Positions 1 through 64,000 of a DNA stretch of 64,000 nt are shown piece after piece (positions within the stretch are counted from its first letter, which is position 1; each line of letters starts with the position of its first letter). A model generated the notes under the pieces. It did no database searches. It was not told the DNA's origin and was given only the letters and a program-made list of their open reading frames with translations. The translations under genes and the position numbers were made by a program. The stretch is from Torymus aiolomorphi (taxonomy: Eukaryota; Arthropoda; Insecta; Hymenoptera; Torymidae). Location: the NCBI GenBank assembly GCA_036365515.1, contig CM070874.1, positions 169,567,297-169,631,296 of the forward strand. The letters run 5' to 3'.

Positions 1-345
1 AATTGGTATACAGGGATTTTGGATATCGATGATCAAGATTTTGCAATTGGATTTTCGAAATTCGAAATGGCGGATCCAATATGGCGGTTAATAGTTCGAA
101 AAAAGCTTAGGTTTTTCTGAAAACTGGAATACAGAGGTTTCGAAGTCGCTGATCACGATTTGACTAACAGATTTCCGAAATTCAAAAGGGTTGTCAAATG
201 TTCGAAGGAAGCTTAAATTTTTCTCAAAAGTGGAATACAAAGGTTTCGAAATCGCTGATAACGATTTTGATATCAGACTTTCGAAATTCAAAATGGCGGA
301 TCCAATATGGCGGTTAATAGTTCGAGAAAAGCTTAGGTTTTTCTC
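1..345. repeat. Tandem satellite fragment, about three units of 106-122 bp
   Basis: Three successive units start near 4, 126 and 232 with the shared phrase 'ggaatacaraggtttcga' and continue into 'aatggcggatccaatatgg'. Spacing is 122 then 106 bp. The same 'atggcgg' vocabulary recurs in the satellite at 27.5-31.5 kb and in the palindrome at 41.0-42.3 kb. The array runs off the left edge of the window. No coding potential. Confidence 0.7.
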
Positions 346-1035
346 AAATCCATATTGTTTTAAAGTTGGAAGGTTTTTTGACTATTAACAAAAGCCTTGC
401 CCTAGAGGAAGCACCTTTTTGATCACAGTATCCTATTATATATCTAAAAGTTTTTCCAAAGTTTTTAGAAAGTGGTTGTATGGCTACTGGCGAAGGATAC
501 AAATTGAAATATAAATCTCACGCGCCTATTAACAGTACCTCTAGGGTGGCGTCGAAAACTATTTTAATAATGACATTATTTTGAGGGGGTTGAGGGGGGT
601 CGAGGTGGAGCGAGGAAGGGAGGAGGGTGAGAGGGGGCGAGGGGGCGCGAGGAGGGTGAGGGGACGCTGAGGGGGATGGGTCTTCTCAAAACACGTATAA
701 ATAATCCCATTTTTCCGTTATTTTTAGGGGGCAATAAGGGTCGCGGGGGTAAGGGAGGGCTGAGGAGGGGGTGCGAGGAGGCGGGAAGGGTGGCGAGGGG
801 GCGCGAGCGAGGGCTGGGTGGTAAGAATTTTGAAACGTCCCTCAGATTATTGACTTCCGCAGCAACACCTCCGGCGCCCCCTTTAGTTTCCGCAAAATTT
901 TTCCAGAAATTTTGTTTGAACTCTCGAAGTCGGAACTCTAGGTAGGTTGGCATAAACCCCTATATCATAGAGGTTTATGTATACCGGTGACCATAAGTTT
1001 TTTTGGTCGCCATAAACCACTACTTTCGAAAAAAA
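346..1035. other. Intergenic: G-rich, strand-asymmetric block (about 578-830)
   Basis: No gene is seen. Positions 578-830 are strongly G-rich on the plus strand ('gagggggcgaggggg' style), split by an AT spacer around 690-730. The long ORFs on both strands here are compositional. A second block with the same layout (two G-rich runs around an A/T spacer) lies at 31505-31680, next to the end of the Helitron-like element. Confidence 0.5.
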
Positions 1036-1036
1036 A

Positions 1037-1095
<59 letters not shown>
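1037..1095. repeat. (AT)n microsatellite
   Basis: Pure alternating AT of about 58 bp. A shorter AT run occurs at about 1294-1316. Confidence 0.95.
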
Positions 1096-1099
<4 letters not shown>

Positions 1100-1319
1100 T
1101 GTATAACCTTAGTTCCCAGGACCCCATGTTACTGTATACCTATACGTGACTAAAGAAATAATGTCTCTTATGGGGGCCGATGTCCTCAAAACTGACGTCA
1201 AACATATGTAGATTCAGGGACTGTCCCCAAAACTAACAAATCTCCCCGAAACCAACGTTAAACATCTGGAATGTCCTGGAAACTAACATAAAACATATAT
1301 ATATATATATATATATTTT

Positions 1320-1530
1320 ACCAGATTTATGGAGCCCTTTTATACACATGAGCATATTTATGGAGCCCGTTTTCTTTTATGGAGCCCGGGTCCCATAAAA
1401 TATTCTTATACGGCGTTTATGGAGCCCGATCTGGAGTTTCTATACCCAGAGAGGGATTATTTCTTTAGTCACTTGTATACGGGAACTCTGGGCGTAGGTA
1501 CTAATATACAGGGATGGGCTCCATAAAGGG
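1320..1530. repeat. Dispersed repeat with 'tttatggagccc' words
   Basis: Four copies of 'tttatggagccc' occur within about 100 bp, followed by 'attatttctttagtcacttg' and 'actctgggcgtaggtacta'. The same ordered set of phrases recurs at 31720-31960 and, inverted, at 32219-32710, so this is one dispersed repeat family. The ORFs crossing it are incidental. Confidence 0.6.
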
Positions 1531-1930
1531 GTTAAGTGATAATGCTCACAATTTACACATATTAAATTAATGAGAGAAAATGGAGCAAGAGCGAAGGAAA
1601 CTTTCTGTTGATCAAGGCGTGCACTGCGAGAAATCTCTCTCCCTGGTGGGGCCACGGGGGAAAAGAAATCCTAACACCGATGTTCGGTCGATGGTTGGGA
1701 CTGCAGTTAACTCTCGGTGCTGTTGAGCGCGCTGGTGAAGTACGTGTGTCTCAGGCGGAGGATCAGTTGCGTCTGACTTCGCGTACGGCGACACGCGTCG
1801 ATAACGCCGCGCGCGTGTTGGCCGGGGAGGAGGGGGAGAAGCCGCGAGCGGCCCCCTGTGGTACGTGCTCGGATTAGCGGCCCGCTCACGTGGGAAAATT
1901 CAAACGACCCGCTCGCTCGTACCGGAACGA

Positions 1931-2326
1931 TTATAGATGAACTGGCGGACTGACAGGGCATTTTGCGATTTCTGAGACCATTAACAGGAGGCGAGCGAGT
2001 TTGGGGACGGGCCGATTGCAGACTCCAACTACAGTACGCACGTCCACCGTTCGGACACGCTCGTCGGAGCCAGGATGCCCTGCAGTCATGCGTCCAATGG
2101 GCCAATTGTCGTTTGCTCGCAGAAGAGAAGCGACCAAAAAGCATCCCCTGCACGATGAGAGATTGGGCTGGTGGGGCCGTGGAATGGAAGACGTCGATCT
2201 GCCAAGCAGGGAGTGAGCTGGAGTCAGACCATCCAGGTCGTTAAGCTTCCAGTGAGGAGTCCGAGCGGGCGACTTCACGACGGCCTCGATTTGAACCAGC
2301 AGGGTAGTGAGCTCCATGTAGGTCAA
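1931..2326 (-). pseudogene. BEL/Pao pol relic: integrase C-terminal domain
   Basis: A 131-codon minus-strand frame. It opens with 'TYMELTTLLVQIEAV', the segment following the catalytic Glu of BEL/Pao integrases, continues through 'LDGLTPAHSLLGRS', and ends with 'NWPIGRMTAGHPGSDERVR' and 'RPVPKLA', the domain that closes BEL/Pao pol. It lies just past the RNase H remnant on the same strand, so the DDE core has been lost by deletion. Confidence 0.8.
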
Positions 2327-2646
2327 TCGCCTGGGCCCTGCCTTTCGTCGAAGGTACGCCTACATACACCAGTATCCTAGAGCCTGCAGAAGTGTGGGGC
2401 TCATTCATAATTCTCTACGAAGTCGTTGCCGACTGGCCTATCAGGGCGTAGCCAGTGTAACGATCCTCTGTGACTCACTCAAGGGATGTCAGTCGTGCCC
2501 AGAGATGCCCGGGCCTTCAATAACCAGGCGCCGTAACTTGGCGGCAAGGAGGGTATCTCGAAGCTTGAGTATTGGGATCGTCATACGGGCGCACGGCCGA
2601 TCCGTATTGATCTGGCTCTTGATCAACGCAAGTTTGGTCTTGGTGG

Positions 2647-3500
2647 CTAACAGGCTGACGTGATCAAGACCCCGATCATCTTCCGTGCGCAGATATACGG
2701 CGACGGCGATATCGCGGCGACTGACATCTGCAAAGGCGTGCTATTGCACGCGGCAAGCTGGGGACCAACGGAGCCAGCGAGGCAGCGCGGGTCAGATGTC
2801 TTAGATGCTCTCTCTGAAGCAACTTCCAGGGTCGGAGAGTTTGGCGATTTCGGAGAGCACGTGGCGCTTAGTTGTATGCAGAGTTGCTGCAGCGTGCGCA
2901 GGGACAGGAATGGAGCGCAGAATGTTCCGCAGGGGACGGTGAGGAAAGCGTAATGGGCTACAGGCTCTGTCATAGACGGGCTCCGGACGATGCGTTGGAG
3001 ATGCTCGTCCGCAGTCTCGATGCGAATTTGCCGGAACATCTTTACGTCGGCGCGGAACGCCATACACCATTGCTTCCAGCGCGTAACGACCGTGTGGAGG
3101 TCATTCTGAAGCGTGGGGCCTGGCGTATGGGCGTCATTTAGACAGGCTCCAGAGGACGTCATACTGAAGGCGTTAAAGAACACACAAATTTTCTGGTCGC
3201 AGTCTTTTCGGTGCCAGCTTCCATAATGCGGTAGATAGTAGATCCGCCCTGATGGAGCGCCTAGCTCCTCAATGTTGAGCAAGCGCAAATGACCCATATT
3301 GAGATAGCCAGTCACGAACTGGACGTACTCATCTCTCAGATGGGAGATTCATCACATGCGGCCGTGCGTGGCGGAGAGAGCTCACCGTGCATTGTCCAGG
3401 CTGTCACTGAGAAGGTTAAGGCGATCGTGGCGAGTGGGTAGTAGGACCCAGTAGCGCCCGTCGTGACTGCGAAAGTGGCTCGACGCGTAAATGGCACTCG
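2647..3500 (-). pseudogene. BEL/Pao pol relic: reverse transcriptase
   Basis: The 222-codon minus-strand frame at 3315-2647 contains BEL/Pao RT landmarks in order: 'NMGHLRLL', 'YYLPHYG', 'SSGACLNDA', 'GPTLQNDL', 'AFRADVKMFRQI' and 'PCGTFCAPFLSLRTLQQL'. Upstream, in other frames, are 'LLRRFWAIEE' and 'RDGRYWVLLP'-like pieces typical of the segment before RT. Downstream (2650-2400) a 'TIPILKLRDTLLAAKLRR' stretch matches the RNase H start in this family. Stops, frameshifts and loss of the downstream DD motif mark it as nonfunctional. The family is clear; its subfamily is not. Confidence 0.8.
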
Positions 3501-3979
3501 CAGCGGACATCGTCCTGCGATTGATGCATGGCACGGGGAATTTCCTCGATCGCCCAAAATCTCCGCAGCAGGCCTATCAAGACCTCATGCTACAGCTCGT
3601 GTCCATCGGCAAGTGTGGTTGCGTAAGTGAGAGTTGCTTCGCTGGAAATGCTATTCGAAGTTTCCCCGGTGATGATCCACCCGATCACCATCTACCAGAC
3701 CTTCCCAGCGGCTGAGGCGGCTGTACGCGCGCCTGGTTTTGGGGTCCGTGGCCTCAGCGGCGCATGAGACGAGCCTCCATTCTTTGATCAGGCAGAGCAG
3801 GGTGCTGTTGACACACCGCGCCGCAAGTAGCGAAGCCCGGATACATCGGCACTAGGATCTGGGTTTGTCAATGCTGTGAAAGCGCGCTGCGGCTTGCACC
3901 AGGCGCCATGGGCTAAGTTCCGGCGATACGCGCTGCAAGGGGGACGACAGTCATCTAGCTAAACGACATGTCGGTGAGG

Positions 3980-4533
<554 letters not shown>

Positions 4534-4571
4534 CATATCCATAGCACGTGGAACGGCGTCGCGCATGCTGC

Positions 4572-4671
4572 TGTTTATTTGTGCACTTGCCTTCGGTATC
4601 TCGCTGCAAGACAACTTCATCTGCTTATTTGTACACCTGCCTTCGGTATCTCGCTGCGAGACAACTTCATA
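4572..4671. repeat. 50-bp tandem duplication
   Basis: Two adjacent copies share 'gccttcggtatctcgctgc' and 'agacaacttcat' at a spacing of 50 bp, with three or four differences. Confidence 0.85.
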
Positions 4672-4699
4672 CGATAATTTCATCTGGAGAATGGAGATC

Positions 4700-5100
4700 C
4701 AACAATGAGGTAAGTAGCTGCTCTTTCTACATCTACAAGCGAGCTTGACAGGTCAGTTGGAGAGGTTAAATTACCCTCCCCTTCATATGCAAGAATACAT
4801 TTACATTCAGGTGAGATCAGTGACCTTTACTTTCTTTCAACTGCTCTGTAATTCACTTCTGCACTCTTGTTGTTGCAGATCCCAAGTAGACTGGCAGAAG
4901 GTGATTGATGAGCAGCAGCAGTAGCTACAAGAGTAGCTGTCCCCATGCAACTATATCTCTTCATTGCAGCTTTACATTTCCTCCCAGTAGCAGAGTCAGC
5001 TTTGGTTCACTTATTAAAAGCAAGGTAGGTTCTGCTCCTCTCTTTGGTTAATTATGCAGGAATTACATTGCCTTTACTTATTCGCAGTTGTGTGCGACAA
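4700..5100 (+). other. Cluster of strong splice-like sites; possible noncoding exons
   Basis: A donor 'atgag|gtaagtag' lies at 4709/4710, an acceptor 'gttgttgcag' ends at 4878, a donor 'caag|gtaggt' lies at 5024/5025, and an acceptor 'ttcgcag' ends at 5087. The implied middle exon (4879-5024) has stops in its frames, so if real it is a noncoding or UTR exon. This is site inspection only; chance occurrence is possible. Confidence 0.2.
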
Positions 5101-6395
5101 GAAAGCTGAGGCAGCTTCCTTGTCACACACACCTTCCGTAGTCTAAGTTTTCTTATTTAATAGCAGGTCTTGTTTCGATATCATTTACGTATTTCATCTT
5201 TCCACTAATGAGAGATTTATCTTGCCAGTTGTCACCGCAGCGAACGCCTCCACAGCACTAGGAGCTCGCCATGCTCCTTTACAAGAGTACTGTCTAGGTT
5301 TTTGGTAGGGTTGGTAGAGACCTAATGTGTTAGATTAAGGTGTCGGATGGGTTGCTTGGGCCCACTTCTGCGGAGTATTTTTGTCTCACTATTCTATAGG
5401 TTTTTCTATTCTGGAAATTTTGCCAGAAAAAAGCCATGAGCAATGAACGTGGGGGTTTTCTCTGACTATTTATGCTACCTAATTGTAATGCTAAAAAATG
5501 AGCGTTATAACATCGTGAGAAATTAATATTCAATTTATAAAAATGAATTTATCGAAGGCTGACGAGCAAGGACTTTTAGGAGTTAAACGTAACACATTTT
5601 TCTTAATCAAAAAGTATGCCATATTGTAACAAGCTCTGCACTTTTACAGAAATTCATAGGAAAGGGGGGCACACACAAGAATAAAATAGAAATGTAAAAA
5701 ACCTGGTTTACGATTTAAAACTGACATTTTAAAGACATTTCGTCTTTAGTCGTACCTGATAGTCTTCAGGAAAATGTATCTTTGACACCAAGATGTGATA
5801 TTATTCTATTTGATTCAAATATATTAAAGGCATTCAAAATGTTTTAGTCAAAATAATGAAATATTTCTTTGGTCAAAAAAGTTTGTTCTATTTAATGAAA
5901 CATACATTACTTTCTGATAAATATGAGTTTCTGATGAAAACGCGTTTCTCTGAAATTAGTCGTAGAAGTACATCGTAGGAAATTAACATTAAGCTTAAGA
6001 AAATCATTTCTTTGCCGTAAATATCTGTATCATTCACCCGTTATCACGAAGACCGCTTAAATGTTTGAAAAGTGCCAATTTTTTGACATGAATGAGTCAG
6101 TTAAAGCTCCAATATGTACCTTTTGTTGTTTTTAGCAGCATTAAAAACTCACAAGTTCACTTTCTGAAATGTGACTTTGTAAGGCACATACGGTCTTGAA
6201 GAAAAAATTCGATGTTTTTTTATTTTCTTAATATTTTTTTTTATTTTTTAACAAATTGAATGTATATAGATATAAGTATGTTAATGTGTATTTATATGAC
6301 AATATTTTACAATTATTTTGACAAACATTAATAAACAAAAAAAAGTTTGAGAAAATAAACTATTATGTTACGAGTAGAAGTTCCCCCAGAGAGCA
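5101..6395. other. AT-rich intergenic sequence, no gene
   Basis: No coding signal. A segment at about 5951-6015 ('gaaattag...gaaattaacat...aagaaaatca') resembles 35513-35570 and a little of 35747-35770. These lie before the gypsy pol and after the env remnant respectively, so a shared dispersed repeat or distant LTR relics are possible. Confidence 0.4.
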
Positions 6396-6428
6396 GGCGC
6401 GTACGGCCATGAACCCGAAAAGCATACG

Positions 6429-7147
6429 ATGCCGATTCATGCACAGACCCAGAGAACAAGATACGTGATTCAATACAAACTGCGGGGTAGCAATGTGCTA
6501 AGCATCGATGGAGGACATCGAATGTCAACTGTTAAGATAGTAAATAAAACAGACGTACCGGACCGAGCGAAGAGACCCTACCACCCGCCCGCTATAAAGG
6601 AGGAGATGCAGTGGCAAATATCAAAATGTTTAGTGGAAGGAGTTACTAGACCCTCTGACAACCCTTATTCATCAATGATGTCGGTAGTCCTCAAGAAAAG
6701 TGGAAAGAATGGCGAAAAAAGATGGCGAATGGTGACAGATTTAGGCCAATTAAAGGAGATAACCGTAGGAAATAGTTATCCGCTTCTACTTACAACAGAT
6801 ATTATATAATCTGTAACAATGGCCTAATATATTACGGCGATTGACTTGAAAACGAAATTTTACCAAATCCCCATGAATCCGGAAGATGCGCACAAGACTG
6901 CTTTCGCCGGATCGTATGGGCACTAGAGTATACGCAAATGGGTATGGGCCTACGCAACGCACGTGCGCCCTTTCAGAGCTTGATGGCTTTCGTGTTGAGT
7001 GGACTGAAGGGGGTAGAATTATACGTCTATCTAGACGATATTATCGTCTTCGCAACGGACTTAGAAGAGCACGGGAAAAAATTCAGACAACTCATGAGGA
7101 GGCTAGACGAACCCAACCTTACCATAGAGCCAAGTAAATGTATGTGA
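6429..7147 (+). pseudogene. Ty3/gypsy reverse transcriptase relic
   Basis: Homology begins near 6560 ('RPYHPPAIKEEM'), followed by 'RPSDNPYSS', 'KRWRMVTD' and 'NSYPL' (frame to 6809). After a stop and frame change come 'AIDLKTKFYQIPM' (about 6838) and then 6938-7147, which holds the catalytic 'YVYLDDIIVF' box and 'KCM'. The Y-x-D-D box is intact, but the frame is broken at least twice between 6800 and 6940. The 'GEKRWRM' style motif 4 region resembles the errantivirus side of Ty3/gypsy. Confidence 0.85.
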
Positions 7148-7916
7148 AAATCGAAGTAGTACGTAATTGTCCCGTCCCAACAAGTAAAAAGAAAATCAAG
7201 CCGTTCCTAGGATTAGCAGGATATTACCGCCGATTCGTAAAAGGATTCGCAAAAATAGCCTGGCAACTGTCGAATCTGTTAAGGGAGCACCATCATTCGG
7301 GAAAGCAACTTTTTGTATGGGGAGCAGATCCGCAACCGTTCATATGGGGAGAAGCTCAGCAACAGGCGCTCAAAAGAATAAAAGACGCGTTTTGCAGCAA
7401 GCCCGTATTGATGGCGCCTGATCTATGAAAGAAATACGTCATAATAACAAACGTGAGCAACTTTGCCCTAGGAGCCATATTACGACAGGGTGAAATAGGA
7501 AGAGACCACGCTTGCATGTACGCCTCTCATTGTCTAAGAGGACCAGAGTTACGTTCTTCGACATACGATCGAAAGCCATATTCCTATATGGTCGCAAATT
7601 CACGGCAATTGCGGATCACGAGCCACTGAAGTATTTTCATAATACCAAGAAACCAGACTTGTGGTTCAAGAGGCTGAAGGCCGAACTGTCCGGCTATGAC
7701 TTTGAGATTATTTACCGGTCGGGGCCGCGTAATTGCAACGCAGATGCATTATCTCGGAACCCACTCTTGCAGGATGGGGAAGAAAATCCGGATCAACCCC
7801 GAGTAAAACTCTATGAATTAGCGGAAAAACAAGAGAAAGAAGATAACTATAATGAATATGACCCCCCTGCGAGGATACTTTACGCAACAAGATCAACTAC
7901 AAAGAATCACAACTAA
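7138..7916 (+). pseudogene. Ty3/gypsy RT connection and RNase H relic
   Basis: The frame at 7138-7428 gives 'FLGLAGYYRRFVKGFAKIA', the tether between RT and RNase H, and then 'ALKRIKDAF'. A stop near 7426 breaks the domain. 7430-7530 encodes the 'FALGAILRQG' stretch and 7512-7916 gives 'TAIADHEPLKYF' and 'GPRNCNADALSR', the C-terminal RNase H signature. An acidic tail follows (7790-8160, rich in S, D and E). Confidence 0.85.
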
Positions 7917-8302
7917 AATAACGAACGCAGGTCAGGCACTGAGGAACCTGGCGTGACAAGGCATGCCATAAGAGATCGCGGCCAAAAGGAGGCCCAAATA
8001 TCGGGGTAGCGCGGAAAGCTCCGGCAACCTACGGGAGGAAAAGATACTCCACTGTGACTCATCAGCAGACTCGGATAGCCAAGAGGACTCATCACCGGAC
8101 TCGGATACGGAAACCAAGACTCTGAGGCCGAGGAGGCATAGGTACCGGAAACAGACAGAAGGAAGGCCAGGGCGAAAGCTTCCTGCCTGCGGACGATACA
8201 GTAAGGTGGAGGACTAAACGGCAATTCAGTAGTGAGGAAGGAGTGTAACATGCGGACGGGTTGCACGTAGCCAGTACACCGTTAGCCTCAGCCGTCACGC
8301 CG

Positions 8303-8709
8303 CACAGTGTTCGGAAATCGAAAATTTATGGACAAGTTACCTTGCAGCCCACAATTTTCCATCGATTTTGATGACTTTTTTTTTTAAATTAAAGCTTTTG
8401 CAATTGCCAATCGATCCCTCCAGGTCGATTTTCCAATTTCAGTCCAGAGTTCATGCCCAGGATTCATAAACTTATGAAACACATATCCAGACTCTCCTAA
8501 ACTTTACAAATGCAATTCAATTAACCAAAAAAATTTTTCAGAGAGAGAGAGAGAGAGAATCATTCTAGTTAATAAAATTTGAATGAATTACCCGCTTAAT
8601 TCACAATTAAAATTTTAAGTCTTGAATTAAAACTCGTTAAATTAAGAATTAAATTTTAAATATTTAATTGATGGTCGTTATACTAGATCTCAAAATTGAA
8701 ATCAGGGGG

Positions 8710-8763
<54 letters not shown>

Positions 8764-8992
8764 GAAGGATTTATTTGGTTAACTGAATTGAATTTGTAAA
8801 GTTTAGGAGAGTTTGGATATGTGTTTCATAAGTTTATAAATCCTGGGCATGACCTCTGGACTGAAATTTGAAAATCGACCTGGAGAGATCGATTGGCAAT
8901 TGCAAAAGCTTTAATTAAAAAAAAATCAAAATCGATGGAAAATTGTGGGCTGCAAGGTAACGTCCATAAATTTTCGATTTCCGAATACTGTG
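8303..8992. mobile_element. Foldback MITE, Transib-like (heptamer CACAGTG, TSD CGCCG)
   Basis: A 690-bp palindromic element with arms of about 230-260 bp: left 8303-8560, right about 8760-8992. The left end begins CACAGTGTTCGGAAATCG and the right end, reverse-complemented, CACAGTATTCGGAAATCG. It is flanked by the identical 5-bp direct repeat CGCCG at 8298-8302 and 8993-8997. Transib superfamily elements are known for CACWATG-like termini and 5-bp GC-rich target duplications, which this fits. No transposase is inside, so it is nonautonomous. The arms carry a (GA)n/(TC)n pair (about 8538-8559 and 8712-8759). It sits in the spacer of the gypsy relic. Confidence 0.8.
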
Positions 8993-8997
8993 CGCCG

Positions 8998-11070
8998 TTC
9001 CCGACTGTCACGCGAGCGCAACCGCTAATATTTGGACAACAACCACTGTATGGCGAAACTCCTACCAAAACACCAACGAGTGAGACGAACCTTAATGAGA
9101 TTTGACTGCCAGGTCAGTCAAGCCGCCCGCAAAGCATGCCTATTGTTTTGCTCCCAAGAATAAACCCCGAAGCACTAAGACAAAAGGAAGGAGAAAACCT
9201 GGAAAAAACGGAAGTTTCGACCCTGTACCAGGAGAGTTTCTTGCTGTACGTAATATTGATGGCGGCTTTTGGCTTTGCCGGTAAAACCGAGATATATTCA
9301 AATTCAAGGGCCAGGTTCGAGTGCTTTAGCTTGTGGAATCTGGCGAGGATAAACAAGCGTATACTCTTGACTTATCAGAACAACATAGAAATTGGAAGTA
9401 TACTGAGTAATGTTAATCTGACGAAAATATCGAACTACAGATATCACCTGCCGAAATCGGAGTGGGAACGTATAGGCGAAATATTAAAGGAATCTATCAA
9501 AGCAGAAAAAAACTCCGCGACAATGGGATTCGAGCCACAGTCCCTAAGTAATAGTAAGATCGCGGATAATCCGCGTAAGGGGAAGTCCCAGCACATGAAA
9601 AACCAGTCTGGTTGGAATGCAGGAGTCGGAAAAAGAGTACCCCGTGGTAACCCCCATCCAAGAAAACCACGAGGGTAATGAATTTCGTCTCGGAGACACG
9701 TTCTGTTCACAAAATATAGGCCACACGAGCGACTCCGTAAAGGACAGGCTACGTCAATCATTAAACGGCCCCGATAAAAGAGGGACCAGGGTAAAGTTAG
9801 AGTAGACATGGAGCAAAGGGAGAGAAATGGTCAATCGGGGTTCCGTATAGATGTATGGGAAACACCCGCTCATCCGCAAGAGGACGCTCGAACCCAGGAT
9901 ACATCTACATCCCATAAAGGGCCACCAGCTCGAGACTCGCATCTAAGGTGGAATGAAAGTTCAGCAGCAATCTTACTATTTAAAAACGCTAGTCCCAGGA
10001 GAGAAAGACAAAAAACACAATCAGAAGGCGAAGCGGACCTAGCCCCCGATACGGAAATGCCATCCTACAACGAGGACATAGAAGAGGACTAGATACGCGC
10101 TCAGTACGGCTCGCGCAGGGAGTACTATCGCGTCGCACCATAAATGACGATGAAGCGGCTCCGAAATTGAATAAAACGGACCCCGGCACACGGGCCGGCG
10201 GTATTGACCCAAGGATCAGCACCCCCGAAAACCAAAGAAAGGCAGAGGAATCGGATACCCGGCTCTTTACTGACAACGAGGCCGAGACTCCTAATCCAAG
10301 GAGAAGAATCCACCACTGGAGCAGCAAAAAAGGCAAAGCGGTAGAATGAACTGAGATGCTCAGTCTACGAGCAGGCCGAGCCCTGCGAAAGTTACCAACG
10401 AGGAAGAGCTACCAAATGATTCTTGAGACGGCGACCGGCCATCGAATCACCGCGAAAAGGAAGGGAAATCGGACCAGCGATACACCACCCCTAGGGAAGT
10501 CAGCGACAGAACCCACTCGTCGACTTCAGCACAAGGGTTTTACGTATATACAGAGGAATCGGAATGCGGACAGCCAGACCTACCCCTCGCCCAAGATAAG
10601 GACATCCCGAGTTCTCCGCATGGGAATGGCCTTTCTTTTCCCTGATTAAACCACTACGATTAGAGACATCTCCCGGAGAAATACGAGCAAAGTTATTAGC
10701 GAACCCGGCTCTAGAATCCTGTGGAAACCCTCTTGAAGCCTGTCGTATTCTATCAGACATCAACGAGTGTGCCAATGGAGACTGCATTTACATATTCTTA
10801 CACGAATACAACCAGAGCGTATACGTACAGTTTCAGGTAATCTAGCGGATAAAGTTTCTCCACTATAAGGTTAACACCCCGAATTCGCACAAATAGATCT
10901 AGTAGGGATCCACTATACTCCATATATCCCCGCAACGGAGGAGACCCCGAGGCAGGTTGAACGCAATATTGCATCCGAGGGATGCCATAGATGAGGCACA
11001 GCTAGAGGAGCTACTTCCGACCCCCGCACACCGCACAGAGTTAATGACCCAGTAGTCGAAGTAAGACCGT
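8998..11070 (+). other. Gypsy spacer region with unrecognised open frames
   Basis: A moderately GC-rich region between the RNase H and integrase parts of the gypsy relic. The longest plus-strand frame is 9136-9678 (180 codons), overlapping a second frame at 9102-9284 that ends in 'NIDGGFWLCR'; the coding frame may switch near 9270. Further charged, Pro/Glu-rich frames lie at 9808-10092 and 10167-10349. I do not recognise any of them. Position and composition suggest retroelement-derived sequence (extra spacer or displaced gag), but no motif proves it. Confidence 0.35.
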
Positions 11071-11074
11071 CACA

Positions 11075-11320
11075 CCGTTGCCTCCATGGCTACCGGACAG
11101 TGATAACAATGGGACATTTGCACACGTACAACAGCTGGACGAACAACCATTCGCACACAAAGAAAATTTAGTATACTTACTATCGACAGATATATACCAA
11201 GAAACAGAGGTACTGGAAGCTCTTCTAGAGCGACGACACAACTCGGAAGATGGCTTGAGAGGGTCGCTGTATGCCGTCGAGAAATACACACTACGGAGAC
11301 GAGTAGAGATCGAATGATGG
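11075..11320 (+). pseudogene. Gypsy pol spacer just before integrase
   Basis: A plus-strand open frame at 11078-11317 (79 codons) containing 'KENLVYLLSTDIYQETEVLEALLERR'-type acidic sequence. It resembles the segment that precedes integrase in errantivirus-like pol. Coding traces continue weakly to about 11510, where a TTAA MITE interrupts before the integrase zinc finger. The assignment rests on position and weak resemblance. Confidence 0.4.
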
Positions 11321-11517
11321 GTGTGTTTGTCAAGATACATATAGATAGTAAAACTTGCGACCAAATATAAGTCAGTGCATCTGTATGTTAAAACAATTAG
11401 TTACAAAATTCGAAATAAGATCCATAGGCATCATCAGGGACGTAGACGTACTAACCTTGGCCGAATGGAGCTTTATTAGCGTTACACAATAGTACATTAC
11501 ACAATAGTTTTCTTTAA

Positions 11518-11666
11518 CCCTTAGAGGGCCAGGATTTCAAAAATTTTAAAAGCTCATAATTTGTACTGAAAAGTGATCTGAGATCCCCAAGTTAGAACCA
11601 AACCAAGGTAGGATGTTGGCGAGTCAGACCATGACGCCTCAAGGCGTCATCCCGGTCCTCTAAGGG
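11518..11666. mobile_element. TTAA-flanked MITE (family with CCYTTAGAGG ends)
   Basis: A 149-bp element with ends CCCTTAGAGGGCC and GGTCCTCTAAGGG, flanked by TTAA on both sides (11514-11517, 11667-11670). TTAA duplications are typical of piggyBac-like and some other DNA transposons. A sister copy with nearly the same ends is at 55318-55456. It interrupts the gypsy pol just before integrase. Confidence 0.8.
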
Positions 11667-11689
11667 TTAAAAACCACCTCCCAGTACCG

Positions 11690-11987
11690 AAGGTGGAGGA
11701 TCGTTATCGGATCATTAAAAAATATCATGAGTCGGCTGTAGGCGGTCATAAGGGAATAACTAAGACCTATGATAGACTGGCACACGAATATTACTGGAGG
11801 AACATAAAGTCGGCTGTGCGACAGATTGTGCTGGCCTGTCCCGACTGCCAAACCGACAAACTCGTCAGAGAGAAAACACGACTTCCCGTGAAAATAAGTG
11901 ACACACCCTCAAAACCATTCAGTAAAATCACAATAGATTTTGTGGTCCCTAAGGAAGTGACTAGACTTTGTGAACAAGATAATAGAT
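11690..11987 (+). pseudogene. Ty3/gypsy integrase: HHCC zinc-binding domain
   Basis: The open frame 11693-11989 holds the H-H-C-C finger: 'KKYHESAVGGHKGI' (both His), 'YYWRNIKSAVRQIV' and 'CPDCQTDK' (both Cys). The start of the catalytic core follows ('ITIDFV', with the first catalytic Asp). After about 11990 the frame is lost and most of the DDE core is absent before 12196, so the domain is nonfunctional. Confidence 0.85.
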
Positions 11988-12048
11988 GAGTTTGCAAATG
12001 TTTTGAAGATAAATAAATTTTCGCGATACACAACTGTGTCGACAAGGA

Positions 12049-12173
12049 CCGATGTTTTCAGATGGATGTTACTTGGAACGTAGGAATGTAGGAACTAGTG
12101 TCAAAGTGGCCTCTAGTTGACTATAGTTCCTACTTTTCTACGTCCCAAGGTAACAACCATCTGAAAACATCGG
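12049..12173. repeat. Short palindromic insertion in integrase
   Basis: Inverted arms of about 38 bp: left 12049-12086 beginning CCGATGTTTTCAGATGG, right 12136-12173 ending CCATCTGAAAACATCGG. It lies exactly where the integrase core is interrupted. No target duplication is evident, so its superfamily is undetermined. Confidence 0.75.
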
Positions 12174-12195
12174 CACTTACCGACATAGTTGGGTC

Positions 12196-12725
12196 TTGTG
12201 TGTCGCCAAACGCTCCGTGTCGGCACGATACAGCATCATGATCCCGCCCCTGAATGCATGCGAGAACTGGGACAAGTTATTGCCACTCACACAACACTCG
12301 TATAACACGACAGTACATGAAGGATTAGGTTACAGCCCGCACGAAGTTGTATTCAGCGACCGAGCCCACACCCCTTCCAGTTTTCCTGCACGAGAGGAAC
12401 TTATAACCTATAGTGAATAGTTAGTTGACGCTACACAATCGCTAGCACATCTGAGAACATTAGCGGCCGTGAACTCAGCCCAAGCAAAATATAAATCCAA
12501 ATTCTATTACGACCAGAAACAAAACACGCAACACTTCCGCAAAGAGGAAATGGTATACCTCATTAAAAAATCCAGAGACAGCAAAATGGACCGGTAGTAC
12601 GTAGGCCCGTGCGAAATCATCGAAATCAATTACAATACACACAACGCCAAAATACAAAAGGGGGACCAAACGCGAACCGTACACCTCAATCTCCAAAAAG
12701 AAGTTACGAACCACCTAAAAGAATA
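12196..12725 (+). pseudogene. Ty3/gypsy integrase: late core and C-terminal domain
   Basis: The frame at 12196-12420 gives 'NACENWDKLLPLTQHSYNTTVHEGLGYSPHE', typical of the end of the gypsy integrase core. After one stop, the same frame at 12420-12725 gives the C-terminal domain with 'YYDQKQN', 'VYLIKKSRDSKMD', 'YVGPCEIIEINYNTHNAKI' and 'RTVHLN'. An in-frame stop replaces a codon near 12597. Confidence 0.85.
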
Positions 12726-12920
12726 GAGAATCACGAGCTTTCAATAAACGAGTAAATAAAGCTTCAGGAGAGATGGTAGACCACGAAAATTTACCGAAGC
12801 CCCTCAGACGACATCAGCGCATATTATATACGTTCCTAGAACAAGAATGAAAATTTTCTCGCGGCCCCTCAGACGCCGTATGTGTAAGGGTCGATATCTC
12901 GTATGTTGGAATCGACAGAC

Positions 12921-13320
12921 CGTCGGCTGGGAGGAGAAAAGTACCATCTCGTTATTTCGGTAAGAAAAGTACCATCTCGTTATTTCGATAAGAAAAGTAC
13001 CATCTCGTTATTTCGGTAAGAAAAGTACCATCTCGTTATTTCGGTAAGAAAAGTACCATCTCGTTATTTCGGTAAGAAAAGTACCATCTCGTTATTTCGG
13101 TAAGAAAAGTACCATCTCGTTATTTCGGTAAGAAAAGTACGATCCCGTTATTTCGCTAAGAAAAGTACCATCTCGTTATTTCGCAAAGAAAAGTACCATC
13201 TCGGTGGAGCGCTAAGAAAAGTGCCAACTCGCGGTTTGTTTTTTGATAGACGTTTTAGTTGAGAACCGCTGTAGAGTTTGGAAAGTCTGTTTCCGATTTC
13301 TTTTACTATATAAATATAAA
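12921..13320 (+). repeat. Left inverted end with eleven 28-bp repeats
   Basis: Starting at about 12935 there are eleven tandem units of 28 bp with core GTACCATCTCGTTATTTCGG. Unit 8 carries a 'gtacgatcccg' variant, unit 10 ends in 'ggtggagcg' and unit 11 is divergent. A unique segment (about 13230-13320) completes the inverted repeat. Ordered repeats at both ends of a DNA transposon commonly act as transposase-binding sites; that role is inferred here. Confidence 0.9.
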
Positions 13321-13457
13321 TATAATTTGAACACATAGAATTTTTATTTGAAGCATGAATAAAATCAATATTTAAAATTTTATAAACAAAATAATAGATT
13401 TATTTTTTGACTTATTTATATGTTACATTTAACGACTCTGAAATATATATATATTTA

Positions 13458-16400
13458 TTAATTAATCAAATTAAGATAAAAATCATGATACTGATTCGGT
13501 ATTAGATTTTTCTTCATTAGCATACGAAAATCGTTCGCTTTTTCCTTATCAATAGGCAGTTTTGAGGCATAACACCTAATTAATAATTTTTCTTCATTAA
13601 ATTTTACAGATGAAATGTTCACTTCCTTCTTATAATTTAAACAATATTTAATTGTTTTATCGGGCTTAATTTCAATTTCCGATATAGTAGAGACAGGGAT
13701 TTTTTTCCAAAACCTTTTGTCGCACAAGGCTAAAAAATCAAAAATTTCATCTTGCGATATTTCGTTCACCACATACTTTGGCTCTTCAGATTTTGCTGTT
13801 CTAATAATATTACACCATTCTTCTTGGCTGAAAATGGGAAGTTGCCTTTCAGACGCTCTTTCTATAACTGAATGGACAGAGTCTCCACTGGATTGGGTGT
13901 GCCCTTTGACCAAATATCTAAATAAAGATAATGAGAAAAGTATGCTATCAATATACGTTTAAAATATCCAGTGTATAATAAAACCACAGTTGTAAAAAAT
14001 GCTTTATTTAAAAAAATGTTTAAGACTTTATGGTATAAGGATTTAAAAACGCCGCGCCACCCATCGATTCAAATATGCCGCTCATAGAGTCACGACATAA
14101 GTTCTTTGTAATAATTAATAAGTAGTTAATTATTTAATAAACTCCAAGTTAAGTTATTTTTCGAGTTAGAGCTTCAACGCTTAATTGAGCAACGAATTCC
14201 ACGTTCCAGTTGGTCAAACCGGCGACCATTGTAGAAACGCCTTTCTACTCCTAGACCCCGACTTGGGTCGTAACAATACATATTATACGCGCGGTCTGTA
14301 ATGGAATGGCAGTAGTGGCAGTCCATTTACTTCGTTTAAGATTGTAAATATCTATTGTCACGCGAAAAATTATAAAGTGTATAAAGTGTATTATAATAAT
14401 TGTAGAAGCAGGGACAACAAGAGGACCCACCAACGAAGAAAAAAAAACATAATAAAATTAAGGGACCACAATAGAGAAACATAACCTACAAGATCACGGA
14501 TGGGCCATAGTTCAGCTGTTGAAGAACGTTTTTGTGTTATCGTTTTATGAGTATATTTGTATATATATTTAAGTTATAAAGTAATAGTATTTAATAAGTA
14601 TTAAACTTTAGTTTTGTATCATTTAGTTATATGAGTTAATTTTTATTTCTTTATATGCCTAAAAGTTTATTTTTGCCAAGAGTATTGTAGTTTAAAATTT
14701 TTTAATACAGCTATATTTACATTTGCCATAATAATTTTTGCCTCTGATACAAACCTTTTAAATTTCTAGTCATCAACGAGTGTCAAAGTTTTTGTTCAAC
14801 CATTCATGGATTGGATAGGTGTGAAAAATACCTGGCTCTAAAATGTATCATCGGTTTCATCTATTCAAATGTCAAATTGTGAAAGAGAATCGACTCACAA
14901 TGTAGAAATTCACAGGTAACTCCAAATAGAGCTTTACGTCTAATAATGAAATTTTTAAACTACCTAGTAGCTAATGAAATTTGAATTTTATCTATGAGAA
15001 TAAAAATAATATCTTATATCTCAAAACTAATGTAAAATAAACAGACTTCAATCTAAGAAAGGAATTACGATACTTGTATTTTCTGTTGTAGTCATTGGTC
15101 TTACAAAATTTTAAACAATTATAGACTTTCATGATCAGAATGAACAAGTTTAAGCTTCTTTATTATCAAAGTATTTCTGGTTTATTATAATATCAGATTA
15201 TTATGATCTTTTAGTGAACAACTGTATATATTATTATAAAGTAAATTATTCAATGATGTAGTTTTAAATTTTAACTATGAAGAAACTATAAAGACAGTGA
15301 CCTAAATTTAAATTATTAATTTAATTATATATATCCAAAACAAAAATATTAAAGTTTACAATTTTTTCCTTTTATAAAGATTTAAGAGATTTGATAAATA
15401 GGTTTAGCCGTAAAATAATTATGTCTTCGATTTTTAAATTCTTATAATTTCTGTTCACTTAAACCATTTCCAAAAATATAATTTGTTATTTCATCAAGGC
15501 ACATTATTAAATATATATCTAAAACAAAAATATTATAGTTTATAATTTTTTCCTTTTATAAAGGTTTAAGAGATTTTATAAATAGGTTTAGCCGTAAAAT
15601 AATTACGTATTTGATTTTTAAATTCTTATAATTTCTGTTCACTTAAATCATTTGCAAAAATTTATTTTGTTATTTCATCAAGGCACATTATTTACTTTAT
15701 TATGTGGTTTTCAGATTTAAATTGTCAAGTTCTAAGTCCAACCAAAAGATGATCACTGATACTGGCACAAGGGTGAGTGATGACCATGTGCAGATAGAAA
15801 ACAATGAATACGTTACAGATCATCGCAACAACTGATAATGTTTAAGTGATATCTCTTTTTTTATTCATTTAATAAATTTACTTCATATGATTTGAAAAGT
15901 TATGTTATTAATTTTTGATAAGTAGACTGAATCTATTTTATCTTTCTTTCAGGTGAAAGTGTACTGACTCAACAATTTTTTTTAAATATAGAACCAAATT
16001 TTTTCAGCGAGGACTGCTGCTCGGGAGAGCCTTATACATTCACCATGGTAAAAATTGTAACACCTCAAATTCACCTCAAATGTTTTAAGCGTTTCTTATG
16101 TGATCAAGTTTATAAAGATTGTTGTTTATTGATTACAAGGTCTTTTATTTTTTCGTGAAGGCGAAAGTATATGACTCTTGAATACTGCGAGCGAGCTTTA
16201 AATGTAAAAACGAAGTTTTCATATGGCCGAATCCATCTCAAATCAGACAGCCCGCGTATGCCTATTTCACCTATCATGTTGAAATAAAAATATTTATGTT
16301 CTACTCGAAAAAATATTTTACACGTGTTTTTTTATTTTTTTGTTTCATCAAAATTTCATGCGTTCAGCGATACCGAAAAATTCCGAGAAAATTCTTTCAT

Positions 16401-19400
16401 TGAGAAAAAAAATTTTCAATGTGATTTTCAGACTGCTATTGTTTCAGCAGTTTTTCAAGCTTTTAAACGTGTAACACATAATTTCACTCAGTTTTGAGCC
16501 CTCTTTAACGGCCTTAATGTCATTTTCAAAAAAAAATAAATCCACGAGCTATGCACTTTTTACTGAAAAATTCATTTTTTAGAGAAGTGCCTTTTTCTCG
16601 AAAACCCCATGTTTTTTTTGCACAATTTTTGTTGTCGTGATAGAGGACGGTAATGCCTAGCTAGACGTATTTGTGAGATTCGGTACTTTTTTCCTGGGAT
16701 AGCGATCACTAATGAGATAACACACAAACAAATTTTTCACGCTTAACGCTTATATATAGTCAATGATATTAGAGTCAATGTAAAGGTATTTATCTTTGTG
16801 CGTATGTAATATACATGTACGTGCGCCTACTTATAGGAGTATATGTACTAGTACATTTGTCCGCTAGATGGATATGGTTTGACTTAACATTTACAAAGAA
16901 AAGTTCGGTTTCTGCTATATATCACACATCTCGTCTTATTTAAAACCATCATCTTTTGGAAAATTATTACATATTTACACCTTATCAACTCAACTACGAT
17001 GTCTCAATATTACTCAACAGAGAGAATCAAATGTGCAGACTTTTTAGACAAACACAAACAAATTATTTACAAATCTAGTTCCGTACGTTTAAAACAACTT
17101 GAGAATCTTGCTCATCCATTGAAGCACCTCTATCCTCATTTACCTTTGACACCTTCTACATATCTGTGTCAACATTGTTACAATCGTGCTTTAGAATTGG
17201 TGAGTAGTACTGACAATGAATTTATAACGGATAATGAAGTTACCGATAACGTAGTTGATAGAGATGAAGATTTTTTACCAAGTACTCCAGAACGCATTGA
17301 AGAATTTAATAATGAAATAAGTACATCTTTCTTAGGTTCTGTATCGCCTCTTAAAAGAAAAAATCTTATACATGAAAAATCAATTGAAAATTACGTAACA
17401 AAGAAGAAAAAAAAATACTTTCAACATTGTCTAATACCCTTGATGTGAAGTTGAACAATGTTTATGACGTTTCTATAACAGCAAATGAATCAACTGTATG
17501 CCATTGTACAGAATGGATACAAAATCTTGGTCTAGCCTTGCAAAAGTGTTCTACGGTATCAGAAAAAATAAAAATTCTGACTTTGCTACCTTCATCCTTT
17601 ACAAAACATGAAATTTTATCTTTATTTCCAGAAATAACAATGTATATGATCAACAAATCGAGAAATCTTGTTAAAGAAAAAGGAATTTATTCAGAACCAG
17701 ATGCATATTCAGGCTATCCGATTGATGAAAACATGGAAAAAATTGTTATGGAATATTATTTAAATGATGATTTTAATTGTTCAAGACAAAGTCCTAATAA
17801 ATGTGACGTTGTTACAATTAAAGTTAACAATAAAAAAGAGAAAAAAGTTAAGCGTTTTCTTACTCGAAGTTTAAAAGAGACGTATAAAGTATTTAAAAAT
17901 GATTATCCAGAATTGAGAATTGGAAAATCGAAATTTTATAGTTTGCGACCAAAGTATGTCTTACTTAGCCCCATCAAAGAAGTTTGTCTCTGTATCTATT
18001 GCGCAAATTATGATTTATTTCTTACGAGCTTAATTAATTTTAGAGGGAGTAACGTCACAGAGTTGGATGAAAGTCGGTCACAAATAATAAATGCAACAAT
18101 GTGTTCTGAGCCATCTGATTTATGTTATTTACAAGAATGTAAACTATGTCCAGGGATTAAGGGAGTTACGTTTCATGTTTTAAAACTGCAAGATGTAGAA
18201 GGCACAGAAGAAATTACATATGCTTTGTGGGATAATGGAAACCTAATTAAAAAGACACTATCAATTTCTGCTTTTAAAGATGAACTTTCGGTTTGGACCA
18301 TGAGGGTTAGTACTCACATGTATGTAAAAAATATACAACGCAAAGCTATAAAAACAGAAAGAGAAAGTGCTAAAAAAGACTCACATCATTTAGTTCTTCA
18401 AATAGACTTCGCTGAAAACTGGGCTGTGATTCATAATAAAGCTGTTCAAGGAAATCATTGGGTTAATGATCAAATTTCTATTTTCACAGCAGTCTCTTAT
18501 CAAGGGGATTCGACACAAAGTTTCGCAGTTATAAGTGATGACCGAAAACATGATTCAGCGTATGCTTTGCTAGCAGTACAAAAAATTATAAAATTCTTGA
18601 AAGAAAATTGTTGTGATTCAATTAAAAAATTACTATCGTATCAGACGGCGCTGCGAGTCACTTTAAAAATCGCTTTCAATTAGATGAACTAAAACGAGCA
18701 CCGTGTGATATAAAATGGTTGTTCTCTGCTACTGGGCACGGCAAAGGAGCTGTAGATGGTGTGGGTGGACTTATAAAGCATTATGCTACTTCGCATAATC
18801 TTCGAGAGCCCCTTGAAGAAGCTATTCAAAACGCAAATGATTTTGCAATACATGTTCAAAAATATACTGATGCTATTAAAATAATACATTTACAAGATGC
18901 TGAAATAGAACAATTCAGAAAAGAAAAAAATATTGATTGGCTTACAACTCCAAAGTATCCTGGAATTCAAAAACTCATATATGGGTTAAAAAAACATGTG
19001 ACGATAAAATACATTGTTTGACAGCAAAGACCGCTGATCGTCCGCTTACTGAATTAAGAACAATGAAGCAGAAAAACAAAGCTAGTAAAATAGGTATACA
19101 AATGAAAAAAAGGTATAAAAATAAAAAATCAAAAAGACGCAAATAACAAATAAATACATAGTTATGTGTACCTGTATATTACATACACACAAAGACAAAT
19201 ACCTTTACATTGACTCTAATATCATTGACTATATATAAGCATTAGGCGTGAAAAATTTGTTTGTGTGTTATCTCATTAGTGATCGCTATCCCAGGGAAAA
19301 AGTACCGAATCTCACAAATACGTCTAGCTAGGCATTACCGTCCTCTATCACGACAACAAAAATTGTGCAAAAAAAACATGGGGTTTTCGAGAAAAAGGCA

Positions 19401-22400
19401 CTTCCCTAAAAAATGTATTTTTCAGTAAAAAGTGCATAGCTCGTGGATTTTTTATTTTTTTTGAAAATGACATTAAGGCCGTTAAAGAGGGCTCAAAACT
19501 GAGTGAAATTGTGTGTTACACGTTTAAAAGCTCGAAAAACTGCTGAAACAATAGCAGTCTGAAAATCACATTGAAAATTTTTTTTCTCAATGAAAGAATT
19601 TTCTCGGAATTTTTCGGCATCGCTGAACGCATGAAATTTTGATGAAACAAAAAAATAAAAAAACACGTGTAAAATATTTTTTCGAGTAGAACATAAATAT
19701 TTTTATTTCAACATGATAGGTGAAATAGGCATACGCGGGCTGTCTGATTTGAGATGGATTCGGCCATATAGACTGCAGGAAGAGTTAGCGTGGTGAGAAA
19801 AGTGAGGTACACATGGACCCCCAGTCCTGCTAGTGAATAAATAGTTGTAAGATATTTTTTACCTATGCGAAATCGTGACTCCTAACGAAATTGCAGCCTT
19901 TGTGTACATCGTATATAAAATTTGGTTTTTATTTTGGCCGCCACAGTTGTCACTGCAGAACCGAAAATCTAGTGTACCCTGTCTACTCTTATTGAAAATG
20001 TACTTCCACAAACAACTGCATATTTCGTTCGCCCCTCTCTTAGCCGTAGTCTCGTTCCATAAGAAACACTCGGCTTCTTTGCTGTTGAGGTCGAATACGG
20101 TAAAGTTGTAGATGGACAGTTTTCTCTTATAGTAAAAAGACGAAATCTCGCCATGAGGAGCGTTCAAAACCTTCTGGAGATCATAAGAAGCACATAAAAT
20201 TTGTGATTCGCTCTGCGCTTCCTCTTTGTCATTACGGACTTTATCGCGTATCTCATTTTTATTTTTTAAATGTAAATCATGTGGCACTTGATGTAATGAC
20301 CATTGCTGCTGAGCATCTGAAAAAAGGAAACCTCAATTTATATAAGATAAGGCAAAATGATTAAACATACAATATAAATAAAGAATAGTCAATTAGAAAA
20401 CTATTGAGATCACAAATAAAACCTTTGTGAACTTTTTATAAGATTTACACATTTAAAGTTTTTAAAATCATTTATGTTCGATTGCTTATTAGTTCTATGA
20501 TTTCTTAACGTTAAATAATCAATATTCTAAATAATTAAATTTAAAAAAAAAATCAAAATTTTGCAAACAATTTGTTTATTTCAAATTTTAATTTGAAACA
20601 CATAGTGACAAAATAAATTAGCGATTTAAATTTTTAATATTTACTTACTTGGAAGAGAATAGTATGCGGCACAGTCATCACATTGATCTTTTTTTGGGTG
20701 GTGAAAAAATAAATTGAACTCATTGTTAAAAACATATCTATATCTATATTCTGATGCTGTGTTAACTTCTTCGCCCTTACTTTTCATCCACATCTTATAG
20801 AGCTGGTACATTTTAGTAATAGTCAATTTTTCATTGAGATATTCTCGTGTAGTATTGCTCCTACAGTAATGTGACTCTTTTTTCGGAAAGGATTGTATGT
20901 GATCTCGAATCAATGTTAATGCAACATCGGAAATCTTTTGCCTTTTTTTCGAATTTTTTCCTCGCATGTCACCTCCAATTATTTGTCCAGCTTGGGAATT
21001 TTTCTTTTTTGAATTGATAGTGTTTAAAGGTGTGCGTGATATTCCTGATAAAAAGTGCAAGTATACGATAAGTGGCAAAGAATTAATACACATTACAAAA
21101 CCACAATACAAAATAAAGATGCTCTTACCGAAAGTATTCAGGAACATCTTACGACAAACTTTAACTTCCTGTCCTGAAGCAACAAGAAAGTATTCTTTTG
21201 AACCGTTCTTATTGGTATCGGTATTAGGCTGCTCATTTGTATCTGTCTGAATCTTGGTTTTCGTTAATCTGTCTAGATACAGCCATTGTCGCGGGCGATC
21301 TTTAAGTAGCCAAAATTCTTTAAAATGAATTTTGCGATCCGCAAGCGTAATTCTATCTGGGCATTTATAGCGACAACCTCCGCAAGTTAGTCCAATTTTC
21401 TTTTTTTGATAGGACAGCCATTTCTAGAAGTACCAGATGTACCACTGTTCACAGCTTCTTTATAAGTATTACATTTCCAATTATGGGGTTCTCGTTTACG
21501 TTTGCGGGTACGAACTTTTCCCGAAACATTGAGAGACTCTAGATAGTAATAATCGTAATAAAACATTATGATTTAAGTCTTTCTTAAAAATTATTTCATT
21601 CACAATTCTTTATCAATAACTTTGATACTTGAATTTACCTTCACTGTCATTGGATAGTGCAAACTGTGTATTTTCATCTTCTCCTGATTCCTCTGGTGGT
21701 ATGTGATTAAAGCTTAGGTTTGAATCTACTTCAGTATCAGCATCGAAGTTACTAAAAGAATCACTATCATATTCGTCATTTAAATCAGATGATTTCAAAG
21801 CTCTCAATGGAATTCCTGTTGGATTTAGCTTCAGGTTTGAATCTATAAAATAACAATTTTTTGTCATCAATCAAAATACTTTATTAATTTCTTAAAAATC
21901 ATTAACTATAACTATTTGTTAAATCATTAACTAACTAATAACGTAGAACTAGAAAGAGTATGATCTAATAATATTTGTGTTAAAATTTCAAGATTAACGT
22001 TATAAAATATGTTTATGTTATTTATTAAAAACACGTGTTCAGAGATTATTAATAAATTACAATAGTTTAGTGAAAAGTATCTCGTATATTTTTTAAGTAA
22101 ATTTGACTACTAAAAAAAATGACAAAATTGACAGTTAATAATCGTAATAAACATTATGGTTCAAGTCTTTCATAAAAATTACTTCACTCAAAATTCTTTA
22201 TCAATAACTTTTATATTTGAATTTACCTTGACTGTCATTGGATATAGACTGCGTATTTTGATTCTCTCCTGATTCCTCCAGTGGTATGCGATTACAGTTT
22301 AAGTTTGAACCTACTTCAGTATCAGCATCGAAATTACTAAAAGAATCACTATCATATTGGTTATTCAAATCATCTAAAGCTCTCGATGGAATTCCAGTTT

Positions 22401-23760
22401 GATTTAGCATCAGGTTTGAATCTGTAAAATCAAAATTCTTACTATAATATGAAATAATAAAAAAAGATTATTAGTAGCACATTTTTACAATAATAAAAAT
22501 TATAGAATTTATCAGTAAATTATACATTGAAATACATGAAAATCTTATAACAGATTGCATAATTAATTTATGGATTTAATTATTCTAAGTCGGCTGGTGA
22601 TATGTCATTAACTGAACTAATAGATTAGTCATCTAGAAACAGAACATGCATATATATACAAACTTACTTTGACGGTTATAGTCTATTGAATCGTATGAGG
22701 TGAGATGTTTTTGAGAAATTTCAAATTGAAAATTCAAAGAAATACTTTTTAGATAATCTATAAAATATAAATGTAATTTAAAACATTAATATACAAAGAA
22801 AAATCATATAAGCATTGTTTTTTTAAAATAAATTTGAATTACCTAAGTAATCTGAAAAATTTGCATGTGTAAATTGTTTGCGAGCATTAGGATTTGACTT
22901 ATCACATTCATTAAAAAATGCATTAGATTGCAATTTACTTGAAGAATTGAATTGCCATGGATCTGAAGAATCCTCGCTTCTAACTCCAGAGAATTGCTGA
23001 ACATCTGTTTTTGGTAAATTTTCATGAGACCCTTTAAGTAGGAAATAGAAATTAATAACTTTTCTTATTATTTCAAACTAATTGACTAAAAAATATGAAT
23101 ATGAATAATATTTAACTTACTTGAGACCGGACAACTTTTTAATTCTATAAAGGTCTTAGGAGAATCTGAAGTCGTATTATGAAAATTAAAGCTGTCCTTC
23201 GAATCTGTTTTATAATAAAAATGAGAAAATATGTCTTTTGAAAAAAATGAATTGTTATAATTTTTTCCAACAAAAAGGTCAACTGTTTACCTTGTTCTAA
23301 AAATGGGTTTATCTCTTTTACACTCTCTAGTTGATGAGTATCCTCAAACCAATCAAACTTCAAATCTATTATTTTAGAAAAATTTTATGAAAATATATAT
23401 TTAAAATAATGAGAAATAAATACGATGAAATTTACGACTATTATTAACTTGAAATAAATTAATCTGTACGCTATTAGTACATATAGTACATATAAAAAAT
23501 ATATCATTACAGAATGTACAAAGAAAAATTATTAAGAAAAAGTAAAAATTTTATATTAATCCAACGCTTTTGTTATAAGTGTGAATGAATTTAACGTAAC
23601 ACGAGAATAATAGGTATATTATATATAAACCGTGTAGAAAATCGCGCATTTCGAGTATGATTTAGAAATGAATGCTACTTAATCGGATATTAAGTAGCAT
23701 CTATGTCATCACACAATGCATTTTCATAATAAAAATAAAGAAATACTTAACTTCATCCAT
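13458..23760 (-). CDS. Multi-exon transposase-like protein (SDNCGGQNKN / GHTQ family), about 850 codons
   Basis: Minus-strand exons inferred from GT-AG sites and frame: ATG at 23760-23752, then 23357-23291, 23204-23121, 23031-22843, 22757-22668, 22421-22227, 21842-21639, 21538-21129, 21044-20649, 20316-19863, 13917-13458. The upstream exons join in phase 1 and the last join is phase 2. The first five to six exons encode an acidic Ser/Asp/Asn-rich N-terminus. Next come a basic 'RTRKRKREPHNWK' patch and a 'CGGCRYKC' motif, then 'HHPKKDQCDDC', 'YNFTVFDL', 'FLWNETTAKRGANEI', 'FCSDNCGGQNKN', and in the last exon 'YLVKGHTQSSGDSVHSVIER'. This motif series belongs to a widespread, poorly characterised animal family. 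A catalytic role for the D/DN/D residues is inference. One frame break lies in a T7 tract at 21401-21407 (plus strand). A poly(A) signal candidate is at 13404-13399. It is the only gene native to the 13.7-kb element. Confidence 0.75.
13918..16224. other. AT-rich intron sequence, left of the nested transposon
   Basis: Part of the last intron (13918-19862) of the minus-strand gene. No supported coding sequence. It holds a 185-bp tandem duplication (15334-15700). A plus-strand frame with an acceptor-like 'tggttttcag' before 15716, ending at a stop near 15835, is too short to call. Confidence 0.5.
15334..15700. repeat. 185-bp tandem duplication
   Basis: Two copies starting at 15334 and 15519 share 'aaaacaaaaatatta', 'ttttttccttttataaag', 'taggtttagccgtaaaata' and 'atttcatcaaggcacatta', with scattered substitutions. 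Confidence 0.85.
16225..16820 (+). repeat. Left inverted end of the nested transposon
   Basis: About 596 bp, matching the reverse complement of 19168-19765 with few differences; both carry 'gtcgtgatagaggacgg' and 'aatgcctagctagacgt'. The gene promoter must lie here or in 16821-16998, because the ATG is at 16999. Confidence 0.9.
16999..19146 (+). CDS. Transposase-like protein with DFAEN / SDGA..FKN / GHGKGAVDG motifs
   Basis: ATG at 16999 begins a frame with two N-terminal CxxC-like pairs ('CQHCYN' at about 17168) and an acidic stretch. Downstream (17427-18683) are a 'KVNNKKEKKVKRFLTRSL' region, 'CLCIYC' and 'CKLCPG' Cys pairs, and 'LQIDFAENWAV' followed by 'GNHWVNDQISIFTAV' and 'SFAVISDDRKHD'. 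A third block (18650-19021) gives 'SDGAASHFKNRF' and 'ATGHGKGAVDGVGGLIK'. A basic tail reads in another frame to 19146. The acidic residues of DFAEN, SDGA and VDG are plausible RNase H-fold catalytic residues (inference). Frame changes fall in A-runs at 17407-17415 (A9), 18625-18630 (A6) and possibly 18988-18994 (A7). The full protein would be roughly 700 residues. The family is common in animals but lacks a name I can assert; Sola is one possibility. Confidence 0.75.
19168..19765 (-). repeat. Right inverted end of the nested transposon
   Basis: Inverted copy of 16225-16820. It begins just after the transposase stop region and ends at GGATTCGGCC followed by ATAT. Confidence 0.9.
21639..22421 (-). 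repeat. Tandem exon duplication inside the transposase-like gene
   Basis: Exons 22421-22227 and 21842-21639 are near copies. Both begin with a 'ttttatag/ttttacag' acceptor followed by 'attcaaacctgakgctaaat', share the 'YDSDSFSNFDADTEV' core, and end at a 'gtaaattcaa' donor. The downstream intron flanks are also alike ('aattctttatcaataactt'). The repeat spacing is about 585 bp. Both exons keep phase 1-1, so either can be used or skipped without a frameshift. Confidence 0.85.
23672..23700. repeat. Perfect 12-bp inverted repeat with 5-nt loop
   Basis: Arms 'atgctacttaat' (23672-23683) and 'attaagtagcat' (23689-23700) around 'cggat', within the inferred first intron of the minus-strand gene. Function unknown. 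Confidence 0.8.
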
Positions 23761-24187
23761 TGTACTACGCCTAGTGTGTATGTGCTAAACCTGCATAATT
23801 ATTTCAAAGAATTACACTATTAAACGCGTGAAAATTTCAAAAAAGGCGGTGAAGAGGTAAGGCACTCAGTACGGTGGTTTTGCTGCGTATGGCGCGCGCG
23901 CGGATTTCGATCTGTGTCTACCCCCCCTTCAACTACTGTCACAGTAGTCGCAGTCGCAGCGGATTCCGAGAAATAGCTTTCGACTCCAAAACATTGAAAA
24001 CCTCTGCTAAAGCGGAGCTTTAAAAATTTCGGAGTTGGACGGGGGGGGGGGGTGATTTCTTTACTAAATAAGACTCCTCTCATCTATTTCATTAAAATAT
24101 AGGTTCTAAGAATGTTGGAATTATTTATTGGAATATTTTAAAAGAGTAAATTATATAGTACATAAGTAATATATGCAATAAATTACA

Positions 24188-24238
<51 letters not shown>

Positions 24239-26191
24239 AAGAGAGAGAACATATAGGTATGTGTATATTTACATCGAGGTTTTTGTTGGACGGTTGGCAG
24301 AGCAAAATAATCTTTCATTGGAAGAAAAAAACAATCGAGTTTTGTGCGTATAATGAAAAATGTTAGGTTATGTTTTGTTATCAAACTTGACAGTATATGA
24401 TATAAGAGCAGATGTTTTTAATTGCATTTCCTAGATGAGATAATATTTTTGTTTAGTGCATCAAAGTGTATTTAAATTAAGGAATTCATTGATAATGCTA
24501 AAGTAGAGACTAGTGGGAATATTAAGGATTGATTATTTAACTGTCATCAGAGTAGTTTTTAATTTTGTGCTCTGTCAGTTTCATTTTTTTCGTAGTAGGA
24601 TTTTTTCATTATTATAGGTAGGATATGACCGACATATGTTTATTAATACTCTGTTCTGAGTTTTTGTTTCTGCAAGGGCAGTTTGGGTTGTTCGACATAT
24701 TCTTTCTGTAAAGACTGGGTGTTAATGAGTAGTGGTTTACTTTAATACTGTTACTGATGAGTATATAATAAATTCAAAAATTTTTATTATGAATCATTTG
24801 GTAGTATTGGCTTTGTGAAAAATGGAGAAATAAGTTTTATTTGATATGTATTTCTTGTAAGAGGTATTTTATTATGCTGCAAGAATCTGTTACGATTGAG
24901 ATTTTTTTAATATGAAGTGGATGGCCTAAATAGCCATATATATGTGGATTGGGTCTATTGTGTGAATAAAAACACTGGCGTACATTTAAAACATGAATAT
25001 GCCATTTGAGTTTGGCTAGTGCATATCTAAACCTGAATTTTCCAGGGGATTGATTGAGATCCACCCGTGAGCATTACTGCAAGTTTATAATAGCTTCTTA
25101 TCAAACAATTCAGAGTTTCCTGGAACACTTTCATTTTTTATAATCTCATTCCAAATGGACAATCTATTTTTAGTTTGTATATAAGAGTTTTGTAATTGTC
25201 ATATGGTAGGGGATTCATTGAAATCATTGATTTCATTGAAATAGTTGTATAATTTGAGTATAAGTAAAAACTTTGTTCTTATGTTAATATTCAAAAATTT
25301 ATATCTTTAAGCGGGCCAGCCTGAGTTAAAACCTGATAATATAGATTTGAATATAATTAATCCAGTAATTATTTCTTCAAATCTAAATAAAAAAAATAAC
25401 TTTTTAACTCAAAAACATACATAAAAAACAACATTTTAGCACCTCACTGGCTCCTATACTTTGATTTATAAGTGTGTAATATAACTACTGGATTGAAGTA
25501 TCAACTTTTGTATATCATCTCATGTCTCACAGCGCTGCTCTAGAACGCTTTGAACAAAATGAATGAGAGAGTGGATAAAATCTTTTTTTTGTATATTTAT
25601 ACAAAATGAACAGAGCAGATTTTTGAAAAATTTTAATTGTTTTATTAATATACATCTTTGAATAATTTTTTAATGATTTTTTAATGATTTTGAAAATTTT
25701 CTTACATATTTCTATACATAAAAATTAATTAGGTGTCTATTTTCAAAATCTGCTGCGTTGATTTTGTGTAAATATATATATAAACAAGATTTTCCCCACT
25801 CTCTCATTCATTTTGGTCAAAGTATTCCAGAGCAGCTTTTTTTTTAATATTGTTCAGAAGACCTGATTTATAGTTACCAAAAGGATTTATTTCAATGAGT
25901 CAGGTGCACATTATAGCATTATGCTATTGTAAAGGGATCTTGTACTTCTTTGTTTGGGTTAGCTGTGGTTGAATTTTGGAGACAGTGATTGTTATAATCT
26001 ACTAGCGTTAATTGGCGCACTACGCACGCCTATGTTCGTCTTTTTTTAGTGAAAATTTAATATTTAATTGTTCGATAAAACGATAGTTTTTGAATAGGAT
26101 TTTTATATTAAGGGTATTACCTACACTGTCAGAAAACTTGCGCATATATTAGGATATATGGATTCCAAAAATTTATGACCATTTTTGGCAC
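23761..26191. other. 5' flank of the transposase-like gene within the large element
   Basis: AT-rich apart from a GC-rich patch at 23860-24055 with a poly-G run of about 13 (24041-24053), just upstream of the inferred minus-strand ATG and so a candidate promoter area. A (GA)n tract spans 24190-24249. A 75-codon minus-strand frame at 25064-24837 is unrecognised and not called. A MITE-like palindrome sits at 25534-25836. Confidence 0.4.
25534..25836. repeat. 303-bp MITE-like palindrome
   Basis: Inverted arms of about 95 bp: left begins 'gctgctctagaacgctttga' and right ends 'agtattccagagcagc'. Both contain 'aatgaatgagagagtgg' in opposite orientation. No clear target duplication; no coding content. 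Confidence 0.75.
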
Positions 26192-26592
26192 ATTTATATT
26201 TATATAGCAAAAGAAATCGGAAACAGATTTTCCAAACTCTACAGCGGTTCTCAACTAAAACGTCTATCAAAAAACAAACCGCGAGTTGGCACTTTTCTTA
26301 GCGCTCCGCCGAGATGGTACTTTTCTTAGCGAAATAACGAGATGGTACTTTTCTTAGCGAAATAACGGGATCGTACTTTTCTTACCGAAATAACGAGATG
26401 GTACTTTTCTTACCGAAATAACGAGATGGTACTTTTCTTACCGAAATAACGAGATGGTACTTTTCTTACCGAAATAACGAGATGGTACTTTTCTTACCGA
26501 AATAACGAGATGGTACTTTTCTTATCGAAATAACGAGATGGTACTTTTCTTACCGAAATAACGAGATGGTACTTTTCTCCTCCCAGCCGACG
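26192..26592 (-). repeat. Right inverted end with eleven 28-bp repeats
   Basis: The reverse complement of 12921-13320, with the same eleven units and the same variant order, including the 'cgggatcgtac' unit at about 26364-26375. The inner unique part ends in 'tttatatttatatag' at about 26192. Confidence 0.9.
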
Positions 26593-26841
26593 AGACGCAA
26601 TCGCGAGGAGTTCGCACGCCCAAGTTGCATTAAAAAGGCACAGCACTAAGATAATCAAAGAAAAAATTGTAATCAATAATATAATAATAAACGTTACAAT
26701 GATTTGCTTAAAATCTATCACCAAAACCTCTAGAGAATTATAAGCAGACACACATGACAGATTTCAGAACCAACAATCAAACATAGCACGCTTGTGACAA
26801 ACGAGTCATAACCTGAGACTAACTAAGCAACACGCGTATTA

Positions 26842-26924
<83 letters not shown>

Positions 26925-27133
26925 AGTATGTGGGTGAACCGGTTTTGGAGAGGTATAGTTTTTTTCTTCAGAGTTGCTATAGGTCCTTGACTAAAGAAAT
27001 AATGGACCGTGGGGTTATAGACTCTAGAAAATGGCCGAAAACTCTCCATAACCGGTCATATATACCTTTTCCAGTTTGAAGAGGCTCTTCAAAACCGATA
27101 TATAATATCTAGAAAAACTCTCCAAAACCGATA

Positions 27134-27206
<73 letters not shown>
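26593..27206. other. Between the large element and the Helitron-like element; microsatellites
   Basis: 26593-26840 continues the sequence interrupted by the 13.7-kb element and shows no recognisable gene. 26841-26924 is (TA)n(TG)n(TA)n. 26925-27138 holds 'gactaaagaaataatggac' and 'aaaccggt'-type words of the dispersed repeat seen near 32.0 kb. 27139-27206 is (TA)n, into which the Helitron-like element abuts. Confidence 0.6.
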
Positions 27207-27207
<1 letters not shown>

Positions 27208-27479
27208 TAGGGGGGCTTCGCCCCCTGCTCGCTCCGCTCGCCAACCCCCATTATTAGAGATAAATATTAATAATAATGAATGAGGATAATCTTCTATTAC
27301 ATAATATCATGAAACACTTATTTTTTCATTTAAAATTTATGTAATGTTTTTTAAAAACATTATTCTTAACATTTATTAATTTTTAAAATACTAAGTATAT
27401 TATATTTAACAAAATAATGCAGAATATATATGTAGTTCATTACGTCAGCTCTGATTTTATTTGTAACTTATTGATTATA

Positions 27480-30400
27480 AAATCCAGTAATATTTCAATT
27501 TTTGGCCGGCATTTTATATTTACAAAATCTGAGATCAGATTCTAATCAGCGAATTCTGAAATTCACTATATACAATTTTTAACAAACTCGAGTAAAATTA
27601 CAATTTTTGTTAGTCATCTTAGGTCCACCAGTTTGAATTAAAATTTTCAGCAAAATCCAATAATATTTCAATATGTGCCCGACATCTTAGATCCGCCATT
27701 TTGAATTCTGAGATTCGTAATCTACAAATCCCCTACATAAAATTATTAGCAAAATCCAGTATTATTTAAATATTTTGCAGCCATTTTCAATTTTTAAAAT
27801 CTGAGTTCAGATTCGTAATAATCGAATCCAGAAATCCCGTATATACAATTTTCAGCAAAATCCAGTAATATTTCAATATGTAACAGCCATTATCGATTGG
27901 CAATTTGGAATTCTGAAAATCTGAGTTCAGATTCTTAATCATCCAATCTAGAAATCCCGTACATACAATTTTCAGCAAAATCCATCAATATTTGAATATT
28001 TGTCCTCCATCTTCGATCCGCCATTTTGAATTCTGAAAATCTGAGTTCAGATTCGTAATCAGCGAATATATAAACTTCCTATATACAATTTTTAGCAAAA
28101 GCCAGTATAGTTTAAATATTTTTCCGCCATTTTGAATCTTTAAAATCTGAGTTCAGATCCGTCATAATCGAATCCAGAAATCCCGTATACGGAAAGAAGA
28201 ATTCACAGCTGTAGCCCGTAACGCGCGAGAAAAAAATGGCGTGCCATATAGCATCGCCGTATGTAGTGACATATGCGTCTATGACTGTGACTGTGGTCAT
28301 TTCGATGAACGGTGCTCGCGTGACACGGCTGTAGGCCGTGACTATTACTGAGTTCAAGCTTTAACGCGCACGGCGGCAAGCGTGAGTGGCACGTCTGAGG
28401 ACTGCGGCAGTCACCCCATATAGCATTGCCTAGAGACCATCGTTGACATGCCTGAATTTCGCGCCGTCACACGGTGGCAGAGATGGTACCCGCGTACTCT
28501 GTTATAACTCACGGCCTATAGGTCTGAATGCTTCTTTCCGTGTATATACAATTTTCAGCAAAATTCAGTAATATTTCAATACGTGGCAGACATTTCGTTC
28601 AGCCATTTTGAATTTTCAATATCTGAGTTCAGATTCGTAATCAGCTAATTCGGAAACCCCATACATACAATTTTTTTGCAAAATCCAATATTATTTCAAT
28701 ATTTTACTGCCATATTGAATTTTTTAAATCTGAGTTCATATTCAAAATCAGCGAATCCAGAAATTCAGTATATTCAATTTTTAGCAAAACAGAAAAGTTC
28801 AATTTTTGGCCGCCATCTTGGGTATGCCATTTTGAAGTTTCATAATCTGAATTCTGATTCATCATCATGCGAATCCAGAAATTTTCCATATGCAATTATA
28901 AAATTCAGCAATATTTCAATATTTGGCAGCCATTTTGAATTGGCAAAATATGAGTTCAGATTCGTAATCAGCGAATCCAGATAGGTTCCCTATATACAAT
29001 TTTCAGCGAAATCCAGTGATATTTGAATATTTCGCCCCCATCTTCGATGCGCCATTTTGATTTCTGAAAATCTGAGTTCGAATTCATAATCAGTGAATCA
29101 AAATACCCAACATACAATTTTCAGCAAAATCCAGTAATATTTCAATTTTTGGCAGCCATTTTGTATTTACAAAATCTGATTTCAGATTGCTAATCAGCGA
29201 ATCCGGAAACCCATAATATACAATTTTTAGGAAGTTCCGGTAAAATTTCAATTTTTGGCCGTCATCTTGGGTCTTCTATTTTGAATTTTCAAAATCTGAG
29301 TTCAGATTCATAATCAGAGGATCCAGATACGCCTATATACAATTTTCAGCAAAATCCAATAATATTTGAATATTTGGCCTCCATCTTCGATCAGCCATTT
29401 TGAATTCTGAAAATCTGAGTTCAGATTCATAATCAGCGAATATAGAAAACTCCTATATACAATTTTTAGCAAAAGCAAGTGTAATTTAAATATTTTGCCG
29501 CCATTTTGAATTTTTAAAATCTTAGTTCAGATCCGTCATAATCGAATTCAGAAATCCCGTATATACAATTTTCAGCAAAATCTAGTAATATTTCCATTTT
29601 TGGAAGCCATCTTGGGTCCTCTATTTTGAATTTTCAAAATATGAGTTACGATTCCTAATTGCCGAATCCGGAAAGCAACTGTAGACAATTTTTAGCAAAC
29701 TCGAGTAAAATTTCAATTTTTGTTAGTCATCTTGGGTCCACCAGACTGAATTTTCAAAACATATGTTCTGATTCATAATCAGCGAAACCAAAGATTCGGT
29801 ATATACATTTTCAGCAAAATCCAATAATATTTCAATATTTGACCACCATCTTCGAATCCGCTATTTGGAATTCTGAAAATCTGAGTTCAGATTTGTAATC
29901 AGCGCATCCAGAAATCCCTTTTATACAATTTTCAGCAAATCCAGTAGTATTTGAACATTTTGCCTCCACCTTCGATCAGCCATTTTGAATTCTGAAAATC
30001 TGAGTTGTGATTCGTAATCGGCGAATCCACATAGCCCTTACATACAATTTTCAGCAAATTCCAGTAGTTTTTGAATATTTTGCCTCCATCTTCGATCAGC
30101 CATTTTGAATTCTGAAAATATGAGTTGTGATTCGTAATAAGCGAATCCACATACCCCGTAGATACAATTATCAGCAAAATCCAGTAGTTTTTGAATATTT
30201 CGCCTCCATCTTCGTTCAGCCATTTTGAATTCTGAAAATCTGATTTGCGATTCGTAATCAGGGAATCCAAATACCCGTTATATACAATTTTCAGCAAAAT
30301 CCAGTAATAATTCAATTTTTGGCATCCATCTTGTGTCCTCTATTTTCAATTTTCAAAATCTGAGTTACGATTCCTAATTGGCGAAACCGGAACCCACTCT

Positions 30401-31490
30401 ATACGATTTTTAGCAAAATCAATTAAAATTTAAATTTTTGTTAGAGATCTTGGGTCCACCAGTCTGAATTTTCACAATATATGTTCAGATTCGTAATCAG
30501 CGAAACCAAAAATTCCGTATATACAATTTTCAGCAAAATCCAACAATATTTCAATATTTGACCACCATTTTCGAATCCGCCATTTTGAATTTTCAAAATC
30601 TGAGTTCAGATTCGTAATCAGCGAATCCAGAAATCCCTTTTATACAATTTCCAGCAAATTCCAGTAGTTTTTGAATATTTTGCCTGCATCTTCGATCAGT
30701 CATTTTGAATTCTGAAAATCTGAGTTGTGATTCGTAATCAGCGAATCCACATACCCCTTATATACAATTTTGAGAAAATTCCAGTAGTTTTTGAATATTT
30801 CGCCTCCATCTTCGATCAGCCATTTTGATTTCTGAAAATCTGATATGGGATTCGTAATCAGCGAATCCAGATACCCCTTATATACAATTTACAGCAAAAT
30901 CCAGTAGTTTTAGAATATTTCGCCTCCATCTTCGATCAGTCATTTTGAATTCTGAAAATCAGAGTTGGGATTCGTAATCTGCGAATCCACATATTTCTTA
31001 TATACAATTTTCAGCAAAATCGAGTAAAATTTCAATTTTTATTAGCGATCTTGCGTCCACCAGTCTGAATTATCACAATATATGTTCAGATTCCTAATCA
31101 GCGAAACTAAAAATCTCGTATTAAGGTAATACAAATTTCAGCAAAATCTAATAATATTTCAATATTTGACCACCATCTTTGAATCGGCCATTTTGAATGT
31201 TCTTAATCTGAGTTCAGATTTGTAATAAGCGACTCCAAAAACTCCTTATATACAATTTTCAACAAAATACAGTAATATTTCAATATGTGGCCGACATCTT
31301 CGATCCGCCATTTTGAATTCTGAAAATCTGAGTTGAGATTCGTAATCTAGAAATCCCCTAAATACAATTATTAGCAAAATCCAGTATTATTTAAATATTT
31401 TTCCGCCATTTTCAATTTTTAAAATCTAAGTTCAGATTCCTAATCAGCGAATCTCGATACCCCCTATATACAATTTTCAGCAACATATCT
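27480..31490. repeat. Satellite array, ~120-bp monomer, roughly 30 copies
   Basis: Landmarks such as 'ttcagcaaaatccagtaata', 'ccgccattttgaattctg' and 'gaaaatctgagttcagattc' recur about every 115-122 bp (for example 27851, 27971, 28091). Monomers vary in the 'gccgccat' segment. Each carries two small inverted repeats, AATCTGA-gt-TCAGATT and GATTCG-taatcag-CGAATC. The array is interrupted by a MITE at 28189-28541. Confidence 0.9.
28189..28541. mobile_element. 353-bp MITE inserted in the satellite (TSD GTAT)
   Basis: The ends ACGGAAAGAAG and CTTCTTTCCGT are inverted. GTAT lies on both sides (28185-28188 and 28542-28545), and removing the insert plus one GTAT restores a normal 'cccgtatatacaattt' monomer junction. 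The internal sequence is GC-richer than the satellite ('gcccgtaacgcgcg'). No coding sequence. A 4-bp duplication. Confidence 0.85.
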
Positions 31491-32308
31491 ATAAGAGATT
31501 AGTTGTAGTGGGGTAGGTGGAGGGCTATGTGGAGGGGAGTGAGGGTGGAAGGGAGTGGAGGGGCAGACGCCCTTCAAAATAACGTAAAATTTGAAAGAAT
31601 TTAACGGTAAAAAGTGGAGGGGTGGTGGAGGGGAGTGGAGGGGGTTGGAGGGGGGTGGAGGGGGTAGGTACCCATTTTTGCCCTTACAATTATATAATAT
31701 AGGAAGATATATATATTATACATTTCCCGAAAGGGGTTTATAAAGCCCGATTTTTCATATATAGGGGTTTATCGAGCCCGATTTTGATTATGCAGCCCGG
31801 GCTTCATAATATTTCTAAATATAGGGGCTTATGCGGCCCGACCTAGAGTCTATAACCCCAGGGTCCATTATTTCTTTAGTCACTTGTCATGGGGAACTCT
31901 GGGCTGTAGGTACTAATACAGTCTTCAGCTACATAAACCCCGATAAGTGTATATATTATATATATACATATATATACATTACGGAAACCGGTACTTTTGA
32001 GGATCTATAGTTTCTTTCTCCAGAGTTCGTATATGCTTGACTAAAGAAATAACTCCCTCTCTGCGTTGAAGGTATTAATATAAATCCTCAAAAGTACCGT
32101 GTCATACCGAAGGAATTTTGAGGATGTCCTCAAAAGTCCGAAAAATCCTGAAAGTATCGAATCCGTGCTGACATAGATCCTCAAAAGCTGCATTTGATAT
32201 ATATATATATAATATACACACTTATCGGGGTTTATGTAGCCCCCAAGACTGTATATTAGTACCTACAGCCCAGCGTTCCGTATGGCAAGTGACTAAAGAA
32301 ATAATGGA

Positions 32309-32539
32309 TTGCAGTCATCTGTGAGTGAGACAATGGGGCTTTCTACTTTTGACAATGTAGTTGTTATACTACTAAATAATTTAATTATTTGGTTGACATG
32401 TTGTTGAGATTAGTTTTTTCCCTGATGAGGCTGACAACAAGGATCAGCGAAACGTTGGAATATAGAATGTGAAGTGTTGTATTTTTTTTTTGTTTATTTT
32501 TGAAGGGTTGACCCTCCCTATCGTCCAATTATTATATGT
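32309..32539 (+). mobile_element. Penelope-like 3' fragment with 13-bp target duplication
   Basis: A 231-bp insert bounded by the direct repeat AAGAAATAATGGA (32296-32308 and 32540-32552). A 13-bp duplication points to target-primed reverse transcription. The insert contains a hammerhead-like core (32422-32453), a feature known from Penelope-like elements, and a T-rich run at 32482-32498. It splits the inverted-repeat block. Confidence 0.65.
32422..32453 (+). ncRNA. Hammerhead ribozyme core motif
   Basis: CTGATGAG (32422-32429) is followed by a stem II of GCTGA/TCAGC closing a nine-base loop, then GAAAC (32449-32453). These are the conserved elements of the hammerhead catalytic core. Stem III and the cleavage triplet could not be defined, so activity is uncertain. 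Confidence 0.55.
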
Positions 32540-32710
32540 AAGAAATAATGGACCCTGGGGTTATAGACTCTAGGTCGGGCCGCATAAACCCCTATATTTA
32601 GAAATATTATGAAGCCCGGGCTGCATAATCCAAATCGGGCTCGATAAACCCCTATATATAAAAAAAGGACTTTATAAACCCCTTTAGAGAAATGTATAAT
32701 ATATATATAT

Positions 32711-33240
32711 AAACTAAACTGCACAAGGTCGGAAAACTACTTGCAAAGGAAAGGTGTAGCCGGGGGCTGCCATTACGCAGACTGTACGACAGGCACCGTC
32801 GCTAACGCATAGCGACGTATAACTGATACACAGCTCGTCGATGCCCACGCGTTGCGTCATATGTTATGCGGCAGCTAATAGAAATCACATCAATTACGAT
32901 AAAAAGTATTAAAGTTTGTTACTTTGCACAATGTTCGAAATTAATTAATATTCAAACCGAAAAAAAAAAATAATAATGAGTTGAAAATAGGTTTTATGCA
33001 TAAAATTTAATAAATTAGATTTTAATTGAAAAATACTTTGTATATCATTTTTATTATAAAAAATTATAGTACTTCATTCTATAATTGGCTGTCAGGCCAT
33101 AGTACATTGGAGGACAAGAAAGAAACAAAGGAATAAATGAATAAGACAAGTTGAAACATAAGAATAAAATGAACATTTATATATCGTTATATTATACATA
33201 GTAATAAAAATATACATTGGCATGTACTATACACAAGAAG
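32711..33240. other. AT-rich sequence downstream of an orphan minus-strand ORF
   Basis: No gene. On the minus strand this would be the 3' flank of the ORF ending at 33246. An AATAAA on that strand near 33045-33060 could serve as its polyadenylation signal. A GC-richer patch at 32745-32870 is unexplained. Confidence 0.4.
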
Positions 33241-33245
33241 GTAAA

Positions 33246-33680
33246 CTATAATATGCTCGCAAAGTCTAACCCATCATCCACTGATGGTCCACACAACTCG
33301 CGCACACAAAACGTGCGCCCCTGCTCCTCGTCTTCCTGGGGTAGTCCATAAGTGAGGTATAAGTAGATGGCATAGGCCCTCTCCAGCTCGACCAGATCCT
33401 CCTGATCCTGACTCGCATACTCGGGTTGGCGCCAGTCGTTGCAGAGCCTTAGGGCCTGACGATCCCGATGTCGCTGAAAGAAAGGCTCAGCTACCCGCAG
33501 TACAACATCCTGGAACCTGCAGTGAGTCGCGAGGATGGAAATCGCAAGATCAGCCGCTACACGCCCCCGGGTATAATAACCGGGGATAACGAACCTCACG
33601 CAGGTCTTGGTCACGGCGGGCTGGGACGAACAATCGCTACAGGATAGACCTCTGATGCGAGTCGAAAGGACCAGGGATCA
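33246..33680 (-). CDS. Unrecognised ORF, about 140 codons, GC-rich
   Basis: A minus-strand frame open from about 33677 (after a TGA) to a stop at 33246. No ATG opens it in this span; a GTG lies at 33614. It encodes 'CVRFVIPGYYTRGRV', two Arg/Asp-rich stretches and an acidic 'LPQEDEEQG' segment, ending 'GLDFASIL'. Codon use is GC-rich against an AT-rich downstream region, and no internal stop occurs, so it may be genuine coding DNA, perhaps the last exon of a spliced or retroelement gene. I do not recognise the family. It is antisense to, and just upstream of, the env relic. Confidence 0.35.
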
Positions 33681-33859
33681 ACGCTTGTCGTGCGCTTGTC
33701 AACAAGCGATGGCCCACCCGTTAAAGAAGCCGCGGCAAACGGTACGGCATCCTGCACAGATGTTGAAGAGCCACGCAGGCAGCAGACAGTAAAACCACTG
33801 CATACGTTATGGTGGAGGCGATTTCCATTTGTGCGAAAAAAAACAGAGAACACTGTAAT

Positions 33860-35400
33860 GAGCGGGTAAGGCAGTCAGAGCAAAACTGCTCGTGCTCTAA
33901 TGGATGAGCCTACGAAATCTTCATCATCCGATCAGAAGAGCTGGTGCAGCAGATGGAAAATGAGAGTGGTAGAGTCCGTCAGAAAGGAGAAGAATGCAAC
34001 CACAGCCGTCTCGGAAGCGAGAATACCAAAACAAGTAAACATTACGAGCTACGAGTAGCGCACGATCCGATTACCAGCAGGGCGCGTTCAGTTAGCTCAG
34101 CGTCCAAACACGATGTCACGGTCGTTCAGATGAGACGGTAATTCAAACGATACGGCAGTACGGGGAGGTAATCGGTTGCTAGCAACCTGGCGGAGGCTAG
34201 GGCCATTACAGTGGCCCACCTAAGCGATACTCCACTAACGCGGATTTTGGAGACAAAGACGAGATATCAAGGACAAAAATGCGGTAATAAAGAATGACAG
34301 GTCTGATCGTAGGTTCGTCGTCGGCCTCGAGAATAAGGAGGCAATTGTAAGGACCATCAAGGAAAATGCAGGAGTGCTAGTAGAGAAACTTAATCCACTG
34401 ACTGTGTCCCGTACCTTTTAGATGATAATTCAGCAAATCAACCTAAGGCCCTTGACAGAGCAAGGAGCAGAATTGCTATAAAACTGGAAGGCATTGGCCC
34501 AATCCCCGCAGGGAACTTCACACGCTGCTAGAAAGTATCGTCAAGCAGATCGATAATTGCAATCGTAATATGGTAAGAACACTAAGGCTAATGGAGAAAC
34601 CCGTGCGAGTAGCCCATAGACGGATACACAGCGCATGGTTCTCCGCGGTAGGAAAAACCAGCAAGTTCCTATTTGGCACCCTGGACGAAGACACCGAAAA
34701 AGATATTATATAAAGGACCTGATTGCACGAAACGACGCGAAGATAGTCAAACTATTAAAACTATTGGTCAACCAGATGGAGATCGTATACAAGGAATTCA
34801 GATTATTGCACGATAAAACAGATGCCCCTGAGAAGAGTTGCAAACGCTAAAAATGAACGGAGAAAAGAGAAAATGGCGGCCGCCTTCAGGGAAGCCATGT
34901 ACATTCTAGAAGAGCAGATGCTGTGACATGAGGTAGATATACAGATACTGACAGACGCCGTCCAGTTCGCAGCTCAGAGTGCTATTTTATCCACAGTTCG
35001 CCAATCCGGGACAACTACAGGAGACCGCGGAGCTAGTATAAAAATTAGTGTCGATGCCGCGCTCCCAAATCATGCGAAAACGGAAACTTGGCTGACCTAG
35101 TAAAGATCGCCGACATCTAAATAATACTTTACGACATTCGATTAATCTATCACATCAAGATACCCTTATCGGATACAGTCAGTACAATCTATATAAGGCG
35201 TCACCATGGCCGATGCCCCAATCTACGATAAACGGATCGACAGTCTACGCATACATGTGGCCCAACTCGCCATTTTTTGCGCTAAGACAGTCGAACGTCG
35301 CGTATATCACAATTTGACCAGAGGCATTATCTAGATGTAAACACGGGGTCGAAATACTGAGCCAGAGCAAATGATAAACGAGCATACTTTCTTCGAAGTT
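33860..35400 (+). pseudogene. Errantivirus-type env relic
   Basis: A plus-strand, GC-moderate segment with many stops. Around 34610-34700 a stretch with 'WFSAVGKTSKFLFGTLDED' resembles the region after the cleavage site in gypsy/errantivirus envelope proteins, followed by 'LLKLLVNQMEIVYKEF' (helical, 34745-34800). Later pieces (34870-35020) fit the same protein. The N-terminal part (33940-34600) is poorly recognisable. It is heavily broken and cannot encode a working protein. It may be the displaced 3' part of the gypsy provirus at 6.4-12.9 kb (inference from class and strand). Confidence 0.55.
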
Positions 35401-36370
35401 ATGACCGACATTTCAAAACGTAATAGTAAAAACAATGAAATAATTATTTTCTGTTAAAAATTATTGTATCCCATCAAAAACATATTCATTCGCATAACGA
35501 CGTGTTTGTTTGAAATTAGCAAATACTTCGTATGAAATTAACATCTAGTTCAAGAAAATCAATTTTTGGTGTTAATACTTGTACCTTTGAATCAAAATCT
35601 TTAACCTCTCCCAGTATACATGCTTTTTTGACGTAAGGATTTCAATTATAAAAAGGAATAGTAAACATTATTAAACGTTTATTTGTTGTTTAAAATTATG
35701 GTATCCAATCAAATATATATTACTTTCGCAGTAATTAACGCTTCTTCGAAATTAGTAAATACATCGTAAAATAGTATATTGTATGCCAAGGGCGTAAAGT
35801 GGGCTTTTTTAGACCGAGCGTGGAGTTTGCAGTACGAGCCGAAGGCGAGTGCATTTTGCGAGCGGAAAACGAGTACTGCAACCACACGAGATTAAAAAGC
35901 CCACTTAGCCCTTGATGCACACTATATTTTTTGCAATTAATATGACGGTATTTAGATATGGCAACCACACTTTTATTAGAATACATTTAATTTTTCGTCA
36001 GATAATATTTTGGTACAAAAAAAGAAAAAAAAAAGACCGTTGCCAATTCAGTGTCACGTAACTTACTCCAAATTAATTTATTGTCCCTATATGTATATAA
36101 TATAATTTAAATATAAAATATGTTCATTCATTATTCTCTTTTTTCAATAACTGAATAATTCATTATTATTTAAAAAATTGCATATTTTCTTATTATTGAA
36201 ATTATTTGTTCTTTGACACTAACTTTATTTAATTTGTTTACGACACAAATAATTATTTCTAATATGAATTATTTTGATACGTTCAGCCGATAAAACAGGA
36301 TTAATAATAAAGTATGAGTATTACACCATCGTCATAAATAACAAATGGAAATAAAATATTATGTAAAAAC
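35401..36370. other. AT-rich intergenic sequence containing one MITE
   Basis: No gene. 35513-35570 resembles 5951-6015. The MITE at 35773-35935 is listed separately. Its right flank (35936-36370) is plain AT-rich sequence. Confidence 0.4.
35773..35935. mobile_element. MITE copy 1 ('agtatattgtrtgccaaggg' family)
   Basis: A ~163-bp element with inverted ends: left 'gccaagggcgtaaagtgggc', right 'gcccacttagcccttgatgc'. The middle holds 'cgagccgaaggcgag'. A second copy in the same orientation is at 42826-42974. Confidence 0.75.
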
Positions 36371-36980
36371 AAATATCAGTGGCAGCTAATAATAGTACAT
36401 TATGCAACAAGGGACTAAAGTCGCAGATTATTTCAGCGGGTGAGTTCACTGACCGAGCGAGTGTAGCGAAGCGAAATCTTCACTGTGGCCACTTGATAGA
36501 TTTGAAAAGTTATTTTGTATTTCTGTGTTATAATTTTGTTAGTTTTAGCCCAATTCACCATAAACAAATTAAACTGATACTTTATTCCCGCATATCCCGC
36601 ATATGCGGGAATAAAGTAAAAGAGGGAATCAGACGCCACTTTTACCCCGCTTTTCAGGCTATAAAATGGCTATTATAGTAGAGATGGGAATAAAAACATT
36701 TATATAAATTTCTAAAGGCAATATGAGTGCATATAAAATTATATGCCCATGAACCATGAACGTTTCAACTTTAAAATTTTTATCTCAAAATTGAGAGAAG
36801 GTAATTCTCACTATATTAACTTCTTAAATTGCGATTATTCGAAAAATTAGTTAAAACTTAAAATTCAATAATTGGCCAACTTATTTGACTAATTTCATGT
36901 TTCTGCAGAGCTCGCTGTAAATTAACCTCAATAAAAAACAAAAGCAAGTAAATAACACGCGCGCGTATCGCGCGTCATTT
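36371..36980. other. Intergenic with an 18-bp perfect hairpin (36578-36618)
   Basis: No gene. A palindromic arm 'tactttattcccgcatat' (36578-36595) is repeated inverted at 36601-36618 around 'cccgc'. A 'cgagcgagtgtagcgaagcg' stretch at 36457-36476 is of the type seen in short interspersed palindromic repeats. Confidence 0.5.
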
Positions 36981-37004
36981 CCATTTTCTAGTAACATATA
37001 CATA

Positions 37005-37860
37005 AAACCGTTCCCGAAAAATTACGATTTGAAAAGAGAGCTAAAATCGTTTTAACAGTTTTAACCGCAGATATCTCTGAAATTTTTTAATTAATTCTTA
37101 TACCCTACGAACTCACGTAATAAATAATATACAAACTCTAGATCTCCATCAAATTTCAAAGTAATTAAGTTTTAATTAGTTATTGTGCGACAAAGAAAGT
37201 CATTTCTAGAAAAACGAAAATTTTAAATATCAAATATCTCAAAAACTAACCATATAATCTGGATAAAATTTTACATAGGCATATCCTATATTGCATACAA
37301 AATAGTCTATAAATTTCAAATTGATACATGAAGTCGTCACTGAGAAATTACAATTTTGAAAAAAACAAAAAAATTTTAACCTTAAATATCTCTAAAAATT
37401 ATGAGACAATTCTTTTACCTAAAGGACATATATGATAAATATGTAAACTCTACATCTCCACAAAATTTCAACATGATTAAAACCATTTTTTTTTCTCTAG
37501 TTATCATGCGAGAAAGAAAAAGACTGTAAAATACGAAAATTTTAAATATCAAAAAAATAATTGAACGATCTGATGAAAATTCGCACATATATTATCTATA
37601 TCACACACAAAATGAACTATAAATTTGGAGCTGATTCATCGAGCCATTCTTGAGAAATGACGATTTCAAAAAAGGGTAAAAAAATGTTAACCTCAAATAT
37701 CTCTGAAATTTATTGGCTAATCATTTAGCCAAAAGAACTAGCAGAAAGCCATCCAAAATCTACCTCTACAAGGAATTTCAAGCAAATAAGTTCATTTTAC
37801 TACCGTAATCGTGTTTCATACAAAACGAAATTTTTTAATTTTTTTTTCTCGAAAACTAGG
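37005..37860. repeat. Diverged tandem repeat, ~310-bp period
   Basis: 'aaattacgattt...ttaacc.caratatctctgaaattt' occurs near 37017, 37345 and 37655, and between these 'ggaatttcaa/aaatttcaa' and 'ttatcatgcgasaaagaaa' landmarks keep order. About two and a half to three copies, strongly diverged. Confidence 0.7.
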
Positions 37861-38318
37861 CAACAGAATGGATTCAAATTTTTACAAATTATAGCTATTT
37901 GAATTAAAAAAAAAAAAATTGACCGTTTATCTTTGGAGTTATAAGCTTAAAAAAATTGACCGTTTATTTTTGGAGTTATAAGCTAAAAAAAAAAAAAAAA
38001 AAAAAAAACAAAAAAACAAAAAAAACAAAAAGTTAATAACAAAAGAACCGCAAAAGCTAATATATATTTTTTTTTTTTGAAAATATAGGATTTTTTATGC
38101 TTCTTTGAATGCTATTTGTCCCATTCAAATATATCAATGTTATCTTTAAAAAAACTCAAAAATAAATTTTGCGAAAATCGAAAATTCGAAATTAAACAAA
38201 AACGCATCGGCGAATCAAAAAGAGAATTTCCTTTCCCCATTCACAAAAAAAATAAAACAAATTAGACCTGTCCGGTTAAAATTCATGGACTAGATCCTGA
38301 GATAAAACGGTATATGTA
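37861..38318. other. A-rich low-complexity sequence
   Basis: A duplicated 'ttgaccgtttat.tttggagttataagct' (37919 and 37958) is followed by long poly-A runs (37985-38035). No gene. Confidence 0.6.
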
Positions 38319-38400
38319 TACACGCACGCATGCACGCATGCACGCACGCACGCACGCACGCACGCATGCACGCACGCACGCACACACACACACACACACG
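38319..38400. repeat. (CACG)n/(CA)n microsatellite
   Basis: A mixed 'cacgcacgcatgcacg' run ending in a pure CA tract. It abuts the inverted 5' piece of the LINE. Confidence 0.95.
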
Positions 38401-38402
38401 GA

Positions 38403-38561
38403 GAACGCTTCCAAGAGTGTTTGTCCTCTCTTCATCTCCTTGCCGCCCCATTCCACTGCGCATGCGTTGAAATCTCCCGCAATGGACTTGCGGTTTCTGG
38501 CGCCTTCGACGATTCGATCTAATATCCTCTCGAAGTATTCTTGAGGTTTGCTCGGTGGCAT
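38403..38561 (-). pseudogene. LINE endonuclease, N-terminal part (inverted)
   Basis: The minus-strand frame encodes 'YFERILDRIVEGARN' and 'SIAGDFNACAVEWG', the GDFNA box of APE-type LINE endonucleases, ending 'GQTLLEAFS'. The plus-strand neighbour begins 'NLTLLNDGEKPTF', the natural continuation, so the piece is inverted relative to the rest of the element. Confidence 0.8.
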
Positions 38562-38584
38562 GTAGCAGCTATAAAAATATACGC

Positions 38585-40128
38585 CTAAAGCCTCCTCAGA
38601 ACCTCACACTACTCAACGACGGGGAGAAACCAACCTTTATCAGAGGTGAAGCTAGTTCGGTGATAGACCTCACGTTCGTCAGCAGCGCCCTTCTCGAAGA
38701 TAATATCTGTTGGAGGGTGTCTAACAACTGTACACTGACTGCCATAGTCTGGAGAGTTGCACAACAGAGAGAGTCGGAGAACCGACCACCAAAGGAAAAC
38801 AAGTTCACCGGTTAGAAAGCAAGCGCCTTGGGTGCAGTTGCCATGCGTGTCTGTATGGAGGCTGTGCCGAGGGATCATCAGTCGAAGAGAAAGTGGAAGA
38901 CGTAATGCGTAAGGTAGCAAGTGCTTGTGATGCCGCCATACCGAGGAGAGGAAATCGGAATCTGCACACGTCAATCTACTGGCGGATTGATAGAGTCGCA
39001 CAACTCCGTGGGGAGTGCCACAAGGTAAGAAGGCTATCTCAGCGAGCCAGGTGCAAACCCACCTTTCCTGAATTGGAGGGGAAATTCAAGTGGCGCTGTC
39101 TAAACTGACCAAAGCTATCAATCGTAGCAAGCGGACTAAGATCCCTGGGGAAGACCTTACAAGGTCGTCATGACTCGGCTCGGGAGTTAGTCAAGATAAC
39201 AACACACATGCCCGGAGCAACTTGAGAGGATCGGCAGTACTCTGTTTCCGAAGCAAGAGCTCTTCAGCTATCAAGTGAAATAAGAATATGAGCACATCCG
39301 TCCGATCACCCGAGAGGAGTTACTGCTAGAGAACAAGAGAGACGGAAACAGCAAGGCGCCTAGAATGGACAACATCCTCAACGTGGCTTTGAAGACGGCA
39401 ATCACGGCAATCAAGGCGACTCCCGAGATATTTTTAGACATGTACAATACATGTCATGCAGAGGAGATCTTCCCCGAGCGATAGAAGTGGCAGAGACTTG
39501 TGCTCGTGCCCAAGGGCACAAACCACCGGATGAACCGTCACCCTATCGCCCATTTTGCATGCTAGATTCACCAGGGAAAACGCTGGAGTGTTTCATTTCC
39601 AACTGGATCGAGGCCGCTATTGGACGTCTTCTAGCAGACAACTAGTACGGTTTCAGGAAGCGAAGATCGACGCTCGACGCTATCAACCAAGTTGTCGGTA
39701 AAGAGAAAGAGGCCATCTCTGAAAAGCGGTGGAAAGCCGGGAGCAAGAAGTATTGTCTGTTCGTGACCTATGATGTGAGGAATGCCTTCAATTCAGCCAG
39801 GTGGAAGAACATCTGCCTGGCGCTGGATAAGCTAGGCGTACCGGCATATCGGAAGAACATGATCAAGAGCTACTTGGAGAACCGACTACTAGTGTATGAC
39901 ACAGAAGACGGCCCAAAAGAATATCGGATCACTGAGGGAGTCCCGCAAGGCTCGGTATTAGAATCTCCTCTATGGAATATCACGTATGATGATCTACTCA
40001 AGATCCAGCTGTCATCAGGAGCCAAGGTGGTGGCCTTTGCGGTCGACGCGGGGGTGGTTATCACTGGAAAGCCCATGGAGGAAATTCACCGTATCTTCGG
40101 AGACTGTTACGAAGAAGTGCAATGGTGA
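38585..40128 (+). pseudogene. LINE endonuclease C-terminus and reverse transcriptase, R1-like
   Basis: 'TLLNDGEKPTFIRGEASSV' and 'DLTFVS' (38600-38690) end the endonuclease. 38893-39108 gives 'ASACDAAIPRRGNR', 'YWRIDRVAQLRGEC' and 'RRLSQRARC'. RT blocks are 'ITREELLLENKRDGNSKAP' (39296-39365), 'KTAITAIK', and 39763-40128 with 'TYDVRNAFNSARW', 'ITEGVPQGSVLESPLWN' and the active-site box 'AFAVDAGVV'. The box is normally F-A-D-D; here the first Asp is Val, so catalysis is lost. Several stops and frameshifts lie between blocks. Confidence 0.85.
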
Positions 40129-41032
40129 ATAGGGTCAGTTGGGCTCAGACTGGCTGACCACGAAATTGAAGCTGTGCTTTTACGAGCCGGAAGAAAGTGG
40201 AGATCATCACCCTCGACGTGTGTGTAATCGCAGGCCTGATTCCCATTGAGATACTGGCAGTAGTAAGAAAGCAGCTGTATGAGCAACGAAGCAGTATCCT
40301 CGGAGAACAAGAGGAGTTAAAGAAGATCATAAAGCAGAATAGCCTCCAATGTTAGCAGGAGAAGTGAGATGAATCGGAGAAGGGGAGGTCGATACATCGT
40401 CTCATCCCTCAGGTTGATAACTAGGTGAACCGTAAACACGGGAAGTCAACTATTACCTGACTATACTCTCCAATCATGGGTGCTTCCGAGCATATCTTCA
40501 CCGGTTAAAGCACGATGAATCATCAGAGTGCCCAGCAGGGTGCGCGGTGCCAGAGGACGGGGAACACGTATTCTTCTGGTGCCTGCGCTTTGCTAGAGTG
40601 AGAAAGGAACCGTAAGAGCTACTAGAATCATCGCTTACTCTAGAGGCGGAGGAAAACTGGACCGCGGTCAGCAGTTCCGTCACAGCCGTCATGACGAGGC
40701 TGCGAGAAGAAGAGCAGGAACGCAGAAAAACGAGGGGACTAACAATAAGAGTTCCTCGTTAACAACACAAAGAGAGGATAAACGTCAGAAATCGTGGAAA
40801 AGCTAAACAGCTGTGGCCGCCCTCGCGAAGTAATGCTTAGCGGTGGCTCCGCGGGGGCAACGTAAGGCCAATGACGATGAGGTTAGGGTTTTAGTTGGTA
40901 GGTTCAGTACAGTCCGACACACGGGTATACGGTACCTACGGCGCATAAAGCATTTCCCCCTCCTATAAAAAACACACACACACATACACACGTCCATACA
41001 GACATTTTCTTAAGCCATTAACGGCTGAAACT

Positions 41033-42284
41033 GGGAAAATTTAAGTTTTACTTTGCGGTTTTCCTGAGCAGTGAAAAACGTGAAACAATTAATATGACCA
41101 ACCGTTTCATATGTTTTTGGGATCGCTTTACAAGATTCCAGTGTTAGATTTTAGATCTAACTTGAAGAAAAGGAAATGTGGCCGATTTTTTGAAAAAAGT
41201 ACTAAAATTCTTATGCTTTTTTTTAAGTTAATATTTCATATCGACTTCATATACCAAATGAATTGGCACAAAGTGGTACAAACTTTTCAAACTTTCAAAA
41301 TATGCATTTGGATCTTTTTTATTTTCAATATGGCGGCTCAAATATGGCGGCACAAGTGAAAAAACTTAAAAATTGTGTTTTTTTTCAAATATTCTGAAGA
41401 AAAAGGCTTCAAAGGCAATAAAAATAACCTAAACCGATAGAATATTATCTAATACTTCTGTCTTATGTAGCAGATTTATGAATTGTCTAATATGGTTGTT
41501 CAAAATGGCGGCTATACTACAAAAACATTGAAAATTTGTATTTTTCTTGGAAAATTTAGGATATTTTTTGAATATTAGTTTCAGTAATCGTGTTTTCTGA
41601 TCAATTTAATTTAAGATCAAATTTTTTAGATTCAAAATGGCGGATTCAATATGGCGGATGAAATTTAAAAATTTAAAATTTTTCAGAAATAAAAAGTACC
41701 TTTATCTTTTGTGTAAAATTTCAGATCAAAAGTATTCTTATGCTTTTCTTGAGTTTCTCTGTTGTTTCTGCCAAAAAATTCATAATATAGCCGCCATTTT
41801 GAACAACCGTATTAGACAATTCATAAATCTGCTACATAAGACAGATGTATTAGATAATATTCTATCGGTTTAGGTTATTTTTTTGCCTTTGAAGCCTTTT
41901 TCTTCAAAATAATTGAAAAAAAAAACACAATTTTTAAGTTTTTTTTTCACTTTTGCCGTCATATTGGAGCCGCCATATTGAAAATAAAAAAGATTCAAAT
42001 GCATATTTTGAAAGTTTGATAAGTTTGTGCCACTTTGTACCAATTTATTTAGTATCTCAAGTCCCCTTTCGATATGAAATATTAACTTAAAAAAAAAAGC
42101 ATAACAATTTTAGTACTTTTTTTTCAAAAAACCAGCCATATTTTTTTTTCTTCAGGCCGGATCAAAAATCTGACACCACAATCTTGTAGAGCGACCCCAA
42201 AAACATCTAAAATGATTGGTCATATTAATTGTTTCACGTTTTTCACTGCCCAAGAAAACCGCAAACTAAAACTTAAATTTTCCC
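41033..42284. mobile_element. 1.25-kb palindromic (foldback) element
   Basis: The left arm (41033-about 41515) and right arm (about 41785-42284) are inverted copies, each about 490 bp, beginning GGGAAAATTTAAGTTTTA and containing 'gtgaaaaacgtgaaacaatt' and 'ttatgtagcagatttatgaa'. The centre holds 'aaaatggcggattcaatatg', also found in the satellite at 1-345. No coding sequence and no clear target duplication. Confidence 0.8.
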
Positions 42285-42825
42285 GGATTTGAACTTCTAT
42301 CACTTCTATTCGTATTTCTAAAGCGATTTAACGAAACTTAAAATTTTACTATTACAAAGATTCCTCTAAGAAGAAGAAGAAAAAAAAAAAAAGTAATTGA
42401 AACTTAAGTTAGTCCTATTGAAACTAAGTCATCAGGATATATTTGTGACGGTTGAATTGAGATAATTTTACAATATCTTATAAAAATTTCGATAATTTTA
42501 CAATATTTTATAAAAATATCGATAATTTTCTTAAAAATTACCAAGAAATCCATTAAAAATTAACAGCGGATGTTTTTTTAGTTTTTATTCCCCGTTTCTG
42601 CGAGCAGCGGGTCTTATTCCATTTTTATTGCCCGCTTAGACGAGCAGCGGGCATTTGTCAGTTTTTATTGCCAGCTACATTGAGCAGCGGACGATTTTCA
42701 GTTTTTATTGCCCGCTGGTCTATCATCGGTCACTTTAGGCTCGCTTAATAGGGCAAAAAAAACGCGAAAATCGTACTTGTGTTACAAAAATTAACTTTAA
42801 ATTCAATAATATAATAGTATATTGT
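42285..42825. repeat. Low-complexity sequence and ~54-bp tandem repeat (42585-42720)
   Basis: About four units of 'cagtttttattgcccgct...gagcagcgggc' occur at a spacing near 54 bp. A flanking segment ('gataattttcttaaaaattaccaagaaatcc...aacgcgaaaatcgtacttg') has a second copy at 43105-43260. No gene. Confidence 0.65.
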
Positions 42826-42974
42826 GTGCCAAGGGCGTAAAGTGGGTTTTTTAGACCGAGTGTGGGGTTGCAGTACGAGACGAAGGTGAGCTAGCACGAG
42901 CCGAAGGTGAGTTCGTTTGCGAACCGAAGACGAGGTCAAAAAAAACCACTTAGCCCTTGGTACACAGTATATTT
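42826..42974. mobile_element. MITE copy 2 ('agtatattgtrtgccaaggg' family)
   Basis: Same ends and internal words as 35773-35935 ('gccaagggcgtaaagtgggt', 'ccacttagcccttggtacac'), with an internal duplication of 'cacgagccgaaggtgag'-like sequence. Same orientation as copy 1. Confidence 0.75.
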
Positions 42975-43640
42975 TTTGTACCGCAAGTATAGATTTTTGC
43001 GTTTTTTTTAATTTACTAAAGTGTGGCTAACGTGAATTGCTTTTAACTGAAGAACCAAGATTGTATTAAATATTTTTAGTTTTAATATTTGCTATTTTTT
43101 CAAAATATCGATGATTTTCTTAAACAATCTTGAAAACTCCATTCAAAAACGATAGCGGGCGTTTTTCAGGTTGTACCGCCCGCTGGTCGGCAAGCGATCG
43201 CTTTCGGCTCTATTAATAGGTTCAAAAAACGCGAAAATCGTGCTTGCGGTTCAAAAAATAATTTTTTGCGGTTAATATCTGTAGCTTATAATAAAAAGAC
43301 TTGACCTTTCTCAGATACATGCTTTCTTTGGTTTTATTGAATTTCATTAAAAGACGGTTTTCTTTAATTTAAAGTCGTTATTTTTGTAAACAAAAGATGC
43401 AATTTTTAAAGGCAAAAGTTTCTTTATACTCATAAAAGTATTTCATTAACAGGATTTTATCAACTGAACGATATCAGCTTTTTTAAATCAATAATACCTC
43501 CGTATTGTGACAAAGATTATTTCTTTAGTCTAATCAAATAATGCATTGATCGTACCTAGTAGATTTATTTTCTTTTGATGCAACAAAATATTTATTTGAT
43601 GTAAAGACATATTTCTTAACTGCTTAATTTTTCATCGTTT
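42975..43640. other. AT-rich intergenic sequence
   Basis: No gene. It includes the second copy (43105-43260) of the segment flanking the 54-bp tandem repeat, and an isolated 'gattatttctttagtc' word (43525-43540) shared with the 1.3-kb and 32-kb repeats. Confidence 0.45.
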
Positions 43641-43661
43641 CAAAGAATATCTATTTATCAT

Positions 43662-43985
43662 ATGCATTTGTTTGAATCAATGAAATTTTTCTTTGTTTTA
43701 GAGAAATGTTGTTCTCAGTGTAGATATGTACAAGTGAACAGAAAAGAGGAAATGTGCCCACAACTGCTTTTTAAATTAAACATGGATACCTCTGAATTTG
43801 CAACTAGATCAATGCTTTATCGAAATGACAAATCGCTCATCATTTAATACCAGCTTTGTGATATATACAGTAAATTGATCGATGATGATCCTGAAGAAGA
43901 TGTGAAAAAGGCTTCAATTGATATCTCAAATTTTGATCAAGTGGTCTTTTATCTTTCTTCCCGGGATCTTTAAGACTAATAATAA
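43662..43985 (+). pseudogene. Unrecognised gene-like fragment with CxxC motif
   Basis: The plus-strand frame 43662-43847 contains 'CCSQCRYVQVNRKEEMC' with paired Cys. After one stop the same strand keeps protein-like sequence ('CDIYSKLIDDDPEEDVKK', 'DISNFDQVVFYLSS') to about 43975. A 'tttctttgttttag' acceptor-like site at 43688-43701 precedes the Cys-rich part. It could be a decayed exon or part of a DNA transposon gene. No family is asserted. Confidence 0.25.
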
Positions 43986-45530
43986 TACATCAAAGCTACC
44001 CTGCATTTTTTATTGTTCGGTAAATTTTCACCGGATGCTCCCGATCAGACAATGTGTTTAAACTCATCGAAAACATCAAATGGATATTTGTATTATTTTT
44101 TCTGCTAATATTAAGCAGATATTCAATGCATAGTCAGCTTGTCTTGAATGCATGGTAGACACATTTACGTCGCCATCTTAGTGAGCACAAACAAGCTGTA
44201 CGAATTTAATTACTTTGAGAACGAACTAAGCTCAATTACTCATGGTGGGTTAACTCTCCCTCACTAAATGGACCGTGAATTGGTCATTGATTTGTTCAAA
44301 TCTAAAAGAGGATCAAGTCGCATAAATGCAATACCGGACATAGCAGCGATCAAGTACCTTTGTATATTTGGTACATAACATCTATCTCATGACGGTCTCA
44401 ATTTTTAATTTGGCCCTCTGAAGGCCCCAGGGAAGATCACGAAGTAAAAACCTATTCACTAAGCTAGATCACCTTTATTAGTTAGGACAAACCCATAGAA
44501 GTTAAGATAAAAAAAAAAAGAAAAAATAAACACTACTTTGACTAAATTTATTCTGTCAATAATAGTAGTACTCTGTACTTCATAAAATACATGAAAAATA
44601 AGCATCGAAGCTACAATGTTCAACACGTAAGTTCTAGGCCCGGAAGCTTGAAATGATTTTTACAGCTAGCTAAGAAATCACCGTAAGAAATCAGTAGTTT
44701 AAAAAAATGTATATGTTAAAAAGAGAATCATAAAAATGAAAATGAAAAGAAGCTGTATAAATATCAATATTAGATTCAACGGGGCGCAGAGTGCCCATGA
44801 GAGCGAGAGAGACAAAGAGGGTAGTGCGAATTGGGGGTACGTTTGGCGTTCGTCCAAATCCCTTGCTCACTCGGCAGTAAAAAAGGTATGCTTTAACATT
44901 CTCTAGATCGTAAAAACTTGTCTCCAATGATCGTTGAGTAGATAACTTTAAAAAAATAATAGATAACTTTAAAAGATAACAATTTTACTAAAATCACCTA
45001 TGCACTGTCTGAATTAAAAAATGTAGCATTAAAAAATTGGAAATATATTATAAATTTAAAATAGATTTTACATGATAGTTTTTGTATTAGAAATGGAATA
45101 GTGTCTTTTCCAAGTATACCTTCTGCATTGCATCGCCTGTAAGTTTATAAAAATTTGTATGTCGCAGTCTAATGAAATTCCAATCACCCTTCAAATTACA
45201 ACATAATTATTTGGGGACCTTTGGATATTTTTAAGGTAAAATATAAAACAATATAATTTATAGTGAAGAAAGTTGTATTCTTACACATGATTTTTCGTTG
45301 AGTTTTTATACTGCTGTGTCCAAAATATATCTGAAAGTTCTTCTAATAAATTTATAAGTTAAATGATATCTTACCTTCCATAACAATTTATCAATTTCCT
45401 GTAAAAACTATGACAGATCTAAAAATTCGTCAAATATAGAAGAAATATATCTATGGAAGTGTATCATATTAGCTAATATTAAAAAACGGTATGATTGGGG
45501 ATTATATATCGACGGCTGAATGGAATAAAG
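43986..45530. other. AT-rich intergenic sequence, nothing recognised
   Basis: Scanned on both strands. Only short ORFs without motifs. A 78-codon minus-strand frame at 44927-44691 has no resemblance to known families. A run of A is at 44510-44528. Confidence 0.5.
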
Positions 45531-45536
45531 TCTTAT

Positions 45537-45632
45537 CCCGGCGCGCGGATGAAGATCGACATATCGCGGCACGCGAATGAAGAACGACGTATCTCGGCGC
45601 GCGGATGAAGAACGACGTATCATCGGCGCATA
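45537..45632. repeat. ~30-bp tandem repeat, three copies
   Basis: 'cggcgcgcggatgaagaacg' with 'acgtatc' linkers is repeated three times, GC-rich in AT-rich context. Confidence 0.8.
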
Positions 45633-45716
45633 TTTTTTTTTCTTAAAATTTTTTAGTCGTAGCCCTGCACACTCACGTGTGTACTGTGGCGAGCGCCACC
45701 TGTACATAAGAGACTA

Positions 45717-45907
45717 TTTACATACTGGGCGTTGGGCTCTGTGCTTTGTGTGCTCCGTAAAAAAATCGTTGTTCGAAACCTAGTATATTCGTGACCCATG
45801 GCAGCAGATTAACATGTTAAACTTCTGTCATGGGTATGCTAGATTTCAGACAACGATTTTTTTGATGGAGTACACAAAGCACAACGCCTAAAGTCCAGTA
45901 TATACAG
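45717..45907. repeat. ~190-bp MITE-like palindrome
   Basis: Arms of about 80 bp: left 'tacatactgggcgttgggct...gtgctttgtgtgctcc', right 'gagtacacaaagcacaacgcc...ccagtatata'. The centre carries 'cccatggcag' and 'ctgtcatggg'. No coding sequence. Confidence 0.7.
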
Positions 45908-46023
45908 TATCTCATGCATTGACAATGCTCACTACGGTATACACACGGGCGCGCAGTTCGCTCGTTTTTTATCAGCACGCTAAGGTAAAACCTTGTTCCG
46001 CTCAGCCGGCGATATTACACTTG

Positions 46024-46236
46024 GAGTATATACGAGTGGAGGTAGCTTTCCGTGCGCGGAAAGCGTGACAAGTGGAAGAGAGAGAAAGATATAGTGTGAG
46101 TATATGTTATCTCTCTTTCTCGAGTAGCCAATCACGCGATGCGAGAGAGACAGCACGTACTGAAACCATAACTTTCTCTCTCTTTTCCAAGTCATGCTTT
46201 CCGCGCACTGGAGACAGCCTCCAGTAGTATATGCTC
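46024..46236. repeat. ~210-bp palindrome with GA/CT-rich arms
   Basis: Left 'gtgcgcggaaagcgtgacaa' and 'gaagagagagaaagata'; right 'taactttctctctctttt' and 'catgctttccgcgcac'. The outer ends also pair loosely ('gagtatatac' / 'gtatatgctc'). Confidence 0.65.
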
Positions 46237-46348
46237 AAAGATATAAGAGCCTTTGCCAGAAACCAGTCAAAGATGTGGGCAATGCATTTTTCGCGTAAAA
46301 CGCCCTCGGTTTAACTAGCTCACAATCATACGCTGAATCTCTCCCTTG

Positions 46349-46394
<46 letters not shown>

Positions 46395-46562
46395 CGAAGG
46401 ACATATATTTATAGATTTTCTCCTGCTCTTTCTAATGGTGCTATGGTTTATTCCCTGAAACGCTTTCTTCTAGACGAAAACTTGAATTGATAGTTCAGAA
46501 TGATTTTCTTTAAAGAATACCACTTTTTCCAAAATAAACTTTTTCATTCGAAAAAACAAATC
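46237..46562. other. Intergenic with a poly-A run of about 43
   Basis: 46349-46391 is almost pure A. A poly-A tail of a retroposed sequence on the plus strand is possible, but upstream sequence gives no family. No gene. Confidence 0.5.
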
Positions 46563-46740
46563 TTAAGGGGGTCAGACACCTTTACAATTTTCTTCATAAA
46601 ATGACCTAAAAAAATTAATTTTCATAATCAGAAATATCTAGAAGTAATATCCTAAAAATATATTCAATTTATGATAAAATGAGATCAAAAAAAAAAAAAT
46701 TTTGATCGATTTTAACCAAATATATGGCCATTTCACAATT

Positions 46741-47077
46741 TTTGCTCTGCCGTCGACTCCAGATTCAGGAACTGCATATATTTTAATGGGAGAGATCCTA
46801 AAATTTTGGTATTTTATATGACTATTGATTGAAGAGTTGTACGTATCCAATTTATTTGATAAAATAATTTTTTACGGTCAAAAATTGCTAAAAAATCTTA
46901 AATTTAAGTGAAATTCAGATTTTTTAGCAATCTTTGACCGTAAAAACTTATTTAATCAAATAAAAATTGGATACATACAACTCTTCAGTCACTAGATATA
47001 TAAAATACGAAAATTTTATGACCTCTCCCATTAAAATATATGCAGTTCCTGAATCTGGAGTCGACGGCAGAGCTCAA
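46741..47077. repeat. ~340-bp palindrome
   Basis: Arms 46741-46898 and 46917-47077 are inverted copies (about 160 bp) sharing 'tctgccgtcgactccaga', 'gaactgcatatattttaatg' and 'ttgctaaaaaatct', with an 18-bp loop. Confidence 0.85.
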
Positions 47078-48083
47078 AATTTTACATTATGTAGAAAACA
47101 GCTTTAAAGATAAAATTACTAAAATACTTCTTTATTTCTTAACTCCATCTCTGCCCTGAAATACAAAAAAATATTGTTTTTCGCTCAAAATATTTAACAT
47201 TTAGATCAAATATTCTGGTACCTCAGTATACGATCTATCAGACTTGTAAGCTATGAGCAAGCGTAACTTTGGTGCTTTTAAATCCATATGTTTTTAATAA
47301 TCTTTATCACATATATTAGATTATTATACATATACTTAGGTAAATAAAGAATCTGTTAAGAAATCCAAAATCTTTCATGCATGTTATGAAGCCAGTATCG
47401 CCACAGCCAAATTCTTGAAAAAAAATGTTTATAGCAGCAACATTCCTATATTGATCTTCTTTTAATCTCTGATAAGGTGAACTTCTTTACTTGTCCTTCA
47501 TTATTCTTTTTCACATATAATATTATTACTTAATAAAGAGAATACGACTGATACATATTTAATGCAGTGCATAACTGTTTTTACTTCAGAAAATAAAATG
47601 TCAATTATATCATAGTGAGATTCAGGCAATGGCTGATAATGGTAGCTTTCTGGCAGAAGTGAAGGTTCCATAACATTTTTCTGCACAATAGCATATCTTT
47701 CGCTTCCTTTAAAAGTTGATTTAAATCTGTACACTAAATGTTTTTTGTAATAGTCAATATAGACTTAATTTTTCTTTGGTATCAATCCCTGTTATTTTAA
47801 GTATAAAATTTCCAATAAAAGTTCAAGTACTAAAAGCTATTTCTAAAACATTAATTCAACTGTCACACGTATTATTCAAACACTTTTAAAAACTGATTTA
47901 AAATACCTTTACGTATTATAATACACTAAATGTTTACTCCAAAATCCTTTGGAAACAATGAAAATTAAGAACAACACTTTGTATAGAAAAGGTGCTGATG
48001 CTGATATCACAGTGTTTATATGAAATGACAGCTGTGCATGTTTACATTGCTTGCGGACTTTTACATAGGTTAAAATCAGCTCT

Positions 48084-48224
48084 GTTACAGTGAATCCACA
48101 TTGCATGCCGTATGCTGTATGCCGTCAGAATTGTAACCATAGAGTTAAATATTATAGATTTCGGACAACAACTATTTTTCTGACGGCATACGGCATACGG
48201 CATGCAATGTGGATTCACTGTTAC
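48084..48224. mobile_element. 141-bp MITE with ~47-bp near-perfect inverted ends
   Basis: Left 'gttacagtgaatccacattg...gccgtcagaa', right 'ttctgacggc...caatgtggattcactgttac'. Boundaries are ambiguous. If the ends are CAGTGAATCC, the flanking direct repeat is TTA (PIF/Harbinger-like). If they are GTGAATCC, it is TGTTACA. Confidence 0.75.
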
Positions 48225-48710
48225 AATAAAGGAGTGAGCTGTGAGCCTGTAAGAGGCTGTCGTTGATAAGTCAGGTTGTTACGGTGCCAACTTAACTGCT
48301 ATATAAGTTTTAAAATCAAATTTTTATTTTTGTCAAAAATACCGTCCATAAATTATATTATTTATTTTTTATCTTTGTATTAATGTTTAAAATATTATTT
48401 TTGGATCTTTTAAAGTATATACAGACAGATATTTAGAGTGAGAATTTTAAATATATTAAGAATAGTGAAATGAAAAAAAAAAATTAGTAGAAATAATATA
48501 TGATTATATAATTATGTATACAAGGGGAAAAATGTAATTTGAACAAAAAACAAATGAAAAACTTTATCAGTGTTTTGTGTATATTCTTAAAACAAAAATA
48601 GATAATGCTTTAAAACTAATTGGGATATATTCTACAAGTGTTTCTTTTAGTAAAATATGTAATAAAAAAAAAAAATTGATTTTTCGTCATTCTAAAGGTG
48701 TCCAACCCCC

Positions 48711-48837
48711 TTAAGTTACAAAACCCAAAAATTTAAAGTTCAATATATGAAGGGTTTATAAGCAATAAAATTGAAAGACAGTGGCGATGGGCCGGGCGCA
48801 CTCTTCTCGCTGCACTGGAGCGCACTGTTACACTTAT
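48711..48837. other. Short intergenic gap
   Basis: No feature other than a GC-richer patch 'cgatgggccgggcgcac' near 48786-48802. Confidence 0.4.
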
Positions 48838-50235
48838 AATAGAATAGAACAGAATAGAATAGAATAGTTTTTATTTCTGCATTACAAAACAACTAAGTTA
48901 CAGTCTACCACCCCGCATTCGCCCAGGCTTATGTCTGTGAGACGGGGAAAACCTAATAGGCAAACCCCGTGGGATAAATCCTATTAGGAAAACCCGACTC
49001 AGGATGGTTCAATGTTATTGAACATAGTTAACATTTCTGTACAGTATATCGCAGTCGTATAATCATCACAAAATTGATCAATGGCAGTCGCCAAGTCACG
49101 AAGTATCACATAGTTGAACTTTCTCGTTCATCAATCGAGCGCTTACAGATTGTATTCATCACATTGCTTTGTTCATCCGATGTACGTCCGACGATTAATC
49201 TCAAACTGATTTTAATACTATTATCAGAAATAGCAGTATACGTCTATATTCTATTTATAAATATGTACAGTCGACATCGCATGACCTTTGTGCTAAGTGT
49301 TTCCTAAACGCTGTTTTAAATTTACTCGCCGAGTAAACGTTCTTAATATCGCGAGGAATCGAGTTCCAAAGACGCGTACCCTGGGACCAGAACGAATTCA
49401 GTCCTACGTCGGTTCGCGATGGCGGAACTATAAGTTCTCTGCAGTTAGTTTCGCTGAAGGTTCTATCTTGGCACTTTTGAAATAAGGGAGCTAGGTACGC
49501 TGGCTGATCCAAATTCATAACTTTGTATATTAACACCACTGCAAAATATACCCTTCTCTCCCTTAAATCAAGTCACTCTAGCTCATTCCTATGTGGGCCG
49601 ATGTGTTTGTTTTTCTTAGCACCACTTACATATCTCACGCATGAATTTTGTAACTTTTGCAGTTTCTTTTGAAGTTTACCCGACACGTCGATGTATACTA
49701 GCGAGCAGTAATCTAAATGAGATAATACGAGAGAAATTGCAAGCTGTTTACGTAAATCTCGGTGGTGCAGGATCGAAACCGTCTGAGTCCGTATAGGACT
49801 CTGTTAACCCTTCGGCTAACTGCATCCACTTGCACTTTCCACGTTAGTTTCGAATCCATTACAACACCGAGATTAGTTACATTCTCGACAAACGAAATGA
49901 AGAAGTTATCCTGAATCTCAATGCCAGACAAATGCATACCCCGTAGTAAGTTAATATTATGGTTAGACCCAAAAATAATAGCCTTGGTTTTTTTGACATT
50001 GAGACTGAGAGCACTGTCGGTGGCCCAGGCTGACACTGCTCTACCTATAATCGACAAGCGTCGTATCCCCTCATTCAGTTTGTCTATGGTTATCTGTGTG
50101 TAAACTTATAGATCATCTGCATATAGCAGGTGCTCGACACCACTCGTTTGAGAATTACTATTAAAATCTGAAAGAATGTTCTGTATATCATTTATATAAA
50201 AACTGAACAGAAGGGGTCCCAGAACTGAGCACTAT
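48838..50235 (-). mobile_element. 5'-truncated Jockey/CR1-like LINE (minus strand)
   Basis: The minus strand opens at about 50235 in the RT with 'SVLGPLLFSFYINDI' and the active-site 'YADDL' box (about 50120). It continues in 50057-49713 with 'SLNVKKTKAIIFGS', 'LGVVMDSKLTWKVQVD' and 'RRVNRVLYGLRRFRSC', then 49539-49255 with 'FWSQGTRLWNSIPRDIKN' and 'SKFKTAFRKHL', the typical C-terminal end. The 3' end at 48838-48867 is a (TTCTA)n tail. Stops after YADDL and between blocks make it inactive. Endonuclease and ORF1 are absent through 5' truncation. Confidence 0.85.
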
Positions 50236-50310
50236 CTAAAATAAATATATAAAATATATAACATAACCAATTTCCTAACATAATTTTTTATAAAAGTCCA
50301 AATTCATATT

Positions 50311-50554
50311 TGTCGAAGAATATGTAAATAAGGTCAACAGCTTGTTGCGTGAGCCAGGTCGGTCAATCAGCGCTCGCGTTATCTAAACCAAAAAATAACT
50401 TTTGGATCAACGACGCGCTCTCTTCCTGCTCTCACTGTTAGTTGCGCTACGGACGGCACCGCTGCACCTGTACAAGAACGTTAAACAAAAGGGCTCTTGA
50501 ACATATCCAATATCTTCTCATTTGAACCTGCATTCCACAATCATCTAAAAAACA
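50311..50554 (+). repeat. 5' LTR of the BEL/Pao provirus
   Basis: 244 bp, beginning TGTCGAAGAATATG and containing 'tactgttagttgcgc'-like and 'aaaagggctcttgaac' sequence shared with the right LTR. A primer-binding region would start at 50555 ('tttggtatttcgagccgg'). Confidence 0.85.
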
Positions 50555-50734
50555 TTTGGTATTTCGAGCCGGATGTGTCTGGGAACAGCGAGAACAACTC
50601 AAAGAAGAAAACGGGCTAGTTAGCGAATGCTCGGAGTCTGGGAACGGAGCATCGCCAGCCGCAGCACACAGTCACGATTGCCCTGAGTACGGGATTTGCA
50701 GCTAGAGATAGTCAACGCCCGTAGTTTGTTCATC

Positions 50735-53409
<2,675 letters not shown>

Positions 53410-54485
53410 ATCGGGGCATGAGCTCGCGGCTGTGCCCGGGCTGCAACAACCGTATCGTGCGTAGCGATCCGGAACTTGTTACCTGTGTTACTTACAGCCG
53501 CTTTTTCTACTCTTCTTGTGTGCCGTCCCAGGCAGCTGGAGCACTGCCGCACTCTGCACAGCTGCCGGTGGAACCACCTGTGCCGCTGAGGGCAATCACT
53601 CGACTGTTCTACCGAAGGTCATGCCCCTGCAGTCACCTTCGCAAACACTCAACGATCCCGAGGAATTGGCCGCACCCCCCGCACCTGCTACTTGACTAAG
53701 CGACACGCTTCTACCCCATCTCCGACCGTAACGTCTATGCTGAAATCCCACTGCTCCGGTGCTATCTCTATCACAACGCCACTCTTGCTACCAGCCATTT
53801 GTTCCAACCAGGGGACACCAGTTGCAGCTGCCAATGTTGAGCTAGCTATAGATGATAGAACGAAGAAAATACTTAGCGAGGCACCACCCTTCTTCCAATG
53901 CTATCCCGTTACCGTTGCCGAGAATACCTGCGCGATCAACAGCCTGGTCACTCGTGTTAACATGCTTGAGCAGAATCACCTAACGATGAGCGCGAAATAT
54001 GAAGCCGAGCTCAGTGCAGTACGGGCTGAGGTTACTCAAGTAGCTGCCGCGACCTAGAGGCATCTCGAAGAAATGCGATCGACGAACCACGCGAGATACT
54101 GGTGAGGGTATTCCTATACCAGTGACCCACGAACCTCTGCAGCTAGACACTGCGCTTATAACAGCCTTAAAACTACAGCACCATGCGCCGCTTTTCGTCA
54201 ACTGGCGCGTGTGGAACTCGTCTGTCCGTCGAGAGCGCAATGAGCATTCAGCTGCGGGCAATCCTGCCCAACCTTTACGCGCGCTCGTCTTCACCCTCAC
54301 AAGCCTATCGGCCCGCGACGACATCCCTAAAAGAACACTGGGTCTTAGAAATCTCGATTGCCAGACCATTTTCGGGGCCGGGGGCACCGCTAAGTTGTCC
54401 GTCAACGACTCTGGTCAGCCCCCATCTATGGTCTATTAAAGCGAGCAACGGCTATCTATACGTCGCTCCCACCAGCGACATGTAG
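53410..54485 (+). pseudogene. LINE ORF1 relic with PHD-like Cys cluster and coiled coil
   Basis: The frame near 53418 encodes 'LCPGCNNRIVRSD' followed by 'LVTCVTYSRFFYSSCV', a Cys/His arrangement like the PHD-type finger in some insect LINE ORF1 proteins (one Cys appears replaced by Tyr). 53692-54057 holds a heptad-like 'NTCAINSLVTRVNMLEQNHL' segment, a likely coiled coil. 54122-54485 contains the C-terminal part in shifting frames. Stops and frame changes make it nonfunctional. Confidence 0.6.
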
Positions 54486-54639
54486 TAAAACATCTCGTTG
54501 TTTATATGCGACCCTCCAAGACAGTCCCGCTTATACCAATCAGCAGCCAAACTGACCTCGATGCGTTTTCTGCCACGTCATCCTGACATCGTCCAAATCG
54601 AGCCACCGTAAGTGCGCGCGCAAATACTTTCATCGCCGG

Positions 54640-55775
54640 CCACATTAATGTAAATGGCTTATTCCCGACTGATTTTGCACTGCTCGAGGCTAAGGTTGCT
54701 GAGACTTATTTCGATATTTTTGCAATTTCCGAGACAAAGCTAGCTCCGCATATGAGCGACTCGCACCTTAGCCTCGACATATTTAACTTTTTTCGTGTTG
54801 ATGGAGAGGGAATGGGCGGTAATGGTATGGGTATTTATGTACGCGACACCTTCGCCGCTTGTACCTTGGCAAGCTCTGATCCTACTTTCGACAATACCGC
54901 CGAATTTCTCATTCTCGAAATAGTTAATACGCACATGAAACTACTCTTCGCCGCCATCAATCGCCGCCCCCATGCCAATTATCCGTATACCTTCTTTAAT
55001 CGCCTCTCAACTTATCTCCCTCTATTTAACTCCGTCATTGTTACTGGTGACTTCAATATCAACATGGTCGCCCCTTCTACACCTGCCTCCATCCGTCTAC
55101 AAGATTACCTAGATACAAGCTCCCTTCACCTCGTCCCCTCTGACCCTACTCATTATCAACTCTGGCGAGGCTCGCACACCTGGATCGACCTCTTCATTGT
55201 GAAGAGTGACGACCACGCTCAAGCCTACTCCAAATCACCCGCCCCCTTCATAGAGCTCTCACTTGCCTGTCCTAAGCGACCATCTATCGACAAATTCATC
55301 CTTACGCGCAACCTTAACCTTTAGAGGTCCGGGATTTTGAGAGGGAAATTCACCTTAAAAATTTTGGACAAAAGGTATCTTATATCATTGATTGAACGTA
55401 GACAAAGTGTCGATAAGGGGGTGTGCCATTTTAGTGGTTTTCCGGCCCTCTAAAGGTTAAGAGAGTCAATCCAGAGCTGTTAAACCGAGCCCTCATACAG
55501 CACCTCCACACACCCAATCCCCCATCTCCCTTTTCCACGTCACATCTTCATAGCCACCTCCTCAACTACAGAGCTTGTGCCCGTGCCCGGCCAGCGTGGA
55601 TGCTGCCGAACTTGCGCTGACTCAAGCTCTTGTTAACGCATTCAATACCGCAGTCCCAATGCACAAACTTCTTTTGTCATCGCGCCGCAAAACCTGGGTC
55701 AATCTGCAAATCAGAGCTCTGATGAAATCGCGTGATCGCGCCTACAAAACCGCGCACTCCACAGTATGTCTTTTA
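54640..55775 (+). pseudogene. LINE endonuclease (APE-type) and linker
   Basis: From about 54640 the plus strand reads 'GHINVNGLFPTDFALLEA', 'FDIFAISETKLAP' (54710-54750), 'GGNGMGIYVRDT', 'NTAEFLILEIV', 'SVIVTGDFNINMVAP' (55030-55075) and 'HTWIDLFIVK' (55175-55205), the ordered APE endonuclease boxes. The frame is interrupted at 55318 by a TTAA MITE and resumes after it. The EN-RT linker ends at about 55775 with 'QIRALMKSRDRAYKTAHS'. RT does not follow; instead BEL/Pao integrase begins. Confidence 0.85.
55318..55456. mobile_element. TTAA-flanked MITE (second copy of the CCYTTAGAGG family)
   Basis: 139 bp, with ends CCTTTAGAGGTCCGG and CCGGCCCTCTAAAGG and TTAA on both sides (55314-55317, 55457-55460). 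Related to 11518-11666. Removing it with one TTAA rejoins the LINE endonuclease frame. Confidence 0.85.
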
Positions 55776-55789
55776 ACAAGAAGCCTAAT

Positions 55790-56537
55790 CATAAAGCTAA
55801 ATCCCGTGATCCAAGGGAAACTCCTCAAGTTGGACGGTCGTTCATTGCATTCTACGCTTGAAGAAGTCGCCCTATATATTGCCAGCTTCTTGTTCTTTCT
55901 TGACGATGCAGATTCAACAGGCTTAAGCTTGTACTCTACACGGCGGTATTCAGTTTACGCTAACACCCCTGAGGAGGCAGTATTGGATATTTCAAGGTCG
56001 AATCACAGACAAGAAAGTCATTGGGTCTCATTTGTACTAACCATGCGGCTCGTATTTCATCTCAACTTATGGGCAGTCTGCCCCCAGCACGCGTTCGTCC
56101 TACCCTGCCCTTTGAACAAGCTGGCGTCGACTACGCCGGTCCAATCAACGTTCATCTAACAAAAACGCGTGCTGTCCACATCGATCTAATGGAGGACTAC
56201 TCATAGCAACCTTTCATCGACTTAATTTTGGCAGTGGTCATTGTAAGGTGCTTTTATCGGACCAAGGAACCACAGTCGTGAGTGCTGATACGCAGTTACG
56301 GCAAATGGTTTTGGAATCTTCGCCGTTCGTCTATCAAATTTCTCATACTCTTGCCCAAAATGGCACCTCCTAGAACTTTAACCCATGCAGTGCACCATAC
56401 CCGTGGCATTTGGGAGTCCGCCATAAAGTTCGCGAAGTTTCATATGCGTAGAGTAATCGGCAATCAAGTTCTACCTGTTTCAGAACCTACTACGCTGCTG
56501 TGCAGAATCGAGCCTTGTCTCAACTCTAGGTCTTTAA
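55790..56537 (+). pseudogene. BEL/Pao integrase, N-terminal and catalytic core part
   Basis: Plus-strand pieces: a 'GRSLHSTLEEVALYI' finger region (about 55830-55875), 'NHAARISSQLMGSLPPARV' (56039-56095), and 'PFEQAGVDYAGPIN' (56109-56150), which holds the first catalytic Asp context. Then come 'AVHIDLMEDYS' and a 'GIWESAIKFAKFHMRRVIG' stretch (56408-56465) with the Glu context, and 'CLNSRSL'. It is interrupted at 56538 by a TTAA element and resumes after 57117 and again after the duplication. Confidence 0.8.
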
Positions 56538-57116
56538 GGGGGTTAGTGCGATTTAGGGTTTTCTTAAGAATTTCTTCAAACTTGCAGACTAGACTCTTAT
56601 TACTATTATCCATAATATCTGCAAATTTCAGAAAGCCTAGCTTCATCGTTTGTGAGATATAAGCTCCCAAAGTTATGAAATTTAATACGGTGTCTTATGG
56701 GAGAATCGTCATAAAATCTGAAAAAATGAACGTTTTCGTCAATAACTTAAAAAGTTTTCTTCAGATTTGAAAGAAAAAGATATGTTACTAAGGACAATAC
56801 TTTGAATGTTCTCTACAAATTTCAGCAATCCTAGCTTCACCGTTTCCGAGATACAGTTGTTTAACCTTTAGAGGACATAGCCTCGGTTTAGACGACGCCG
56901 CGCGTGCCCTTGTGTGCGTATAAACAAACGAAGGCGCGCTGCGTGTGTGCCTATACAGACGGAGTGCTATGTACATGTACATACAGATGAAGCGGCGCTA
57001 TGTGTGCGTGGATAGTCTCGCGTGAAATTTTGAGAGTGGGGGAACTCGAGAGAGTACTAGGCGTATGGCGTTCGATTCACTGTACTTTTGGCGCGTACTC
57101 TACCGCACTAACCCCC
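56538..57116. mobile_element. 579-bp TTAA element with GGGGGTTAGTGCG ends
   Basis: TTAA (56534-56537 and 57117-57120) flanks inverted ends GGGGGTTAGTGCG and CGCACTAACCCCC. It is nonautonomous and inserted in the BEL/Pao integrase. Its right part is included in the 479-bp tandem duplication, giving an extra right end at 57595. Confidence 0.8.
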
Positions 57117-57698
57117 TTAACGGCGCTCGCGCTCACTGATGACCCTTCAGACTCTCATCAGCTGCTTATTTTCTCATTCAACGTGCCTCTTTTTTAGTAC
57201 CGGAAGCAGATGCGGAAGCAATAACTTAAAAAGTTTTCTTCAGATTTGAAAGAAAAAGATATGTTACTAAGGACAATACTTTGAATGTTCTCTACAAATT
57301 TCAGCAATCCTAGCTTCACCGTTTCCGAGATACAGTTGTTTAACCTTTAGAGGACATAGCCTCGGTTTAGACGACGCCGCGCGTGCCCTTGTGTGCGTAT
57401 AAACAAACGAAGGCGCGCTGCGTGTGTGCCTATACAGACGGAGTGCTATGTACATGTACATACAGATGAAGCGGCGCTATATGTGCGTGGTCAGTCTCGC
57501 GTGAAATTTTGAGAGTGGGGGAACTCGAGAGAGTACTAGGCGTATGGCGTTCGACTCGCTGTACTTTTGGCGCGTACTCTACCGCACTAACCCCCTTAAC
57601 GGCGCTCGCGCTCACTGATGACCCTTCAGACTCTCATCAGCTGCTTATTTTCTCATTCAACGTGCCTCTTTTTTAGTACCGGAAGCAGATGCGACGTC
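56741..57698. repeat. 479-bp near-identical tandem duplication
   Basis: 56741-57219 and 57220-57698 begin with 'aataacttaaaaagttttct' and run to 'taccggaagcagatgcg', with only a few substitutions (for example 'tggatagtc' versus 'tggtcagtc'). Each copy includes the right part of the TTAA element and about 90 bp of BEL/Pao integrase. The identity shows that it is recent or an assembly artefact. Confidence 0.9.
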
Positions 57699-58015
57699 CA
57701 TCAACGTGGTACCTGGTAAGAACTGGCAGCTTATCTCTCAATCGGCTCAACATTTTTGGTCTCGGTGGTCTGGCGAATAGTTGACAGCCCTGCAAGCGCG
57801 CAAAAATGGACGCTAAGCAACGTGAGCCGGAGGTGGGAAACCTAGTGTTCATTCGTAATGAACTGACTCCACCCGACAAATGGGCGTTGGTACGTGATAT
57901 CGCCGTCCACCCTGGTCACAATGAGATCACTAGAGTCGTCACCCTGTGGACAGCCAACTCTACACTACGTCGTCCAATCACGACGATCGCCCATATACTT
58001 ACTCAAGCATAATTG
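57670..58015 (+). pseudogene. BEL/Pao integrase C-terminal domain
   Basis: After the duplication the plus strand gives 'PGKNWQLISQSAQHFWSRW' (57707-57765) and the frame 57806-58012 gives 'REPEVGNLVFIRNELTPPD', 'KWALVRDIAVHPGHNEIT', 'RVVTLWTANSTLRRPI' and 'AHIL'. This is the standard end of BEL/Pao pol, 30 bp before the right LTR. Confidence 0.85.
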
Positions 58016-58045
58016 CATTCATCTGCCTGACGAGGGTGGGCGGAA

Positions 58046-58290
58046 TGTCGAAGAATGTGTTAACAAGGTAACCTTGTCGCATGAGCGCGGCTGATCAATC
58101 AGTGCTGACGTTAGATAAACCCAAAAATGCCTTTTGGAGTAACGATGGACTCTCTCGCCGCTCTTACTGTTAGTTGCGCCATGGACGGCAAAGAGTAAGC
58201 AGCCCTGTTGCACCTGTAGAAAGTTAAATAAAAGGGCTCTTGAACACATCTAACATTTGAACATGCGTTCCACAATCATTCTAAGTAACA
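58046..58290 (+). repeat. 3' LTR of the BEL/Pao provirus
   Basis: 245 bp, homologous to 50311-50554 with noticeable divergence (several substitutions and small indels), indicating an old insertion. 'aataaaagggctcttgaac' contains a polyadenylation signal. Confidence 0.85.
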
Positions 58291-58295
58291 ATATT

Positions 58296-58766
58296 TAAAG
58301 TATGAAACAACAAAATAGTGCAGAGTATCTGTTCAGCGCAGCGCGGAGAGCATGTCTAGCCGCTCGTCGCTGTATTTTCAATTTTATTACTCGTATTATG
58401 AACCCTCTCTTTCTTCAGCTTGAAATTTTGGGGTTTTGTGGCTTAAGGCGATATGAAGTCCAAAATTAAGTAGAATTCATTATTTAATAAACTAACTTTC
58501 GAACAATAATTTGGAAAAACATGTTTATCAAGCCACCCGTACAGGCATATACTCAGAAATTGTGTTTAATGATTCTATTAGTATTTTAATAAGACGTAAT
58601 TGTTTGCAAATTAGGTAAAATGATACAAATACAGATTCCTACTTTTGGATGGTTTTTATATAATTAAATAATTTCTAAATATTTAAAAAAAAAACGTCAC
58701 GCTCTCAGTATATGTAAATACTGCATTAACAAATTTTTTTTTTAACGATTCTATTAGTATTCGCTG
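58296..58766. other. AT-rich flank with part of a ~180-bp tandem repeat
   Basis: 58515-58766 carries 'gattctattagtatttt' twice (58568 and 58746) with 'ctcagtatatgtaaatact' between them, the same unit as at 62210-62470. The second copy is split by the LTR at 58767. Confidence 0.55.
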
Positions 58767-59719
58767 TAACGAGATTCCAGGATAAAATACGGAGAAAATA
58801 AGAATCTGGGTTCTCCGTATTCTATCGATTTCATTTGGCTCTCATTCCCGCAAATTCTTGCATCCCGATCGTTTGTTTATATCGCACGCACGATGTATGC
58901 GCGATAGTTACGTGCGGGGAGAGCGCGACTTTGGCGGTTGCAAAGTCACGCTCAATTTAATTTCGAATTAGATTCTCTCGGGACGCCCACCCGCGCACGC
59001 GATTCAAGCAGGCTCCACGACAGAAGCGATTTCCGGGATCTGCATCGTCACCGGTCAGCGCTATCGTTCGTATTCCGACACGGGTGCGGATTAACAGTAG
59101 TCGAGACAAGGAAGGACGCTTCCGAACTCCATCCGCACAGTTCGGTCAACAGTCACGCGTTCGTGCGACTGACATCCCGAGTTCGGCGTCACCTCACGGT
59201 AAAAGTAAATATTTGGACCGGCGTGGCATTCACCGGTCCCCGTACCTCTTTTTGGCTGGTGTTGTGTTCATCGGCCCAGCGAAAATAATCATACTGATCT
59301 ACCCGTGCCAAGCGGCGGATCCCGTCTTCTTGTCTGCGCGTAGCGAGACGAGTTTTTGTGTAAAGTTTTGTGAATAAACCTTGATACTATTCTGCTAAGT
59401 AACTCAGGCTATTCTTCATTTCTTGGCCTCAACCTAACCTTCTTCTGGATACCGCCGCCTCGGCGGGAAAACGACTCCTCCGGTTGTTTTTTATATCTGA
59501 GTAATGCGGCCGCGCACTTTACCCTTCGAGCGAGCATATTAATCTGAGCGATCCAATTTGTTGAAAAACGTAGTTAGCGTTCGAATTTCGCGTTGTTTTC
59601 GGGTTTTCAGGTATTGATCTCCGGGCTTGTCATTTTAGTCTGACACTCGCGGCACCGTGTTCAAGGGCATCGCTAGCCTGTGGCTTTTTGGGATTTTCCC
59701 CAGAAACCGTCCCGTTACA
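58767..59719 (+). mobile_element. Probable solo LTR, ~950 bp, TGTAACG...CGTTACA
   Basis: Starts TGTAACGAGATTCC and ends GTCCCGTTACA, giving terminal TG..CA within an inverted TGTAACG/CGTTACA. GC-rich relative to its surroundings. 'gtgaataaacctt' (59370-59382) supplies a polyadenylation signal, and a 'cgtttgtttatat' box (58868-58880) could be a promoter element. It interrupts a tandem-repeat unit whose sequence resumes after 59720. A clean target duplication is not visible. No pol is nearby. Confidence 0.6.
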
Positions 59720-62209
59720 ACTGCATAAGATGTACTTGATCTCAAATAATGCCAATATTTTACGCCACATTAAGACTTGTACTTTCGAATAAAAAAATTT
59801 TATTTACAAAAAAAAATGGTATTTTTCTAGGAAATATGTTCTGAACTTTCGACTCAAGTTTACATTCAGAAGAAAGCATTTCTGAAAAAAAAAAAAAAAA
59901 AAAAAAAACAATAGCACCATTGAAAAGGGGTAAGACAAAATCTATCGATATATTTCCTTCGTTTTTTTCGGGAGACAGCGTATGATTGTGAGCGAGTTGA
60001 ACCAAGCGCGTTTTGTGGGGCGAACGCTTCCATATAACAAGCTTTTTGAATATCATCACATTTTATCTGTATATGGTATAACATTTAGATAGTTTAAGGT
60101 AGTTCTTACCCTAAAATAATTATAAGATTACGATTTTATTGCTCTTACAAATAAATAAAAGTACTAATAAAAATCATAGACAACATATAGAAATCTAAGT
60201 ATTTTTTTGGTCACGAAGATATTACAAAGATTATTAGGAATACCTAGTTCGGTAACAAGAAAAACATTTTAAATACCAAATTATATTTTGGATTTTTTAC
60301 GTTGTAAATAAAAAAAAAACATCTGCTTTATCGAAAAGTTCGTTTTAATACCTACAACTTTCTCATTTAACATTTTCTGATTGGAGTTATAGTTTCTTTG
60401 ATATTTACGATAAACCCCGTTATGCAATTTCGCGAATTTTTTCGGCCATGTTCGCTATTCCGGATCGCGTCCATGGACGCAGAAACATGTCTTAGAATTT
60501 CATATCCTATAGGGGAGGGTGGGTCGTCAGTGGCACTCTAACTTTAACGTAGAACTATACCAAAATTATAGACATTGAGTACATTTAAAAAAAATGGAAA
60601 AGTTAGACATCACATCAAGAATCGTGATGCACAGTTGAATATACTTTTTTTTTGTAATTCCCCTAATTATATAAATCGATAAGTAAAGTTTGTCAAAAGT
60701 GCTCTACGAGTGACATGGATTTTTATGAAGTATTTTCACATTTATAATTTTTCGTAAATAATCAAATGTGAAATAATAAGAATAAGAAGTACTGTACATA
60801 TACATGATTGTATGATATGTGTTACAATGATAAATAGTGAAATTCGATCTTGCCACCTTATACACTGAATTAGGTTAGTGTGCCACTCATGCCCTCCTTA
60901 CATCCCACCCGCCGGATGCCACATATGCTCCGTTTACACTGATTTTTCCAATTGTTAATACATAATTATTAAGCACTGTTAGGTAAAAAAATCAAACGAG
61001 GCCTGAAAATTAAATGTCAAAATTATCAAAATGCACTTTATTTTCAACAGATCCATTCTTTTTTCGTATCCTGTCAGACAAAAAATGAGACCAACCTTTT
61101 TGTGGCTTTAAATTTCAATCTCATTAAAGTAATTAATACGACTTTCTTTTTATATATTTTGAGCAGAGACAAAAATAGAAGTATTTTTCTTACATTTCCA
61201 TAAACATTTGATTCGAAATATTCATTAACCTTTTAAATATCGAGGTGCCAAGTTTATCCGCGTGCCTCGCTGTGCCCCACCTTCCCTTGCGATCATATTT
61301 TTTTGTTTTCAGGTCGAACTTTCTGGAAATTTAACATTAGGCCGTGACAGATTGATTGGACAATAGAGCCCTCACCAACGTCGGCTCTTTCCTAAATCTA
61401 TGTTTTTTATTTCCAATGCTCTCCTCTTTGGCAATATTTGAGATGTATTAACCTCTATTTCTATATTATAACGAAATCTGAGAACAGTACATCATGAAAA
61501 ATTACTATTCAGCAGGTCGACAAAACGTTGACAAAATAAATTAAAAGAATACATTAACAAATAAATTTGCGCTATGATTTACGTTACATAATTATGGTAG
61601 TCATCTAAAAAGAATGCAGCAGCATTAAGGAGGTTACGTTCCAAAAATTTAATATGTTGTTCTTGAATTGATTTTCTATAAGTGGCAAAATTTTTGAACG
61701 GTTGTGAACTCGGATATGAAATTATTCAACTTTAAAGTTCAACTCTTATACACGGGTTCTTATGGAACTACCTTGGTAAAACACAAAACACTTACGATGC
61801 GATTCTTTAAAAAAGGTTACAACGAACTAAAAACCTACTGTCAATAAAGCAAATATACAGGAGAATGTTTAGACGAAATCTAAACGCGATAAACAACACT
61901 GATTCTGAGTACTGCGGTAAAACGTAAACACACGATCGAGCTCGTGGGTTGCGGGAGGGGGTGCGCGGTGCGAGGGCACCTCCTCCCCACGCCTGGTGAG
62001 CTCGACGCCCAGCATTTTAGTTCTTTATAAAACAGAAGACCGGAATCAGCCAGTGACCGATATTACTCCATTCTTCCCTAATTATAATTCGAATATCCAA
62101 ACTATAGTATTGTAAAATGATATGAAATTATTTTTTTAAGGTGATGTGATACCCTGATTTCAATATTTTTTAAATCAACATTCAAACGTTTATTTGGAAA
62201 AAGACGACT
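59720..62209. other. AT-rich intergenic sequence
   Basis: No gene. Holds a poly-A run (59885-59909), a candidate diverged element at 60511-61290 whose ends 'aggggagggtgggtcgtca' and 'tgtgccccaccttccctt' are roughly inverted, and a GC-rich patch at 61925-62010 with local inverted repeats ('gagctcgtggg' / 'ccacgcctggtgagctc'). Confidence 0.4.
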
Positions 62210-62470
62210 GTCAGGCGCTCTGGACACGTAAACACTATGTCCAGAAATTTTTTTGAGCGATTCTATTAGTATTTTCGATAGCTGTGCTTGTTTTAAAAAT
62301 AGGTCAATTGCAGATTACTACTTACCGACAGTACGGTTTTTATATAATTAAATAAACTCTGATCATTTTTCTGGAAAAACACGTCTGTCAGGCGCTCCGT
62401 ATATGTAAATACTATACTCAGAATTTTTTGTGGATGATTCTATTGATATTTTCATGAGATGTACTCTTTT
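62210..62470. repeat. ~180-bp tandem repeat, two units
   Basis: 'ctgtcaggcgctc..tatgtaaatact...cagaattttttt..gattctattagtatttt' occurs at about 62210 and 62388. Units of the same repeat lie at 58515-58766. Confidence 0.75.
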
Positions 62471-63350
62471 TAAAATTATGTCGGTATATAACATCACCTT
62501 AATGTATATTAAAACCCTCCGGCGAAGTGTCATATTTGTGATTTATAGTTGTTGCCTCAAGGGCGACACCGCGCTTTTTAATAGAAAATTGTATTCTTTC
62601 TACAAAATTTATTTTGTGTAAATATAAAACTCATTATTTAGAAGTATATATAAATTATATGTAAAAATATTTACTGAGTAGAAATCTTAATGATTATAAT
62701 TGCAAATAAAAAAAATCTAAAGTATCAACATATGATATATATTAAAATAAACAAACATGTCTGTTACGTTACACATAATGAACGGGCTTCTTGCGCAAGC
62801 AATTAAAGCCACAAGTTCGTGCTTAACTTCGGTAAGCCGGTGGCTGCCCTGCGTGACACTATCGATCTACTAAGATTTGATAACTTTTTATTGTTTTTCT
62901 TAAAACTGTTTTTTAAATTAATTACATAAGAAAAATATTCATTTTCAATCAGTGGTTCAAATTTCGAAGACGTCAGCGGAGCCATTTTCGAAATATAGAA
63001 TCTCAATTCAGACGTAGTCTGAACTAATAATACGTAGGTTATATGAAAATATGTCATAGAACTGACCTTTTTATCGATTAAAGAATCTCTGGGGAAATTC
63101 TTCAAACACATATGAGGCGTTCCACGTCAACTCCCCCAGCGCCGCGAGCGAGCCAAATCGTGCTATTTCTAACTCATGTTTATGACACTAAAATGTAACT
63201 AAAAAAATTGTTTTATAAGCGTTTTCGACGTATTTTTTCTTCAGCTTTCCAATGGTGTAGGCAGTTTTTCCGAAATTTTCCATTTTCATCTTCAAAAAGT
63301 ACAAAACGGCTTATATCTCAAAAAGTGTATTTCTAATATCTTTTTTGACC
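62471..63350. other. AT-rich sequence upstream of the Penelope-like ORF
   Basis: No gene recognised. A 102-codon minus-strand frame (63111-62803) shows no motif. Confidence 0.45.
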
Positions 63351-63352
63351 AT

Positions 63353-64000
63353 TTGACATCAAAATGGCTTTTAAATTTATCATCGACCACATTACCTACA
63401 TATGTAACAGAAATTTTAAGATTAGGTGAAAAATTTAATTTCACCGCAGATATAGATAAAAAAACGTATTTTGAATTGTTTAAAGATATTGAGAGTGCTA
63501 GGTCTAGTAACGATATTACCGATAACATAAGAAATAGATTGTTAAGTTGCATTAATCACCATATTAGATCTAAAAAACACTTAAGCTTAGAAGACAGAAT
63601 TCTTAGCAGAAAAATTAAATTAACTAACGATTTTATAAAAAGAAACAAAGACTTACTTATTACAAAGGCCGATAAAGGCAACGTCACTGTAATATTGAAT
63701 AAAATAGATTACATCGATAAAGTAAAATTCGCGCTCAACGATACAAAATACTATACAAAATTAGATAAGAATCCTCTTCATAAGTTGCAAAAAAAAAAAA
63801 TATAAAAAATCTTATCTTAGATTGGAAAAAGAAAGGCGTGTTTGAATGTGACTCAAGTTTTTCTAATGTTAATGAGAAAATCGAAAATACAAACTTGCCT
63901 AGAGCTTACGGTCTAACAAAGATACACAAAAAAGATTTCCCGGTCCGCATTATCGTTTCAGCGATCAATAGTCCGACTTATAAATTAGATAAAGCCCTAA
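63353..64000 (+). pseudogene. Penelope-like element reverse transcriptase, 5' part (runs off window)
   Basis: The plus-strand frame from about 63365 to 63805 encodes 'NFTADIDKKTYFELFKDI' and 'LLITKADKGNVTVILNKIDY', the conserved start of Penelope-like RT. After an A12 tract (63789-63800) the frame shifts, and 63806-64000 continues with 'LPRAYGLTKIHKKDFPVRI' and 'VSAINSPTYKLDKAL', the next conserved RT block. Apart from the homopolymer break it looks intact. The catalytic YADD and GIY-YIG regions would lie beyond the window. Confidence 0.85.

Follow-up and report, generated by a model that had tools for sequence, protein, structure and literature searches.

The 64,000-nt window analysed here (the whole stretch CM070874.1 169,567,297-169,631,296, forward strand, of the Torymus aiolomorphi assembly GCA_036365515.1) contains an element with long inverted ends built of short repeats, and it raises the question of what kind of mobile DNA this is and whether the gene it carries encodes the enzyme that moves it. 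We are highly confident that it is a DNA transposon of the cut-and-paste type, about 10.1 kb long, and that the only gene recognised in it codes for a DUF7869 protein, a predicted RNase H-fold DDD/E transposase. A first reading of the sequence alone had also called it a DNA transposon, and this call is now strengthened by five full-size copies, by the 4-bp duplications and by the predicted transposase fold.

Boundaries and target site

The two ends are 401 nt each and identical at 397 of 401 positions, confirming the bounds and the 400-bp inverted ends of the sequence-only reading. From outside to inside, each end has a 14-nt tip CGTCGGCTGGGAGG, eleven 28-bp units and a 79-nt inner part, and the window copy does have the eleven repeats per end in matching order and the AGAC flanking duplication that had been described:

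12917-12920, unstranded: target-site duplication AGAC, left (in the family, perfect 4 bp at 10 of 11 independent insertions)
12921-13321, plus strand: left terminal inverted repeat, with tip, eleven 28-bp units and 79-nt inner part
26192-26592, minus strand: right terminal inverted repeat, built like the left
26593-26596, unstranded: target-site duplication AGAC, right

Such inverted ends, together with target duplications of fixed length, mark the element as one of the cut-and-paste kind. On its left side the insertion site lies just beyond what we read as a putative decayed retrotransposon with an integrase-like frame. On the right no paralogous empty site of the outer element was found, as the first 250 nt or so of the flank had no second place among the best 40 of 1532 candidates, in which matches elsewhere started at query position 248 or later.

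Full-size copies and their duplications

A search of the 1.08-Gb assembly (21 contigs) with the left end gave at least 58 matches; copy numbers are lower bounds, with 40 of the 303 outer-end candidates scored and the listed places fetched in part. We identified four further full-size copies of 9.9-10.3 kb, each with the minus-strand gene of the window copy (copy A):

Copy B, C4:99.71 Mb: 10,151 bp, duplication ATGT/ATAT with one mismatch (3/4)
Copy C, C4:100.69 Mb: 10,114 bp, duplication AATG
Copy D, C1:74.60 Mb: 10,266 bp, duplication ATTG
Copy E, C5:90.87 Mb: 9,931 bp, duplication ATTT

That other copies of the 400-bp ends would come with 4-bp duplications and the same gene was thus borne out. 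The main aligned blocks of copies B-E share 98.6-99.3% identity with the window copy, and pairwise substitutions among the five copies amount to 0.0053-0.0076 with no obvious subgroup, as would be expected from a single recent burst.

The flanks of copies A, C, D and E match over exactly 4 bp and no further, with none of the other duplication lengths that would have spoken for misread boundaries. Of the 11 independent insertions in which both ends could be read, 10 have perfect 4-bp duplications, the eleventh being copy B; two random window 4-mers agree by chance with a frequency of 0.0056, and agreement at 10 or more of 11 has P ~3e-22. Six of the 11 duplications are strict AWWT (copy E, L017, L019, L020, the L023 group and L035), copy B has this motif on one side only, and the AGAC of the window copy lies outside it. 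The count left out L021, L022, L037 and L043, which have one tip only, and L038-L042, which have no tip at up to 4 mismatches. L018 is a duplicate of L017 and L022 the mirror of L021, while the 12 loci L023-L034 share one flank pair and were therefore counted once (10 of 12 perfect, L025 and L027 with one mismatch).

Structure and coding state of the gene

The gene lies on the minus strand and has ten coding exons joined in phase, with AG/GT junctions in all five full-size copies:

13459-13917, minus strand: last coding exon, with GHT..GD including the third catalytic Asp and a nearby Glu
19863-20316, minus strand: coding exon with the first two catalytic Asp (YDLQ, SDNCGGQN)
20649-21044, minus strand: coding exon, from homology
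21129-21538, minus strand: coding exon with a Cys-rich motif, its frame interrupted in the window copy
21639-21842, minus strand: N-terminal coding exon, duplicate of the 22227-22421 exon
22227-22421, minus strand: N-terminal coding exon, duplicate of the 21639-21842 exon
22668-22757, minus strand: N-terminal coding exon, in-phase splice junctions kept in 5/5 copies
22843-23031, minus strand: N-terminal coding exon, junctions kept in 5/5 copies
23121-23204, minus strand: N-terminal coding exon, junctions kept in 5/5 copies
23291-23365, minus strand: first recognisable coding exon, without a start codon

The sequence-only reading had described one spliced minus-strand gene of eleven exons. Splicing, strand and ten of the exons hold, but the start-bearing eleventh was not found, a strict scan giving nothing and a relaxed scan seven weak candidates, none convincing.

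The frame is broken inside exon 21129-21538 in the window copy and in copy C. In copies B, D and E this exon is open, and they have between them, one change each, a 7-nt deletion, an 18-nt in-frame deletion and a frame change near the end; all five full-size copies thus show some change to reading frame or coding length. By codon position, 13/852, 14/852 and 9/853 sites vary, compared with 103/6752 in non-coding DNA, so that no constraint is visible among the five copies. In an alignment with 120 homologues the protein retains 69 of the 75 highly conserved columns, which suggests that the source gene of these copies was functional. The element had been thought probably autonomous; with the frameshift in its gene the window copy probably is not, and the family appears to have been autonomous in kind.

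Protein family and predicted fold

The spliced core (525 aa) matched Pfam DUF7869 (PF25273) at 31.2 bits against a cut-off of 26, and one exon alone reached 17.3 bits; this was the only Pfam-A family listed for the core at E up to 1. DUF7869 proteins from insects, molluscs, a sea urchin and fishes fall into the same family, both by profile and by homology across most of the core. The database entry gives a domain of unknown function only. In the AlphaFold model of a homologue we found an RNase H-like DDD/E core that resembles retroviral integrases and SETMAR, and DUF7869 is therefore very probably a transposase; the DDD triad is conserved. Plain Foldseek matches were weak (two rows at E up to 0.001, TM-scores 0.16-0.23). 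Nothing was found for a DUF7869 homologue in PHROGs or for the 64-kb window in an Rfam search at gathering thresholds, and of 63 pattern matches in viral contigs scanned with profile A1 none was confirmed.

A nested transposon in the last intron

The window copy measures 13.7 kb instead of about 10.1 kb because a second transposon lies in the last intron of its gene:

16221-16224, unstranded: nested duplication ATAT, left (uninterrupted site with a single ATAT in 4/4 sister copies)
16225-19765, plus strand: nested later transposon of 3,541 bp, ends of about 600 nt, of a different DDD-type family, coding frames within 16888-19021
19766-19769, unstranded: nested duplication ATAT, right

The whole 13.7 kb had been taken for one complete element, whose ends and bounds are real but which includes this separate transposon. 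It is a later insertion, as the four sister copies are uninterrupted at this place. Its inverted ends (602 nt) are 97.7% identical, and its left end gave at least 40 matches in the genome, all at 100% identity among those listed (40 of 1075 candidates scored). Perfect 4-bp duplications flank 15 of 15 complete copies (16 stretches fetched, one too short), and 6 of the 15 are strict AWWT. Homologues of the nested protein number 37, of which only a few carry names (three tick entries and one labelled Escherichia coli), and two weak PHROGs matches were recorded for a protein of this family (0.0081 and 0.068).

Like the outer element, the nested family makes 4-bp AT-rich duplications that are only partly AWWT, and its triad motifs (DFAEN, SDGAASHFKN and GHGK..CDG) align with the outer triad by hhalign at probability 64 and E 6.4e-5 (48.8 and 1.8e-4 with a smaller set). 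In the model of the nested protein, which is of lower confidence (mean pLDDT 79.9), strands and helices follow one another around the triad as they do in the model for the outer family. The profile alignment is suggestive of kinship between the two families, but not strong. Unlike the outer element, the nested transposon is 3.5 kb long, has different ends without 28-bp units and gives no DUF7869 match.

Gene-less relatives and variation of the ends

Other places in the genome match the outer end at 76-88% among the matches listed. These include gene-less relatives of 3.3-3.6 kb (L017 with its duplicate L018, and L019), with no transposase-like frame seen in the frame listings of L017 and L019, and short foldback-like relatives of 228-530 bp (L020 and L023-L036). 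The gene-less relatives share the tips and the 4-bp target of the outer element, and their duplications are ATAT, ATTT, ATAT, ATTT (L023 group), AAAT and TTAT. A further locus, L037, is a single end with a 100% match to the window right end over 248 nt, cut off inside. Ends without the gene, which would speak against the element as first read, thus exist in diverged relatives and in this truncated end, but all five complete close copies enclose the gene.

The 28-bp units number 11/11, 11/11, 11/10, 10/7 and 13/3 (left/right) in copies A-E, and eleven per end is therefore not a constant of the family. Across 71 units from seven diverged elements, which were picked out by their similarity to the unit of the window copy, conservation is generally higher in the first half (AGAAAAGTnCCAnCTCG) than in the second, as would fit a protein-binding site.

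Proposed mechanism and significance

In a model taken from Galileo, several transposase molecules would attach to the array of 28-bp units in each end; the transposase would pair the ends and cut at the CGTCGG tips, and joining of the element into an AT-rich target across a 4-bp stagger would leave the 4-bp duplication. Unequal exchange among the units may alter the length of the ends, and the gene-less foldback-like relatives may be mobilised in trans. The window copy itself carries a frameshift, and the nested transposon invaded it later.

A likely function is thereby offered for DUF7869, a domain of unknown function that occurs in hundreds of animal proteins; these would be transposases, and many 'uncharacterised' gene models would then be mobile DNA. 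The element also provides a case of Foldback-like ends beyond the P and MuDR superfamilies, and the natural variation of 3 to 13 units per end among five copies makes the role of the repeats testable.

Comparison with known transposons

Rehavkus has a MULE transposase and makes 9-bp duplications, Galileo makes 7-bp duplications, and the Foldback and Galileo groups range over 7-9 bp. In copies A, C, D and E the flanks match over 4 bp, not 9 bp, which rules out Foldback/Rehavkus (MuDR/MULE), and no MULE model appeared in the 525-aa core (E up to 1) or among the matches of five homologues, in agreement with the sequence-only reading, which had set the element apart from this group. With none of the 11 duplications being TTAA, piggyBac is ruled out as well. 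Galileo differs in its P-type transposase with a THAP domain and in its 7-bp duplications, whereas the outer element has DUF7869 and 4 bp; no THAP or P transposase match was found in the core, in five homologues or in the two duplicate exons among the six N-terminal ones. The gene might nevertheless be a passenger in an element moved by a foreign, Foldback- or Galileo-like transposase, as the long repeat-built ends and the foldback-like relatives would allow. We consider this very improbable, since 4-bp duplications do not match the 7-9 bp of those groups and the gene has a predicted transposase fold and is present in 5/5 complete close copies.

The likeness to these groups lies in the ends. 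Galileo, of the P superfamily in Drosophila, is described as having long, internally repetitive ends like those of the outer element, and its authors propose that repeated sites in such ends give the transposase its specificity (PMC3688188). Repeat-built ends with gene-less foldback forms, as in the outer element, are known from Foldback and Rehavkus and are described for Tetris (PMC4079207).

With DUF7869 as the transposase, the closest fit among known superfamilies is Sola, whose 2009 description reportedly gives a DDD catalytic triad. Repbase lists Sola with the subgroups Sola1-3 (PMC4455052). The sequence-only reading could not place the lineage; the superfamily is still not proven, but the gene is now recognised as DUF7869, and the 4-bp target, found at 10 of 11 insertions, and the triad point to Sola, of which the outer element is most likely a branch. 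It may well be an ordinary Sola transposon fully within the known superfamily, probably Sola2-type, with only its repeat-built ends unusual. The AT-rich 4-bp duplications and the DDD triad are shared with Sola2, and strict AWWT, the motif described for dictyostelid Sola2 (PMC3627910), accounts for 6/11 duplications against 5.1% of window 4-mers. On the other hand, 5/11 targets fall outside strict AWWT, the dictyostelid ends are given as 12-21 bp (PMC3627910) as against 401 nt of 28-bp units here, and the likeness is one of target and triad only.

A less likely possibility is that DUF7869 represents a DDD/E superfamily of its own, as yet without a name and only remotely related to those already described. 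Besides DUF7869 the spliced core had no Pfam-A match above cut-off, NCBIfam gave nothing for two DUF7869 homologues and one nested-family protein, a PDB sequence search with profile A1 gave nothing, and a literature search found no paper naming DUF7869. Were this so, which we doubt, an animal superfamily with 4-bp AT-rich targets, distant kin of the nested family, would in this lineage have independently evolved Foldback-like arrays of transposase-binding sites at its ends. However, the profile libraries searched contained no model recognised as Sola and their silence says little, while target length and triad fit Sola. The placement in Sola, which we prefer, owes more to the 4-bp length and the triad than to a precise fit with the AWWT motif of the dictyostelid elements.

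Nested transposon and duplicated exons

The transposon nested within the last intron of the outer element (16225-19765) belongs to a family that has spread very recently, since its left end has at least 40 matches, each printed at 100% identity (40 of 1075 candidates scored), and all 15 complete copies read carry perfect 4-bp duplications (family loci L044-L067). Pfam gives this protein family no name. The gene of the outer element also carries a recent duplication, which was found by self-comparison of the window:

21639-21842 and 22227-22421, adjacent N-terminal exons, mutual duplicates

The duplication takes in flanking intron, with 85% identity over 315 nt.

Foldback relatives and other repeats

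Twelve fetched places (L023-L034) hold one foldback relative of 332-389 bp, whose unit count varies between places. Their flanks are the same throughout, and thus this relative seems to be cargo of a larger, dispersed repeat. Self-matches within the window identified further repeats:

8297-8998, 46737-47081 and 25534-25836, opposite-strand self-matches (73-89%), possibly small foldback elements
27479-31490, long diverged tandem array, period about 120 nt, a short way to the right of the outer element
56740-57693, direct duplication of 475 nt, 98.9% identical, copies spaced 4 nt apart

Additional domains on DUF7869 proteins

According to precomputed annotation, some proteins of the DUF7869 family, to which the predicted transposase of the outer element belongs, also have a PF04843 domain (P0159-P0161, P0163, P0165 and P0172), and one (P0195) has PF02338 (OTU). 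These occurrences hint at peptidase-like domains that may be fused to or co-carried with DUF7869.
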